Assembly: GCF_022832975.1 (NCBI RefSeq)
Contig: NZ_CP094846.1
Coordinates: 1,997,501 to 2,061,500, forward strand
Source: Ornithobacterium rhinotracheale
GTDB lineage: Bacteria > Bacteroidota > Bacteroidia > Flavobacteriales > Weeksellaceae
Direction: 5' to 3'
DNA length: 64,000 nt
Shown here: positions 1 through 64,000 of the stretch, piece after piece
Numbering within the stretch: position 1 is the first letter of the stretch
How the letters are laid out: every line of letters begins with the position of its first letter
Translations under genes and position numbers: made by a program
Notes under the pieces: generated by a model
Told to the model about the DNA's origin: nothing
The model's input: only the letters and a program-made list of their open reading frames with translations
The model's database searches: none

Positions 1-698
1 GAACTTTGCGAAAGCTCCCTAATTGCAGAAGCAAAATCGAACCAAGAAATCTCTCCCTCATTGGTAAAATGATAAATTCCCGATTTTAAACGATTTTTTT
101 CTAAAATTGATAGAATCGCTAAAGCTAAATCATTCGCATTAGTAGGTGCCCCAATTTGATCATTCACCACAGAAAGCTCATCTTTTTCGCGGAATAATCT
201 CAACATTGTTTTCACGAAGTTTTTGCCAAACTCGCTATACACCCAAGCTGTGCGGATCACAATTGTTTGGGGATTATGGGCAAAAGCTAGCTCCTCTCCT
301 GCTAATTTGGTTTTACCATAAATATTGAGCGGATTTGTTTTTTCATCTGGCAATATAGGCGTAGAAAAATCTCCATCAAAAACATAATCCGTAGAAATAT
401 GAATGAACCACGCATCTTGCAAACGAGCTGCTTCGGCTAAATAGCCCACGGCATCGGCATTTACTTTTCGTGCGATTTCTTGCTCTGTTTCAGCCAAATC
501 CACTGTGGTATAGGCGGCACAATTAATCACAAAATCAAATGTATTTTGCGCAAAAAATTCTTTCACCGCCTCGGGGTTAGTAATGTCTAAAGTAGCGACA
601 TCGGTAAAAGTAAATTTAAAATCGGGATAGTTCGATGCTATTTTTTGAATACAACTTCCTAATTGTCCGTTTCCTCCTGTAACTAAAACTTGTTTCAT
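1..698 (-). CDS. rfbD: dTDP-4-dehydrorhamnose reductase, 3' part cut by window edge
   Basis: This short-chain dehydrogenase/reductase would perform the last step of dTDP-L-rhamnose synthesis, reducing the 4-keto sugar with NAD(P)H in the cytoplasm for surface polysaccharide. About 232 codons are visible from the ATG at 698; the family is usually near 285 residues, so the C-terminus lies outside the window. Visible motifs are the N-terminal Rossmann glycine motif GGNGQLG (residues 8-14), NCAAYTTVD (59-67), STDYVFDG (102-109) and the catalytic pair Y127xxxK131 (YGKTK). A TAnnTTTG box ends four bases before the ATG. An alternative is another RmlD-like sugar reductase, since the neighbouring rhamnose genes are not visible. 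Confidence 0.88.
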   Translation of the reverse strand, partial: MKQVLVTGGNGQLGSCIQKIASNYPDFKFTFTDVATLDITNPEAVKEFFAQNTFDFVINCAAYTTVDLAETEQEIARKVNADAVGYLAEAARLQDAWFIHISTDYVFDGDFSTPILPDEKTNPLNIYGKTKLAGEELAFAHNPQTIVIRTAWVYSEFGKNFVKTMLRLFREKDELSVVNDQIGAPTNANDLALAILSILEKNRLKSGIYHFTNEGEISWFDFASAIRELSQS

Positions 699-702
699 AA
701 AA

Positions 703-710
703 CAAATTTA
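703..710 (-). promoter_or_regulatory. -7 box of rfbD promoter
   Basis: Read leftward the bases are TAAATTTG, an exact match to the Bacteroidota -7 consensus TAnnTTTG. The box ends only four bases before the rfbD ATG, so the transcript would have almost no leader. I see no good TTG at the -33 position, which lowers confidence. Confidence 0.45.
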
Positions 711-768
711 CTTTTAATTATGGAAAGAAAACTGAAAAATATCTAAAAATCGATTTTTCAGACATAAA

Positions 769-800
769 AAAATCTCTAAAACTTTTGTCTTAGAGATTTT
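769..800 (-). terminator. intrinsic terminator of tRNA-Cys
   Basis: Inverted repeat with 11-base arms (769-779 and 790-800), ending directly at the CCA end of the tRNA. Leftward it is followed by a run of T. It makes the tRNA-Cys gene an independent unit. Confidence 0.75.
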
Positions 801-874
801 TGGAGGTTTCGAGCGGATTCGAACCGCTGTAGAAGGTTTTGCAGACCTCTGCCTAGCCACTCGGCCACGAAACC
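801..874 (-). tRNA. tRNA-Cys (anticodon GCA)
   Basis: Leftward cloverleaf with acceptor stem GGTTTCG/CGAAACC, discriminator T and an encoded CCA (801-803). The anticodon stem is GAGGT/ACCTT around loop CTGCAAA, giving anticodon GCA, and the T-loop is TTCGAATC. It stands alone with its own promoter and terminator. Confidence 0.95.
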
Positions 875-893
875 ATTTTTTGGGTTGGGAGTG

Positions 894-925
894 CAAATAT
901 AATCAAATATTTTGATTTAGCACAA
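894..925 (-). promoter_or_regulatory. promoter of tRNA-Cys
   Basis: Leftward TATATTTG (894-901) matches TAnnTTTG. A TTG -33 element lies at 923-925 with a 21-base spacer. Transcription would start near 888, about 14 bases before the mature tRNA 5' end. Confidence 0.7.
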
Positions 926-927
926 TT

Positions 928-1788
928 TTATTGTTTTTTTCCTCGTTTAAAAAGAAAATCTTTCTCCTCTTTAGTCAAACTATTGTAACCTGAACGGGAA
1001 ATTTTCTCCAAAATTTCATCGATATTTTTCTCTTGCTCGGCTTTCCAATCTTGGTATTCGTAGTCATCTCTCGGAGGGGTTTGGCTTTCAGCTTTAGGAT
1101 TTTTATTCATTTTTAAATGACTCTTTTTGCTGAATAATCCATTTAATTTATCTGCCAAACCACCAAAAATATCTTTTCCTTTTTCAAATTGCTTCATATA
1201 CAAATATCCAAACAAAGCACCACCAATATGAGAAACATTTCCGCCTAAATTATTCATACTTAATAAAAAACCAAGTGCAATCAAACCTAATGCGACATGT
1301 AATAATTTCACTGGCGATTGCACAAACGGCAACCTCATCTCTAAATTAGGCTGATATGCCACCATGGCAAAAAACACGGCGTAGATTGCTGCACTTGCTC
1401 CGATTAATCTAGAATCTTCGAATGTGTAAAAATTAAATAAGAGAAGATAAAAAATCCCTCCAACAATTCCTCCAACAAAATAGAAGATTTTAAACGATTT
1501 TTCTCCAAAATATTTAAAGTAAAACTCTGAGACAAAATACAACATCAACATGTTAAACAATAAATGAATTACATCATGGTGCAAAAACATGTATGTAAAT
1601 ATGCTCCATGGTTTGGACCAAAAATCGCTACCGAAAGGACTTAACCCAAAGTATAAATTCAAGTAATCTATATGCTTAATTAGCCCAATAATCCAGCCCA
1701 ATAAAAAAATAGCGACATTGATGTAAATTAATTTAATAGCAATGTTTCCGTTTATAAATTGATTTTTTAGTTTATTGATTAATTCCAT
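928..1788 (-). CDS. rhomboid family intramembrane serine protease, second of a pair
   Basis: Predicted rhomboid protease that cleaves transmembrane substrates within the inner membrane; the substrate cannot be inferred. The 286-residue protein has several hydrophobic segments, the oxyanion-side Asn in HLLFNM (75-80, N79), a serine in GASA (S132 nucleophile) and the helix-6 histidine in HIGG (H187). The usual serine motif is GxSG, so Ala replaces the second Gly here. After the last membrane helix there is a hydrophilic tail of about 85 charged residues. Its start overlaps the end of the upstream rhomboid gene by 10 bases, which suggests translational coupling and an ancient tandem duplication. 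Confidence 0.88.
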   Translation of the reverse strand: MELINKLKNQFINGNIAIKLIYINVAIFLLGWIIGLIKHIDYLNLYFGLSPFGSDFWSKPWSIFTYMFLHHDVIHLLFNMLMLYFVSEFYFKYFGEKSFKIFYFVGGIVGGIFYLLLFNFYTFEDSRLIGASAAIYAVFFAMVAYQPNLEMRLPFVQSPVKLLHVALGLIALGFLLSMNNLGGNVSHIGGALFGYLYMKQFEKGKDIFGGLADKLNGLFSKKSHLKMNKNPKAESQTPPRDDYEYQDWKAEQEKNIDEILEKISRSGYNSLTKEEKDFLFKRGKKQ

Positions 1789-2492
1789 CTTGGTAAGGTC
1801 TTTTTCCAGTTTCTAATGAGTATAAATCCGATAATTGCACCACCAATGTGTGCATAATGTGCAATATTGTCGCCTGGATTGCTCTGAATCGCCAGAACAA
1901 GCTCTAGCAATACATAAAGCGGAATAATGTATTTAGCTTTGATAGGAATTGGCGGAAAAATAAGCATTAAAACAGCATTTGGGAATAGCATTCCAAACGC
2001 AATCAAAACACCAAAAATTGCACCCGAAGCTCCTACCATAGGCGTTGAATAAATTGCACTTAGCGTCTCTAGCCCCGGGATTCCCATCATAGGCTTTAGC
2101 GTTGAGAGCAATGCCACTTGTTGTAGCGACAAATCTGCTGCGGCAATAAGTTGTTGTGCCTCAAGATAATTAGTTGCATTAAACAAAACATAAGCCCCCA
2201 AAGCCGAAGCAAAATAGAGGATAACATATCTTTTAGGTCCAAGCACCATTTCCACAGTAGAACCGAACATAAATAACGCCAACATATTGAAAAACAAGTG
2301 TGTCAAATCTCCGTGCATGAACATATGCGACAGGATTTGAAAACTTCTAAAGTTATCCGACAACGGATAAAATGCCCCAAGATATTCTCTCAAATCTATT
2401 CCATTGGTGCTAGAAAACACAAAGGTTGCCAAATAAAACAGCAAATTGATGATGATTAAATTCTTGGTAATCGGTGCTATTCTTTGAAACAT
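1779..2492 (-). CDS. rhomboid family intramembrane serine protease, first of a pair
   Basis: Multi-pass inner-membrane protease of 237 residues. The full rhomboid signature is present: HLFFNM (N69), GASG with nucleophile S156, and AHIGG with catalytic H215. It starts at the base next to the mutL stop, so it is part of the mutL operon, and it overlaps the following rhomboid gene by 10 bases. It is more canonical than its partner, which has GASA. Its substrate is unknown. Two rhomboids after mutL is an arrangement I recall from other Flavobacteriia, but I could not check this. Confidence 0.9.
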   Translation of the reverse strand: MFQRIAPITKNLIIINLLFYLATFVFSSTNGIDLREYLGAFYPLSDNFRSFQILSHMFMHGDLTHLFFNMLALFMFGSTVEMVLGPKRYVILYFASALGAYVLFNATNYLEAQQLIAAADLSLQQVALLSTLKPMMGIPGLETLSAIYSTPMVGASGAIFGVLIAFGMLFPNAVLMLIFPPIPIKAKYIIPLYVLLELVLAIQSNPGDNIAHYAHIGGAIIGFILIRNWKKTLPRWN

Positions 2493-4316
2493 TTAGTCTA
2501 ATTTTTTTTGAATCTCTTGTAAAGAAAGTGAATAATATATTTTTTTCCCGAAAGGGCTATAATTAAATTGCTCTAGCTTAAACAATTCTTGTACCAAATG
2601 ATTAATTTCTGCCTCATTGAGCGTAGTTCCCTTTTTCACTGCAGCACTTTTAGCCATGATTCGGCATAAATGTTCTTTGAGCTCTCCCAAATCATCTACG
2701 GATTCTTCCTCAAAAAAATGTTGTAAAATTTCAATCATATTTTCTTGAGAAATTTCAGACGGAATGGCATTGACCAAGCAAACATCGCCCTGCACTTCCA
2801 TGTCAAATCCAAAGCTTAACCAATCTGAAAGCGACTCGTTGAGCAAACTTTTTTCTTTCTCATTAAGTGGATATTCAATCGGGAAAAGCAATTGCTGGCT
2901 TAAAGTGTTTTTCTGGGCTAAATTTTTGAAATTATAAAACAAAATAGTCTGATGCGCACGGTGCTGATCGATTAAAAGCAAATCGCCCTTGTATGTGGCT
3001 ACGATATACGCATTATTCCACTGCAAGACTTGGCTTGTTTCTTGAATTTCCTCTTGTGGCACAAAAGTCGTTTGCAACTCTTCCTCCCCCGACAATAAAT
3101 CATAATAATCATAGCTGCCTCCCGCAGATTTTGGTCTAGGGGGCGGCGAATAGCTAAAACCTCCGCTCTTAGGCACGCAAGAACTTGGTGCCACGGGGGG
3201 CGTTTCCACTTCAAAAGGATTGTAAGTTTTATCCACCGAAATTTCTGGATAAGAAATATCTTTTCTTTTATCCAAAATCGGGACATCTATTTGTACCGTA
3301 GAATCAAAATCCAAAGGTGGCGTTACTTGATATTGCCCGAGAGCATGCTTTGTTGCAGCTCTTAATTGAGCAAAAATGCTATATTCATCTTCAAACTTAA
3401 TTTCAGTTTTGGTCGGGTGAATATTAATGTCGATTTTTTCGGGCGGAAGCTCCAAAAAAATAAAATAACTGGGATGATTGCCTTTGGATATTAAATCCTC
3501 GAAAGCGTTTTGTATACTTTTATGCAAATAATTACTCTTAATGAATCGATGATTCACAAAGAAAAATTGTTCGCCTCGTGATTTTTTGGCAATATTGGGT
3601 TTTCCCACATAGCCAGTAATCTTTACAATATCAGTTTCTTCGAAAATGGGTACTAGCTGACCTTCGATTTTGCGACCAAAAATGTGCAAAACGCGTTGTG
3701 CTAAATTTGCTTTTGTGAGCCTAAAAATTTCTTCGTCGTTGTGAATTAAGGTAAAATCTATATTTTCATGCGAAAGTGCCACACGATGAAATTCATCTAA
3801 AATATGGCGAAATTCTACGGCATTTGATTTCAAGAAATTACGACGCGCAGGAACATTGTAAAATAAATTTTTCACAGAAATAATGCTCCCTTTTTGTGTA
3901 ACTACAGGCTCTTGGCTTTCAAAATCGCCACCGCTAATCTGCACGCAAGTTCCCACCGTATCTTCGTCTTGTTTAGTCTTTAGCTCCACTTGCGCCACCG
4001 CAGCGATAGACGCCAAAGCTTCGCCACGGAAACCTTTAGTCATGATTTTAAAAATATCATCACTGGTGTGAATTTTGGAAGTTGCGTGACGCTCAAACGC
4101 CATACGCGCATCGGTTACCGACATGCCTTTGCCATTATCGATTACTTGCACGAGCGTGCGCCCTGCATCTTTCACGATCAATTGTATTTGGGTAGCACCT
4201 GCATCTACTGCATTTTCAAGCAGCTCTTTTACCACAGAGGCCGGACGCTGCACTACTTCTCCCGCAGCAATTTGGTTGGCTACCTGTGGGGGCAATAATT
4301 GAATGATATCGCTCAT
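2493..4316 (-). CDS. mutL: DNA mismatch repair protein MutL
   Basis: MutL links MutS mismatch recognition to strand incision and excision. The GHKL ATPase half is well conserved: the ELLENAVDAG motif (31-40), DNGKGM (60-65), GFRGEA (95-100) and the transducer domain to about residue 330. A proline-rich linker (about 330-425) leads to a C-terminal dimerisation domain. The C-terminal endonuclease motifs look degraded: DQHRAHQ (450-456) stands where DQHAxxE is expected, position 461 is Tyr rather than Glu, and SPFGKK (587-592) replaces the metal-binding CPHGRP. The ATG overlaps the stop of the upstream small gene by four bases (ATGA), and the rhomboid genes follow without a gap. Confidence 0.95.
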   Translation of the reverse strand: MSDIIQLLPPQVANQIAAGEVVQRPASVVKELLENAVDAGATQIQLIVKDAGRTLVQVIDNGKGMSVTDARMAFERHATSKIHTSDDIFKIMTKGFRGEALASIAAVAQVELKTKQDEDTVGTCVQISGGDFESQEPVVTQKGSIISVKNLFYNVPARRNFLKSNAVEFRHILDEFHRVALSHENIDFTLIHNDEEIFRLTKANLAQRVLHIFGRKIEGQLVPIFEETDIVKITGYVGKPNIAKKSRGEQFFFVNHRFIKSNYLHKSIQNAFEDLISKGNHPSYFIFLELPPEKIDINIHPTKTEIKFEDEYSIFAQLRAATKHALGQYQVTPPLDFDSTVQIDVPILDKRKDISYPEISVDKTYNPFEVETPPVAPSSCVPKSGGFSYSPPPRPKSAGGSYDYYDLLSGEEELQTTFVPQEEIQETSQVLQWNNAYIVATYKGDLLLIDQHRAHQTILFYNFKNLAQKNTLSQQLLFPIEYPLNEKEKSLLNESLSDWLSFGFDMEVQGDVCLVNAIPSEISQENMIEILQHFFEEESVDDLGELKEHLCRIMAKSAAVKKGTTLNEAEINHLVQELFKLEQFNYSPFGKKIYYSLSLQEIQKKLD

Positions 4317-4636
4317 TCCGCAAAGAAATTAGAAAAACTTGGACTTGTGATAAGCCACATGATAAACACAAATAGCATAAGAATCGAAAAAATGATAAAT
4401 GTATTGATTCTCACAGCATATGCACTTTGTTTCTCTTTGTTTCTAAACGATTTGAAATCAATGTGGGATTCATCTACCGCATCGACCTCGCGGGATTTTT
4501 TCTTCCCCACATAGCCTTGCGCAAAGCGGGTATCTCCTATTCTGCGATTGATTAAATCTTGGGTTTTGGTATCGTAAAATCTAGGAATGTATTTAAATTT
4601 TCTAGATTCTCGTTTATTGAATATTTTTCCTAACAT
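4313..4636 (-). CDS. small single-pass membrane protein upstream of mutL, function unknown
   Basis: A 107-residue protein. It has a basic, Tyr/Arg-rich N-terminal half and one hydrophobic helix near the C-terminus (about 76-97), predicting a cytoplasmic N-terminus and a single membrane anchor. It is the first gene of the operon that continues with mutL (ATGA overlap) and the two rhomboids. I recall similar flavobacterial proteins being labelled as a riboflavin synthase subunit; nothing in the sequence supports that, and I assign no function. Confidence 0.75.
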   Translation of the reverse strand: MLGKIFNKRESRKFKYIPRFYDTKTQDLINRRIGDTRFAQGYVGKKKSREVDAVDESHIDFKSFRNKEKQSAYAVRINTFIIFSILMLFVFIMWLITSPSFSNFFAE

Positions 4637-4643
4637 GGTAAAG

Positions 4644-4651
4644 CAAATATA
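4644..4651 (-). promoter_or_regulatory. -7 box of the mutL operon promoter
   Basis: Leftward TATATTTG matches TAnnTTTG exactly and ends seven bases before the ATG of the first gene, predicting a nearly leaderless mRNA. No clear TTG was found at -33. Confidence 0.5.
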
Positions 4652-4702
4652 AAGTGTAAATTATAAAATTAAAGCATATTACGCGCTAAGGTTTTATTAA
4701 AA

Positions 4703-6220
4703 TCAAGATTCTGTTTGGTTTAGGCGTAATAGCGGGTCTATATACTCTCGGTCGTTACAAAGGCGTGGCACTTTATTTTGTCCGCCCAATTTGCCTCGGC
4801 TTTCCATCCAGTCGTAAAATAAATCTTTTCGCCCCATGTGAATGCTCGGGAAATTCAAAGTCATGTTGTTGTAGCGTTTTGCCTCATAGTCCGAATTTAT
4901 TTCTTTCAGCTTTTGGTCAAAAAGAATTTTAAACTGCTCAAAATCGTTTGGCTCTCGCTCAAATTCAATCACCCATTCATGTGCTCCTTTTTCTTTGTCG
5001 TGCATAAAAATCGGTGCACCCGTGTATTCTTTAATTTTAGCCCCCGTTTCGTTGGACGCAAAATCCAACGCTTCCTCTGCATTTTCTATAATAATTTCTT
5101 CGCCAAAGGCATTGATATAGTGTTTGGTGCGACCAGAAACAACGATCCTATACGGATTAATTGATTTAAATTTCACAGTATCGCCAATCATATAACGCCA
5201 CAATCCGCCGATGGTAGAAATCACAATTGCATAGTTTTTATTTAGCTCTACTTCTTGCAATGGAACGGCTTTTCGCGCATTCAGCGCACCTTCTTCCATA
5301 GGGATAAATTCGAAGAAAATCCCTGTGTTTAACATCAAAAGCATGTCCTTGCTATCGGGCAAATCTTGCATAGAAAAATAGCCCTCAGACGCGTTATAAA
5401 TTTCGTAATACCTCATCTCTTTTCCACAAATTTCTTCGTAGTTTTTTAAATAAGGCTTAAAACTGATTCCTCCGTGAAAAAACACTTCCAAATCTGGCCA
5501 AATCTCGTGTAAATGCTCCTTTCCCGTAAGGCTTAAACAATGGTTGAGCAACACCAGCATCCACGACGGAACGCCCGTGAGCGAGCCTACCCCTTCCTTA
5601 ATCACCGCTTGCGCAATGGCGTCAAGTTTTACATTCCAATCGCTAAGTAGTGAAATTTCTTTGTTTGGCGTGTTCATATAATCTGCCCAAAATGGCAAAT
5701 TATCAATCATAATTGCAGACAAATCGCCGTATTTTGTGCCGTATTCTTGGTATAAATCTGCACTTCCCCCGATGCGCAAATTCTTTTTGGTAAACATTGC
5801 GGTATCTGGATGGTTTTGTAAATAATTGGCAAAAAGCATTTTGCCTGAAGTGAAATGGTTTTGTTCTAAGGATTCTTTGGTAATTGGGATAAATTTACTT
5901 TTGGCATTGGTAGTACCTGAAGATTTTGCAAACCATTGCACCTTTCCTGGCCAGAGCACATCGGCTGTACCACGGCGTGCACGCTCGATTTCAGGTTCCA
6001 ATTCCTCGTAAATCACTACGGGAACTTTAGCTCTAAAATCCTCGTAAGTTTTAATGTTTTTAAAATCAAACTTTTGTCCGTATTCGGTTTTCTTTCCTCT
6101 CTCTATCAAATATTTAAATACACGCTGCTGCGCCTCGATGGGCTGCGTGCGTATCTCTTCTACCTTATTGACATAAGAATTAACGACAAAAGATGCGATT
6201 TTATTTACGATTGTTACCAT
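4703..6220 (-). CDS. GH3-family acyl-adenylate/amide synthetase-like protein
   Basis: Member of the GH3 (auxin-responsive GH3/JAR1) branch of adenylate-forming enzymes, 505 residues. In plants these enzymes activate a carboxylate with ATP and join it to an amino acid; the bacterial substrate is not known. The phosphate-binding motif SSGTTNAKSK (100-109), the YNASEG motif (275-280) and a VSGRTKHYINAFGEE hinge region are present, so it is probably active. It stands alone: a terminator lies upstream (6311-6338) and the mutL unit begins downstream. A TATTTTTG box (6242-6249) about 21 bases before the ATG may be its promoter. No neighbouring gene hints at a pathway. Confidence 0.85.
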   Translation of the reverse strand: MVTIVNKIASFVVNSYVNKVEEIRTQPIEAQQRVFKYLIERGKKTEYGQKFDFKNIKTYEDFRAKVPVVIYEELEPEIERARRGTADVLWPGKVQWFAKSSGTTNAKSKFIPITKESLEQNHFTSGKMLFANYLQNHPDTAMFTKKNLRIGGSADLYQEYGTKYGDLSAIMIDNLPFWADYMNTPNKEISLLSDWNVKLDAIAQAVIKEGVGSLTGVPSWMLVLLNHCLSLTGKEHLHEIWPDLEVFFHGGISFKPYLKNYEEICGKEMRYYEIYNASEGYFSMQDLPDSKDMLLMLNTGIFFEFIPMEEGALNARKAVPLQEVELNKNYAIVISTIGGLWRYMIGDTVKFKSINPYRIVVSGRTKHYINAFGEEIIIENAEEALDFASNETGAKIKEYTGAPIFMHDKEKGAHEWVIEFEREPNDFEQFKILFDQKLKEINSDYEAKRYNNMTLNFPSIHMGRKDLFYDWMESRGKLGGQNKVPRLCNDREYIDPLLRLNQTES

Positions 6221-6310
6221 ATTTTTTCCTTACAAAACACACAAAAATAGGGATTTTTTCGGGATATTCATTTACTTTTTTATGCTTTCTCATTTCATTA
6301 AGAATTAAAA

Positions 6311-6338
6311 AAAATCGCAAAATATATTTTGCGATTTT
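6311..6338 (-). terminator. terminator of the GIN-domain lipoprotein gene
   Basis: Perfect 13-base inverted repeat (6311-6323 and 6326-6338) containing AAAATCGCAAAAT. Leftward it runs into a stretch of T. It separates the GIN gene from the GH3 gene. Confidence 0.75.
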
Positions 6339-6362
6339 CAATGATTTTTTCATACTTTAAAA

Positions 6363-7073
6363 TTATAATTTATGAACGCTTCCCGAACCTAAAATTTTTG
6401 TACTAAAATGAGGATCGCCCAAATAACGAATATCACCCGAGCCATTTATAGCCGCATTGAGAGATTCTGTTACAAAAACTGATGCATCACCCGAACCAGA
6501 AACCTTAATATCTGCAATTTTACTTTGTAGTTTTTTCCCGTCGAAATTTCCCGAACCCGAGATATCTACAATTAAATCATGTGTTTCGCCTTCTATCTGA
6601 ATATCGCCAGAACCCGAGATGCTCATCTTTATTTTTTCGCAATTTAAATTTCCTTTAAAATTTCCAGAACCCGAAATGGATCCCCAAAATTCGTTGGTTG
6701 TGATTTTATCATTGGCTTTGAAATCGCCCGAACCTTTTAAATCCACCACCGACAAATCAGGGGCATAGACTTCTACCAAAAGTTTCTTGTAGGAATAAGA
6801 GCCTGATTTTAATTTTATATCTAAAGTTTTATTACGCTCTGCAATTAATACATACGGCTGAATGTTTTCATCGGCAGTGACTTTTGCACTGTAGCTACTG
6901 CTCTTGTGGTAGACTACATCTATACTTCCCGAAATATTCAGTTTTTCAAAATCGGTGAATTTATAATTTTCTTGAACGATTTGTCCGTTCCCTTTAATAG
7001 TAATAAAAGACTCAACTCCACACGAAATCATCAAAAGTGAAGCAACCAAAATGAGCCAAATTCCTTTTTTCAT
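6363..7073 (-). CDS. GIN-domain (DUF2807) lipoprotein, head-type putative adhesin
   Basis: A 236-residue protein with a lipoprotein signal peptide (hydrophobic core then LMISC, Cys19), so it should be lipid-anchored in the envelope. The mature part is a DUF2807/GIN domain made of short beta-strand repeats, seen as recurring GSG(D/N/S) turns about every 20-25 residues, a pattern typical of a right-handed beta-helix. Members of this Bacteroidota family are often called putative auto-transporter adhesins, but no experimental role is evident. It has its own terminator and probably its own promoter. Confidence 0.88.
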   Translation of the reverse strand: MKKGIWLILVASLLMISCGVESFITIKGNGQIVQENYKFTDFEKLNISGSIDVVYHKSSSYSAKVTADENIQPYVLIAERNKTLDIKLKSGSYSYKKLLVEVYAPDLSVVDLKGSGDFKANDKITTNEFWGSISGSGNFKGNLNCEKIKMSISGSGDIQIEGETHDLIVDISGSGNFDGKKLQSKIADIKVSGSGDASVFVTESLNAAINGSGDIRYLGDPHFSTKILGSGSVHKL

Positions 7074-7095
7074 AGCATTTTATTTAATCCCACCT

Positions 7096-7103
7096 CAAAT
7101 ATA
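7096..7103 (-). promoter_or_regulatory. -7 box of the GIN-domain gene
   Basis: Leftward TATATTTG matches TAnnTTTG, 22 bases before the ATG. The -33 region would fall inside the rny terminator hairpin and has no TTG. Confidence 0.4.
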
Positions 7104-7107
7104 TAAA

Positions 7108-7143
7108 AAAATCGTAAAGAATTTAAATTTTCTTTACGATTTT
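7108..7143 (-). terminator. terminator of rny
   Basis: Perfect 14-base inverted repeat (7108-7121 and 7130-7143, arm AAAATCGTAAAGAA) with an 8-base loop, followed leftward by a T run. It closes the zapA/6S/rny unit. Confidence 0.78.
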
Positions 7144-7186
7144 ACATTTATCTAAAAATAGCCCCAAAATGGGATTTTGCTATATT

Positions 7187-8794
7187 TTATTTAGCAATGT
7201 TTATGGCGCGCGTTTCACGAATTACCGTAACTTTCACTTGCCCTGGATAAGTCATTTCGTTTTGAATTTTATCGGTAATCAAGAATGAAAGCTCGTTGGC
7301 TCTAGTATCGTCAACCTTGTCGCAATCTACCATAACACGAAGCTCTCTACCTGCTTGGATTGCATAGGCTTTTTGCACTCCTTCGAATCCTAAAGCGGTG
7401 TTTTCCAAATCTTTCAAACGCTGAATATATGATTCTACAACTTGGCGTCTTGCACCTGGTCTTGCACCACTTATGGCATCTGCCACTTGGATAATTGGCG
7501 AAAGCAATGATGTCATTTCGATTTCGTCGTGGTGTGCCCCAATGGCGTTTACCACTTCTGGATTTTCTCCAAATTTTTCTGCCCATTGCATACCCAAAAT
7601 TGCGTGTGGCAATTCTGATTCTTGCTCTGGTACTTTCCCTATATCGTGTAACAATCCTGCGCGTTTAGCTAATTTAGCATTTAGCCCTAATTCTGCGGCC
7701 AAAGTTCCTGCAATGTGCGCTACTTCGCGTGAGTGTTGCAACAAGTTTTGCCCATAAGAAGAACGGTATTTCATACGCCCAATGATACGAATCAACTCTG
7801 GATTTAAACCATGAATACCTAAATCAATCACGGTTTTTTTACCTACATTCACGATTTCTTCCTCGATTTGTTTAGTCGTTTTTGCTACAACCTCCTCGAT
7901 TCTACCTGGGTGAATTCTACCATCGGTTACGAGTTTATGCATCGACAAGCGAGCAATTTCTCTACGGATTGGGTCAAAACACGAAAGCACGATTGCCTCT
8001 GGCGTATCATCTACAATGATTTCCACTCCAGTAGCTGCTTCAATGGCGCGGATGTTTCTACCTTCTCGCCCAATGATTCTACCTTTAATATCATCGTTTT
8101 CAAGGTTAAAAACAGAAACAGCATTTTCTACTGCTTGCTCGGTTCCGATACGCTGAATCGATTGAATTACGATTTTGCGAGCTTCTTCACGAGCATTCAT
8201 ATTAGCCTCATCCATAATCTCTTGGATGTGAGCTTGAGCTTTAGTTTTAGCCTCATCTTTCAATGATTGAACTAATTCCTCACGTGCCTCATCTGCAGAA
8301 TATCCTGATATTTTTTCTAACAATTCTACTTGACGCTTGTGATTGGCATTTACCTCATCTATTTTGCGATGCAAGGCTGTTCTTCTTTCTTCAAAAACTT
8401 CGATTTCAGAGGTGAGTGATTTTCTATTTTTCTTAAGCTCTGCTAAACCTTCGTTTAGTTTGTGTTCTTTTTCTTTGATGATTTTCTCACGATCAGAAAT
8501 TTTCTTTTCCCTTTGATTTACGGAATCTTCATGCTGAGCTTTTAATTCTAAAAATTTCTCTTTAGCTTGTAAAATCTTCTCTTTTTTAATGCTTTCGCCT
8601 TCAGTATTAGCTTCTTTAAGTTTACTTTCTGCTTCAAGTTTTAAGCGATTGGCTTCTTTTTCTAAAGCGTCTGCTTTTTGCTTCGCTTCATTGTAAAGGA
8701 GTTCCCCTCTATTATCTACTTGTTTTTTAGTGAGTACATAGGCTATCAATGCACCTAGCAGCAGTCCTATAGTTCCTATTATTATGTATTCCAT
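7187..8794 (-). CDS. rny: ribonuclease Y
   Basis: Membrane-anchored endoribonuclease that starts bulk mRNA decay. The 535-residue protein has one N-terminal transmembrane helix (about 3-21), a long charged coiled coil (about 30-200), a KH domain with [10 protein letters not shown] (238-247) and an HD phosphohydrolase domain whose metal ligands include H383-D384 (LLHDIGKV). This is the standard RNase Y layout and length. It lies downstream of zapA and a 6S-like RNA on the same strand and is closed by a terminator. Confidence 0.96.
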
Positions 8795-8845
8795 TTTTTA
8801 TAATTAAATTTATTTTGTTTTTTATTATTTTATGTACAAAAAAAT

Positions 8846-9021
8846 CCACATTAGTCCAGGTGATTTGTGTAAAACTCCTAAAAACAGGATTTGAGTTATT
8901 CCAGCATTCAGACTTCCTTTTCTTCAGGTGCCTGGTTAGGCGAAGGCTTGTCTTAGGACTGGCATTGGCTCGGTTACATAATTCTCGTTGAGTTTACCAA
9001 ATAATGTTAGAACTAATGTGG
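8846..9021 (-). ncRNA. ssrS: 6S-like RNA (candidate ssrS) between zapA and rny
   Basis: The 295-base gap between zapA and rny has no ORF but holds a 176-base segment whose ends pair perfectly over 10 bases (CCACATTAGT with ACTAATGTGG). The interior contains further complementary stretches, giving a long interrupted hairpin. Length and closing stem fit 6S RNA, which mimics an open promoter and binds sigma-70-type RNA polymerase. In E. coli ssrS also lies just downstream of zapA. The leftward strand is chosen because both neighbours run leftward; the opposite strand would also fold. A covariance-model search would settle it. Confidence 0.65.
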
Positions 9022-9089
9022 AAAATTATCATCCCATAAAATGGGCAGAACTTCTCTATTATTTTTTTTAATTGACTAAAATGTAAAAA

Positions 9090-9377
9090 TTATAAATTTT
9101 GAAGTATTTCTTGCGTAAGAGACTCAAGGTTTTGGTTCAATTTTGCATCTACTTCGCTTTGTTCTTTTTGTCTCGCTAAATCTTTTGCTACATATTGCAA
9201 GGCACACATGGCTAGCGCATCTTGCTTGTCTTTGACACTATATTTTTCCTCAAAATTTTTAATCAACTCATTAATCTTTCTCCCAGTGGCTCGTAAAATC
9301 TCTTCTTCGTCTGGGCTCGCCACCATAGGATAATTTCTATCAGCTACGGTTACTTTAACTCTCACCTGCTCTTTCAC
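9090..9377 (-). CDS. zapA: cell division protein ZapA
   Basis: A 95-residue ZapA-type protein that bundles FtsZ filaments and helps stabilise the Z ring. The N-terminal part (VKVTVADRNYPM) followed by an E-rich helix matches the ZapA globular domain, and the rest forms the tetramerising coiled coil. It starts two bases after the stop of the upstream coiled-coil gene and is followed by the 6S-like RNA and rny, so these probably share a promoter. Confidence 0.9.
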   Translation of the reverse strand: MKEQVRVKVTVADRNYPMVASPDEEEILRATGRKINELIKNFEEKYSVKDKQDALAMCALQYVAKDLARQKEQSEVDAKLNQNLESLTQEILQNL

Positions 9378-9379
9378 TT

Positions 9380-9679
9380 TTATAGAGATTTTTTATTTAC
9401 TTCTGCCATACATAAATCTACTTCTTTAATCAGTCGATTTATTTTTAATTTCATCAATTTCTTATGTTCAGGGTTTCCTCCCAGAGCACTTGCTATTTTT
9501 AAATTCTCGTTTATATGTACTAACTCTTGATTTTTTGCCCACTCCTCATTCAGTTTCAATTTCAATTGCTCGTTTTGGCGAGACAATTCTGCGTTATCTT
9601 CCTGCAATTCCTTGTTTTTGCGTATCATAGCATAAATTGCATTTTCTAGCGCCGAGAAACTTTCTTTATACTTTTGCAT
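9380..9679 (-). CDS. small coiled-coil protein upstream of zapA
   Basis: A 99-residue, highly charged protein, predicted to be helical with heptad-like spacing of hydrophobic residues between about 10 and 65. It has no signal peptide or membrane segment. The gene ends two bases before zapA, so the products are made together. By position and coiled-coil character it may act with ZapA in division, as ZapB does in enterobacteria, but no sequence relation to ZapB can be claimed. Confidence 0.75.
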   Translation of the reverse strand: MQKYKESFSALENAIYAMIRKNKELQEDNAELSRQNEQLKLKLNEEWAKNQELVHINENLKIASALGGNPEHKKLMKLKINRLIKEVDLCMAEVNKKSL

Positions 9680-9710
9680 TAATCTTTAGAGCATTAATTC
9701 TAACAATGTA

Positions 9711-9741
9711 CAAATATAAAGTTTTTTTTAACGCTCTCCAA
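9711..9741 (-). promoter_or_regulatory. promoter of the coiled-coil/zapA/6S/rny unit
   Basis: Leftward TATATTTG (9711-9718) with a TTG at 9739-9741 and a 20-base spacer. It lies 32 bases before the ATG at 9679. Confidence 0.65.
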
Positions 9742-9837
9742 GCGAGTTGGCGGTTTATTTTTTCAGGTTGATTTTTTTATGAACAAAAACTGATAAAAAT
9801 AATCTTGATTTTTAGCTCATATATTACACTAAAAACT

Positions 9838-9845
9838 TATTTTTG
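9838..9845 (+). promoter_or_regulatory. -7 box of the glucan phosphorylase gene
   Basis: TATTTTTG matches TAnnTTTG, 24 bases before the ATG. The nearest upstream TTG (9805-9807) is 30 bases away, which is too far, so only the -7 half is supported. Confidence 0.45.
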
Positions 9846-9869
9846 CAAAAATTTTAATTTTAAAACATT

Positions 9870-11528
9870 ATGAATCAATTACCACAAGCATTTCGTGCGC
9901 CGTATGAATTTGATCCTAAATTCAAAAAATCCTCTGTATATTTCTGTATGGAATTCGGAATAGATCAAGCTTTAAAAATCTATTCTGGAGGTCTAGGTTT
10001 TTTGGCAGGATCTCACATGAGAAGTGCTTATGAGACTAAACAAAATTTAATCGGAATTGGAATTCTTTGGAAATACGGATATTACGACCAATTTAAAAAA
10101 GAAGATCGAAAAATGGGGGTTCTTTTCCAAGAAAAAATTTACCATTTTTTAAAAGATACTAATATCAAATTCACTATTAAAATTGCTGGACACGATGTGT
10201 GGGTAAAAGCTTTTTACCTAGAACCTGATGTGTTTGGCACAGCACCTCTTTTCCTTTTAAGTACAGATTTACCAGAGAATGATTATTTGGCAAAATCTAC
10301 TACTTTCAGACTTTACGATTCAGACCCTAAGGCTAAAATTGCCCAATGTATGGTACTAGGGCTTGGAGGGGCTAAATTATTGGAAGAATTGAACTACGAC
10401 CCAGAAGTGTATCACTTCAACGAAGCTCATGCGCTTTCTGCCGTGTTTAATTGGTTGCCAAGACTAGGTAAAGAAAAATTAAAAGAAAAATTAGTTTTCA
10501 CCACACACACACCAGAAGAAGCTGGAAACGAAAAACACAACATTTATGAACTTTATGAGATGGGATTCTTCAATGGATTACCTCTTGATAGAGTTCGTGA
10601 ACTTACAGGGGTAGAGGGAGATGAATTTAACCACTCACTAGTTGCGCTTCGCTTAACAAGAATCGCTAATGGTGTTTCTAAATTACACGGAGAGGTTTCA
10701 AGACACATGTGGGAAGGCTATGAAGGAGTATGCCCGATTACACATGTTACCAATGCACAAAACAAAAAATACTGGGCTGATAAACGATTGAACAAAGCAA
10801 AAGAAGATAACAACCTTGACGCTCTAATCAAACGAAAAAAAGAATTAAAAGCTTACTTATTTGAAGAAGTAGCGGATCAAAATGCTAAATTATTTGACCC
10901 TAATGTTTTAACCATCGTTTGGGCAAGACGCTTTGCAGAATATAAAAGAGCTGATTTAATTACTCGCGACATTGAAAAATTCAACGAGTTGATGAAAAAT
11001 ACTAAACAACCCGTTCAATTAATCATCGCAGGGAAACCTTACCCTATGGATTATAACGCAATTCGCCAATACGATGCGCTTGTAGAATTAAGCCACGGAT
11101 ACAAAAATATGGCGGTACTTGCAGGATATGAATTAAATCTTTCTAAAAAATTGAAAGACGGTGCAGATATCTGGCTAAATAACCCGCGTGTAACCCGTGA
11201 AGCATCTGGAACTAGTGGTATGACTGCGGCTATGAACGGAGCCATAAACCTATCTACCAACGATGGATGGATTCGTGAATTCAACGAAATGAATCCAGAG
11301 GCACTCTACACCCTCCCTATCATCGACTGGACATTGCCACACTTTGAACAAGATAAAATTGATAGAGAAAATCTTTACAAAATCTTGCAAAATGAAGTAT
11401 TACCGCTCTACTATGACAGACCAGAGGAATGGTACAAAAAAGTTCTTATAAGTATGAATACTGTAACCCCATTCTTTGACTCTGCTCGTATGGTCAGTGA
11501 GTATTACACTAATATTTACAATCTTTAA
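9870..11528 (+). CDS. alpha-glucan phosphorylase homologue (GT35-like, short type) with Thr in place of the PLP lysine
   Basis: A 552-residue member of the short alpha-glucan phosphorylase family, which normally releases glucose 1-phosphate from glycogen or maltodextrin using pyridoxal phosphate. An N-terminal glucan-binding region (SGGLGFLAG, residues 39-47), the NEAHAL motif near residue 185, TTHTPEEAGNE, and the C-terminal EASGTSGMT (444-452) support membership. In canonical phosphorylases the residue after this Met is the PLP-binding Lys (GNMK or SGMK); here it is Thr452 (codon ACT, 11223-11225). The protein may therefore lack the usual cofactor linkage and do different chemistry. It is a single-gene unit with its own terminator. 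The gene name glgP is withheld for this reason. Confidence 0.85.
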   Translation: MNQLPQAFRAPYEFDPKFKKSSVYFCMEFGIDQALKIYSGGLGFLAGSHMRSAYETKQNLIGIGILWKYGYYDQFKKEDRKMGVLFQEKIYHFLKDTNIKFTIKIAGHDVWVKAFYLEPDVFGTAPLFLLSTDLPENDYLAKSTTFRLYDSDPKAKIAQCMVLGLGGAKLLEELNYDPEVYHFNEAHALSAVFNWLPRLGKEKLKEKLVFTTHTPEEAGNEKHNIYELYEMGFFNGLPLDRVRELTGVEGDEFNHSLVALRLTRIANGVSKLHGEVSRHMWEGYEGVCPITHVTNAQNKKYWADKRLNKAKEDNNLDALIKRKKELKAYLFEEVADQNAKLFDPNVLTIVWARRFAEYKRADLITRDIEKFNELMKNTKQPVQLIIAGKPYPMDYNAIRQYDALVELSHGYKNMAVLAGYELNLSKKLKDGADIWLNNPRVTREASGTSGMTAAMNGAINLSTNDGWIREFNEMNPEALYTLPIIDWTLPHFEQDKIDRENLYKILQNEVLPLYYDRPEEWYKKVLISMNTVTPFFDSARMVSEYYTNIYNL

Positions 11529-11564
11529 TCTTCAACATTTTTTGAATTAAAGAAATTTTTTGAG

Positions 11565-11600
11565 AGCAACTTTTCCACATAAAGAAAAGTTGCTTTTTTT
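11565..11600 (+). terminator. terminator of the phosphorylase gene
   Basis: An 11-base inverted repeat (11565-11575 and 11584-11594, arm AGCAACTTTTC) with an 8-base loop, followed by a run of T. Confidence 0.85.
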
Positions 11601-11649
11601 ATTGGTTTAAAAATCGTATCTTCAACCCTCCAATTAAATAATTTTACTT

Positions 11650-12318
11650 ATGAAATTAGAAATCGCATGTTTTGATTTAGAATCTGCGCTCATCGCAGCC
11701 CTTTCTCCCGCCGATCGTATTGAATTTTGTGCAGGACTGAACGAAGGGGGCACTACACCAAGCGCAGAAGATTATCTCACGCTAAAAAAGGAAAGCAAAA
11801 TTCCTGTATATATTATGATTCGCCCAAGGGGTGGCAACTTTGTGTACACCGCAGATGAAATCAAACAAATGATTGAAAGCATCAAGGCTTTTAATGAATT
11901 AGGTGCCGATGGATTTGTGTTTGGTGTACTAAAAGAAGACGGCAACATCGATGTAGAAAATTGCCAAAAGCTTGTAGATGCATGCAATGGCAAACCTTGC
12001 AGTTTCCACCGAGCCATAGACCACACTCCCAACATCATAGAATCTGTGCAAAAAGTCATAAAATTAGGATTTTCAACGATTTTGACATCGGGCAATTGCA
12101 ATTCGGCACCAGAAGGTATAGAAGTTTTAAAACAACTGCAGGAGCAATTTGGCGACCAAATCGATATCATGCCAGGTGGCGGTGTGCGCTCGTCTAATAT
12201 TGGCGAAATTGCTAAGATTGTAAAAGCTCCTTATTATCATTCCTCTGCTATAAAAAAAGGCGAAAAAATCGCTAATTTAGAAGAGATCAAGGCATTAAAA
12301 GACGCCTTAAAAAAATAA
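11650..12318 (+). CDS. cutC: copper homeostasis protein CutC family
   Basis: A 222-residue CutC-family TIM barrel, cytosolic. The N-terminus (LEIACFDLESALIA), the IMIRPRGGNF segment, CSFHRAID, ILTSGN and MPGGGVR are all family hallmarks. CutC is linked to copper tolerance in some bacteria, though its biochemical activity is unresolved. It precedes a ZIP-type metal transporter by 38 bases, which fits a role in metal handling. Confidence 0.9.
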   Translation: MKLEIACFDLESALIAALSPADRIEFCAGLNEGGTTPSAEDYLTLKKESKIPVYIMIRPRGGNFVYTADEIKQMIESIKAFNELGADGFVFGVLKEDGNIDVENCQKLVDACNGKPCSFHRAIDHTPNIIESVQKVIKLGFSTILTSGNCNSAPEGIEVLKQLQEQFGDQIDIMPGGGVRSSNIGEIAKIVKAPYYHSSAIKKGEKIANLEEIKALKDALKK

Positions 12319-12339
12319 CGATTTACCAAAATTAAATAG

Positions 12340-12347
12340 TAAATTTG
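12340..12347 (+). promoter_or_regulatory. -7 box upstream of the ZIP transporter
   Basis: TAAATTTG matches TAnnTTTG and ends nine bases before the ATG at 12357. The TTG inside this box also reads as a possible start codon in frame; the promoter reading is preferred. No TTG is placed at -33. Confidence 0.45.
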
Positions 12348-12356
12348 CCCATAAGC

Positions 12357-13031
12357 ATGAATATTATTTTTTTGATTGTAGCCGTGGCTTTAGGAGCGGC
12401 ATTAGGGCTTGTGCTAGGGAGCAATAAATTGCTCAACAAATTATTACTCACTTTCAGTGGGGCGTATTTGCTTGGAGTAAACATCATCGAGGTTTTTCCT
12501 AGCTTATATAGTTCTGGATCAAATTCGATTAAAATCGGTTTTTTTGTGCTTTTAGGAATTTTAATTCAAATCATTTTAGAAGGAATTACCAAAGGTGCTG
12601 AACACGGACATTTACACAATAAAAATCATGAAACATTCCCTTTGAGTGTTTTTCTCGGTCTTTTTGTTCATGCTTTGATTGAAGGAGTTCCCCTGCATGG
12701 TATAAATGGGCAACATCTACTCTGGGCTATTTTAGTACATAAAATTCCGGTAGCCATGGTACTATTTATTTTCTTGTCTAAATCTAAACTAAGCCCTATA
12801 AAAATTGGGATTTTCATGCTTTTATTTGCTTTAGCATCTCCTATAGGATATGTCTTAGGCAATTACCTACCACAACATCTGCTCACCTATGCTTTAGCTT
12901 TAGCCGCAGGTGTGTTTTTGCATATTTCGACTGTAATAATTTTTGAAAGTGTTGAAGGGCATAAACTTAAATTCAAAAAAATATCGATGGTGATTTTAGG
13001 TTTTATATTAGCTATATTGTTATCCCATTAA
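12357..13031 (+). CDS. ZIP family metal transporter
   Basis: Inner-membrane protein of 224 residues with about eight hydrophobic segments. The central loop is histidine-rich (EHGHLHNKNHE), and the metal-site helices carry VHALIEGVPL and VHKIPVAM, matching the H-x3-E and H-x3-P patterns of ZIP transporters. Such proteins import divalent metals, usually zinc, into the cytoplasm. The ATG at 12357 is chosen over the in-frame TTG at 12345, which lies inside a promoter box. kefF follows after seven bases, so the ZIP gene and the kefF-kefC pair may be co-transcribed. Confidence 0.87.
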   Translation: MNIIFLIVAVALGAALGLVLGSNKLLNKLLLTFSGAYLLGVNIIEVFPSLYSSGSNSIKIGFFVLLGILIQIILEGITKGAEHGHLHNKNHETFPLSVFLGLFVHALIEGVPLHGINGQHLLWAILVHKIPVAMVLFIFLSKSKLSPIKIGIFMLLFALASPIGYVLGNYLPQHLLTYALALAAGVFLHISTVIIFESVEGHKLKFKKISMVILGFILAILLSH

Positions 13032-13038
13032 AAATTGT

Positions 13039-13644
13039 ATGAAACATAATAAAATTTTAATTCTTTTTGCTCATCCTTTGTACGAGAAATCCAGAGCTAA
13101 CAAGATACTTAACCAGAATATCCCCAACTCTGATTATTTTACATTTCATGATTTATATGAATGTTACCCCAACTTTGAAGTAGATATTGCACGAGAGCAA
13201 GAATTACTTTTGGCACACGATATCATCATTTGGCAACACCCATTATATTGGTATTCGTGCCCAGCCCTTTTAAAACAGTGGATAGACATGGTTTTAGTTT
13301 ATGATTGGGCTTATGGAGAGAGAGGTGCTGCACTAAAGGGAAAAACACTTTTGCAAGTAATCACCACAGGTGGCTCTAGAGAAAACTATTGCCCTACGGG
13401 ATTAGAAAAACATACTATTCCAGATTTGCTTGAGCCTTTTTCTCAAACGGCACTTATGTGCGGTATGCGTTATTTACCTCCCTTTGTATTTCACGATGTA
13501 AACAATGTACCTAAAGAAGTTTTGGAAGAAAAAGGAGAGCGATATGGCATTTTGCTCGATTACATCTCAAAATACAGAATTTTTGATTCGGAATTAGAAG
13601 ATTTCATATATTTAAACGACTGGTTTCAACATAAAATACAATAA
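13039..13644 (+). CDS. kefF: KefF-like NAD(P)H:quinone oxidoreductase, ancillary subunit of KefC
   Basis: Flavodoxin-like FMN oxidoreductase of 201 residues. In E. coli KefF binds and activates the glutathione-gated potassium efflux antiporter KefC and reduces quinones. Strong KefF signatures are visible: AHPLYEKSRANK near the N-terminus, WQHPLYWYSCPALLKQW, the DWAYG element and the TTGG motif (TTGGSRENY). The gene ends three bases before kefC, as expected for a partnered pair. The name rests on motif similarity and gene order. Confidence 0.88.
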   Translation: MKHNKILILFAHPLYEKSRANKILNQNIPNSDYFTFHDLYECYPNFEVDIAREQELLLAHDIIIWQHPLYWYSCPALLKQWIDMVLVYDWAYGERGAALKGKTLLQVITTGGSRENYCPTGLEKHTIPDLLEPFSQTALMCGMRYLPPFVFHDVNNVPKEVLEEKGERYGILLDYISKYRIFDSELEDFIYLNDWFQHKIQ

Positions 13645-13647
13645 ACA

Positions 13648-15525
13648 TTGGATAGTTTTTTACTACAAGCCATTATCTATTTAGCGGCAGCGATTTTGTG
13701 CGTGCCTTTGGCTAAAAAATTAGGGTTAAGCTCTGTTTTGGGCTACATTTTTGCGGGAATGCTCATCGGCCCATATATTTTGGGATGGATTGGGCAAAAG
13801 GGAGAAGATTTAATGCACTTTGCGGAGTTTGGCGTAGTGATGATGTTATTTTTGGTAGGATTGGAATTAGAGCCTGCCAAATTCTGGAAAATGCGGAAAT
13901 TCATCTTGGGCATGGGCTCCATCCAGTTGGCGCTCACCGCGACAGTGCTTACAATCCTTATGATCACACTCATCGGGTGGAGTGTGCAAACTTCCATTGC
14001 TATTGCGCTGGCGCTTACTATGTCGTCTACAGCAATTGTTTTACAGACCCTTAGCGAAAAGAATTTAAATAACACATCTGCCGCTCGTTCATCGTTTGCC
14101 GTATTATTGTTTCAAGATATTGCCGTAATCCCAATTTTGGCCTTAATTCCATTGTTGGCCGTTTCGGGAGCGAGTCTTAAGGCTGAAAATTCGGCCGTAA
14201 TTACAGAAGGCTTGCCCAACTGGCTCCAAACCATTATTGTGATTGGCTCCATTGGGCTAATCACTTTAGCTGGGAAATACATCATCGAGCCACTACTTAG
14301 AATTATAGCTAAAACACGATTGCAAGAACTATTTACCGCTTCTGCCCTGCTTTTAGTTATGGGAGTTTCTTACTTAATGGAAATGGTAGGCTTGTCTCCT
14401 GCGCTTGGTGCATTTATCGCGGGAGTAGTTTTGGCAAACTCCGAATTTAAACATGAATTAGAAGGCGATATTGAGCCATTTAAAGGTTTGCTTTTGGGCT
14501 TATTCTTCATCGGTGTAGGAGCCTCTGTAAACTTCCCGTTGATTATGAAACATCCGTGGTTTGTATTAATTTTTGTATTGATTTTAACCGCTGTTAAATT
14601 TTTCATTCTCTTTTTAATCGGAAAAATTTATAAAAAATCTTGGGATCAAAATCTATTGTTTGCCTTTGCCTTGAGCCAAGCTGGGGAATTTGGTTTTGTA
14701 ATTATGAGTTTCTCTCGCCAATTAGAAATCATCAATCGAGAAACTTCGGACATCGTGATGGCGATTATTGCCATCAGTATGCTTTTGACACCGTTTTTAT
14801 TGTTGTTCAACGAACGCGTTTTAGAACCAAAGATTGGCACTAAATTCAAAACAAAACGAAAAGAAGAAGTCTTCTCCGAAGAAATTCAACGTCCAAGCGA
14901 AGTGGTGATTGCAGGATTTGGACATTTTGGAGGAACCATTGGGCGTATGCTTAAAACCAATAATATTACACCTACGATTCTTGACCACGACTCAGAACGC
15001 GTAGATATTTTGCGTAAGATGGGCTATGAAGTGTACTATGGAGATGCAACGCGTGTAGAAGTTCTAAAAGCGGCTAAATTAGAGGAGGCTAAACTTTTCA
15101 TCGCGGCAGTAGATAACCCAGAGGTAAACTTGCAGCTAATGGATGTTGTGCGCAAAAACTTCCCACATGTTAAGGTTATGACTCGAGCTAGAAACAGAAA
15201 CGACGCCTATCAATTCATTGATTTAGGTATTAAGGATTTTTATCGCGACACGCTCTATTCTGCAGTAACACTCGGTGTTGATGCACTAGTATCTCTTGGT
15301 TTAAGAAAATACACTGCCACTCGACAAGGATACCGATTTATAAAATACGATATTGAAACTACTAAAAAATTAGCAGCAAAACGACATGATAAAAAAGCTT
15401 ATTTTTCAACATTAAAAAAGGAAATTGAAACTCAAGAAGAATTACTTAAAAATGATTTATTTGTGCTTGAGGCAGCTGCAGACCATTCATGGGAAAGAGA
15501 TTATTTGAAGGAAGAAAATGAGTAA
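13648..15525 (+). CDS. kefC: KefC-type glutathione-regulated potassium/proton antiporter (CPA2)
   Basis: A 625-residue inner-membrane antiporter. A CPA2 exchanger domain of about 12 helices (residues 1-390) is followed by a cytosolic RCK/TrkA-N domain with the Rossmann motif GFGHFG (423-428) and a conserved acidic residue in LDHDSERVD. KefC exports potassium when glutathione adducts form, acidifying the cell against electrophiles. The start is TTG at 13648: the resulting N-terminus MDSFLLQAIIYL aligns with the E. coli KefC start, and it sits three bases after kefF. Hydrophobic helix 1 would be lost with any later start. Confidence 0.9.
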   Translation: MDSFLLQAIIYLAAAILCVPLAKKLGLSSVLGYIFAGMLIGPYILGWIGQKGEDLMHFAEFGVVMMLFLVGLELEPAKFWKMRKFILGMGSIQLALTATVLTILMITLIGWSVQTSIAIALALTMSSTAIVLQTLSEKNLNNTSAARSSFAVLLFQDIAVIPILALIPLLAVSGASLKAENSAVITEGLPNWLQTIIVIGSIGLITLAGKYIIEPLLRIIAKTRLQELFTASALLLVMGVSYLMEMVGLSPALGAFIAGVVLANSEFKHELEGDIEPFKGLLLGLFFIGVGASVNFPLIMKHPWFVLIFVLILTAVKFFILFLIGKIYKKSWDQNLLFAFALSQAGEFGFVIMSFSRQLEIINRETSDIVMAIIAISMLLTPFLLLFNERVLEPKIGTKFKTKRKEEVFSEEIQRPSEVVIAGFGHFGGTIGRMLKTNNITPTILDHDSERVDILRKMGYEVYYGDATRVEVLKAAKLEEAKLFIAAVDNPEVNLQLMDVVRKNFPHVKVMTRARNRNDAYQFIDLGIKDFYRDTLYSAVTLGVDALVSLGLRKYTATRQGYRFIKYDIETTKKLAAKRHDKKAYFSTLKKEIETQEELLKNDLFVLEAAADHSWERDYLKEENE

Positions 15526-15554
15526 AATTCCGAATTTGAAGGATTTTTAAATAA

Positions 15555-15610
15555 AAAAACGGATTTTGGCATATTTTTGAATTTTCCAAAAAGTATCAAA
15601 ATCCGTTTTT
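15555..15610. terminator. bidirectional terminator after kefC
   Basis: A perfect 14-base inverted repeat (15555-15568 and 15597-15610, arm AAAAACGGATTTTG) around a 28-base loop, with A and T runs at both ends. It lies between convergent genes. Confidence 0.65.
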
Positions 15611-15650
15611 GCTATATTTTATAACTATATTTTATAAATGAGCATACACA

Positions 15651-15686
15651 AGAAGGCGCGATGCAAATGCATCGCGCCTTCTTTTT
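15651..15686 (+). terminator. GC-rich palindrome/terminator between kefC and the rpoC unit
   Basis: A perfect 15-base inverted repeat (15651-15665 and 15668-15682, core GGCGCGATGCA) followed by TTTT on the rightward strand. Its GC content is far above the surroundings. It may be a terminator or a copy of a dispersed REP-like palindrome. Confidence 0.6.
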
Positions 15687-15705
15687 ATTACTATAATTCT
15701 ATGAA

Positions 15706-16008
15706 TTAAGCCTCACCTTGAACACCAAAGTTTGGTGCAGCTTCTGGCTCTTTAATTTCACCAAATTGAGATTCAAAACGATTGATATTTTCAATCAAAG
15801 CCCCAGCTAATCTTTTAGCGTGGTAAGGAGTCAAGATGATTCTTGATTTCACTTGTGGCTTAGGCATTCCTGGCATCATTTGGATGAAATCTACCACAAA
15901 CTCAGTGTTTGAATGATTGATCAAAGCCAAATTTGAATAAGTGCCTGATGCTGTTTCGTTATTGATTTCTATATCAAAGTTTTGTTGTTGTTGGTTATTT
16001 TCGCTCAT
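15706..16008 (-). CDS. DUF3467 protein encoded after rpoC
   Basis: A 100-residue soluble protein of the DUF3467 family. Central conserved segments include SNLALINHSNTEFVVDF and ILTPYHAKRLAGAL; the N-terminus is Gln/Asn-rich and the C-terminus acidic. It follows rpoC after 12 bases on the same strand and is the last gene of the block from tuf to rpoC. Linkage to rpoC is, to my knowledge, widespread in Bacteroidota and suggests a role near transcription, but its biochemical function is not known. Confidence 0.88.
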   Translation of the reverse strand: MSENNQQQQNFDIEINNETASGTYSNLALINHSNTEFVVDFIQMMPGMPKPQVKSRIILTPYHAKRLAGALIENINRFESQFGEIKEPEAAPNFGVQGEA

Positions 16009-16020
16009 GATTTAAAATTT

Positions 16021-19000
16021 TTATTTTGTTGATTTTTTACTTTTTAATTCTTCGTATTCTTTCTGAGAACCTACAATCATATTTTGGTAAGCTTTAAGAC
16101 CTGTACCTGCTGGAATTAAGTGACCTACAATCACATTTTCTTTCAATCCGTTCAAGTCGTCTACCTTACCAGCAACTGCTGCTTCGTTCAATACTTTTGT
16201 AGTTTCCTGGAATGATGCGGCAGAGATAAACGATTTAGTCTGTAACGCTGCTCTAGTGATACCTTGTAGCACTGGCTCTGCTGTAGCTGGCATTGCATCA
16301 CGAGCAACTACCAATTTAGCATCATCTCTACGAAGTTTTGAATTTTCATCTCTCAACTCACGAACAGAAACAATTTGTCCCGGTTTCAACACTTCACTAT
16401 CTCCTGCATCTTCTACGACCTTCATTCCAAAGATTCTATCGTTTTCCTCGATAAAGTCGATTTTATGTTCCAAACTTGAATCTAAGAAACGAGTATCTCC
16501 TGCATCGATGATTCTTACTTTTCTCATCATCTGTCTTACGATGATTTCGAAGTGTTTATCATCAATTTTCACCCCTTGTAAACGATACACATCTTGGATT
16601 TCGTTTACTAAGTATTCTTGAACGGCAGTAGGCCCTTTAATATTCAAGATATCAGTCGGAGTAATAGCTCCATCAGACAACGGCATACCCGCACGGATAA
16701 AGTCGTTTTCTTGAACTAAGATTTGGTTTGAAAGTTTCACCAAGTATTTCTTGATTTCACCTGTACGAGATTCTACGATGATTTCGCGGTTACCTCTCTT
16801 AACTTTACCAAAGCTTACTACTCCATCGATTTCAGAAACTACTGCAGGGTTTGAAGGGTTACGCGCTTCGAAAAGCTCTGTTACCCTTGGTAAACCACCC
16901 GTGATATCCCCTGATTTTGCAGAAGATCTTGGGATTTTTACCAATGTTTTACCCGCGATAATTTCTTCACCATCGTCTACGATAAGGTGTGCACCTACTG
17001 GTAGGTTGTAAGATTTCTCTTCGCCACTCTTATCCACAACAATCAACGATGGGATTAATTTTTTATTTCTTGATTCAGAAATTACTTTTTCGGTAAATCC
17101 TGTTTGGTCGTCTGTTTCTAATTGGAAAGTTTCACCTTGAGTTAAGTTTTCAAACTTAATTTTACCCGCAGTTTCTGCAATAATCACAGCGTTATAAGGA
17201 TCCCAAGAGTTGATTGCCTCTCCTTTAATTACTTTTTGTCCATCGCTTACATATAAAATCGAACCATAAGAAATGTTGTTTGTCATTACGACATCACCAT
17301 TCTTATTAATCAACTTCATCTCAGCAGTACGAGAAACTACCACTTTTATTGGCTCTCCTGCTTCATCTTTAGAATCTACGGTTCTTAATTCATCAAACTC
17401 TACAGTACCTTCTTGCTTAGCTCTTAAAGTAGACTGCTCAGAAACGTTACCCGCAGTACCCCCTTGGTGGAATGTACGAAGCGTAAGCTGAGTACCTGGC
17501 TCCCCAATTGATTGTGCTGCGATTACCCCTACAGTTTCACCCATTTGAACTGGCTTACCAGTTGCAAGGTTTCTACCGTAACATTTAGCACAGATTCCTG
17601 ATTTAGAATCACATGTTAAAGGAGAACGCACCTCGATTGTATCTACACCTGCAGCATCAATTTTAGCAGCGATTTCCTCATCAATTAATTGATCAGCTTC
17701 TACTAAAATATCTCCAGTTTCAGGGTCATATACATTTTGCAATGATGTTCTACCTAAAATTCTGTCTTTTAGTGGCTCTATGATTTCATCATTTTTCTTC
17801 AATGCTGAAACTTCAAGACCTCTCAATGTACCACAATCTTCTTCGTTGATGATCACATCTTGAGAAACATCCACCAAACGACGAGTTAAGTAACCTGCGT
17901 CGGCAGTTTTCAACGCCGTATCCGCAAGACCTTTACGCGCACCGTGGGTAGAGATAAAGTATTCCAAGATTGATAAACCTTCGCGGAAGTTTGATACAAT
18001 TGGGTTTTCGATAATGTCCCCTCCTGTAGAACCTGCTTTCTGCGGTTTTGCCATCAATCCACGCATACCACTCAACTGACGAATCTGCTCTTTAGAACCA
18101 CGCGCACCAGAATCAAGCATCATAAATACTGAGTTGAATCCTTGTTTGTCTTCACGCATACGCTTCATTACAATTTCAGTAAGGTTTGCGTTGGTGTTTG
18201 TCCAAACATCGATCACTTGGTTATAACGCTCGTTGTTGGTGATAAGACCCATGTTATAGTTTCCACGAATCGCATCTACTTCATCAATCGCATTTTGAAT
18301 CATTTCTGATTTTTGCTCAGGAATTAAGATATCTCCCAATGAGAAAGAAAGTCCACCCTCGAATGCGTTCATGTATCCTAAGGTTTTCATTCTATCCAAG
18401 AATTTTGCAGTAGTAGGGAAATCTGTTTGTTTCAAAATGCTACCAATTACATTTCTCAAAGATTTTTTAGTTAAAACCTCATTGATGTAACCTACTTCTT
18501 CTGGAACAATTTTGTTGAATAAAACACGACCTACAGAAGTTTCGATAAGCTTCATTTTGAACTCGCCGTCCTCTTTTACTCTTACCTTAACCTTGATTGG
18601 AGCGTTTAATTCAGCTTTTCCTTCGTTATATGCGATCTGTACTTCTTCGTCTGAATAGAAAGTTAAGCCTTCTCCAATTACTTTCTCCTCCTCTGTTGAA
18701 TGTTTGATTTTGGTCATATAATATAGACCCAATACCATATCCTGAGAAGGTACCGCAATTGGCGAACCGTTTGCTGGGTTCAAAATGTTTTGAGAACCAA
18801 GCATCAATAATTGAGCTTCCAAAATTGCTTCTGGACCAAGTGGTAAGTGAACCGCCATCTGGTCACCATCGAAGTCGGCGTTAAACGCTGTACACGCAAG
18901 CGGGTGCAAACGGATTGCTTTACCTTCGATCAATTTTGGTTGGAATGCCTGAATACCAAGACGGTGCAAGGTAGGGGCACGGTTAAGTAGCACTGGGTGT

Positions 19001-20301
19001 CCTTTTAATACATTTTCTAAAATATCCCAAACTACTGGCTCTTTTCTATCAATAATCTTTTTAGCTGATTTTACCGTTTTTACAATTCCTCTTTCGATTA
19101 ATTTTCTAACGATAAATGGCTTATATAACTCAGCTGCCATATCTTTAGGCAATCCACACTCGTGTAATTCCAAATCTGGACCTACAACAATTACGGAACG
19201 AGCAGAATAATCCACACGCTTACCTAATAAGTTTTGACGGAAACGACCTTGCTTACCTTTCAATGAATCTGAAAGTGATTTCAGTGGGCGATTGCCATCA
19301 GCTTTTACGGCAGAGGATTTTCTTGTATTATCAAATAGTGAATCTACGGCCTCTTGTAGCATTCTTTTCTCGTTTCTTAGGATTACTTCTGGAGCTTTAA
19401 TTTCCAATAATCTCTTTAAACGATTGTTTCTAATGATTACACGGCGGTATAATTCATTTAAATCAGAGGTGGCAAAACGCCCACCATCTAGCGGCACTAG
19501 TGGTCTTAACTCTGGTGGAATCACAGGAATCACCTTCATAATCATCCACTCTGGGCGGTTTACTTTCCCATCTTGATTAGATTCTCTTAAAGACTCTACA
19601 ACTTGAAGCCTTTTCAAGGCTTCGGTTCTTCTTTGTTTTGAAGTTTCGTGGTTTGCCTTATGTCTTAAATCATATGAAAGCTCGTCTAAATCTATTCGCT
19701 TTAACAATTCTTCAAGACACTCAGCTCCCATTTTAGCGATGAACTTATTAGGGTCTGAATCTTCTAAATATTGATTATCCAATGGCAAAGTCTCCATAAT
19801 GTCCAAATATTCCTCCTCGGTAAGGAAGTCCATTTGGTTCAGCTCCTCGCCATCGGGTCTCTTAGCGATACCTGGCTGAATTACTACATAACGCTCGTAG
19901 TAAACAATCATATCTAATTTCTTAGACGGGATTCCTAAAATGTATCCTAATTTGTTTGGTAATGAACGGAAATACCAAATATGGGCTACTGGCACCACAA
20001 GATTGATATGTCCAATTCTATCTCTTCGTACTTTTTTCTCGGTAACTTCTACCCCACAACGGTCGCAGACGATTCCTTTGTAACGAATTCTTTTATATTT
20101 TCCACAAGCACATTCGTAATCTTTTACCGGACCAAAAATTCTCTCGCAAAACAAACCGTCTCTTTCTGGTTTGTGCGTACGATAGTTGATGGTTTCTGGT
20201 TTTAAGACTTCACCATGTGAAGCTTGTAAAATAGTTTCCGGAGAAGCTAAACCAATTCTGATTTTATCGAATTTGCTAGTGTTGTTTTTATTTGTTGACA
20301 T
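16021..20301 (-). CDS. rpoC: RNA polymerase subunit beta'
   Basis: The 1426-residue catalytic subunit of RNA polymerase. The N-terminal zinc site (CACGKYKR...CDRCGVE), the absolutely conserved NADFDGDQ magnesium-binding loop (near residue 475) and the second zinc cluster ([13 protein letters not shown]) are intact. Trigger-loop and bridge-helix sequences ([18 protein letters not shown]) are also present. It lies 45 bases after rpoB in the same transcript. Confidence 0.99.
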
Positions 20302-20346
20302 AGACTGTGCTATATATTATTTTAAATTAAATAAACGATGGTTTTC

Positions 20347-23300
20347 TTATTGTGGATTTTCATCTTCTGATGAAAGCAAATCAATATCTAAACCTAAACC
20401 TTTAAGTTCATGCAATAATACATTGAAAGATTCTGGAATACCAGGCTCTGGCATTGGATTACCTTTCACGATTGCATTGTATGTATTGGCTCTACCTAGA
20501 ACATCATCAGATTTCACGGTTAAGATTTCTCTCAAGATGTTTGATGCACCATATGCTTCTAGTGCCCAAACCTCCATCTCACCAAAACGCTGACCACCGA
20601 ATTGTGCTTTACCACCAAGTGGCTGCTGAGTAATCAATGAATATGGACCGATAGAACGCGCGTGCATTTTATCATCTACCATGTGACCTAGTTTCAACAT
20701 GTAGATAACTCCTACCGTTGCTTTTTGGTCAAATCTTTCTCCCGTACCACCATCGTATAGATAAGTAGTTCCGTATCTTGGCACACCTGCTTTATCAGTA
20801 AGCTCATTAATTTCTTTGATATGAGCACCATCAAAAATAGGTGTAGCATATTTTTGTCCTAAGTTTCTACCTGCCCATCCGAGTACGGTCTCAAAAATCT
20901 GACCGATGTTCATACGAGAAGGTACCCCTAGCGGGTTCAATACAATGTCTACTGGCGTACCATCGGCAAGGAAAGGCATATCCTCATCTCTTACGATACG
21001 AGCTACGATACCTTTGTTACCGTGACGACCCGCCATTTTATCTCCAACCTTAAGTTTTCGTTTTTTAGCAATATAAATTTTAGCTAATTTCACGATACCT
21101 GAAGGCAGTTCATCTCCCACAGAAATGGTAAATCTTTCTCTGTTCAATACTCCTTGTAGGTCGTTGTATTTAATTTTGAAGTTGTGTAACAGTTGTTTTA
21201 CCAATTCGTTTAAGTGATCATCTGTTGTCCAGTTTCCACCTGTTAAGTTTTGGTAATCATCTACACTACTCAATAATTTTTGAGTGAATTTAGCCCCTTT
21301 TGGAATAATCTCCTCATTTAAGTCATTGAATACGCCTTGAGAAGTTTTTCCATTTAATAATTTATACAGTTTTTCTAGTAAAACTTCTCTTAACTCATCA
21401 AAGTTTTTCTGGAAGTCTTCGTCTAGTTTTTCAATCGTAATCTTATCTTTTGCTCTCTTATTCTTATCTTTAATACTACGAGCAAATAATTTTTTATCAA
21501 TTACTACACCTCTAAGCGATGGCGTTGCTTTCAATGAAGCATCTTTCACATCACCTGCTTTGTCTCCAAAGATTGCACGAAGTAATTTTTCTTCTGGCGT
21601 AGGATCAGATTCACCTTTTGGAGTGATTTTTCCAATTAAGATATCTCCAGGTTTCACTTCTGCACCGATGCGAATCATACCATTTTCATCAAGGTCTTTA
21701 GTCGCTTCTTCCGATACGTTTGGAATATCGTTTGTAAGCTCCTCCATACCTAGCTTGGTATCTCTCACATCCATAGTATATTCATCTATGTGAATTGAAG
21801 TAAACCAATCTTCTCTTACTGCTTTTTCAGAAATTACAATCGCATCCTCGAAGTTATATCCTTTCCAAGGCATGAATGATACAAGCAAGTTTCTACCTAA
21901 AGCAAGCTCTCCGTTTTCAGTAGCATAACCTTCGCACAAAACTTGTCCTTTTTGAACTTTGTCTCCAACTTTCACAATTGGTTTCAAATTGATAGAAGTT
22001 CCTTGGTTAGTTTTTCTAAACTTAATTAAGTTATAGGTTTTTTCAGCTGGGTCAAAGCTTACTATATCTTGCTCTTCGGTTCTTTCGTATGCAATGATAA
22101 TCTTACGAGCATCAACATAGCGAACTTCACCATTTCCTTCAGCATTGATTAATATTCTTGAATCTCTTGCTACAGCACCTTCCAATCCAGTACCTACGAT
22201 TGGTGCTTGTGGTTTTAATAAAGGAACGGCTTGACGCATCATGTTTGATCCCATCAATGCACGGTTCGCATCATCGTGTTCCAAGAAAGGAATCAAAGAT
22301 GCGGAAATCGATGCAATCTGGTTTGGAGCAACATCCATTAAGTTTACCTCAGAAGGATCCACTACTGGGAAGTCTCCATCTTCACGAGCAATTACACGAT
22401 CGTTCAAGAACTTACCATGATCATCCAAAGGAGCGTTTGCTTGAGCTATTATCTTATCTTCTTCCTCCTCGGCTGTTAAATAAATAGGTGCTTTTTGTAG
22501 ATCTACAACACCATTTTCCGCAGTTCTATAAGGAGTTTCTAGGAATCCCATGCTGTTTACTTTTGCATAAACACAAAGAGAGGAAATCAAACCAATGTTT
22601 GGTCCCTCTGGCGTTTCAATAGGACAAAGTCTACCGTAGTGAGTATAGTGAACATCACGCACCTCAAAACCTGCTCTTTCACGAGAAAGACCTCCAGGTC
22701 CTAAGGCTGATAAACGACGCTTGTGAGTAACCTCAGACAATGGGTTGGTTTGGTCCATAAACTGAGACAACTGGTTGGTACCAAAGAATGAATTGATAAC
22801 AGAAGACAAAGTCTTTGCATTAATCAAATCGATTGGCGTAAACACCTCGTTGTCACGAACATTCATACGCTCACGAATTGTACGCGCCATACGGTTCAAT
22901 CCTACTCCAAATTGGTTTGCCATCTGCTCACCTACAGTTCTTACACGACGGTTAGACAAGTGGTCAATATCATCTACTTCAGCTTTAGAGTTCACTAGTT
23001 CTATCAAGTATTTAACAATAGAGATAATATCTTCTTTAGTTAAAACTTGGATATTTTCGGGAATATCTAAAGACAATTTTTTGTTTAATCTGTAACGACC
23101 AACTTCACCTAAGCTATATCGAGCGTCTGAGAAGAACAATTTATCAATAATACCACGAGCAGTTTCCTCATCTGGTGGCTCAGCGTTACGAAGTTGACGA
23201 TAAATGTATTCAACAGCTTCTTTCTCGGTGTTGGTTGGGTCTTTTTGTAAAGTGTTTAAGATAATTGCGTAATCTTGCGCTTTGTTATCTTCCTTGTGCA

Positions 23301-24192
23301 AAAGGATAGTTTTAACACCCGCATCCAAAATCTCTTCGATATGTTCTTTTTCAAGAATTGTTTCACGATCGAGTACAATTTCATTACGCTCAATAGATAC
23401 CACTTCACCTGTATCTTCATCTACGAAATCTTCGTGCCAAGTGTTCAAAACACGAGCAGCCAAAGTTCTACCTAAAGCTTTAGTCAAGTTGGACTTATTA
23501 GCTTTAACTTCTTCAGCTAAATCAAAGATTTCTAAAATATCTTTATCTCTTTCATAACCAATAGCTCTTAACAAAGTCGTAAGTGGAAGTTTTTTCTTAC
23601 GATCGATGTAAGCATACATTACGCTGTTAATATCTGTTGCAAATTCAATCCACGAACCTTTGAATGGAATGATACGAGAAGAATATAATTTTGTACCATT
23701 TGCGTGGAATGATTGACCAAAGAATACCCCTGGAGAACGGTGTAACTGGGAAACGATAACACGCTCAGCACCATTAATCACAAAAGAACCGCTAGGAGTC
23801 ATATATGGAATGGTTCCTAAATAAACATCTTGAACTACAGTTTCAAAATCTTCGTGCTCAGGATCTGTACAATACAGTTTTAAACGAGCTTTTAAAGGAA
23901 CGCTATAAGTTAAACCTCTTTCGATACACTCTTGAATTGAGTAACGTGGAGAATCCACAAAATAATCTAAAAATTCTAAAACAAATTGATTGCGTGTATC
24001 GGTGATTGGGAAGTTCTCTGCAAAAGTTTTGAAAAGACCTTCGTGTTTTCGTTGATCTGGTCTTGTTTCTAATTGGAAAAAATCTTCAAAAGACTTTAAT
24101 TGAATATCCAAAAAATCTGGAATTTCCGCAACATCTTTTGCAGTGGAAAAATTAACTCTAGAATTATTTTTTGTCGCCAATTTCGTATGCAT
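20347..24192 (-). CDS. rpoB: RNA polymerase subunit beta
   Basis: The 1281-residue beta subunit, partner of beta' in the active site and target of rifampicin. The rifampicin region reads [20 protein letters not shown] with the usual sensitive-type residues, and the conserved GRHGNKG and [20 protein letters not shown] blocks are present near the C-terminus. The open frame extends to a TTG at 24243, but the ATG at 24190-24192 ([10 protein letters not shown]) is chosen because homologous N-termini begin close to it and the extra residues look random. A hairpin-bearing spacer of 157 bases separates it from rplL. Confidence 0.98.
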
Positions 24193-24259
24193 ATTGGTTA
24201 ATATGAAATTTAGTTTGCATTGTAAAAAAAGGGGGTTCTGCAATGCACCAGAACAGGGC

Positions 24260-24329
24260 GTTACTTAACACAAGTAACTAAAATGTAAAATAGGCTTAGA
24301 CCTATCACATAGCGTGAAGGTCTAAACCT
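24260..24329 (-). promoter_or_regulatory. two hairpins in the rplL-rpoB spacer (possible attenuator)
   Basis: First in transcription order is a 12-base stem (24318-24329 with 24292-24303); its one imperfect pair is G-U only in the leftward RNA, an A-C mismatch in the other. Next is a perfect 7-base stem GTTACTT/AAGTAAC (24260-24278). Neither has a strong T run. In enterobacteria a partial terminator and an RNase III site occupy this same spacer, setting the rpoB:rplL ratio; a similar role is inferred. Confidence 0.55.
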
Positions 24330-24349
24330 TAAATTTATTAATTAGTAAA

Positions 24350-24727
24350 TTACTTAAGCTCTACTTCAGCTCCAGCTTCTTCTAATTGTTTTTTAAGAGC
24401 TTCAGCTTCGTCTTTAGCAACTCCTTCTTTTACAGTTTGTGGAGCACCATCAACTAAATCTTTAGCTTCTTTCAATCCTTTACCAGTTAATTCTTTAACT
24501 AATTTTACAACTGCTAATTTTGAGCTACCAGCTGATTTAAGGATTACATCGAATTCTGATTTTTCTTCAGCAGCATCACCTCCTCCAGCAGCAGCAGGAC
24601 CAGCAACAGCAACTGCAGCAGCAGCTGGCTCGATACCATACTCTTCTTTAAGGATTTCAGCTAATTCGTTTACTTCTTTAACTGTTAAGTTTACTAATTC
24701 TTCTGCTAATTGTTTTAAATCTGCCAT
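24350..24727 (-). CDS. rplL: 50S ribosomal protein L7/L12
   Basis: A 125-residue stalk protein that recruits translation factors to the ribosome. The N-terminal dimerisation helix, the Ala/Gly-rich hinge (about 33-52) and the C-terminal domain with [20 protein letters not shown] are all in place. It lies 47 bases downstream of rplJ and upstream of the hairpin-containing spacer before rpoB. Confidence 0.98.
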
Positions 24728-24774
24728 TTTAAATGTTTTTTTAAATTTTACTTATTATTAAATTGAGTGTTTTA

Positions 24775-25299
24775 TTATTCTGCACGCTCACCAAGCGCTT
24801 TGACCAATCCAGAAATGGTTTGTCCACCACTTTGTAACTGAGATAGAACTGTCTTGATTGGAGATTGTAGCAATGCCACAACATCTGCGATAAGTTCCTC
24901 CTTAGATTTAAGGTTAGATAATACTTCAACTTTGTCGTCGCCAACATAGATAGCTGAATCAATCCATGCACCTTTTAAGATTGGTTTTTCTGATTTTTTT
25001 CTAAACTCTTGAATTACTTTTGCAGGAGCATTTTCTTTGTCAGAAACCATGATTGCGGTGTTCCCTTTAAGGGTTTCGTACAATTCTTCATAATCTCTAT
25101 CTTCAATGCTTTCCATTGCTTTTTGCAACAAAGTGTTTTTAACAACTCTAAGTTGAACACCTCTTTTAAAGCAAGCTCTTCTTAAGTTTGAAGTATCAGT
25201 TGAGTTTAATCCAGAAATATCTGATAAATAAACCGTATTTGTGCTATTTAGGACCTGAGTTAGGTCTTCTATCATTTGTGCTTTTTCTTCTCTTGTCAT
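24775..25299 (-). CDS. rplJ: 50S ribosomal protein L10
   Basis: A 174-residue L10, the base of the L7/L12 stalk and, in many bacteria, the translational repressor of its own operon. The N-terminal rRNA-binding domain (TREEKAQMIEDL, LRVVKNTLLQKA) is clear and the C-terminal helix that binds L7/L12 is present. It lies 18 bases after rplA. Confidence 0.97.
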   Translation of the reverse strand: MTREEKAQMIEDLTQVLNSTNTVYLSDISGLNSTDTSNLRRACFKRGVQLRVVKNTLLQKAMESIEDRDYEELYETLKGNTAIMVSDKENAPAKVIQEFRKKSEKPILKGAWIDSAIYVGDDKVEVLSNLKSKEELIADVVALLQSPIKTVLSQLQSGGQTISGLVKALGERAE

Positions 25300-25317
25300 G
25301 CTTCGATTTATTTATGA

Positions 25318-26007
25318 TTAAACACTTTTTGGATCTACTTGAACAGACGGACTCATAGTACTTGAAAGGTAAATACTTTTCATATAAGTTCCTTTAGCTG
25401 CAGTTGGTTTCATTTTCAAAAGAGTTTGGATTAATTCTTTTGCATTTTCTTGAAGTTTTACAGCTTCAAATGAAACTTTACCTATCACAGCGTGAACAAT
25501 ACCAGTTTTATCAACTCTAAAATCGATTTTACCAGATTTCACATCTGAAACCGCTTTAGCAACATCCATAGTTACAGTACCTGCTTTTGGGTTTGGCATC
25601 AAACCTCTAGGACCTAGAATTCTACCTAACGGACCTAATTTACCCATTACAGCTGGCATAGTAACGATTACATCAACATCTGTCCAACCTTCTTTTATCT
25701 TAGTCAAATATTCGTCTAAACCTACATAGTCTGCACCTGCATCTTTAGCTTCTTGCTCTTTATCAGGAGTAACTAATGCTAATACACGAACATCTTTACC
25801 TGTACCATGTGGTAATGAAACAACCCCACGCACCATTTGATTCGCTTTTTTAGGATCAACCCCTAATCTTACTGCGATATCTACAGATGCATCAAAGTTT
25901 GCATTACTGATTTCTTTAACTAAAGCTGATGCTTCTTCTAAAGAATATACTTTTGATTTATCGTATTTAGCAGCTACTTCTTTTTGTTTTTTTGTCAATT
26001 TTGCCAT
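25318..26007 (-). CDS. rplA: 50S ribosomal protein L1
   Basis: A 229-residue L1, which forms the mobile L1 stalk near the E site. The signature [17 protein letters not shown] is exact. In other bacteria L1 represses the rplK-rplA mRNA; no leader target was identified here. It is 14 bases downstream of rplK. Confidence 0.98.
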
Positions 26008-26021
26008 AATCTTCGTTTTAA

Positions 26022-26462
26022 TTATTCCGGTTTAGTTCCTCCTTTTACAGTTATACCCATAGAACGAGCTGTACCGGCAATCATTTTCATTGCAGATTCA
26101 ACAGTAAAACAGTTTAAATCAGGCATCTTATCCTCAGCAATTGTGCGGATTTGATCCCATGAAACGTTCGCTACTTTAACACGGTTTGGTTCAGATGACG
26201 CACCTTTGATTTTTGCAGCCTCTAGCAACTGAACCGCTGCTGGAGGAGTTTTAATTACAAAATCAAAAGATTTATCTTGATATACAGTAATTACAACTGG
26301 TAATACTTTACCCTGTTTTTCTTGTGTACGCCCGTTGAACTGCTTACAAAACTCCATGATGTTTACACCAGCAGCACCTAATGCAGGCCCTACAGGTGGC
26401 GAAGGATTCGCTTGTCCACCACGAACTTGTAGCTTTACAATTTTTTGTACTTTTTTTGCCAT
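26022..26462 (-). CDS. rplK: 50S ribosomal protein L11
   Basis: A 146-residue L11 of the GTPase-associated centre. The N-terminal [20 protein letters not shown] segment (thiostrepton region) and the C-terminal rRNA-binding [12 protein letters not shown] are intact. Stringent-response sensing through RelA depends on L11 in other bacteria. The gene follows nusG after 42 bases. Confidence 0.98.
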
Positions 26463-26504
26463 TTTAAATTTTTAAAAATTAAGCGTTATATATTTGGAAG
26501 CAGC

Positions 26505-27047
26505 CTAAATTTTTTCTACTTGCATGTAATTTAACTCAAGTGGTGTCTTTCTACCAAAGATAGAAACCATCACTTTAAGTTTTCTTTTATCTTCATTAAC
26601 TTCTTCAATCACCCCATTGAAGTTACCGAAAGGTCCATCAACTACTTTTACCGTTTCTCCTACTTGGTATGGTATATTTACAACATCTACCTCCTCTGCT
26701 ACATCATCCATTCTACCAAGCATTCGATTGATCTCACTTTTACGCATTGGAACAGGATCTCCGCCTTTAGTAGCGCTCAAGAAGCTAATGACTCCATTGA
26801 TATTTTTAATGATATGGGGAACCTCTCCTACTAAGCTAACTTCAATCATAACATAGCCAGGATAGAAAACTCTCTCTCTTTGAATTTTCTTCCCGTTCTT
26901 CACTTGAATAACTTTCTCTGTAGGAATTACAATCTGCCCTAAGTACTCTTCTAGACCTTGATACTTAATCTCGTCCTGAATAAGCTCTTTCACCTTATTT
27001 TCTCTACCACTAATGGTTTTCAAAACATACCATTTCATTTCGCTCAT
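26505..27047 (-). CDS. nusG: transcription termination/antitermination factor NusG
   Basis: A 180-residue NusG with an NGN domain (WYVLKTISGRENKVKELI at the N-terminus, YPGYVMIE) and a C-terminal KOW domain (VKVVDGPFGNFNGVIEEV). It binds the RNA polymerase clamp, suppresses pausing and can couple to ribosomal S10 or Rho. It follows secE by 16 bases, the usual bacterial arrangement. Confidence 0.98.
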   Translation of the reverse strand: MSEMKWYVLKTISGRENKVKELIQDEIKYQGLEEYLGQIVIPTEKVIQVKNGKKIQRERVFYPGYVMIEVSLVGEVPHIIKNINGVISFLSATKGGDPVPMRKSEINRMLGRMDDVAEEVDVVNIPYQVGETVKVVDGPFGNFNGVIEEVNEDKRKLKVMVSIFGRKTPLELNYMQVEKI

Positions 27048-27063
27048 AAGAATCGAGTTTAAA

Positions 27064-27258
27064 TTATTTCATCAGTTTATAAAAACCATTTATTGCATCA
27101 CTAAACAGAGTGTCTACACCAAACAACAATACCGCCAATATGAGAGTACATACAGCGATTACTATTGTGGATGATTGAAGTTCATTCCATTTAGGCCAGG
27201 TTACATGATGTGTAAACTCATTATAAGACCCTTTCAAAAAATCAACAATACCTTTCAT
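27064..27258 (-). CDS. secE: preprotein translocase subunit SecE
   Basis: A 64-residue single-span SecE that clamps the SecY channel. The amphipathic motif (HVTWPKWNELQSSTIVI) precedes one transmembrane helix (about residues 29-50). This short form is common outside enterobacteria. It lies between tRNA-Trp and nusG. Confidence 0.95.
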   Translation of the reverse strand: MKGIVDFLKGSYNEFTHHVTWPKWNELQSSTIVIAVCTLILAVLLFGVDTLFSDAINGFYKLMK

Positions 27259-27272
27259 GGAAATTTATTTAG

Positions 27273-27345
27273 CACGGGCGGTAGGGATCGAACCCACGAC
27301 CTTTGGTTTTGGAGACCACTGCTCTACCAGCTGAGCTACGCCCGT
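27273..27345 (-). tRNA. tRNA-Trp (anticodon CCA)
   Basis: Leftward cloverleaf with acceptor ACGGGCG/CGCCCGT, D-stem GCTC/GAGC, anticodon loop CTCCAAA and T-loop TTCGATC; discriminator G. The first anticodon-stem pair is a mismatch (G-A). CCA is not encoded. It lies 14 bases upstream of secE, a common location for tRNA-Trp. Confidence 0.93.
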
Positions 27346-27352
27346 ATGATAT

Positions 27353-27385
27353 AAGGTGTTTCTGCACTTAGGCAGAAAACACCTT
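27353..27385 (-). promoter_or_regulatory. hairpin in the tuf-tRNA-Trp spacer
   Basis: Inverted repeat AAGGTGTTTCTGC (27353-27365) with GCAGAAAACACCTT (27372-27385), one bulged base and a 6-base loop. Leftward it lacks a long T run, so a weak attenuator or a processing site that separates tuf mRNA from tRNA-Trp is more likely than a full terminator. Confidence 0.5.
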
Positions 27386-27411
27386 TATATGCTTATTACT
27401 TTCTTATTTTA

Positions 27412-28599
27412 TTAGTCTAAAATTTGAGTAACTTGTCCAGCACCTACAGTACGACCTCCTTCACGGATAGCAAAACGAAGACCGTCACTAAGTGCAATTG
27501 GCTGAATTAATTCAACTTCAATTGAGATGTTATCTCCAGGCATAACCATTTCCACACCTTCTGGTAAGTGAATTTCTCCAGTCACATCAGTTGTACGAAC
27601 GTAAAACTGTGGACGGTAGTTGTTTTTAAATGGAGTGTGACGTCCACCTTCTTCTTTTGTCAAGATATAAACCTCAGCTTTGAATTTTTTGTGAGGAGTA
27701 ACAGAACCTTGTTTCGCGATAACCATACCACGACGGATTTCTGATTTTTCAATACCTCTTAACAATAAACCTACGTTATCACCAGCTTCACCTCTATCTA
27801 AGATTTTACGGAACATCTCTACTCCAGTAATAGTTGAAGTTAATTTTTCTTCACCCATACCTACGATGTCAACAGGATCACCAGTATTGATAACACCAGA
27901 CTCGATACGACCAGTTGCTACAGTACCACGACCAGTAATTGAGAACACGTCCTCGATTGGCATCAAGAATGGTTTATCTTGATCTCTTTCAGGAATCTCG
28001 ATCCAAGAGTCAACTTGGTTCATCAATTCAGTAACTGAATCAACCCATTTTCGCTCACCATTCAAAGCACCTAAAGCAGAACCTTGAACTACAGGAGTGT
28101 TATCTCCGTCATATTCGTAAGATGACAACAAGTCACGAACTTCCATTTCTACAAGTTCCATCAACTCTTCGTCATCAACCATATCAGCTTTGTTTAAGAA
28201 AACAACGATACGAGGTACGTTTACCTGACGACATAATAAGATGTGCTCTCTAGTTTGTGGCATTGGACCATCTGTAGCAGCAACTACAAGGATAGCACCA
28301 TCCATCTGAGCAGCACCAGTAACCATGTTCTTAACGTAATCCGCGTGACCAGGACAGTCTACGTGAGCGTAGTGTCTGTTTGCAGTTTGATACTCTACGT
28401 GAGAAGAGTTAATTGTAATACCTCTCTCTTTTTCTTCTGGAGCATTATCGATTTGGTCAAAAGCCCTTGCTTCTGAATAACCTAAATCAGCTAATACTTT
28501 AGTAATCGCAGCAGTTAAAGTAGTCTTACCGTGGTCAACGTGCCCGATAGTACCGATATTTAAATGCGGCTTGTCTCTGTTAAAAGTTTCCTTTGCCAT
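27412..28599 (-). CDS. tuf: elongation factor Tu
   Basis: A 395-residue EF-Tu. The GTPase motifs are complete: GHVDHGKTT (P loop), the [11 protein letters not shown] effector segment, DCPGHADY and NKADM; the residue before the catalytic His region is standard. It delivers aminoacyl-tRNA to the ribosome. It is the only tuf copy in this window and lies in a tRNA-tuf-secE-nusG arrangement rather than after fusA. Confidence 0.99.
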
Positions 28600-28646
28600 G
28601 TCTTAAATAATTAAATTCTATTTGTGTTAAATTGATTCGACATTTG

Positions 28647-28718
28647 AGCCAATGACGGGATTTGAACCCGTGACCTCTTCCTTACCAAGGAAGCACTCTA
28701 CCCCTGAGCTACATCGGC
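28647..28718 (-). tRNA. tRNA-Thr (anticodon GGT)
   Basis: Acceptor GCCGATG/CATTGGC with one G-U pair, anticodon stem CTTCC/GGAAG around TTGGTAA giving GGT, T-loop TTCAAAT, discriminator T. It is the last tRNA before tuf. Confidence 0.95.
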
Positions 28719-28729
28719 CAAAAGTTTTG

Positions 28730-28802
28730 AGCGGGAGACGGGACTCGAACCCGCAACATTCAGCTTGGAAGGCTGAAGCTCTACCAATTGAGCTACTCCC
28801 GC
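28730..28802 (-). tRNA. tRNA-Gly (anticodon TCC)
   Basis: Acceptor GCGGGAG/CTCCCGC, D-stem GCTC/GAGC, anticodon stem TCAGC/GCTGA around CTTCCAA giving TCC, T-loop TTCGAGT, discriminator T. Confidence 0.95.
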
Positions 28803-28909
28803 AGTTGACTTTTTATCAAAAAAAAGCAGTTGAATTACAAAATTATAATTACTGCTTCATTTAAGCAAATAAAAGACTTACTTTTATTTGATCTTCTTTA
28901 AAAAATCTG

Positions 28910-28992
<83 letters not shown>

Positions 28993-29011
28993 GAAAAAAA
29001 TTAAGTTTAAG

Positions 29012-29085
29012 AGCCTCCAGAGGGACTCGAACCCACGACCTGCTGATTACAAATCAGCTGCTCTAGCCAACTGAGCTATGGAGGC
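29012..29085 (-). tRNA. tRNA-Thr (anticodon TGT)
   Basis: Acceptor GCCTCCA/TGGAGGC, D-stem GCTC/GAGC, anticodon stem GCTGA/TCAGC around TTTGTAA giving TGT, T-loop TTCGAGT, discriminator T. It is the first gene of the tRNA-tuf-rpoBC transcript. Confidence 0.95.
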
Positions 29086-29128
29086 GATTGTTTCTCTTTA
29101 AACTTTATTCTAAAATTAAAAGAACAGC

Positions 29129-29191
29129 CCGTTGATTTGCTTTACCTTATCAAACGGACTGCAAATATATAAACGATTTTTTATTCTACAA
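29129..29191 (-). promoter_or_regulatory. promoter and leader hairpin of the tRNA-tuf-secE-nusG-rpl-rpo unit
   Basis: Leftward TATATTTG at 29162-29169 and TTG at 29189-29191 with a 19-base spacer, a near-ideal Bacteroidota promoter. Transcription should start at about 29156, where a hairpin (29149-29157 with 29129-29136, one bulge) forms at the very 5' end of the RNA. Confidence 0.75.
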
Positions 29192-29225
29192 ACTTTTTAG
29201 AGAAAAAATTTCGTTTTTTTTTCAA

Positions 29226-29525
29226 TTATTTTTTCATCATCTTCTCTTTTTTCTTGATTACTAGCCTTTTAAGTGTATCTACAGATAGATTGATTACTTC
29301 TTCAAAAGTTTGCCCATCTTTAGTTACTACGATATCATCTCCCGGAACTTGCAATCTCACTTCTACAATTTTGTTTTCTTTACTATTATTATTGTCTAAC
29401 TTTAGAAAAACATCTGCGGCCACAATTTGATCATAAAACTGATCCAATTTCCCTAATTTTTCTTCTATAAATTCAACTAATTCATCTTTTGCGTTGAAAT
29501 TTACTGCTTGCAAATTTACTTTCAT
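29226..29525 (-). CDS. hpf: ribosome hibernation/ translation inhibitor factor, HPF/RaiA family
   Basis: A 99-residue short-form hibernation factor. The N-terminal beta strand, FxAKDELVEFIEEKLGKL helix and the basic second helix (VDTLKRLVIKKKEKMMKK) match the S30AE domain that occupies the decoding site of idle ribosomes. It lacks the long C-terminal dimerisation domain. It follows the xerC-type gene after five bases and is probably co-transcribed with it. Confidence 0.92.
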   Translation of the reverse strand: MKVNLQAVNFNAKDELVEFIEEKLGKLDQFYDQIVAADVFLKLDNNNSKENKIVEVRLQVPGDDIVVTKDGQTFEEVINLSVDTLKRLVIKKKEKMMKK

Positions 29526-29530
29526 AATCT

Positions 29531-30403
29531 TTAATTTTTTTCGCGCGGGTGCGCGTGGTTAAACACTTTTTTTAATTGATTAATATCATTATGCGTATAA
29601 ACTTGAGTCGAAGCCAAACTACTGTGCCCCAAAATCTCCTTTACCGCATTGATGTCTGCTCCGTGGCTCAACATATTAGTGGCAAATGAATGCCTTAAAA
29701 CATGAGGACTCACCTTCTTTTTATTAGTTACAAGTCTAAGGTACGAAATTACTATATTATAAACAAGCTTTGGGTAAATTCTTTTTCCCTTTTCGGTGGT
29801 GAATAGTGCTTCGGATTCGTTAGCAAATGGAGATTTAGCCATTAAAGTCTTTACGCTCTGCAACAATTCATCTCGCACGGGAATGATTCGCTCTTTGTTT
29901 CTTTTCCCAAGTACCTTGATTTGCTTCTGCTCAAAATCAATATCTCCAATATTTATGCCGATAAGCTCGGCACGACGAATTCCTGTTTCGTACAAAAGTT
30001 GAATTAAAAGAAAATTGCGATCTCCTACCCATGTTTCGTCAAAAAAAGAGCGATCAAGCAATTGATCAATTTCGGATTCGGAAATAGGGATATTTACTTC
30101 TTTGGGTAATTTTAAAGATTTAATGTTGCTCGCAGGACTTTGAGGAATGTAATCGATATAAACCAAAAACTTAAAAAAACTACGAATGGCACTCATTTTA
30201 CGATTGATTGTTTTGGGCTTATTTCCCATTTCGCTGAGTTGCATGAGATAATTGCGCAAATCCTTTTTTTCTATATTTTTCCAGTTTTTTTGGATTTGCT
30301 GCACATAGGCTTCAAAATCTACCAAATCGCGCTGGTAGGATTCCACCGTATGTTTGGAGTATCTGCGCTCGGCACTTATGTATTCAAGGAAATTTTCAAT
30401 CAT
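29531..30403 (-). CDS. xerC: XerC/XerD-type tyrosine recombinase
   Basis: A 290-residue site-specific recombinase of the type that resolves chromosome dimers at dif with FtsK. The SAM-like core-binding domain (1-90) is followed by a catalytic domain with the conserved set: Arg in ETGIRRAEL (143), Lys in VLGKRNKER, HVLRH (H234, R237), GH (H260) and nucleophile Y269 (STQVYTH). No phage or integron genes are near, so a housekeeping Xer role is likely. Whether it is XerC or XerD cannot be told by eye. Confidence 0.88.
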   Translation of the reverse strand: MIENFLEYISAERRYSKHTVESYQRDLVDFEAYVQQIQKNWKNIEKKDLRNYLMQLSEMGNKPKTINRKMSAIRSFFKFLVYIDYIPQSPASNIKSLKLPKEVNIPISESEIDQLLDRSFFDETWVGDRNFLLIQLLYETGIRRAELIGINIGDIDFEQKQIKVLGKRNKERIIPVRDELLQSVKTLMAKSPFANESEALFTTEKGKRIYPKLVYNIVISYLRLVTNKKKVSPHVLRHSFATNMLSHGADINAVKEILGHSSLASTQVYTHNDINQLKKVFNHAHPREKN

Positions 30404-30412
30404 AAAACAAAA

Positions 30413-30442
30413 AAAACCATTTATCCAAAGATAAATGGTTTT
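30413..30442 (-). terminator. terminator of rpsU
   Basis: A perfect 13-base inverted repeat (30413-30425 and 30430-30442, arm AAAACCATTTATC) with a 4-base loop, followed leftward by an eight-base T stretch. Confidence 0.85.
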
Positions 30443-30465
30443 ATACTATTAATAAAATAAATTTA

Positions 30466-30660
30466 TTATAATTCGTTTTTAGACTGCATTTTCTGTTTGT
30501 AAGAAGCTTTAATAATTTCTTGACGTTTCAAAACAGAAGGTTTAGTGAATTGTTGTCTCTCTCTTAATTCTTTGACAATTCTAGTTTTGTCATATTTTCT
30601 TTTGTAGCGTTTTAATGCTCTTTCGATTGACTCACCGTCTTTTACAGGTACTATTAACAT
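30466..30660 (-). CDS. rpsU: 30S ribosomal protein S21
   Basis: A 64-residue basic S21 (MLIVPVKDGESIERALKRYKRK then an Arg/Lys-rich helix). S21 sits near the anti-Shine-Dalgarno end of 16S rRNA; in Bacteroidota the ribosomal proteins S21, S18 and S6 are reported to sequester that end, which fits the lack of Shine-Dalgarno sequences in this window. It is a single-gene unit with promoter and terminator. Confidence 0.96.
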   Translation of the reverse strand: MLIVPVKDGESIERALKRYKRKYDKTRIVKELRERQQFTKPSVLKRQEIIKASYKQKMQSKNEL

Positions 30661-30686
30661 ATTTACATCTCTTTTATTTGGGACTG

Positions 30687-30694
30687 CAAATATA
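30687..30694 (-). promoter_or_regulatory. -7 box of rpsU promoter
   Basis: Leftward TATATTTG followed by GCAGTCC, the same 15-base stretch (TATATTTGCAGTCC plus neighbours) as the tRNA-tuf promoter at 29162. The -33 region has no exact TTG. Confidence 0.6.
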
Positions 30695-30729
30695 TAAATA
30701 TTTTTTAAAATACCATAAAAATCGATTTT

Positions 30730-31950
30730 TTATTTCAAAAAAGCATCATCATTAGACTTTAAAATAATTTCAATCGCATTTATCAAGAAAATAAGTATGC
30801 ACAAACTCATTAAAACACTACCTATAATCATCATATTATGGGAATAAAAAATATGAAATCCACCTAAAAACATGATTAATTCCGTGATGAAGAAACCTAG
30901 AAAACCTATCCCTGCTCCTATTTTAAGCCATAAATTTATGCTTAAAAACTTCTGCTCAATCAAAGATGCTAAAAACGAAGCGCTTAAAACACCAATGAAA
31001 CACAAATGCAAATAGCTTAAAATTAGATTTTTCTCAACAAAGGCCAAGGATTTAAGCCAAGGCAAAACAGAAACGCTCTGAATTGATATTTTTAGCAATG
31101 AACAAATGAGAAATGTAGTCCAGAAATAATTAGTGTATGAATTTGTTTTTGAAATAAATTCAGGTAAGACTTTAAGCAAAATCATAATTAAATAGATTTC
31201 GGCTAAGATTTGCAAAGCCGATGCCGCGTATGCAATAAATTGTATTGATGGAAAAAAACTCATACCGCCCATAGAGAGCGCCACCGCTGGAACTACGGAA
31301 ACAAGCATTAAAACATAAAATTTCTGCCACAAATTCGCATGAATTCGTATTTTTTTATTCTCTAAACTTTTCACAAATAGCCCAATGGCGGTAAACATAA
31401 ACCAAGCATTGTACTGAAAATGTAAAAATCCGTAAACAAGAGCATTATAAATTTCGTGCGAAATGCTTTTTTTAGCCGCGACAAAACCAATGAAAAAAGG
31501 AAATATCGACGACACTAAATTAAAGAACAATCCCGTGTACATAAATTTGAGCGATGTACTTTTGGTTTTATCCTTACAGCATGTATCCTTTATAAATCGA
31601 TAAATAAACCAATAATTCAATAACTGGAATAGAGTTGAAAATATAATAGAGTAGAGTGCATAGCCCTGCAATGCAAAACTTATCAAAATTCCGACAACCA
31701 CTAAAAGTGTCAATTTAAATTGCAAGGCATATTTCCCGTTTTGATAGGCTTGCGGCGTTAAATACATCTTCGTTAAAAGCACAAACGAAGCCAGATACAA
31801 CCAGCCTTGAAAAGCCACATGAGAATGTGCATGAACCAGATTTTTATACTCAAGCACCAAAGGCAAATGCATAAATGAGCGCAGATATGTACCCAAAAGT
31901 GCGATGATGAAAAAGAAAATAAGACTAATGAAATTCCATTTTTTAAGCAT
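30730..31950 (-). CDS. polytopic membrane protein with conserved histidine motifs, heme-copper oxidase subunit I/NnrS-like
   Basis: A 406-residue integral membrane protein of about 12 helices. Histidine-bearing helix motifs stand out: HAHSHVAFQGW (40-50), FLHFQYNAWFMF, YLHLCF and YSHNMM. This pattern recalls heme-binding helices of NnrS proteins and of oxidase subunit I relatives, but the copper-site signature of true oxidases is not recognisable. A heme- or metal-binding membrane protein linked to nitric oxide or respiration is possible. It is divergent from the Fe-S protein gene and has its own promoter. Confidence 0.6.
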   Translation of the reverse strand: MLKKWNFISLIFFFIIALLGTYLRSFMHLPLVLEYKNLVHAHSHVAFQGWLYLASFVLLTKMYLTPQAYQNGKYALQFKLTLLVVVGILISFALQGYALYSIIFSTLFQLLNYWFIYRFIKDTCCKDKTKSTSLKFMYTGLFFNLVSSIFPFFIGFVAAKKSISHEIYNALVYGFLHFQYNAWFMFTAIGLFVKSLENKKIRIHANLWQKFYVLMLVSVVPAVALSMGGMSFFPSIQFIAYAASALQILAEIYLIMILLKVLPEFISKTNSYTNYFWTTFLICSLLKISIQSVSVLPWLKSLAFVEKNLILSYLHLCFIGVLSASFLASLIEQKFLSINLWLKIGAGIGFLGFFITELIMFLGGFHIFYSHNMMIIGSVLMSLCILIFLINAIEIILKSNDDAFLK

Positions 31951-31975
31951 TTTTCTTGGTATAAAAAATTCGGCA

Positions 31976-32008
31976 CAAAGGTATAAACTTTTAATCGTAG
32001 ATTTTCAA
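31976..32008 (-). promoter_or_regulatory. promoter of the histidine-motif membrane protein
   Basis: Leftward TACCTTTG (31976-31983) with TTG at 32006-32008 and a 22-base spacer; about 26 bases before the ATG. Confidence 0.65.
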
Positions 32009-32079
32009 TTTAAGACAAAAACATCTTTTTTATTTCATCATTTACATTTAAAATTGAAAACAAAATTTAGCACGAAATA

Positions 32080-32108
32080 TTGCGTATAAATATAAATAAG
32101 TACCTTTG
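32080..32108 (+). promoter_or_regulatory. promoter of the Fe-S protein gene
   Basis: TTG at 32080-32082, an 18-base spacer and TACCTTTG at 32101-32108. The TTG would otherwise be read as a start codon of the following frame; its position in an ideal promoter argues against that. Confidence 0.7.
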
Positions 32109-32121
32109 TACATTCAATTAT

Positions 32122-32904
32122 ATGTGTATGCAAGTAAAAACCATGGCACAAATGCAAGCGGAAGGGCGCACCCCAGAGATTCTATTTTGGGTGGGCTGTG
32201 CAGGAAGCTTTGATGACAGGGCTAAAAAAATCACTCGTGCATTTGTAAAGATTTTAAACAAAGTAGGAATTGATTTTGCAGTTTTGGGCAGCGAAGAAAG
32301 CTGCACGGGAGATCCTGCCAAACGCGCTGGAAATGAATTTGCATTTCAAATGGCAGCGGCCATAAACATCGAAACGCTCAATGGCTATGGAATCAAAAAA
32401 ATCGTAACCACTTGTCCGCATTGTTTCAATACTTTAAAAAATGAATATCCGAGTCTTGGCGGAAATTATGAAGTAATTCACCACGCCGAGTTTTTGCAAT
32501 CTTTGATTGATTGCGGAAAATTAAAAATTGAAGATTCTGCCTTGACCAACGAAAAAATCACCTATCATGACCCGTGCTACTTGGGTAGGGCCAATGAAAT
32601 TTACAAAGCTCCACGCACTTTGATTGAGAACCTAAAGGCGGATTTGGTAGAAATGAAACGCTGCAAAAGTAAATCGTTTTGTTGTGGCGCAGGAGGCGCA
32701 CAGCTTTTCAAAGAAAGTGAAAAAGGTTCTGCCGAGATTAATGATGAGCGCGCCAAAGAAGCTATAGATACAGGAGCGAAAATTATTGCAACGGGATGTC
32801 CTTTTTGCAAAACTATGCTGAAAGACGGGATTTCTAACCAAGGAAAAGACGAGATCCGTGTGGTGGATTTCGCCGAATTAATTGCTGAAGCTAAAAACCT
32901 ATAA
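32122..32904 (+). CDS. (Fe-S)-binding protein with two CCG-type cysteine domains
   Basis: About 260 residues, the cysteine-rich heterodisulfide-reductase type found in GlpC, LutA and glycolate oxidase iron-sulfur subunits. Paired cysteine clusters are visible: CPHC and later DPC, CCGAGG and GCPFC, the typical CX(n)CCGX(n)CPxC pattern for a non-cubane [4Fe-4S] or zinc site. It probably passes electrons between a dehydrogenase and quinone or another carrier; its partner is not next to it. The ATG at 32122 is used (32128 is equally possible) because the longer frame starts inside the promoter. The next gene follows after four bases. Confidence 0.83.
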   Translation: MCMQVKTMAQMQAEGRTPEILFWVGCAGSFDDRAKKITRAFVKILNKVGIDFAVLGSEESCTGDPAKRAGNEFAFQMAAAINIETLNGYGIKKIVTTCPHCFNTLKNEYPSLGGNYEVIHHAEFLQSLIDCGKLKIEDSALTNEKITYHDPCYLGRANEIYKAPRTLIENLKADLVEMKRCKSKSFCCGAGGAQLFKESEKGSAEINDERAKEAIDTGAKIIATGCPFCKTMLKDGISNQGKDEIRVVDFAELIAEAKNL

Positions 32905-32908
32905 AAAT

Positions 32909-33394
32909 ATGAATTCTGAATATTTTACAACATTTCCACCCGAAGCTCGTTTGTGGATTTTTATGGGAGAAAGAAGTTTTTCTCTAGAAGAAGAAAAATT
33001 GATTGATGAAAAACTAAATAATTTCTTGCCCGAGTGGAATGCCCACGGCAAGGAGATGAAAGCTGAGTTTAAAATTCTTTACCACCAGTTTATTGTTTTG
33101 GTAGCCGATGAATCATTTACAGTGGCAAGCGGCTGCTCAATTGATTCGCTCACACGCGTTTTTAAATCTCTTGAGCAAGATTTAAGTTTAAAACTTACCA
33201 ACCGAATGCTGATTCCTTTTAAAGTTGATGACAAGATTGAAACTTTAACTTTAAAAAAGTTTAGTGAAGCTGTAAAAAACAAAGATATTCTAAGCGAAAC
33301 AATTGTTTTTGACAATAGTGTTGCAAATTTGCAAGATTTCCGACAAAAATGGGAATTGCCACTAAGCGAAAGCTGGGCTAAAAAATATTTATAA
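32909..33394 (+). CDS. conserved protein of unknown function downstream of the Fe-S gene
   Basis: A 161-residue soluble, acidic protein with no signal peptide or membrane helix. It contains RLWIFMGER near the N-terminus, EWNAHG, a GCSID motif and ends with ESWAKKYL. I recall relatives being labelled as ABC transporter ATPase in databases, but there is no Walker A or signature motif and the size is too small, so that name should not be used. It starts four bases after the Fe-S gene. The ATG at 32909 is preferred to an upstream start overlapping the previous gene. Confidence 0.78.
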   Translation: MNSEYFTTFPPEARLWIFMGERSFSLEEEKLIDEKLNNFLPEWNAHGKEMKAEFKILYHQFIVLVADESFTVASGCSIDSLTRVFKSLEQDLSLKLTNRMLIPFKVDDKIETLTLKKFSEAVKNKDILSETIVFDNSVANLQDFRQKWELPLSESWAKKYL

Positions 33395-33411
33395 ATTTAT
33401 TTTTTCAATGT

Positions 33412-33442
33412 AAAAAAAGCCGCATCGTATGATGTGGCTTTT
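33412..33442. terminator. terminator between convergent genes (unknown gene and gltA)
   Basis: A 12-base inverted repeat (33415-33426 and 33431-33442, arm AAAAGCCGCATC) with one G-U pair in the rightward RNA. The leftward RNA has the longer T run, so it may serve both genes. Confidence 0.75.
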
Positions 33443-33459
33443 CTCTGTTTAATTCAAAA

Positions 33460-34743
33460 TTATCTCTGGTCTAAACTTACATAATCTCTTGTAGTGGCTC
33501 CAGTGTAAACTTGTCTTGGACGGCCGATTGGCTGATGCGTTTCTCTCATCTCCTTCCATTGAGAGATCCAGCCTGGCAATCGTCCCACGGCAAACATTAC
33601 CGTAAACATTTCTTTTGGAATACCGAGCGCTTGGTAAATGATTCCTGAATAAAAATCCACATTTGGATATAATTTTCTTTCCACGAAGTAATCATCGTTC
33701 AAAGCAACCTCTTCTAATCCTCTTGCTAAATCTAAAATTTCGTCTTGGACTCCAAGTTGATCAAGAACATCATCTGCTGCTTTCTTTATGATTTTAGCTC
33801 TAGGATCCATATTTTTATACACTCTATGGCCGAATCCCATTAGTCTAAATTCATCATCTTTATCTTTAGCTTTATCAACCCATTTATGCAATCCTCCCCC
33901 ATCTGCTTTTATTGTTTCTAACATCTCAATTACTGCTTGATTAGCACCTCCATGTCGAGGCCCCCAAAGCGCACTCACGCCAGCAGAAACAGATGTAAAC
34001 AACCCTGCATGCGAAGACCCTACTAGCCTCACAGTAGATGTAGAACAATTTTGCTCATGATCTGCATGTAGAATTAATAATTTATCTAAAGCATCAATAA
34101 TCACATCATTTAACTCAAAAGCTTGTCCTTTTTTCTTAAACATCATTTTATAGAAATTGGCAACATATCCCAAATCTAAATCAGGCTCATTTAACTCTAG
34201 ATTTTTAGTTAATCTATAAGTCCAAGAAGCTAAAATTGGCATTTTAGCCAATAATCTTGTTGCTGCATGGAACATATCTGCAGAATGTGTAACATCGACC
34301 ACTCTAGGATTAAATGCCGTGAGCGATCCAGTCAACGAAGATAAAACCCCCATGGGATGAGCTGTACTAGGGAAGCCTTCTAAAATTTTACGAACTCGAT
34401 CATTTACAAAATTATATTGATTTAAAGAGGTTTTGAACCGAGTAAGCTCCTCTCTATTAGGAAGTTCTCCGTATAGCAAAAGATACATAACTTCTACAAA
34501 AGTAGATTTCTCTGCTAATTGTTCTATTGGATATCCTCGATACATCAATTTTCCTTCTTCTCCATCAAGATATGTAATTTTACTGATGGTAGCTCCTGTA
34601 TTCTTATAACCTGGGTCTAGTGTGATAAGCCCCAAATCATTTCGTAAAGAAGAGATATCTATACCCTTATCCCCCATAGTTCCTTCTACAATAGGGTATT
34701 CGTATTCTTTTCCTTGATAAATAAGTTTGACTGTTTCTGACAT
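33460..34743 (-). CDS. gltA: citrate synthase
   Basis: A 427-residue type I (hexameric-type length) citrate synthase condensing oxaloacetate and acetyl-CoA for the TCA cycle. The active-site segments are intact: HADHEQNCSTSTVRLVGSSH with the catalytic His, GFGHRVYKNMDPRA with the second His, and the Asp region near DFYSGI. A short N-terminal domain precedes the catalytic core, as in other Gram-negative forms. It is separated from eno by a strong terminator, so it is its own unit. Confidence 0.97.
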   Translation of the reverse strand: MSETVKLIYQGKEYEYPIVEGTMGDKGIDISSLRNDLGLITLDPGYKNTGATISKITYLDGEEGKLMYRGYPIEQLAEKSTFVEVMYLLLYGELPNREELTRFKTSLNQYNFVNDRVRKILEGFPSTAHPMGVLSSLTGSLTAFNPRVVDVTHSADMFHAATRLLAKMPILASWTYRLTKNLELNEPDLDLGYVANFYKMMFKKKGQAFELNDVIIDALDKLLILHADHEQNCSTSTVRLVGSSHAGLFTSVSAGVSALWGPRHGGANQAVIEMLETIKADGGGLHKWVDKAKDKDDEFRLMGFGHRVYKNMDPRAKIIKKAADDVLDQLGVQDEILDLARGLEEVALNDDYFVERKLYPNVDFYSGIIYQALGIPKEMFTVMFAVGRLPGWISQWKEMRETHQPIGRPRQVYTGATTRDYVSLDQR

Positions 34744-34860
34744 TTTTTTATTGATTTGCCCTAAATATAAGATTTAATTTTTGAATAAAGAAATTCTATA
34801 GTGCTATTTAAATCTAAAATAAATAAGAAATATCATGTTTTAAAATTTGGAAATTAAAAA

Positions 34861-34891
34861 AACCGCTAGAATAACGATTATTCTAGCGGTT
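34861..34891 (-). terminator. terminator of eno
   Basis: A perfect 14-base inverted repeat (34861-34874 and 34878-34891, arm AACCGCTAGAATAA) with a 3-base loop, then T run leftward. Confidence 0.88.
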
Positions 34892-34918
34892 TGTGAAGAG
34901 ATATTAAATTAATATCAA

Positions 34919-36238
<1,320 letters not shown>

Positions 36239-36239
36239 T

Positions 36240-36247
36240 CAAATTTA
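36240..36247 (-). promoter_or_regulatory. -7 box of eno promoter
   Basis: Leftward TAAATTTG matches TAnnTTTG, 25 bases before the eno ATG. No exact TTG at -33. Confidence 0.5.
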
Positions 36248-36293
36248 CGAAAACCTAAGAAATAAAAAAATGATTTTTATTTGAAATAAAAAA

Positions 36294-36317
36294 AGTGAAC
36301 ACTAAAAAGTGTCCACT
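36294..36317 (-). terminator. terminator of the ribosomal superoperon, after rplQ
   Basis: Inverted repeat AGTGAACACT (36294-36303) with AGTGTCCACT (36308-36317); the imperfect pair is G-U in the leftward RNA. A T run follows leftward. Confidence 0.78.
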
Positions 36318-36342
36318 CAATTCAATTTTATAGCTTAATCGA

Positions 36343-36810
36343 TTATTCTTCTGATGAATCTGATTTATTTTCAGCTTTTGGGGCTGATGCCGAAGTATTC
36401 GAAGATTTTCTACTTCTTCTGGTTTTCTTCTTAGTTGAATTATCATATAATTCATTATAATCAACTAATTCAATTAAAGAAACATCTGCTGCGTCACCTT
36501 GTCTGAATCCCAATTTAATGATTCTTGTATATCCGCCAGGTCTTTCAGCTATTTTTGGACCTATACTTCTAAAAAGTTCTGAAACAGCTTCTTTGTCTTG
36601 AAGATATTTAAAAGCAGTTCTTCTTGAAGTTGTTGTATCTTCTTTTGATTTAGTTAAGATTGGCTCTATATATCTTTGTAAAGCTTTAGCTTTAGCTGTA
36701 GTAGTTTTAATTCTTTTATGTGTAATTAAAGCTACACCTAAATTTGCTAGTAAAGCTCTACGGTGACCAGCTTGTCTACCTAAATGATTTATTTTTTTTC
36801 CGTGTCTCAT
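36343..36810 (-). CDS. rplQ: 50S ribosomal protein L17 with C-terminal extension
   Basis: A 155-residue L17, last gene of the superoperon. Residues 1-118 form the conserved domain ([38 protein letters not shown]). The last ~35 residues are a Ser/Lys/Glu-rich low-complexity tail absent from the ~127-residue E. coli protein. It lies 6 bases after rpoA. Confidence 0.97.
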
Positions 36811-36816
36811 GATTAC

Positions 36817-37809
36817 TTATTCTACGTCTAATTTATATTTACTAATATCCATTCCGAAAGTTAGTTCCTTTCTGGCTACTAAATCTTCTAACTCTGTAAG
36901 AGATTTTTTTCCAAAATTTCTAAATTTCATCAAATCTGCCTTGGTATAAGAAACTAATTCTCCTAGTGTATCTACTTCTGCTGCCTTCAAACAATTTAAC
37001 GCTCTAACTGAAAGATCAAGATCAACTAAATTAGTTTTTAACAATTGTCTCATATGTAGAGCTTCCTCATCATAAGCTTCATTAGAAGCTACTTCTTCGG
37101 CTTCTAGAGTTATCCTCTCGTCTGAGAATAACATAAAATGGTGAATTAAAATTTTAGCGGCTTCAGTAAGTGCTAATTGCGGATGAATTGAACCATCTGT
37201 GTCAATATCTAAAACTAATTTTTCATAATCAGTTTTTTGCTCAACACGATAGTTTTCAATTGCATATTTTACGTTCTTAATAGGTGTGTAAATTGAATCT
37301 ATTGCGATAGTTCCAACAGGTGCATTTGGCTGAGCGTTTTCTTCTGCTGAAACGTAACCTCTACCTTTTTCAATAGTTAAGGTTATGTTTAATTCAACTG
37401 ATTTATCCATATTACATAGGACTAAATCAGGATTCAATACTTGAAATCCAGAAATAAACTTACCTAAATCACCAGCTGTAAGTTGAGTTTTATTAGAGAT
37501 ATGAGCCGTTACAGTTTCGTTTTCAGATTCTTCAATCTGTCTTTTAAATCTAACTTTTTTTAGATTTAAAATGATTTCTGTAACATCTTCGATAACTCCC
37601 TCTATTGTTGAGAATTCGTGTTCTACACCCTCTATTTTTACAGATGTAAATGCAAAACCTTCTAAAGAATTGATAAGTACCCTTCTCAAAGCATTACCAA
37701 TAGTTAAGCCATAGCCAGGTTCCAAAGGTCTAAATTCAAATTGTCCTTTGAAATTATTAGCTTGCACTAAAACTACTTTATCAGGCTTTATAAAATTTAA
37801 GATAGCCAT
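36817..37809 (-). CDS. rpoA: RNA polymerase subunit alpha
   Basis: A 330-residue alpha subunit whose dimer nucleates RNA polymerase. The N-terminal assembly domain ([20 protein letters not shown]) and C-terminal DNA/activator-binding domain ([22 protein letters not shown] and [11 protein letters not shown]) are both complete. Confidence 0.98.
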
Positions 37810-37834
37810 AAATTGAATGAATAAATTTGAATAA

Positions 37835-38437
37835 TTATTTAGAGTAAAGCTCTACGATTAATTGCTCCTTAATATCTTCTGGAATTTGGATTCTCTCAGG
37901 AACAACATGAAAAGTTCCAGATTTTGTATCAGGATTCCAATTTAACCATTCATAATCATTTCTATTTTGTAGAGACTCTTCTATAACGTTTAAAGATTTA
38001 GATTTCTCTCTTACGCCAACAACATCACCGGGTCTTAACTGATAAGAAGGTATGTTTACAACATCACCATTAACGGTAATATGTTTATGTGTTACAAGCT
38101 GTCTTGCACCTGCTCTTGTAGGAGCGATACCAAAACGATAAACAACATTGTCTAATCTTGACTCACATAATTGTAAAAGAACCTCACCTGTAATACCTTT
38201 AGATCTAGCGGCTGCTTTAAACATATTAGAGAACTGTTTTTCTAAAATACCATAAGTATATTTAGCTTTTTGTTTCTCAGCAAGCTGAATTGCGTATTCA
38301 GATCTTTTTCCTCTTCTTCTATTTGGACCATGTTGTCCAGGAGGATATTTTCTTTTTTCAAATGCCTTGTCATCACCAAAAATTGGTTGACCAAATTTTC
38401 TAGCGATTTTTGTTCTAGGTCCTGTATATCTTGCCAT
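37835..38437 (-). CDS. rpsD: 30S ribosomal protein S4
   Basis: A 200-residue S4, primary 16S rRNA binder and assembly starter. The S4 RNA-binding domain ([27 protein letters not shown] without zinc cysteines at the N-terminus) is plain. In other bacteria S4 represses this operon, but no target was recognised here. Confidence 0.98.
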
Positions 38438-38455
38438 TGCTGTTTTTCTTTAATA

Positions 38456-38863
38456 TTAAACTCTTCTTCTTTTTGGTGGTCTACATCCGTTGTGTGGAAG
38501 TGGTGTAACATCAATTATTTCACTCACCTCTATTCCTGCATTATGAATTGAACGGATAGCTGATTCTCTACCAGAACCAGGTCCTTTCACATACACCTTA
38601 ACGCGTCTTAGACCTGCCTCATATGCTACTTGAGCGCAATCTTCTGCAGCTACTTGAGCAGCATAAGGAGTGTTTTTCTTAGACCCTCTAAATCCCATTT
38701 TACCAGCAGATGACCATGAGATTACTTCGCCATTTTTGTTAGTAAGGGAAACTATAACGTTGTTAAAAGTAGCCTTAATATGAGCTTGACCTGTTGCCTC
38801 AACTTTTACATTACGTTTTTTAGCTTTAGCTTTACCTTTAGTATTTTGTTGTTTCTTTGCCAT
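38456..38863 (-). CDS. rpsK: 30S ribosomal protein S11
   Basis: A 135-residue S11 of the platform. The core [15 protein letters not shown] and [13 protein letters not shown] with the C-terminal [13 protein letters not shown] are standard. The start has a Lys/Gln-rich extension. Confidence 0.98.
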
Positions 38864-38877
38864 AGTCGTTCTACTTA

Positions 38878-39255
38878 TTATTTAGTCGCTTTTTTCTTGT
38901 TAGCAACAGTTTTTCTCTTACCTTTACGTGTACGTGAATTATTTTTAGTTCTCTGACCTCTTAAAGGTAATCCTAATCTGTGTCTAATTCCACGCTGACT
39001 ACCGATGTCCATCAATCGTTTGATGTTCATTTGAGTTTCAGATCTCAACTCACCTTCAACTTTGAAATTTTCTGAAAGTGCTTTACGAATGGCATTGATA
39101 TCATCATCATCCCAATCGTTTACTTTTTTATTTTCATCTACACCTGCTAAAGCAAGTATCTTCTTAGATGAACTTCTTCCTATACCATAGATGTAAGTTA
39201 AACCTATTACACCTCTTTTGTTCTTTGGTAAATCAATTCCTGCTATACGTGCCAT
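38878..39255 (-). CDS. rpsM: 30S ribosomal protein S13
   Basis: A 125-residue S13 of the 30S head, contacting P-site tRNA and 50[20 protein letters not shown] and the C-terminal [14 protein letters not shown] tail are canonical. It lies 8 bases downstream of rpmJ. Confidence 0.98.
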
Positions 39256-39263
39256 AATATAAA

Positions 39264-39380
39264 TTAACCTTGTCTTTGTTTGAATTTAGGGTTTTTCTTA
39301 TTGATCACATATAAGCGACCTTTTCTTCGAACGATTTTACATTCCGAACTTCTTTTTTTGATAGATGCTCTTACTTTCAT
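39264..39380 (-). CDS. rpmJ: 50S ribosomal protein L36
   Basis: A short 38-codon gene, read from the sequence between rpsM and infA. The product begins [19 protein letters not shown] and ends [10 protein letters not shown], matching L36. Of the four residues that bind zinc in the C+ form, only the Cys in SECKI is clearly kept (no second CxxC), so this is the zinc-independent type. The position after infA and before rpsM is the usual one. Confidence 0.93.
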
Positions 39381-39442
39381 TTTATTTAATTTAATATACT
39401 CCGATTTCCAAGATAATGAAAACCTTCTTTTGTTATAATTTA

Positions 39443-39658
39443 TTAATATCTATATGTTATTCTCGCTTTAGACAAATCATATGGAGACATTTCTAACTTA
39501 ACTTTGTCTCCTGGTAACAACTTGATGTAATGCATACGCATTTTACCAGATATATGAGCAGTTACGATATGATTATTTTCAAGCTCTACACGAAACATTG
39601 CATTTGACAATGCTTCTATAATTGTACCATCTTGCTCAATATGTTTTTGCTTTGCCAT
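39443..39658 (-). CDS. infA: translation initiation factor IF-1
   Basis: A 71-residue S1-type OB fold protein that blocks the A site during initiation. [24 protein letters not shown] and [19 protein letters not shown] are conserved. It lies 12 bases downstream of secY. Confidence 0.97.
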
Positions 39659-39670
39659 TTAATATATAGT

Positions 39671-41038
39671 TTATGATTTTCTTGAAACTCTATCTGTTTG
39701 CATCATCCCATCATAATGATGATTCAACAAATATGTATTTATCTGTTGAGCTGTATCCAAAATCACACCAACCATAATGATTAGTGAAGTCCCTCCAAAG
39801 AAATAAGAAAAGGCAGTCCCTACACCTAGTTGATGAACAATCGCAGGAAAAATAGCCGCAATTGCCAACAAAATTGACCCAGGTAATGTAATTTTAGATA
39901 AAATATCATCTAAAAAATCTGCTGTATCTTTACCAGGTTTCACCCTAGGTATTATACCTTCATTTCTTCTTAGATCTTCAGCCATTTGGTTTACAGGTAT
40001 AGTCACAGCCGTATAAAAAAATGTAAATAATACAATTAAAATACCGAAAACTACACAATACCAAAAACTAAAAGGATCCGATAAACTTTGAAAAAAACTT
40101 GGCATGTTACCATCCTTATAGAAAGCTCTGGCTAATAGTCCTGGCAAAAACATGATTGCTTGAGCAAATATAATAGGCATAACACCTGCAGCATTAACTT
40201 TTAGAGGAATATACTGCCTTACAGTATTAGTGAATGTTTTCATATAATTACTTCTCCCACCTTGAGCTCTTCCCACATATTGAACTGGGACTTGTCTCAC
40301 ACCTTTAACTAAAAGAACACAATACAAAATAACAGCCAAGAAACCTAGTATAGAGAAAAGCATAAATATACCAGATTGCTGAGAAAGCTCTGCAAAGAAA
40401 GCTGAAGGTAAATTAGCCATAATACCTACCATTATAATCAAAGAAATACCATTCCCTATCCCCTTATCTGTAATCTTTTCACCAAGCCACATAATGAACA
40501 TTGTTCCAGTAATAAGAATTACTATTGATGGTAACCAGAACCAAAAACTCGTTGGAGAAACAACATAAGCCGGAGCTATAGCAGGGTCTCCATATGGTAA
40601 AAAGAAATTAGTGACTGATGTCAAATAAGCAGGTGCCTGAACAAGACAAATAGCAATGGTAAGCCATCTAGTAATCTGAGTGATTTTTTTACGACCACTT
40701 TCACCTTCTTTTTGTAATTTTTGCAAGTAAGGAACAGCCATTCCCATCAACTGAACAACAATACTAGCCGAAATATACGGCATAACCCCTAAGGCTAAAA
40801 TCGACGCACGGCTAAAACCGCCTCCTGTAAATGCATTCAACAGACTTAAAAGACCATTCTCATTTTCAGAACCTCTTGCATTTAAGACATCAGTATTAAT
40901 ATTACTTAAATCTATACCAGGTAATGGAATATATGAACCAAATCTATACACAAGTAACAAGCTTAATGTTATAATTAGCTTATTTCTTAATTCCTCTATA
41001 CTCCAAATATTCTTAATGGTCTGTATGAAACCTTTCAT
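39671..41038 (-). CDS. secY: preprotein translocase subunit SecY
   Basis: A 455-residue channel protein with ten transmembrane helices. Conserved segments include the N-terminal RNKLIITLSLLLVYRFGSYIP start, the pore/plug region, the cytoplasmic loop with RRNEGIIPRVKPGK and QMAEDLRRN. It works with SecE (27064) and SecA in protein export and membrane insertion. Confidence 0.98.
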   Translation of the reverse strand: MKGFIQTIKNIWSIEELRNKLIITLSLLLVYRFGSYIPLPGIDLSNINTDVLNARGSENENGLLSLLNAFTGGGFSRASILALGVMPYISASIVVQLMGMAVPYLQKLQKEGESGRKKITQITRWLTIAICLVQAPAYLTSVTNFFLPYGDPAIAPAYVVSPTSFWFWLPSIVILITGTMFIMWLGEKITDKGIGNGISLIIMVGIMANLPSAFFAELSQQSGIFMLFSILGFLAVILYCVLLVKGVRQVPVQYVGRAQGGRSNYMKTFTNTVRQYIPLKVNAAGVMPIIFAQAIMFLPGLLARAFYKDGNMPSFFQSLSDPFSFWYCVVFGILIVLFTFFYTAVTIPVNQMAEDLRRNEGIIPRVKPGKDTADFLDDILSKITLPGSILLAIAAIFPAIVHQLGVGTAFSYFFGGTSLIIMVGVILDTAQQINTYLLNHHYDGMMQTDRVSRKS

Positions 41039-41055
41039 CGATTTTATTTAATTTC

Positions 41056-41508
41056 TTATTTAACTTCTACAGCTGTACCTCCAGCTTTTTCAATAGTGTC
41101 CTTTGCTGAAGCCGTAAATTTATTAGCCTCAATTTTAATAGCAGTTTTAAGTTCTCCTCTTCCTAAGATTTTAATTAAATCTTTTTTAGAAGCTAACCCA
41201 AAGGCTACAAAGGTATCTTTATTTATCGTATCTGACAAATTATTTTCATCAATTAACAGCTGAATGCTATCTAAGTTGATACCACGATAAGATACTCTAT
41301 TGATATTGGTGAATCCGAATTTAGGTACTCGTCTTTGTAAAGGCATTTGCCCTCCTTCAAACCCAACTTTTCTTGAGTATCCTGAACGAGATTTAGCACC
41401 TTTATGTCCTCTACCAGCTGTTAAGCCGTTTCCAGACCCCTCACCTCTACCTTTTCTATATTTATTTTTAGTAGAACCTGCTGCTGGTTTTAAGTTATTT
41501 AATTTCAT
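41056..41508 (-). CDS. rplO: 50S ribosomal protein L15
   Basis: A 150-residue L15 with the N-terminal basic, Gly-rich rRNA-binding arm ([18 protein letters not shown]) and a C-terminal globular domain. It lies before secY, as in most bacteria. Confidence 0.98.
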
Positions 41509-41535
41509 AATGAATAAAATACTATTTTATATGGT

Positions 41536-41715
41536 TTACGCTTTTTCAACGGTTACCATGTGTTCAACTTTTTTAATCATCCCACGAATTACTGGGTTGT
41601 CATCGTGCTCAACAGTTTGTTGCAATTTTTTAAGCCCTAAAGCTAAAAGAGTTGCTTTTTGTCCTTTAGATCTGTTGATTGCGCTTTTTACCTGAGTTAC
41701 TTTTATTTTAGCCAT
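41536..41715 (-). CDS. rpmD: 50S ribosomal protein L30
   Basis: A 59-codon gene between rpsE and rplO. The product begins MAKIKVTQVKSAINRSKGQK and contains LGLKKLQQTVEHDDNPVIRGMI, the L30 pattern. Its length matches the family. ATG at 41713-41715, stop at 41536-41538. Confidence 0.95.
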   Translation of the reverse strand: MAKIKVTQVKSAINRSKGQKATLLALGLKKLQQTVEHDDNPVIRGMIKKVEHMVTVEKA

Positions 41716-41724
41716 TACTTATTA

Positions 41725-42246
41725 TTAACCGTTATAAACTTTACTTACAGGAATACCTCTTAATCTAGAAATCTCGTTTGCACTTCTTAAACTCAATAAA
41801 GCTTTCATAGTTGCTTTCACCACGTTATGTGGGTTTGATGATCCCTTAGACTTTGAAAGTACATCGTGAATTCCCACTGATTCAAGTACGGCACGCACTG
41901 CACCACCGGCAATAAGCCCTGTACCGTGAGATGCTGGTCTAATGAAAATTTGAGCTCCACCATATCTTGTTTCTTGTTCGTGAGGAATAGTATGACCTTC
42001 TAGGGGTATTCTCACTAAATTTTTCTTAGCATCTTCAACAGCTTTTTGGATAGCACTAGCTACATCTTTAGATTTGCCTAAACCGTAACCTACTACACCA
42101 TTTTCGTCTCCTACTACAACAATAGCAGAAAAACCAAACGCGCGACCACCTTTAGTTACTTTAGTAACACGTTGAATGCCAACTAATCTATCTTTTAATT
42201 CTAAACCTCCCGGTTTAACTTTTTCAATATTTTTAAAACCTAACAT
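41725..42246 (-). CDS. rpsE: 30S ribosomal protein S5
   Basis: A 173-residue S5 near the mRNA entry channel. The double-stranded-RNA-binding part ([18 protein letters not shown]) and the [21 protein letters not shown] segment are complete. Confidence 0.98.
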
Positions 42247-42255
42247 AATCTTAAT

Positions 42256-42609
42256 TTAGAAATTTAAACCTCCTTCTCTAGCTCCGTCTGCCAAAGCTTT
42301 GATTCTACCATGATATAAAAATCCATTACGGTCGAAAACTACTGTTTCGATACCTGCAGCAAGAGCAAGCTCTGCAACGCGCTTACCTACCAATGTAGAA
42401 ACTTCTGTTTTAGTCCCTTCACTAGCAACTGATTTATCTCTAGAAGAACTAGATACTAAAGTAACACCTTTTGTATCGTCTATAATCTGAGCATAAATTT
42501 CTTTATTAGATCTATAAACAGACAATCTAGGTTTTTCAGCAGTACCAAAAATGTTTTTGCGTACTCTTCTTTTTATTTTTAATCTTTTTTGAGTCTTATT
42601 AAGTGCCAT
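42256..42609 (-). CDS. rplR: 50S ribosomal protein L18
   Basis: A 117-residue L18, which binds 5S rRNA. The ATG at 42607-42609 gives [19 protein letters not shown]; an upstream in-frame TTG would add two residues and is not used. [24 protein letters not shown] ends the protein as usual (shown only as ends: VFDRNG and REGGLNF). Confidence 0.97.
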
Positions 42610-42624
42610 AATCAATTTTTAATT

Positions 42625-43170
42625 TTATGCAGATTTACCTGCTTTTCTACGGATTTCCTCTCCTACGAATTTAACACCTTTTCCTTTGTATGGTTCTGGT
42701 TTTCTGAATCCTCTGATTTTAGCGGCAACCATTCCTAAAAGTTGTTTATCATAAGATGAAAGTTTTATAATTGGATTTTTACCTTTTTCAGTAACAGTTT
42801 CTACTTTTACTTCTTCTGGAAGCTCAATTACGATATTGTGAGAGAAACCTAAAGATAAGTCTAGTTTTTGTCCTTGATTAGACGCTCTGTAACCTACCCC
42901 TACTAATTCTAGTTCTTTGGTAAAACCTTTATCTAAACCTTCAACCATATTATTGATTAAAGCTCTATATAATCCATGAAGGGATTTATCTTCTTTTGAA
43001 TCCGAAGGTCTTTCTACGGTTAAAACTCCATCTTCAACTTTTACATTGAAGCCTTCTTTTAATTCTTGTACTAACTCTGCTGATTTTCCTTTAACGGTGA
43101 CTACATTGTTAGAAAAACTAACAGTGATACCGTTCGGTACATCTATACTAGCAAAACCTATTCGTGACAT
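42625..43170 (-). CDS. rplF: 50S ribosomal protein L6
   Basis: A 181-residue two-domain L6 near the factor-binding site. MSRIGFASIDVPNGITV opens the protein and the RNA-binding C-terminal segment (RGFRKPEPYKGKGVKF) is intact. Confidence 0.98.
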   Translation of the reverse strand: MSRIGFASIDVPNGITVSFSNNVVTVKGKSAELVQELKEGFNVKVEDGVLTVERPSDSKEDKSLHGLYRALINNMVEGLDKGFTKELELVGVGYRASNQGQKLDLSLGFSHNIVIELPEEVKVETVTEKGKNPIIKLSSYDKQLLGMVAAKIRGFRKPEPYKGKGVKFVGEEIRRKAGKSA

Positions 43171-43193
43171 TTTTAATCTTCTTTAATCAATTA

Positions 43194-43589
43194 TTAATAT
43201 ACATAACATAAAACTTCGCCTCCTACATTTTCTTGTCTGGCTTGTTTATCTGTCATTACTCCATTAGATGTAGATACAATTGCAATACCTAATCCATTCA
43301 ATACTCTTGGCAATTCTTTGGATGAAGAGTATTTTCTTAAACCTGGTTTAGAAACTCTTACAATCTTTCTAATTGCAGGAACATTAGTCTTCTTATCGTA
43401 TTTAAGAGCTATTTTAATAGTTCCTTGGTAGCCTTCATCAACAAATTTATAGTTTAAGATATAACCTTGATCAAATAAGATTTTAGTAATATCTTTTCTC
43501 ATGTTAGATGCAGGTACTTCTACCAATTTGTGTCCAGCCATCATCGCGTTTCTAATACGCGTTAAAAAATCTGATATTGGGTCTGTCAT
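43194..43589 (-). CDS. rpsH: 30S ribosomal protein S8
   Basis: A 131-residue S8, central-domain assembly protein. MTDPISDFLTRIRNAMMAG and the C-terminal GIAIVSTSNGVMTDKQARQ are the family signatures. In E. coli S8 represses the spc operon. Confidence 0.98.
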   Translation of the reverse strand: MTDPISDFLTRIRNAMMAGHKLVEVPASNMRKDITKILFDQGYILNYKFVDEGYQGTIKIALKYDKKTNVPAIRKIVRVSKPGLRKYSSSKELPRVLNGLGIAIVSTSNGVMTDKQARQENVGGEVLCYVY

Positions 43590-43612
43590 TATTTCTATTC
43601 TTTAATTTTAAA

Positions 43613-43882
43613 TTACCAACTCGCTTTTTTAACTCCTGGGATTAATCCTTTATTGGCTAATTCTCGGAACTGAACACGAGACAATCCAAACTGACGCATA
43701 TACCCTTTTGGTCTTCCAGTAAGTTTACATCTGTTGTGCAATCTTACAGGAGATGCATTTTTAGGTAATTTTTGTAATGCTTCATAATCTCCAGCTTCTT
43801 TCAAAGCTTTTCTTTTTTCAGCATATTTTTCTACCAGTTTTTCTCTTTTGCGCTCACGCGCTTTCATACTTTCTTTAGCCAT
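43613..43882 (-). CDS. rpsN: 30S ribosomal protein S14, zinc-independent type
   Basis: An 89-residue S14 of the long type. [18 protein letters not shown] shows the conserved core, but the paired CxxC motifs of the short zinc-binding type are absent. It sits between rplE and rpsH. Confidence 0.97.
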
Positions 43883-43884
43883 AA

Positions 43885-44448
43885 TTAATTATTCTTTTTA
43901 AAAGGTAATCCGAATTTCTCTAATAAAGATTTAGCCTCTTTATCTGTATTAGCAGTCGTTACAAACGTAATGTCCATACCTTGAATTTTCTTCACCTTAT
44001 CAATATTGATTTCAGGGAAAATAATTTGTTCGGTAATACCTAAGTTATAATTACCACGACCGTCAAATCCATTTGGATTAATACCGTTGAAATCTCTTAC
44101 TCGTGGTAAGGCAGTGGTGATTAATCTATCAAGGAATTCATACATTTTCTCGTCTCTAAGAGTTACCTTAACTCCGATTGGCATATCTTTTCTAAGCTTA
44201 AAAGAAGCAACATCTTTTTTAGATAAAGTTGCTACAGCTTTTTGACCAGTGATATTAGAGATTTCCTCAATTGAATATTCAATTACTTTTTTATCAGAAA
44301 CAGCCTCTCCTAAACCTTGGCTCACTACGATTTTTACCAATCTTGGAACTTGCATTACAGAAGAGTAACCAAACTCTTCTTTCATAGCCGCTACAATCTT
44401 ATCCTTATATAATTTAGCAGGACGTGGTATGTATTTTTCTGTACTCAT
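43885..44448 (-). CDS. rplE: 50S ribosomal protein L5
   Basis: A 187-residue L5, binding 5S rRNA and P-site tRNA. The ATG at 44446-44448 gives [13 protein letters not shown] and lies four bases after the rplX stop; a longer frame would overlap rplX and is rejected. [13 protein letters not shown] and [15 protein letters not shown] are conserved. Confidence 0.97.
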
Positions 44449-44452
44449 TTGA

Positions 44453-44773
44453 TTATAATGTTTTTCCTGATTTCTTAGCAAATCGAACTTTTTTATCTCC
44501 TTCCATACGAAAACCTACTCTCGTAGCTTTTCCTGTTTCAGGATCAACGATTGCTAAATTAGAAATTTGAATAGGAGCTTCGGTTTCTAAAATTCCACCT
44601 TGTGGGTTTTGTGCTGAAGGTTTAGTGTGTTTTTTAATCATATTAACTCCTTGAACAATAGCTTTATTGTCTTTAGGTCTTACTTCTAAAACCTCACCTT
44701 TTTTACCTTTATCACTTCCCGATAAAACTACAACCTGGTCTCCTTTTTTTATTTTTAACTTTACCTGTGCCAT
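44453..44773 (-). CDS. rplX: 50S ribosomal protein L24
   Basis: A 106-residue L24 with the KOW motif ([20 protein letters not shown]) that starts 50S assembly. It lies 12 bases after rplN. Confidence 0.97.
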
Positions 44774-44785
44774 GGTATACTATTT

Positions 44786-45154
44786 TTATAATACCTCTGG
44801 AGCCAGAGATATAATTTTCATATATTGTTTATCACGTAATTCACGAGCTACTGGTCCGAATACACGGGTACCTCTCATTTCTCCGTTATTATCTAATAAA
44901 ACACAAGCATTGTCATCAAAACGGATATAAGAACCATCTTTACGTCTTACTTCTTTTTTTGTGCGTACGACAACCGCTTTAGACACTTGTCCTTTCTTTA
45001 CGTTTCCAGCTGGAGTAGCATCTTTGATTGAAATCACGATTTTATCTCCAATAGAAGCATAGCGTTTACCTGTACCGCCTAAAACTCTAATTACTAAAGC
45101 CTCTCTAGCTCCAGTGTTATCAGCTACTTTTAATCTAGATTCTTGTTGTACCAT
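44786..45154 (-). CDS. rplN: 50S ribosomal protein L14
   Basis: A 122-residue L14 at the subunit interface. [20 protein letters not shown] and the [20 protein letters not shown] segment are canonical. Confidence 0.98.
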
Positions 45155-45160
45155 TTTGTA

Positions 45161-45415
45161 TTACTTAGCTCTTTCTATAATTTCTACTACTCTCCATCTT
45201 TTGTCCTTACTTAATGGACGAGTTTCCATGATTCTTACCGTATCACCCTCATTACACTCATTTTTCTCATCATGAGCCTTGTATGTTTTTGTTTTAAGAA
45301 CGAATTTACCATACATTGGGTGCTTTTGTCTTTTAGTTTCAGCAACAACGATAGTTTTATCCATCTTATTACTTTTCACTAAACCTACACGTTCTTTTCT
45401 TAAATTTCTTTCCAT
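45161..45415 (-). CDS. rpsQ: 30S ribosomal protein S17
   Basis: An 84-residue S17 ([20 protein letters not shown], then [17 protein letters not shown]). The ATG at 45413-45415 is used rather than the GTG immediately upstream. Confidence 0.97.
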
Positions 45416-45422
45416 CACAGTA

Positions 45423-45626
45423 TTATTTTGCTTGTGATTCTTTTAGTTTCTTAGTCAATTCCGTATTTAGTCTCGCAATCATCTTGCGTAAATTACGCAA
45501 TTGGATTGGGTTTTCTATCGGAGACATACCATGGCTTATTTTTAATAAATCATAGTTTGCTTTTTCTTCAGCAATTTTGTCTCTTAATTCTTCTACTGTT
45601 AATCCCTTAATATCTGATGCTTTCAT
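45423..45626 (-). CDS. rpmC: 50S ribosomal protein L29
   Basis: A 67-residue helical L29 at the tunnel exit ([20 protein letters not shown], and [13 protein letters not shown]). It lies 11 bases after rplP. Confidence 0.97.
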
Positions 45627-45637
45627 TATACTCTATA

Positions 45638-46060
45638 TTAATCTTCTCTATAATCTCTTGCAACAACAAATTTAGTTTTAACAGGAAGTTTTTGTGCTGC
45701 CAAACGTAATGCTTCTTCAGCAGTCGCTCTCGGAATTCCTCCAATTTCAAACAAAATACGTCCTGGACGAACTGGTGCAGCCCAATATTCTGGCGCTCCT
45801 TTACCTTTACCCATACGTACTTCTTGAGGTTTCTTGGTAATTGGTTTATCTGGAAATATTTTGATCCAAATACTTCCTTCACGTTTCATATATCTTGTAG
45901 CAGCAATACGAGCTGCCTCAATTTGTCTAGCAGTTAACCATTTATCTTCTAAAGCTTTAATTCCAAAAGTACCAAAAGCTAATTGTGTACCTCTGTAATC
46001 ATTACCTTTTCCAACATTTTTATGCTGCTTTCTGAATTTAGTTCTTTTTGGTTGTAACAT
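45638..46060 (-). CDS. rplP: 50S ribosomal protein L16
   Basis: A 140-residue L16 near the A-site tRNA elbow. [19 protein letters not shown] and [12 protein letters not shown] are signature segments. Confidence 0.98.
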
Positions 46061-46083
46061 GATTCAAATAAATCTTTATTGGT

Positions 46084-46806
46084 TTATGATCTTTTACGAC
46101 CACCGCGTTTACTACGCTCTCTGCGTTTTCCGCCTGATTTTTTATTTTTCTTAAGACCTGTAAGTGGCGAAAGTTCTCTTTTGCCATACACTTCACCTTT
46201 CATAATCCACACTTTAATACCTAATCTTCCATAAGTAGTGTGAGCTTCAGCAACATGATAATCTATGTCAGCTCTAAAAGTTGACAATGGTATTCTACCT
46301 TCTTTATATGTTTCTGAACGTGCCATCTCAGCACCATTCAATCTACCAGAAACTTGAACCTTAATACCTTCAGCATTCATTCTCATTGCAGATGCTATTG
46401 CCATTTTTACCGCTCTTCTGTAAGAAATACGATTTTCAATTTGTCTCGCAATACTTTCAGCAACGAGAGTTGCATCTAATTCAGGTCTTTTAATTTCAAA
46501 AATATTGATTTGAACATCTTTACCAGTAAGTTTTTTTAACTCCTCTTTTAACTTATCTACCTCAGTTCCACCTTTACCAATAATGATACCTGGACGAGCT
46601 GTAGTTAAGGTAACAGTAATTAACTTTAATGTTCTTTCAATATAGATACTAGATAAATTTGCTTTTGCTAAACGTACATTTAAGTACTTTCTAATTTTAG
46701 CATCTTCGGCAATTTTATCTCCATAGTTTCTACCACCGTACCAGTTAGAATCCCAACCTCTGATGATACCTAATCTATTTCCTATCGGATTTGTTTTTTG
46801 ACCCAT
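46084..46806 (-). CDS. rpsC: 30S ribosomal protein S3
   Basis: A 240-residue S3 with a KH domain ([20 protein letters not shown]) and a C-terminal domain; it ends in a basic Gly/Arg/Lys-rich tail. S3 lines the mRNA entry path with S4 and S5. Confidence 0.98.
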
Positions 46807-46808
46807 AA

Positions 46809-47219
46809 TTATTGCTGATTCTCTTCGGTTCTACTTCCTAAAATTAAAGTCACATGATTAGATCTCTTTCTAATTCTGTGAGCTCTACCTCGTGACGCTG
46901 GACGCAATCTTTTTAGTTGTCTTGCGCTGTCCACATACACTTCTTTCACAAATAAGTTAGCATCTTCTACATCAGCGTTCTCATTTTTGTTTTGCCAGTT
47001 GGCAATTGCTGATAATAATAGTTTTTCTAATCTTACAGATGCTTCTTTCTTTGAATATCTTAAGATATATAATGCTCTGTTGACATTTTCGCCTCTAATA
47101 ATGTCCGCTACGAGTCTCATCTTACGAGGAGAGGTAGGACAATTGTTTAGCTTAGCAAAAGCTAAACTTTTCTTAGATTCTTTTAATGCCTGAGCACTGT
47201 TATGTTTTCTAACTCCCAT
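46809..47219 (-). CDS. rplV: 50S ribosomal protein L22
   Basis: A 136-residue L22 that lines the exit tunnel. [19 protein letters not shown] opens the conserved domain and the [19 protein letters not shown] beta-hairpin end is present. The N-terminus is about 15 residues longer than in E. coli. Confidence 0.97.
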
Positions 47220-47230
47220 AGCTCTCTATT

Positions 47231-47512
47231 TTACTTTTTACCTTTATTTTTAGCGTTACCTGCGTGACCTCGGAAAGTACGAGTAGGAGAAAACTCACCT
47301 AACTTATGACCAACCATGTTTTCTGTAACATAAACTGGTATAAATTGCTTTCCATTGTGCACAGCTATGGTTTGACCAACAAAATCTGGCGATATCATAG
47401 ATGCACGAGACCAAGTTTTAATAACAGTTTTCTTTCCGCTTTCTATATTAGCTTGGACTTTTTTCTCTAATTTATAGTGAATATAGGGTCCTTTTTTTAA
47501 TGAACGTGCCAT
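47231..47512 (-). CDS. rpsS: 30S ribosomal protein S19
   Basis: A 93-residue S19 of the 30S head ([39 protein letters not shown] pattern, [12 protein letters not shown]). Three bases after rplB. Confidence 0.98.
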
Positions 47513-47515
47513 AGA

Positions 47516-48337
47516 TTATTTCTTTCTTCTTTGAATGATATACTTATTAGATGCTTTTTTCTTAGAACGTGTCTTATAACCTTTAGCAGGAATTCCATTT
47601 TTATTTCTAGGAATACCACCAGTGGCACGTCCTTCACCACCACCCATTGGGTGATCTACTGGGTTCATAACCATAGAACGAGTTCTAGGTCTTCTACCTA
47701 GCCATCTGCTTCTACCAGCCTTACCACTCACTACTAATTGATGATCTGAGTTTGAAACAGCACCTACGGTAGCCATACATTCTACAAGAATTAATCTAAC
47801 CTCTCCTGATGGCATTTTAATCGTTGCAAACTTCCCATCTCTCGCCATCAATTGAGCGTAAGAACCAGCACTTCTAGCAATGATTGCTCCTTGCCCTGGT
47901 CTTAATTCAATACAAGAAATCACAGTACCTAGAGGTATATTCTTCAATTTCATTGCATTCCCAACCTCTGTCTCAACTCGCTCTCCACTAGTGATTTTAT
48001 CACCTACTTTCAAGCCATTTTGAGCCACTACATATCTTTTCTCACCATCAGCATATTGCACAAGCGCAATAAAAGATGTTCTGTTTGGGTCATATTCTAT
48101 AGAAACTACTTCAGCCTCTTCGTGTTTATCTCTCTTAAAATCGATGATACGATACTTTTGTTTATGACCACCACCGATAAAACGCATTGTCATACGACCA
48201 GAGTTATTTCTACCTCCGGATTTGCTCTTACCTTTAGTCAAAGATTTCTCTGGCTTATTTGTAGTAACCTCCTCGTAATTATTTACGATACGAAATCTTT
48301 GCGCTGGTGTTATTGGTTTTAATTTTCTTACTGACAT
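47516..48337 (-). CDS. rplB: 50S ribosomal protein L2
   Basis: A 273-residue L2, required for subunit joining and peptidyl transfer. The active-region His segment ([19 protein letters not shown]) is exact. Confidence 0.98.
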
Positions 48338-48348
48338 AATTCTCTTAC

Positions 48349-48639
48349 TTAAATGTTACCGTATAAATCGATTTCTTGTCCTTCTGCTACCTGAACAATA
48401 GCTTTTTTCAATTTATTAGTAGCACCTACTTGCAAACCAGACTTAGTATATCTTGTTTTAATTTTCGGCGCATAGATCATAGTCTTTACAGAAACTACTT
48501 CTACATTATATAGTTCTTGTATCGCTTTCTTAATTTCAATCTTGTTTGATTTAGTATTTACTAAGAAAGCATAACGATTATTTAACTCTGAATCGTTTGT
48601 AGCTTTTTCGGTAATTACCGGCTTTAAAATTATACTCAT
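48349..48639 (-). CDS. rplW: 50S ribosomal protein L23
   Basis: A 96-residue L23 at the tunnel exit, docking site for trigger factor and [23 protein letters not shown] and [17 protein letters not shown] match the family. Confidence 0.97.
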
Positions 48640-48645
48640 AATCGA

Positions 48646-49275
48646 TTACTTTCTTAAATTTTCTTGAATTTTTTCTACTGAACTTTCAAACAAAACTAAT
48701 TCCGCAGCATTTACAATATCGTAAGTTGTTAATTCTGAAAAGTTTACAACTTTAACATTTTGTAAATTTCGGGACGACAAATATACGAATTTATTTGGTT
48801 CTCCCAAGACAAATAAAGATTTTTTATTTGACAGAGATAGATTGCTCAACAATTCGTTAAAGTTTTTAGTTTTTGGTGCTTCAAAGTTGATATCTTCTAC
48901 AACTTTCAGAGCATTGTCAAGAACTTTTTGGCTAAGTACCGATTTTTTAGCGACTCTCTTTTGAGCTCTGTTTAATTTAAAACCATAATTTCTAGGTCTT
49001 GGGCCAAATACTCTACCTCCTCCTTTAAACAATGGGTTTTTAATATCACCTGCTCTGGCTCCTCCAGTACCTTTTTGTCTTTTGATTTTTCTAGTACTTC
49101 CAGCGACTTCGCTTCTTTCTTTAGATTTATGAGTACCTTGTCTTTTATTTGCAAGATGCTGTTTAATTTCAAGATAAACGGTGTGCTCGCTTGGTTCTAT
49201 ACCAAAGATTGCATCATCTAGCTGAATTTTTTTAGCTGTCTCTTTGCCTAATTTGTCTAATACTACTACTTCCAT
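48646..49275 (-). CDS. rplD: 50S ribosomal protein L4
   Basis: A 209-residue L4 whose central loop ([19 protein letters not shown]) lines the exit tunnel. In E. coli L4 also represses the S10 operon. It overlaps rplC by 10 bases, indicating coupled translation. Confidence 0.97.
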
Positions 49276-49892
49276 CTTCTTAATATTACATATGAATTTT
49301 TAGGACCAGGTACAGCGCCTTTTACGATAATAAGGTTCTTTTCCTCGTCTACTTTAACAACTTGTAAATTCTGAACAGTAACTTTTTTACCTCCCATACG
49401 GCCAGCCATTCTCATTCCCTTGAATACTCTTGAAGGGTCTGAACCTGCTCCGATTGAACCTGGGGCTCTAAGTCTGTTGTGCTGACCGTGAGTTGATTGA
49501 CCAACTCCACCAAAGCCGTGACGCTTAACAACACCTTGGAAACCTTTCCCTTTGGAAGTTCCAGTGATGTCCACATACTCACCTTCTTTGAATAAGTCAA
49601 CTTTCACTTCTTGCCCTAAAGACAACTCATTTACAAAATCTCCATAAAATTCCACCAATTTGTGTTTTGGTGTAGTGCCGGCTTTTTTAAAGTGCCCTGT
49701 AAGCGCTTTACCAGCATTCTTCTCTTTCTTGTCATCGAAACCTAATTGAACAGAGCTATATCCGTCTGTCTCAATAGTTCTGACCTGCGTCACAACACAA
49801 GGACCTGCTTCAATGATGGTACAAGGAATGTTTTTCCCGTTAGCATCGTACAGGCTTGTCATTGCGATTTTTTTTCCAATAATTCCTGACAT
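49266..49892 (-). CDS. rplC: 50S ribosomal protein L3
   Basis: A 208-residue L3 that starts 50S assembly. [20 protein letters not shown] and the loop [21 protein letters not shown] are conserved. A hairpin lies in the 86-base spacer after rpsJ. Confidence 0.98.
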
Positions 49893-49926
49893 TATAATTT
49901 ATTAATTATTTTTTAGATAATAATGC

Positions 49927-49949
49927 AGAGCAAGCCAAAAGCTTACTCT
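49927..49949 (-). promoter_or_regulatory. hairpin in the rpsJ-rplC spacer
   Basis: In the leftward RNA AGAGUAAGC pairs with GCUUGCUCU over nine positions, one being G-U; the same pair is a mismatch on the other strand, so it is likely an RNA element of this operon. The loop is five bases (UUUUG). There is no T run, so it is not a terminator. It might be a processing or autoregulatory site. Confidence 0.5.
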
Positions 49950-49978
49950 ACATTTTTCATTTTATTATTTTACAAAAA

Positions 49979-50284
49979 CTACACTTTAATTTCCACTTCC
50001 ACTCCACTTGGCAATTCTAGCTTCATCAAAGCATCAACAGTTTTAGATGATGATGAATAGATGTCTAGCAGACGCTTGTGAGAATTTAGCTCAAATTGCT
50101 CACGCGCTTTCTTATTTACGTGAGGCGAGCGCAATACGGTAAAAATTCTCTTGTTGGTAGGTAATGGAATTGGACCATTAACCACTGCACCTGTAGTTTT
50201 TACAGTTTTTACAATCTTCTCAGCAGATTTATCTACTAAATTATGATCGTAAGATTTAAGTTTTATTCTTATTTTTTGACTCAT
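49979..50284 (-). CDS. rpsJ: 30S ribosomal protein S10
   Basis: A 101-residue S10, part of the 30S head and partner of NusB/NusG in antitermination. [19 protein letters not shown] and [19 protein letters not shown] are exact family features. It follows fusA by 8 bases. Confidence 0.98.
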
Positions 50285-50292
50285 TGTTTCAA

Positions 50293-52419
50293 TTATTCTT
50301 CGTTACCTTTTGCTTTAGCTACTACTTCATCTGCTATATTTTGTGGAGCAGCTTCGTATTTCTCAAACTCCATAGTTGAAGTTGCACGACCAGAAGATAA
50401 AGTTCTTAAAGATGTTACATAACCAAACATTTCTGATAATGGCACAGTAGCTTTAATCACTTTAGCGTTATTTCTATCGCTCATTCCTGAAGGCACACCT
50501 CTTCTTCTGTTCAAGTCGCCTACGATATCTCCCATATTTTCCTCAGGAGTTAGGATTTCCAACTTCATAATTGGCTCCATAATCGCAGGTCTCGCTTTCT
50601 TAGCAGCTGCTTTAAATCCAAGCTTCGCAGCCAATTCAAACGATAATTGATCTGAATCCACAGGGTGGAATGAACCATCTTTTAAGGTAATCTTCATTGA
50701 ATCTACTTCATAGCCTGCTAATGGACCATTTTTCATAGCTTCTTTGAAGCCTTTTTCTACTGATGGAATATACTCTTTTGGAATGTTTCCACCTTTAATT
50801 TCATTGATAAATTGAAGACCAACAACACCTTCATCGGCAGGCTCAATAGCAAACACGATATCTGCGAATTTACCACGACCACCTGTTTGTTTCTTATAAG
50901 TTTCACGGTGTTCTGCACTACCCATGATTGCCTCTTTGTACTCAACTTGAGGTTGACCTTGATTAACTTCTACCTTGAACTCTCTCTTCAAACGGTCTAC
51001 AATAATATCTAAGTGGAGCTCACCCATACCAGAAATCACAGTTTGTCCTGATTTCTCATCAGTTCTAACTTGGAAAGTTGGGTCCTCTTCAGCTAACTTA
51101 GCTAAAGCCATACCAAGCTTATCCATATCTGCTTTAGATTTTGGCTCAACTGCGATACCAATTACTGGATCCGGGAATTCCATACTTTCTAATACGATTG
51201 GTGCATTTTCAGCGGACAATGTATCTCCAGTTTTAATATCTTTAAATCCTACAGCCGCTCCGATATCTCCAGCTTCGATATATTCTAGAGGCTCTTGTTT
51301 GTTTGCGTGCATTTGATAAATACGAGAGATACGCTCTTTGTTACCTGATCTATTGTTCAAGACATATGAACCAGCATCTAAGTGACCAGAGTATGCTCTA
51401 AAGAATGCTAAACGACCAACAAATGGATCTGTTGCAATCTTAAATGCTAACGCAGCAAAAGGCTCATCTACTGAGGGCTTTCTAACTTCAAGTTCTCCTG
51501 TATTTGGATTAGTACCTTCAATTGCTTCAATATCAGTTGGAGCTGGCAAGTATCTACACACCGCATCTAACATGAATTGAACGCCTTTGTTTTTAAACGA
51601 AGAACCACACATCATTGGGATGATAGCCATATCCAATGTAGCAGCTCTTAAAGCAGCATGAATCTCATCTTCAGTAATGCTGTTTTCATCTTCCATGAAT
51701 TTCTCTAAAAGATTTTCATCGTAAGCAGCAACCTCTTCAATGAGTTTTGCTCTAAGCTCAGCTGCTTGTTCTTTTAATTCTTCTGGAATTTCAATTTCAT
51801 CAAAAGTAGCACCTTGTGTTTCATCATGCCACACGATAGCTTTGTTTTTAACTAAGTCTACTACCCCTCTAAAGTCAGCTTCGTCTCCGATGTTCAACAC
51901 GATTGGCACCGCATTAGAACCTAACATTTCTTTTACTTGTGTACAAACAGCTAAGAAGTTTGAACCTTGACGGTCCATCTTGTTAACGAAACCTAATCTA
52001 GGAACCTTGTAGTTATCAGCTAATCTCCAGTTAGTTTCTGACTGAGGCTCAACACCATCAACGGCACTGAACAAGAAAACTAACCCATCAAGCACACGCA
52101 ATGAACGGTTTACTTCTACGGTAAAGTCAACGTGGCCCGGAGTATCGATAATGTTAAAATGATAATCGTGTGCATTCGGTAGCGGCTTACCATTATGCTT
52201 TGGGAACACCCAAGTACAAGTAGTTGCTGCTGAGGTAATTGTAATACCTCTTTCAGCTTCTTGCTCCATCCAATCCATGGTAGCTGCACCTTCGTGCACC
52301 TCACCAATTTTGTGTGAACGACCTGTATAGAACAAAATACGCTCTGTAGTTGTTGTTTTCCCAGCATCGATGTGAGCTGCAATACCAATGTTTCTTGTAA
52401 ATTTTAAATCTCTTGACAT
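50293..52419 (-). CDS. fusA: elongation factor G
   Basis: A 708-residue translocation GTPase. [19 protein letters not shown] (P loop), the switch region [23 protein letters not shown] and NKMDR are present; domains III-V follow and end with the [12 protein letters not shown] region. It lies between rpsG and rpsJ in the str-S10 fusion. Bacteroidota often carry a second EF-G, not seen here. Confidence 0.98.
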
Positions 52420-52424
52420 TATAA

Positions 52425-52901
52425 TTAGAATCTAAAGTGTGAAAATGCTTTGTTTGCTTCTGCCATTCTATGAGTTTCAACTCTTTTCTTAACTGCAGCA
52501 CCTTCTTCTTTAGAAGCAGCAATAATTTCAGCAGCTAATTTTTGAGCCATAGATTTCTCGTTACGAGCTCTAGAATATTTAATCAACCATTTCATCGCCA
52601 TAGAAATCTTTCTATCTGGGCGAATTTGCATAGGAATTTGGAATGTAGCCCCTCCAACTCTTCTTGAACGAACCTCTACATGCGGCATAACATTAGTTAA
52701 CGCATCTTTCCAAACTTCTAAAGCTTCTTTTTCTTCGTCCTCTTTTTTCTGATCTACGATATCAATTGCATCGTAAAATACTTTAAATGCTACACTTTTT
52801 TTCCCGTCTAACATTAAGTTATTAACAAAACGAGTTACCAAAGTATCGTTAAACTTAGGATCTGGGAGTAAGTGACGTTTTTTAGCTCTTGTCTTTCTCA
52901 T
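52425..52901 (-). CDS. rpsG: 30S ribosomal protein S7
   Basis: A 158-residue S7, starter of 30S head assembly and in E. coli repressor of the str operon. [19 protein letters not shown] and the [18 protein letters not shown] segment are canonical. Confidence 0.98.
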
Positions 52902-52921
52902 TTCTTCTTAAGGATTAAAAA

Positions 52922-53296
52922 TTATTTTTTAGGACGTTTAGCTCCGTACTTACTTCTTCTTTGTAAACGACCATTAACTCCCGCAGTATCTAATGCACCG
53001 CGTACGATGTGATAACGCACACCTGGTAAATCTTTTACCCTTCCTCCTCTCACCAATACTATCGAGTGCTCTTGCAAATTATGTCCTTCACCACCGATGT
53101 AGGCGTTCACCTCTTTACCATTTGTTAAACGCACACGCGCTACTTTACGCATTGCTGAGTTTGGTTTTTTAGGTGTAGTGGTGTACACACGAGTACACAC
53201 GCCTCTTCGCTGTGGACAACTTTCCAAAGCAGCCGATTTACTCTTCTTAGTGAGTTTGTTTCTACCTTTTCTTACTAATTGCTGAATTGTTGGCAT
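52922..53296 (-). CDS. rpsL: 30S ribosomal protein S12
   Basis: A 124-residue S12 of the decoding centre, first gene of the superoperon. The two streptomycin-relevant loops read TTPKKPNSA (Lys at the usual position 43 equivalent) and [13 protein letters not shown], both wild type. Confidence 0.98.
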
Positions 53297-53362
53297 ATTA
53301 TATATAAAATATTCTTAGTTCTCAACCCTTTAAAAAACAGACTTCGCCTATTAAAGGGTGTG

Positions 53363-53392
53363 CAAAGGTATGTCTTTTTATTTAATATACAA
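53363..53392 (-). promoter_or_regulatory. promoter of the str-S10-spc-alpha superoperon
   Basis: Leftward TTG at 53390-53392, a 19-base spacer and TACCTTTG at 53363-53370, an ideal Bacteroidota promoter. Transcription should start near 53357, giving a leader of about 60 bases before rpsL. No other promoter of this quality was seen in the next 17 kb on this strand. Confidence 0.78.
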
Positions 53393-53414
53393 AGATTTAT
53401 GCATATTATTTTAC

Positions 53415-53464
53415 AAAAAAATGTTCTAACTTAGGATTTTACACCCTCAGCTAGAACATTTTTT
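53415..53464 (-). terminator. terminator of the DUF937-OmpA gene
   Basis: Inverted repeat AAATGTTCTA (within 53416-53428) with TAGAACATTT (53452-53464) around a 23-base loop, followed leftward by a T run. A second AT-only palindrome at 53468-53490 precedes it. Confidence 0.68.
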
Positions 53465-53503
53465 ACGACTTAAAAAATCGATTTTTAAGTATTTTTTATG
53501 ATT

Positions 53504-55006
53504 TTATTTTTCTGTCACGCGCAAATCTACCCGTCTATTTTGAGCCATACAAGCTGGTGTGTCATTGGTTGCGCATACAAAGTGAGCCGCCCCATAACCT
53601 TCTGCCGAAACACGATCTTTTTTCAAGCCGAGCGCAATCATTGTTTTCATTGCTGTTTGCGCTCTATCGTTTGACAATGGCTGATTAACTTCCTGAGAGC
53701 CTGCATTATCGGTATAGCCACCTAATTTAATTTTAGCCTTTGGATAATCGTTTAAAATTAAAACTAAATTTTTCAATTGCTGCTTAGACTCTGGCGTAAG
53801 ACTTGATTTTCCTTTTTCAAAGTATATTCTATCCAGCGTCATCCACCCTTGCGTTTTATCATCAGAAACAGTGAAATTACTATCACTCAAAAATTTATAT
53901 AATTTATTTTCAATACTTCCCTCTCCTACTTTTAATTTGGTGCCGTTTTTAAGAGAAATTTCCACTTCAGAGCCTAAATCGTAAATAAAATTTCCAGTTG
54001 CCTCGTCATACACGCCTGCTATAAATGGCTTGGGAGCTATCACTAAAGTCGTATCAACTTTTATTGCCTCACCATTAGCATTGTAAACATAATTTCCATT
54101 AGATAAAATATAGCTTTCTGGCGTTATTTGTAGAGTTCCATTTTTCACATTAAGTGTATCCCCTTCAACAGAAAGTACTGGATTCACATTATTATCCACA
54201 ATTACACCATTTTTATCAATTCCAAAGGTTTCTGAACGCAAAGGCGCCACCGGTTTTTGATTCTCATCTTTTGCAGCAAACTCCTTATATATAAAGTATC
54301 CTGCAATCACCAAAATTGGGATTAAAAGCAACCAAACCCAGCTTTTATTACTTCCTCGCTGGCTATTTGAAACCACAGGCGCAGGAGAAATTTTAGGCTC
54401 AGCTTTTGGCAACACGTCTGCTTTGACTGAATGGGGCTGGGCTGATTTTTCAAATTTCAAAGATTGAACACCTAATCTAGCAGCCAACCCGTGCAGCCCC
54501 GATGGAATAGCATCTACGAAGGCATCTTTCTCTTGAGAAAACAATGCCACTAGCCCTTGCGTCGTCACCCCCTCTCCAGTGATTTTCTTACCCACTACAC
54601 TCATTATCAAAGGGAACACAACTGCCAGCACTCCACTAGCTGCTTCCTTGCTTATATTCGCATACTGCGCAACACTCTCAAAAACCCACTCCTCCTTTCC
54701 TTTAAGCAAATCAAGAATACAAGTATTCCCTTTTCCTAAGAGTGCATGTTTATTCTGTTCAAAAACACGCAAAAAAGAGTCGCTGGCAAATAGCCCAGAC
54801 TGATCAATGTCTTTCGCCAAATCAAATACCTGCTGAGCACCAACTTCATTCTGCACCTTCTCATTAATAAATGACAACAATAAAGGTAGCACTCCCGTAA
54901 TTGCTTGAGATGTATTGCTTCTACTTTCGTTTACATAATTGCTTACTTTATCCACCAAAACAGGAGAAAGCTCACTCTTGGTCTGTTCAATCAACGAATT
55001 ATTCAT
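53504..55006 (-). CDS. DUF937 (YidB-like) N-domain fused through a membrane helix to an OmpA C-domain
   Basis: A 500-residue protein. Residues ~1-180 are a helical DUF937/YidB-like domain with no signal peptide; a Pro/Ser linker leads to one strong membrane helix (223-241, WVWLLLIPILVIAGYFIY); residues ~255-380 form a beta-type region with NGN-YVYN-like turns; the last ~115 residues are an OmpA-like peptidoglycan-binding domain (TLDRIYFEKGKSSL, GYTDNAGS, LSNDRAQ, NRRVDLRV). The predicted topology is cytoplasmic N-domain, inner-membrane helix and periplasmic OmpA domain binding the cell wall, so it is not a classic beta-barrel. It is a single-gene unit, upstream of the ribosomal promoter on the same strand. 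Confidence 0.82.
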   Translation of the reverse strand: MNNSLIEQTKSELSPVLVDKVSNYVNESRSNTSQAITGVLPLLLSFINEKVQNEVGAQQVFDLAKDIDQSGLFASDSFLRVFEQNKHALLGKGNTCILDLLKGKEEWVFESVAQYANISKEAASGVLAVVFPLIMSVVGKKITGEGVTTQGLVALFSQEKDAFVDAIPSGLHGLAARLGVQSLKFEKSAQPHSVKADVLPKAEPKISPAPVVSNSQRGSNKSWVWLLLIPILVIAGYFIYKEFAAKDENQKPVAPLRSETFGIDKNGVIVDNNVNPVLSVEGDTLNVKNGTLQITPESYILSNGNYVYNANGEAIKVDTTLVIAPKPFIAGVYDEATGNFIYDLGSEVEISLKNGTKLKVGEGSIENKLYKFLSDSNFTVSDDKTQGWMTLDRIYFEKGKSSLTPESKQQLKNLVLILNDYPKAKIKLGGYTDNAGSQEVNQPLSNDRAQTAMKTMIALGLKKDRVSAEGYGAAHFVCATNDTPACMAQNRRVDLRVTEK

Positions 55007-55121
55007 AATAGCTTAAATTAAAATTCGCTAATCCACAATAATCAAGCCAATTCAAATATTATCTATTGAGTTTTTGTTAAAATTCGATTTTAAATTCTTC
55101 TGAATTTAGCGTTTTTATATA

Positions 55122-55150
55122 TTGCATTAAAATTTAATTCTTTACATTTG
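55122..55150 (+). promoter_or_regulatory. promoter abutting the acyltransferase ATG
   Basis: TTG at 55122-55124, an 18-base spacer and TACATTTG at 55143-55150. The box ends only five bases before the ATG at 55156, so the mRNA should be leaderless or nearly so. No other Met occurs in the first part of the protein. Confidence 0.68.
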
Positions 55151-55155
55151 CTTTC

Positions 55156-56043
55156 ATGTTTTCGAAAATCACTAAAAATATCATTTTTATATTTGCCCTA
55201 ATCCCGACAAGGCTTTTGTATATTTTTGCTGATTTTTTATTTTTCATCCAGACTTATTTTGTTCGGTACAGAAGGAAAGTAGTTATTGAAAATCTAAAAA
55301 AATCATTTCCTACTTTTTCAGACGAAAAAATTCAATCTATAGCTAAAAAATTCAATCGACATTTGTGCGATTATGCCGTAGAATCTATACGAGCGTTAAA
55401 AATTTCTCAAAGAGAACTCGACACGCGCATTGAATTTAAAAATCTTGAAGTTTTAAACCAAATTAAAGCTGAAAATAAAAATTGCATGCTACTCTGCGGG
55501 CATATCTTTAATTGGGAATGGCTTATCGGGGCGGTGCATCATCTACCCACAGAGAAAACTTATGCCGTATACCACGCACTCAGCAATAAAGAAATTAACG
55601 ACATCATGCGACAATCTCGTGAACGATTCAACACACATGCTATTGACATGAATGAAACGCCACGCGTGATGATGAAAACGCCAAATGATGGAAATTCGAC
55701 ATTTTTGTTCGTAGCGGATCAAAGCCCTCATTGCAACTTAGTGCAGTACGACTTAGAATTTCTAAATCAAACCACGCCCGTATTCATTGGATTTGATAAA
55801 TTAGCCCGAAAATTAAATTACGGTGTTGTGTATGTGAATATTTCTTCTCCCAAGCGAGGACATTTTATTTTTTCGTTTGAAAGATTAATACCCAAAAACG
55901 ATTTTTTTGAGCCAAATGAAATTATACATTTATTTTACCAAGCCTTAGAAAATAACATAAAAACCGACCCCGCCAATTGGCTTTGGAGTCATCGTCGCTG
56001 GAAATATAAAAGAGGAATAGACTATTGGAAACTGCCATCGTAA
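55156..56043 (+). CDS. lysophospholipid/lipid A acyltransferase family (LpxL/HtrB-like)
   Basis: A 295-residue inner-membrane acyltransferase. An N-terminal hydrophobic anchor (about 10-35) is followed by the HX4E catalytic motif (GHIFNWE), the DQSPH segment and WLWSHRRWK near the C-terminus, all typical of the LpxL/LpxM/HtrB superfamily that adds secondary acyl chains to lipid A. In Bacteroidota the exact lipid substrate is often unproven. The gene overlaps the following glycosyltransferase by 19 bases, and lpxB lies 6 kb to the right. Confidence 0.88.
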   Translation: MFSKITKNIIFIFALIPTRLLYIFADFLFFIQTYFVRYRRKVVIENLKKSFPTFSDEKIQSIAKKFNRHLCDYAVESIRALKISQRELDTRIEFKNLEVLNQIKAENKNCMLLCGHIFNWEWLIGAVHHLPTEKTYAVYHALSNKEINDIMRQSRERFNTHAIDMNETPRVMMKTPNDGNSTFLFVADQSPHCNLVQYDLEFLNQTTPVFIGFDKLARKLNYGVVYVNISSPKRGHFIFSFERLIPKNDFFEPNEIIHLFYQALENNIKTDPANWLWSHRRWKYKRGIDYWKLPS

Positions 56044-57014
56044 TACTGAACTGGAACGGAAAAAAGTGGCTAAAAGCCTTTTTGCCATCATTGCTAAAAT
56101 ATAGCGAGCAAGCGGATATTTATGTGATAGACAACGCATCGACTGATGACGATGTGGAATTCTTGACTACCAACTTCCCGAGCGTAAAAATCGTTCAAAA
56201 TGCTCAAAATTATGGTTTTGCTGGTGGCTACAATGAAGGACTAAAACATATTTCGGCAGATTTATTTTGCTTGCTCAACTCCGATGTCGAAGTTTCCGAA
56301 GGCTGGTTGCCTCCCGTGCTGTATTTGTTTAATCAAGATGAAACTTTGGCGGCTGTTCAGCCTAAAATTTTAGATTATAATCAAAAAGACCAATTTGAAT
56401 ATGCAGGCGCAGCTGGTGGATTTTTAGACAACTTAGGCTATCCGTTTTGTCGTGGTAGAATTTTCTGGACATTGGAAAAAGACCAACATCAGTATAACGA
56501 TGTGCTCCCCATTTTTTGGGCGTCTGGTGCGTGCCTATTTATCCGTAGCGAAGTTTTCTGGAAAGTGGGTGGCTTTGATGCTGATTTCTTTGCACATATG
56601 GAAGAGATTGATTTGTGCTGGAGATTGCAAAATTTGGGCTACAAAATTCTGTATTGCGGACATTCTACGGTGTACCATGTGGGCGGTGGCACTTTGCAAA
56701 AAAACAGCCCGCGCAAGACTTATTTAAACTTCCGAAATAGCCTTTTTATGCTCATCAAGAATTTACCTTTATATAAAGTGTTTCCCGTGATTTTTGCTCG
56801 TTTAGTTTTAGACGGAATCACGGCAATTGTCTTTTGGCGATACGAAGGATTTGCTCATTTAAAAGCCATCTTTTTTGCGCATATGGATTTTTATAAGAAG
56901 TTTGGACATTTCTGGAAGAAAAGACAAAAAACTCAACGAAAGTTTTGGGCAAAACGCTTGGTGCCTTTTCAATATTTTATTTTAGGCAAAAAATATATGA
57001 AGGATTTATTTTAG
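56025..57014 (+). CDS. glycosyltransferase family 2, rhamnosyltransferase-like
   Basis: A 329-residue GT-A fold enzyme. METAIVILNWNGKKWL opens the nucleotide-binding domain; DNASTDDD, NYGFAGGYNEG and the metal-binding NSDVE (DxD equivalent) follow, with GGGTLQKNSPRKTYLNFRN near the end, as in enzymes that add rhamnose or related sugars to surface glycans. The start is TTG at 56025: it keeps the conserved N-terminus, and it overlaps the acyltransferase gene by 19 bases, implying coupled translation. Confidence 0.87.
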   Translation: METAIVILNWNGKKWLKAFLPSLLKYSEQADIYVIDNASTDDDVEFLTTNFPSVKIVQNAQNYGFAGGYNEGLKHISADLFCLLNSDVEVSEGWLPPVLYLFNQDETLAAVQPKILDYNQKDQFEYAGAAGGFLDNLGYPFCRGRIFWTLEKDQHQYNDVLPIFWASGACLFIRSEVFWKVGGFDADFFAHMEEIDLCWRLQNLGYKILYCGHSTVYHVGGGTLQKNSPRKTYLNFRNSLFMLIKNLPLYKVFPVIFARLVLDGITAIVFWRYEGFAHLKAIFFAHMDFYKKFGHFWKKRQKTQRKFWAKRLVPFQYFILGKKYMKDLF

Positions 57015-57032
57015 CCTTGTATTTATAAAAAA

Positions 57033-57057
57033 GTTCCCACGCCTGCGGCGTGGGAAC
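57033..57057 (-). terminator. terminator of the repeat lipoprotein gene
   Basis: A perfect, GC-rich 11-base inverted repeat (GTTCCCACGCC, 57033-57043 and 57047-57057) with a 3-base loop. Leftward it is followed by TTTTTT; rightward there is no T run. It is much richer in GC than its surroundings and may be a copy of a dispersed palindrome. Confidence 0.8.
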
Positions 57058-57081
57058 TACTCTTAAAAAAATAAAATACAC

Positions 57082-57936
57082 CTACTCGTAGTAAGTAATC
57101 TCACGCTCTGCGATACTTTCGGCTTTATCGTTTTTATAGGTTATTTTCTTAATCCAATTGTCGTGGGTATCGTATTCATAGGTATAGTTTTCTTTACTAT
57201 ATATATCACCATCTGAGTTATAAGTAACAACTTCTATACTATTCCCTTTTTCATCGTAAACAAAAGCATATTTAAAACTTACACTGCCATCTGAGTTATA
57301 ACAAACCTCCTCTATCTCATTCCCTTTTTCATCGTAAACATATTTAAATTTCGTACTATCATTTGGTCTGTAAATAACCTCTTCTATCCTATTCCCTTTA
57401 TTATCGTAGGCATAAGTCCATTTTTGACCTATACTGCCTTCTGAATTATAACTAACCACTTCAATATTATTTCCTTTATCATCATACGCATAAGTTTTTC
57501 TCCAACGCATACTACCATCTGCATTATGAAAAGCATCCTCTATCATATTCCCTTTATCATCGTACGCTAAAGTTTCCTTCCATATAATCCTACCATCTGC
57601 ATTATGATAAGCATCCTCCATCATATTCCCTTTTTCGTTATAAGCATAAGTTTCCTTCCATATAATCCTACCATCTGCATTATAAGTAACTTCCTCTATC
57701 CTATTACCTTTATTATCGTACGCTAAAGTTCTTTTCCTACGCATACTACCATCTTCTTCATATAAAACCACCTTTTTCATATTTCCTTTTTCGTTAAACA
57801 ACCTGAACTCTCTAGCGGATTTTACGGATTTTACTTTTCCTTTTAAGCCCCATTCCTCGGCATCGGTTTTCTTGTGTTGTTTATCGCACGCCCAAAGGCT
57901 TAACGCACCAAGGACTATTAAAATTATTCGTTTCAT
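57082..57936 (-). CDS. lipoprotein built of about nine 26-residue tandem repeats
   Basis: A 284-residue protein with a lipoprotein signal peptide (LSLWAC, Cys17), so envelope-anchored. From about residue 47 to the end it consists of about nine repeats of the form YDxKGNxIEEVxYNxDGxIxxKxTYA (26 residues, 78 bases); some are nearly identical in DNA. The pattern resembles RHS/YD-type or toxin-repeat beta-strand proteins, but no toxin or cleavage domain is present. Repeat-number change by slipped pairing is likely. It ends in a GC-rich terminator. Function unknown; adhesion or glycan binding is a guess. Confidence 0.78.
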   Translation of the reverse strand: MKRIILIVLGALSLWACDKQHKKTDAEEWGLKGKVKSVKSAREFRLFNEKGNMKKVVLYEEDGSMRRKRTLAYDNKGNRIEEVTYNADGRIIWKETYAYNEKGNMMEDAYHNADGRIIWKETLAYDDKGNMIEDAFHNADGSMRWRKTYAYDDKGNNIEVVSYNSEGSIGQKWTYAYDNKGNRIEEVIYRPNDSTKFKYVYDEKGNEIEEVCYNSDGSVSFKYAFVYDEKGNSIEVVTYNSDGDIYSKENYTYEYDTHDNWIKKITYKNDKAESIAEREITYYE

Positions 57937-58111
57937 ATATTGAATTAAATTAAACTTAAAAACTTAATTTTTTAAATTCACATAAGTTAAAAAATCCAAA
58001 CAAAAATAAAAAACTTTTCTACTTTAAAAAAGTAGAATACAATAAAATCTCTGAGAAAAACCGCCTAAGAAAAAATATATTCTTATTTTCGCATCAAATA
58101 AATAAAATCGA

Positions 58112-61100
58112 ATGAATTTCAAAAAATTGAACAATTTGGTCGGCTGGCTGATGTTTGCCATTGCTGCCATCGTTTATTTGAGTTCCATGGAGCGCGAATT
58201 GAGTTTTTGGGACTGTGGGGAATACATCGTTTCTTCGTCTAAATTGGGCGTAACGCATGCTCCAGGCGCGGCAACTTTTCAGCTATTGGGGGCAGTGTGG
58301 TCTGGCTTAGCCTTTGGCGACGGAAATCTTTACGCTATTTTAATTAACGCACTTTCGGCTCTGAGTAGTGCTTTTACGATATTATTCCTTTTTTGGACGA
58401 TTACGCATTTTGCGCGTAGAATTATGGTGAAAATCGGCGAAGATAGAGCCGAAGAAGGCAAAACTCATGAATTAAGCCAAACCGATATTTGGGTGATTAT
58501 GCTCGCTGGTGTGGTAGGCTCTTTGGCGTTCACTTTTTCGGATTCGTTCTGGTTTTCTGCCGTGGAGGGCGAAGTGTACGCTATGGCTTCCATGTTCACT
58601 GCCCTACTCTTGTGGCTGGCTTGCAAATGGGAAAATGCTGCGGGTGAACCAAGAGAAAACCGTTGGCTCGTTTTAATTTCACTATTAATTGGATTATCCA
58701 CAGGGGTGCACTTGATGGCGATTTTAACCGTGCCTGCGATTTGCTACCTTTATTATTTTAGACATTACAAATTCACTTGGAAATCATTTATCATTGCCAA
58801 TGTTGTGACTTTGGCGGTGTTTGTCTTTGTGTTCAAAGTGATTTTCTCCTACACCATGGCTTTCTACGGAAACTTAGAAGTATTTATGGTGAATTCTTTA
58901 AATATGCCTTTCAATTCGGGAACAGTAGCCGCAACCATTGTTCTTGCGGCCGTTTTTGGGGGCGCACTATATTATACCAAACAAAAAAATTGGGTAACCG
59001 CCAATACTGCGGTGCTTTCGATTTTATTTATGCTAATTGGTTTTACGAGCTGGCTTGTGATTCCGATTCGTGCCAATGCCAATCCGCATATGAACTTAAA
59101 CGACCCTGATGATGCGATTGGGCTTTTGGATTATTACAATCGTGAACAATACGGCGATTGGCCTGTTTTTGTAGGTCCTTTATACACAGCACACCAAGAC
59201 CCAAATGGCGTAAAAAGAAACGCAGACGGCACTTATAAAATGGTGGACAAAGGTCCTATCTATAAAAGAAACAGAGCCAAAGGCATTTACGAAGTGGTAG
59301 GACGCAGACAAGATTATGTGTATAACGATGACCAAATCGGTTGGTTTGCGCGTATGTACAATCCGCAATCCAAAGCTAATTACGAGGCACTCATGGGACC
59401 TGCCGAACAAACTAAATCTTATGACCCTACTACGGGTAAACAAGTTACTCATTTTAAACGCCCAAGTTTCTGGCAGAATGTTCAGTTTTTCTTGAACTAC
59501 CAAATCGGATATATGTATTTAAGATATCTCGGCTGGAACTTTGTAGGAAAACAAAACGACTACCAAGGAAACATGGAAGTTACCAAAGGAAACACCATCA
59601 CGGGGATTAATTTCATCGATAATATTTTGGTCGGTGGTTCACAGGAAAATTTACCTACTAGATTTAAAGATAACAAAGCACGAAATGTATATTTTGCGAT
59701 TCCGTTGATTTTAGGATTAATCGGATTTGTATTCCAATTTTATAAAGATTGGGGGCGAAACTTTGCACTGATTTCCCTTTTCTTATTAACGGGTGTGGGA
59801 ATTCTGCTTTACACCAATGTAAAACCCTTTGAACCAAGAGAGCGCGACTATGCCGTGGTAACTTCGTTCTATGTCTTTGCCGCTTGGATTGGAATGAGTG
59901 TTTTAGCCATTTATACTTTATTAAAACAAAAAACAAATGCCAAAAATGCACTTTTAGTAAGTGGTTTAACACTTGTAGCGCCATTGCTTATGGGCTTTGA
60001 AAACTGGGACGACCACACGCGTGCCGATCGTCGTGCTGCGCATGATTTAGCCTACAATTATTTAGTAAATTTAGACCCAAATTCCATTTTATTTGTTTAC
60101 GGGGACAATGATACTTATCCGCTTTGGGGCTTGCAGGAAACCGCGATGTTCCGTACGGATGTGAAAATTGCGAACTACACCTTATTAGGTTCGCCATGGA
60201 ACATTTCGCAAGCGCAACGCCGCACTTATGATGCCATGCCATTACCATCTCAAATGACCGAATCAGACTACAGACAAGGAGAAAACGAGGGTATTATCAT
60301 AATTGATGATGACTTATTTAAGCAATTGCATGATTATGCTTCGCAAAATTCTCCTGAATTTTTAGGAGCTTTAAACCAAATTAAAAGCTACAACGAGAAT
60401 GGAATGACTGCTAAAGAGTCCATGAATTGGATTTTGAATAAAGATAATAATACCAAAAATTATTTAGTAGAAGTTTTAAAACAATTGTTCCGTGGTGGGG
60501 TAGATAATGTTTTACCTACCAATAAAATCATTATCCCAGTAGATAAAAATGCGGTACTTAAAAATAAAATTGTAGCCCCTTACCAAGCAGAACAAATTGT
60601 TCCGAATGTCGTGGTAACTCTACCTAACAGACAAATCGGATTCAAGAGTGAATTGTTAATGCTAGACATTATGGCAAACTATAAATGGGACAGAAGCATT
60701 TACTTCTCCAGTGGAGGATTGTTCGACCCTGCCAACATTTTCTATTTGGGCGATTATTTAGAATACGAAGGGTTTTCTTACAAATTTGTACCCATCAAAA
60801 CACCAAAAGGCTCTAATGGCGAAGTGGGTACCATCGACGCCAATCAAATGTACAATGACATTTTGAAATACGAATGGTCAAACTTCAACGATACAAGTGC
60901 GTATTTTGACGAAACTTGTCGCCAAAACATCCTTTCGTACCGAAATGCCGTTTTAAGAACTGGGGAAGCACTGGTAAAATTAAGCGAAAATGAAAAAGCC
61001 AAAAAACTCATCGCTTTGATGCAAGAAAAAATCCCATATACTGAATTTTCAGACGGCATTTCGTTATACGGATTCATTCCATTGTATTACCGATTAGGCG

Positions 61101-61537
61101 AAGACCAAAAGGCTAAAGCGCTTTCCGATTTTCTACAAAAACAGAATCAGGAAGAAATGGCTTATTACAACTCGCTTTCACCATACGAAAAAGCAAGTAT
61201 TCATAATGATTATCAGCGATTGATTGGCGAAGAGCAATATGCAACCGCCAACATGATTGATTATAATTTAACTTATAAAAAAGATACTGCTGCGGCTAAA
61301 AAAGTGTTTGAGCAATATTATACGCCACTTGAAAACCGCCTGAATAAATTAGCCGAAAAAGCTAAACAAGTAGGGCTTGAAAATATGAGCGAAGAAGATG
61401 TACAAAACCTCACAACCGACTTGTCTTTGCAACGCAGTATGCTTGGTCTTGCGGTAGAAATCGATAGTACTTATGCAAAACAGAAGTTCAGAGAAATGAC
61501 CCAAATGATGAATACCATCGACCCGAGAGAAAATTAA
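58112..61537 (+). CDS. DUF2723 membrane protein, putative protein O-mannosyltransferase-like
   Basis: A 1141-residue protein. The N-terminal ~370 residues hold many membrane helices with the conserved acidic motif SFWDCGEYI and GVTHAPGAATFQLLGAVW; more helices lie at 520-660, followed by a long soluble C-terminal region (~480 residues). The architecture (GT-C fold with DxE-like loop) matches DUF2723/TMEM260, which in animals O-mannosylates proteins. In Bacteroidota O-glycosylation of secreted proteins is common, so a role there is possible but unproven. It is transcribed alone, convergent with lpxB. Confidence 0.83.
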   Translation: MNFKKLNNLVGWLMFAIAAIVYLSSMERELSFWDCGEYIVSSSKLGVTHAPGAATFQLLGAVWSGLAFGDGNLYAILINALSALSSAFTILFLFWTITHFARRIMVKIGEDRAEEGKTHELSQTDIWVIMLAGVVGSLAFTFSDSFWFSAVEGEVYAMASMFTALLLWLACKWENAAGEPRENRWLVLISLLIGLSTGVHLMAILTVPAICYLYYFRHYKFTWKSFIIANVVTLAVFVFVFKVIFSYTMAFYGNLEVFMVNSLNMPFNSGTVAATIVLAAVFGGALYYTKQKNWVTANTAVLSILFMLIGFTSWLVIPIRANANPHMNLNDPDDAIGLLDYYNREQYGDWPVFVGPLYTAHQDPNGVKRNADGTYKMVDKGPIYKRNRAKGIYEVVGRRQDYVYNDDQIGWFARMYNPQSKANYEALMGPAEQTKSYDPTTGKQVTHFKRPSFWQNVQFFLNYQIGYMYLRYLGWNFVGKQNDYQGNMEVTKGNTITGINFIDNILVGGSQENLPTRFKDNKARNVYFAIPLILGLIGFVFQFYKDWGRNFALISLFLLTGVGILLYTNVKPFEPRERDYAVVTSFYVFAAWIGMSVLAIYTLLKQKTNAKNALLVSGLTLVAPLLMGFENWDDHTRADRRAAHDLAYNYLVNLDPNSILFVYGDNDTYPLWGLQETAMFRTDVKIANYTLLGSPWNISQAQRRTYDAMPLPSQMTESDYRQGENEGIIIIDDDLFKQLHDYASQNSPEFLGALNQIKSYNENGMTAKESMNWILNKDNNTKNYLVEVLKQLFRGGVDNVLPTNKIIIPVDKNAVLKNKIVAPYQAEQIVPNVVVTLPNRQIGFKSELLMLDIMANYKWDRSIYFSSGGLFDPANIFYLGDYLEYEGFSYKFVPIKTPKGSNGEVGTIDANQMYNDILKYEWSNFNDTSAYFDETCRQNILSYRNAVLRTGEALVKLSENEKAKKLIALMQEKIPYTEFSDGISLYGFIPLYYRLGEDQKAKALSDFLQKQNQEEMAYYNSLSPYEKASIHNDYQRLIGEEQYATANMIDYNLTYKKDTAAAKKVFEQYYTPLENRLNKLAEKAKQVGLENMSEEDVQNLTTDLSLQRSMLGLAVEIDSTYAKQKFREMTQMMNTIDPREN

Positions 61538-61560
61538 TCTTAAAGATAGATTTTTAAAAG

Positions 61561-61594
61561 AAAAGGCTTTCAATTATAGTTGAAAGCCTTTTTT
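61561..61594. terminator. bidirectional terminator between DUF2723 gene and lpxB
   Basis: A perfect 13-base inverted repeat (61561-61573 and 61580-61592, arm AAAAGGCTTTCAA) with a 6-base loop and A and T runs on the two sides, placed between convergent genes. Confidence 0.85.
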
Positions 61595-61600
61595 ATGTTT

Positions 61601-62707
61601 TCATTTTTCATCAACAATAATTTCTGCTGCCCTTGCCGATGCCCCTGCTCCTCCCAAAACTTCTCTCAGTTTTTGGTAATCTTTTAGCATCTTTTCTCTT
61701 GAGGCGCCGCTTAGAATTTTAGTTAATTCTGTTTTTAAATTTTTATAATTTAATTCTTGCTGAATCAACTCTTTTACCACTTCGCGATTCATTATTAAAT
61801 TGACCAATGAAATGTATTCTATATTTTTAACCAATCGCTTCCCAATTTCATACGAAATCCTGCTGCCCTTGTAGCACACCACCTCTGGCACGCCAAGCAA
61901 AGCTGTTTCGAGCGTTGCCGTCCCCGAGGTTACAAGTGCTGCATAAGAATGTTGCAACAAAGCATAAGTTTGATTTTCCACCCATTTCACATTTTCGGTG
62001 AGATAAGGCTCATACAACGCACGCTCTTGCGACGGTGCTCCTGCTACTACGAATTGATATTCAGGGAAATCCTTCACCACCGAGAGCATAATCGGTAACT
62101 TGGTTTTGATTTCTTGTTTTCTACTGCCTGGCAACAAAGCGATGATTTTTCGGTCATCGAGTCCCCATTTTTGTCTAAAGCTTTGCTCATCGCTCACTTC
62201 GCGCTGCGCAATCGCATCGAGTAACGGATGCCCCACAAAATCTACCGAAAAATCATATTTTTGATAAAAATCTTTTTCAAAAGGCAAAATCACAAGCATC
62301 TTGTCTACATACTTTTTTATCGCATGTACTCGGCTTGATTTCCATGCCCAAACTTGTGGCGAAATGTAATACACTACCTTGATTCCAAGCTTTTTAGCAA
62401 AAGGAGCAATTTTAAGATTGAACCCAGGGTAATCCACCAAAATCAATTCATCGGGTTGCCAAGATTTGATGTCTTCTTTACAGAATTTAATGTTCTTTAA
62501 AATGGTTTTTAAGTTCATCACCACCTCCACAAATCCCATAAAAGCCAAATCACGATAGTGCTTTACAAGCGTGGCGCCTTGCGCTTGCATCAAATCGCCA
62601 CCCCACACTCTAAATTCCGCATTGGGATCTCTTTTTTTAATTTCTTTGATGAGATTAGCCGCGTGCAAATCGCCTGAAGCCTCCCCCGCGATGATGTAGT
62701 ATTTCAT
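61601..62707 (-). CDS. lpxB: lipid-A-disaccharide synthase
   Basis: A 368-residue LpxB (GT-B fold) that joins lipid X to UDP-diacylglucosamine to form the lipid A disaccharide on the inner leaflet. GEASGDLHAANLIK, DYPGFNLK, YYISPQVWAWK, LPGSRKQEI and VTSGTATLETALLGVPEVV are all diagnostic. With the LpxL-like gene at 55156 it shows the organism makes lipopolysaccharide. Confidence 0.96.
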   Translation of the reverse strand: MKYYIIAGEASGDLHAANLIKEIKKRDPNAEFRVWGGDLMQAQGATLVKHYRDLAFMGFVEVVMNLKTILKNIKFCKEDIKSWQPDELILVDYPGFNLKIAPFAKKLGIKVVYYISPQVWAWKSSRVHAIKKYVDKMLVILPFEKDFYQKYDFSVDFVGHPLLDAIAQREVSDEQSFRQKWGLDDRKIIALLPGSRKQEIKTKLPIMLSVVKDFPEYQFVVAGAPSQERALYEPYLTENVKWVENQTYALLQHSYAALVTSGTATLETALLGVPEVVCYKGSRISYEIGKRLVKNIEYISLVNLIMNREVVKELIQQELNYKNLKTELTKILSGASREKMLKDYQKLREVLGGAGASARAAEIIVDEK

Positions 62708-62757
62708 GTTTTAACAAAGTATATTTTACAAACTTAATTAATAAATTTGATTTAACT

Positions 62758-62786
62758 AAAAAATCCTTGAGTCGCCCCAAGGATTT
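62758..62786 (-). terminator. terminator of the 62811-63425 gene
   Basis: Inverted repeat AAATCCTTG (62761-62769) with CAAGGATTT (62778-62786), 8-base loop, leading leftward into a T run. Confidence 0.75.
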
Positions 62787-62810
62787 ATCTATTGAATTGA
62801 TTGTAAAATC

Positions 62811-63425
62811 TTAATTTTTAGGTAGGATTAAAGTGATTTCCCCTACTTTGAGCCCTACTTTATCTCCCGTTACAAAATCAACTATTGATGAAATTGTACC
62901 AGCTGAAAATTCAGGAAAATCCGATTTTTTAATATTTAGTGAAATATTGTCTCCCACCTTCACTTGAGAATTCCAATTTACAAAGGCTATTTTTTTTGCG
63001 TCGGCAGGATTAGTGGCATCCATCAGCCATAGCTCATTCTCAGTTTGCAAGGAATACACAAAGCTTGCAATGGTTTTATCTTTAGAAAAAATTCCGATTT
63101 CGGCCGTTTTTCGAATAGAAACATGCACTTTTTTTTGCGTGGTACCAGATTTCACTATAATATTAGTTTCGCCTTCGCCTAGCGCGTCGATCTTAAGCCA
63201 GCCATCTACCAAACTGCTTTTTGCCACTAATGGATTTTCTGAACTAACTTCGTATTTTTGGTTTCCACCTTTTAATTCTAAGTTTCTAGAATCTCCTACG
63301 AATAGCTGGACATAATCTTCTGTCTTAATTTCTGGGGTGTTGAAGAAATCTTCGGATGAATTACACGACCATACCCCCAAGAATAGCAAAAGAAAAAATC
63401 CTATAAATTTGATATTTTTAGTCAT
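62811..63425 (-). CDS. lipoprotein with an Ig-like (BIG2-type) domain, function unknown
   Basis: A 204-residue protein with a lipoprotein signal peptide (MTKNIKFIGFF core, then GVWSC), hence surface- or periplasm-exposed. After the Cys, an Ig-like segment (DYVQLFVGDSRNLEL ... GEGETNIIVKSG) resembles bacterial Ig-like group 2 domains; the last ~90 residues are a separate beta-rich domain. The ATG at 63425 is chosen; an in-frame TTG at 63440 overlaps the upstream gene. It starts four bases after the upstream FN3-like gene stop, so the two are probably in one operon. No function can be stated. Confidence 0.75.
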   Translation of the reverse strand: MTKNIKFIGFFLLLFLGVWSCNSSEDFFNTPEIKTEDYVQLFVGDSRNLELKGGNQKYEVSSENPLVAKSSLVDGWLKIDALGEGETNIIVKSGTTQKKVHVSIRKTAEIGIFSKDKTIASFVYSLQTENELWLMDATNPADAKKIAFVNWNSQVKVGDNISLNIKKSDFPEFSAGTISSIVDFVTGDKVGLKVGEITLILPKN

Positions 63426-63429
63426 AATT

Positions 63430-64000
63430 TTATTTTTCAATCATTACATTATAGTAATTAATTATGGTTTCTTTTTCATTAGTTTGTGTTACAACAATTT
63501 TCATATCGCCCTCTACAAAACTTGGCAAAGTTACATTTCCTTGCTCATCGATTTGCGCCTCTACATTATTAAAGAAGACTTTAACCTTACTTATCTGAGG
63601 GCCTTCTAAATCTAAAATATTATAATTAAAGTTTTGTGGCACTCGATTGTTTTTTACATTTTCTAAGTAAGGGAACGCTCTGCCATATTCCTTTTGTATT
63701 TGAACTGCATCGGTAGCAAAATCAATTTCTGATACTAGCTCTGGAGCATCTTTAGTCCATATTTTTGCATGATATTGCTCTCCCGGCACCAAATTACTTA
63801 ATTTATAAGAATTTACACCTTCTGAAAGTTCAAAAGATTCTCCATTTAATTCAAGTACATACTCTTTCCCCTTTTGCGCCTTCCAAGTGAGATTTGCACT
63901 ACGCTGTGATACTTCTTCCGCTTTGAAATCCTTTGGGGCGGTTGCCTTTTGTTCTTTGTAGGAAATCTGAATATCGTCTAATTTTATAAATGATTGCTGT
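63430..64000 (-). CDS. fibronectin type III-like surface protein, 5' part cut by window edge
   Basis: Only the last ~189 codons are visible; the frame stays open to the edge of the window (base 64000), so the start and any signal peptide are missing. The first visible ~90 residues look like an FN3 fold (APKDFKAEEVSQRSANLTW ... YKLSNLVPGEQYHAKIW), followed by a C-terminal beta-rich domain. FN3 domains are common in secreted and surface proteins of Bacteroidota. It ends just before the Ig-like lipoprotein gene, with a matching theme of adhesin-like domains. Confidence 0.72.
   Translation of the reverse strand, partial: QQSFIKLDDIQISYKEQKATAPKDFKAEEVSQRSANLTWKAQKGKEYVLELNGESFELSEGVNSYKLSNLVPGEQYHAKIWTKDAPELVSEIDFATDAVQIQKEYGRAFPYLENVKNNRVPQNFNYNILDLEGPQISKVKVFFNNVEAQIDEQGNVTLPSFVEGDMKIVVTQTNEKETIINYYNVMIEK

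Follow-up and report, generated by a model that had tools for sequence, protein, structure and literature searches.

GT35 enzymes have been described as phosphorylases only, and GT35 as the one phosphorylase family that requires pyridoxal phosphate (PLP) (PMC4336185). The lysine that carries PLP is K646 in Escherichia coli MalP, and the cofactor has been proposed to have replaced a nucleotide in an ancestral proto-GT35 enzyme (PMC11046441). Retaining phosphorolysis outside PLP-dependent GT35 has a mechanistic precedent in the retaining trehalose phosphorylase of GT4 (EC 2.4.1.231), which differs in family and substrate (PMC4336185). No report of a PLP-free GT35 enzyme or of a characterized flavobacterial GlgP was found in the open-access literature searched.

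A GT35 homolog with Thr at the PLP-lysine position

The window analyzed here is a 64,000-nucleotide stretch of the Ornithobacterium rhinotracheale genome (NZ_CP094846.1, positions 1,997,501 to 2,061,500). The open reading frame at 9870-11528 on the forward strand encodes a 552-aa protein whose translation contains ...NNPRVTREASGTSGMTAAMNGA... and which scores above the curated cutoffs of both TIGR02094, "alpha-glucan family phosphorylase" (430.6 bits, cutoff 191.7), and PF00343 (69.5 bits, cutoff 27) in profile searches. At the level of homology, it is a GT35 protein. Its features are as follows, in window coordinates.

9870..11528, + strand: predicted GT35-derived alpha-glucan enzyme without the PLP lysine, 552 aa (TIGR02094, PF00343, AF2 model)
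9987..9998, + strand: GGLG loop, residues 40-43, invariant in Thr-type and Lys-type sequences
10506..10508, + strand: H213, equivalent of the phosphorylase catalytic-site His, invariant in Thr-type and Lys-type sequences
10752..10775, + strand: NAQNKKYW, N295-W302; N295 and W302 kept, Q297/N298/Y301 specific to the Thr clade
10926..10949, + strand: RRFAEYKR, R353-R360, phosphate-binding Arg/Lys loop; R354, Y358, K359, and R360 invariant, R353 in 109/110
11034..11045, + strand: KPYP, K389-P392; P390-Y391 specific to the Thr clade, A-H in Lys-type sequences
11127..11144, + strand: Y420-E421...S425; Tyr kept, E421 and S425 specific to the Thr clade
11199..11222, + strand: EASGTSGM motif, E444-M451, with E444 the catalytic Glu equivalent; E444-G450 invariant in 110/110 Thr-type and 19/19 Lys-type sequences
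11223..11225, + strand: Thr452 at the PLP-lysine position, codon ACT (translation and alignment; context "...ggt atg act gcg...")

In an alignment with canonical and solved phosphorylases, EASGTSGM-T of the query falls on EASGTGNM-K, which puts Thr452 on the PLP lysine, presumably K680 in the rabbit enzyme. The Schiff-base lysine of EASGTxxMK, by which PLP-dependent alpha-glucan phosphorylases of GT35 are recognized, is therefore replaced by Thr452, and the codon and the alignment confirm the substitution noted in a preliminary description of this DNA. Among 115 Bacteroidota relatives from at least eight families, position 452 is Thr in 112, Ser in 3, and Lys in none; it is Lys in all 38 other TIGR02094 proteins read from the same phylum. 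This bears out the clade-wide change that the preliminary description had suspected and supports its view that the enzyme might differ from classical phosphorylases. That an otherwise ordinary phosphorylase was hit by a local mutation or misread in sequencing can be set aside as next to impossible, since 112 of the 115 independent genes share Thr and the remaining three have Ser.

The AF2 model of the query (pLDDT 90, pTM 0.89) is least confident in active-site loops 211-220 and 441-450 (pLDDT about 66 for the latter). The fold is that of a phosphorylase (Z 35.6 and 31.8), and the best solved match is the glycogen phosphorylase of Segatella copri, 9L6I (Z 35.6, 2.1 Å over 533 residues). With 9L6I and TIGR02094 GT35 proteins, the query has in common this fold, EASGTSG, the RR...YKR loop, GGLG, and the catalytic His and Glu. 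It differs from them in having Thr (Thr or Ser across the clade) instead of the PLP Lys, in being 552 rather than 852 aa long, in lacking the N-terminal DUF3417 domain of the long TIGR02094 forms, and in a pocket containing Q297, Y301, W351, P390-Y391, E421, and S425. Starch synthase IV with ADP (6GNE) also matched the model, with a Z of 30.3 over 453 of 493 residues, which is level with most phosphorylases. GT5 enzymes such as GlgA and starch synthase IV share the GT-B fold with the query, use no PLP, and hold equivalents of the catalytic His, Arg, Lys, and Glu, but they carry EPCGLT where the query has the phosphorylase-type EASGT motif. The query scored 32.0 bits with TIGR02095 (GlgA), for which the cutoff for GT5 glycogen synthases is 328.45.

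Active-site residues and the pocket around Thr452

Residue conservation was compared in 110 Thr-type sequences, about 52 to 76% identical to the query, and 19 Lys-type sequences. The catalytic Glu and His and the Arg/Lys phosphate site are conserved in the query as E444, H213, R353/R354, K359, and N295, and N184/E185/H187, N267, T294-N295, K389, and W302 are also invariant or nearly so in the Thr-type sequences. Mean column identity was 73% in an alignment of 55 members. Because the other expected active-site residues are invariant, the Thr-type protein is predicted to be maintained under selection as an enzyme rather than to be the product of a decayed gene.

Several pocket positions distinguish the two types. 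Q297 is found in 110/110 Thr-type sequences (Val or Ile in Lys-type), N298 in 99/110 (His in Lys-type), and Y301 in 108/110 (Ser or Thr in Lys-type). Y391 occurs in 110/110 Thr-type sequences and His in 19/19 Lys-type sequences; E421 and S425, each in 110/110, stand against Asp or Asn and Ala or Gly, respectively, and G419 replaces Asn or Asp in 109/110. Sequence comparison revealed no lysine among the residues that changed with K452T in the pocket loops, the changes being to Q, N, Y, W, P, Y, E, and S. A second lysine at the PLP site, which the preliminary description had named as a finding that would speak against it, did not appear in this sequence comparison. Only one lysine, K429, has been gained close by in the chain, two helical turns past the loop of the pocket. 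Clade-specific substitutions were enriched in the cofactor loops against all sites (p 5.5e-4), an effect that conservation alone could cause, and no enrichment was seen when the comparison was limited to sites that both groups conserve (Fisher p 0.82).

Descent, distribution, and genome context

In a tree of 52 sequences, the Thr proteins formed one clade with support of 100/100, present in all bootstrap trees, on a stem of 1.49 changes per site. The Thr clade has a single origin. Its nearest relative in the tree (support 100/99) is a Lys-bearing protein of 574 aa, L121; both this protein and the outgroup are long branches, which calls for caution in reading the tree. Further short Lys-bearing GT35 proteins (L145-L149) bring this set, from families f43 and f53 and including L121, to a size range of 541 to 577 aa. 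They resemble the Thr clade in reduced length and in W67, K36, N220/E221/H223, and D304, but they keep K452 together with V297, H298, F351, A390-H391, and D421. Because the nearest sister is equally short and yet keeps Lys, shortening probably came before lysine loss, and because L121 has Lys-type residues at positions 297, 298, 351, 390, 391, and 421, the changes at these positions belong to the same stem as K452T. Among other Lys-type proteins, one with an N-terminal YHS domain (L123:734-2569) was seen in a genome, G148, that has several GT35 genes, one of them of the classical GlgP/MalP type.

When 395 genomes were scanned for the two DNA motifs, the Thr form turned up in 41 genomes from eight families and the Lys form in 216. 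Raw Thr-motif matches numbered 43, of which two (G178:C4 and G276:C48) were dropped as spurious because the sites do not encode the EASGTSG context; with these set aside, the two motifs occurred together in 0 of 395 genomes. In one family, f5, the Thr and Lys forms occur in separate genera. Phylogeny confounds the never-both pattern, which may reflect descent only, because there are few Lys-type genomes in the same class. The preliminary description had placed the Thr motif in Flavobacteriia, where it is indeed present, but the clade is wider, with members in Chitinophagaceae, Saprospiraceae, Cyclobacteriaceae, and others; named sources include Profundicola, Flammeovirga, Persicobacter, Spirosoma, Larkinella, Algoriphagus, and Emticicia. 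A Bacteroidota Thr-type gene with 61% identity to the query was also found on a contig labeled Williamsia (Actinobacteria; L063), probably through a binning error.

The query is the sole GT35 protein in its 2.42-Mb genome, which also contains a glgA-glgC pair (TIGR02095, 445 bits; TIGR02091, 452 bits) and a GH13 branching enzyme. The gene stands alone: on one side is a divergent cluster with genes for ZapA and RNase Y among its members, and downstream is cutC. Beside zapA, the window contains a 99-aa coiled-coil-like ORF (9380-9679, - strand) that matches nothing in Pfam and might encode a partner of ZapA. The sequence TATTTTTG (9838-9845, + strand), about 25 bases before the query start codon, is one that we take to match the Bacteroidota -7 promoter element TANNTTTG; there is no TTG at the usual -33 distance. 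In 108 loci, no glycogen gene was found as a conserved neighbor. Most often, in 47 loci, the neighbor was a lipoprotein-like gene upstream; genes for an NRAMP-like transporter and for isocitrate dehydrogenase were also among the commonest. The lipoprotein-like gene encodes 300 to 340 aa, lies just upstream and mostly on the same strand (e.g., L005:221-1174 and L054:6378-7403), and its L054 copy has no Pfam or NCBIfam match.

None of 33 Thr-form genomes contained a Lys-type GT35, and each contained an alpha-glucan synthase candidate. This was a GT5 synthase (with GlgC) or a GT3 synthase in 30 of the 33 and a GT4/5-like enzyme in the others (G076, G111, and G194). The gene adjoining that enzyme in G194 matches a glycogen-debranching enzyme (PF06202), and neighboring ORFs in G076 and probably G111 resemble this gene, the G194 copy being the one scanned. 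A GH13 branching enzyme is present in G111, and Thr genomes as a rule have a branching enzyme that belongs to either of two types. With a synthase candidate and a branching enzyme in place, what these genomes lack is a canonical phosphorylase. The idea that the Thr-type protein is a missing glycogen synthase was rejected, since the genomes without GT5 or GT3 hold the GT4/5-like enzyme. Related genomes (G021, G025, G130, G134, and G182) make glycogen without any GT35, which indicates that a phosphorylase is not obligatory and that its absence proves little. A conserved ORF of ~270 to 280 aa that corresponds to the N-terminal half only of GT5 glycogen synthase (e.g., G000:C1:76246-76944, outside the window) occurs in almost every Bacteroidota genome searched and has been described in a review as a conserved fragment of GlgA.

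Possible chemistries of the Thr-type enzymes

At the level of class, it is very probable that the Thr-type protein is an active alpha-glucan enzyme without covalent PLP that belongs to GT35 by descent. A reversible retaining phosphorolysis step that does not need covalent PLP is tentatively the most likely chemistry, and it is favored because the protein holds the place of a phosphorylase beside a synthase, because the phosphate-binding residues are kept, and because GT4 provides a precedent. We assign a probability of about 0.42 to the whole explanation, a Bacteroidota clade of short (~550-aa) GT-B enzymes that have lost the PLP anchor and carry out alpha-1,4-glucan phosphorolysis. The ancestor would have been an alpha-glucan phosphorylase that lost the covalent PLP anchor and otherwise kept its activity on alpha-1,4-glucan. 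The terminal glucosyl unit of the glucan would sit at a -1 site made by E444, H213, N295, and S446-G447, with R353/R354/K359 and the GGLG and GTSG loops holding the oxyanion. The arginines and the lysine might handle phosphate directly, as in the GT-B trehalose phosphorylase of GT4, or a small phosphate ligand might occupy the pocket. Glycogen phosphorylase is inactive as the apoenzyme without PLP, which counts against such PLP-free phosphorolysis.

The former PLP pocket could instead hold the nucleoside of ADP- or UDP-glucose, in which case glucans would be extended or primed and not broken; on balance, we consider this unlikely. Thr452 follows E444 by eight residues and occupies the position at which nucleotide-sugar GT-B enzymes have the second, ribose-contacting Glu of E-X7-E; the clade has Thr or Ser in place of this Glu, and GT5 enzymes also lack it. 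Y420 stands where a Tyr presumably packs against the base in bacterial glycogen synthase, and we take Y420 and the clade-specific G419 to resemble the base-binding GY of GlgA. The model match to starch synthase IV with ADP, TIGR02095 matches at 27 to 47 bits, and the proposed replacement of a nucleotide by PLP in proto-GT35 (PMC11046441) would fit nucleotide-sugar use as well. The GlgA similarity was nevertheless rejected as a sign of it, since Lys-bearing L121 is equally similar (40.9 bits) and the TIGR02095 scores are far under the cutoff, and a further synthase would be unneeded in genomes that already have GT5 or GT3 synthases or a GT4/5-like enzyme beside a debranching-enzyme gene.

Were PLP still bound, with no Schiff base but kept in place by the phosphate site and by walls formed by W302 and Y420, the enzyme would remain a PLP-dependent phosphorylase. 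R353, R354, K359, Y420, W302, and G447-S449 are all kept, and their equivalents presumably hold the PLP phosphate or flank the ring in muscle phosphorylase; moreover, reduced phosphorylase, which has no Schiff base, is active. The total, clade-wide change to Thr or Ser, with Q297, Y391, E421, and S425 arising on the same stem, looks more like adaptation to a different ligand, and loss of the anchor alone has no obvious benefit, so that we regard noncovalent PLP as distinctly improbable. Loss of the cofactor anchor and the lack of a conserved glycogen gene neighborhood would also suit a noncatalytic glucan-binding regulator, or a hydrolase or transglucosylase acting without phosphate. This too appears improbable, for 110 sequences, ranging down to about 52% identity to the query, share invariant catalytic and glucose-site residues for which a pure binding protein would have no need.

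The clade could represent a reversal of the proposed origin of glycogen phosphorylase, with PLP given up and its pocket now using a nucleotide sugar or working without any organic cofactor, a possibility that we regard as open to considerable doubt. If true, this would make the clade the first PLP-independent lineage of GT35. A GT35 clade without the PLP lysine, together with a Lys-bearing sister of the same size, makes the idea that PLP replaced a nucleotide directly testable. The name "alpha-glucan family phosphorylase" may be wrong for the many Bacteroidota genes that match this model, with consequences for inferences about glycogen breakdown in the phylum.
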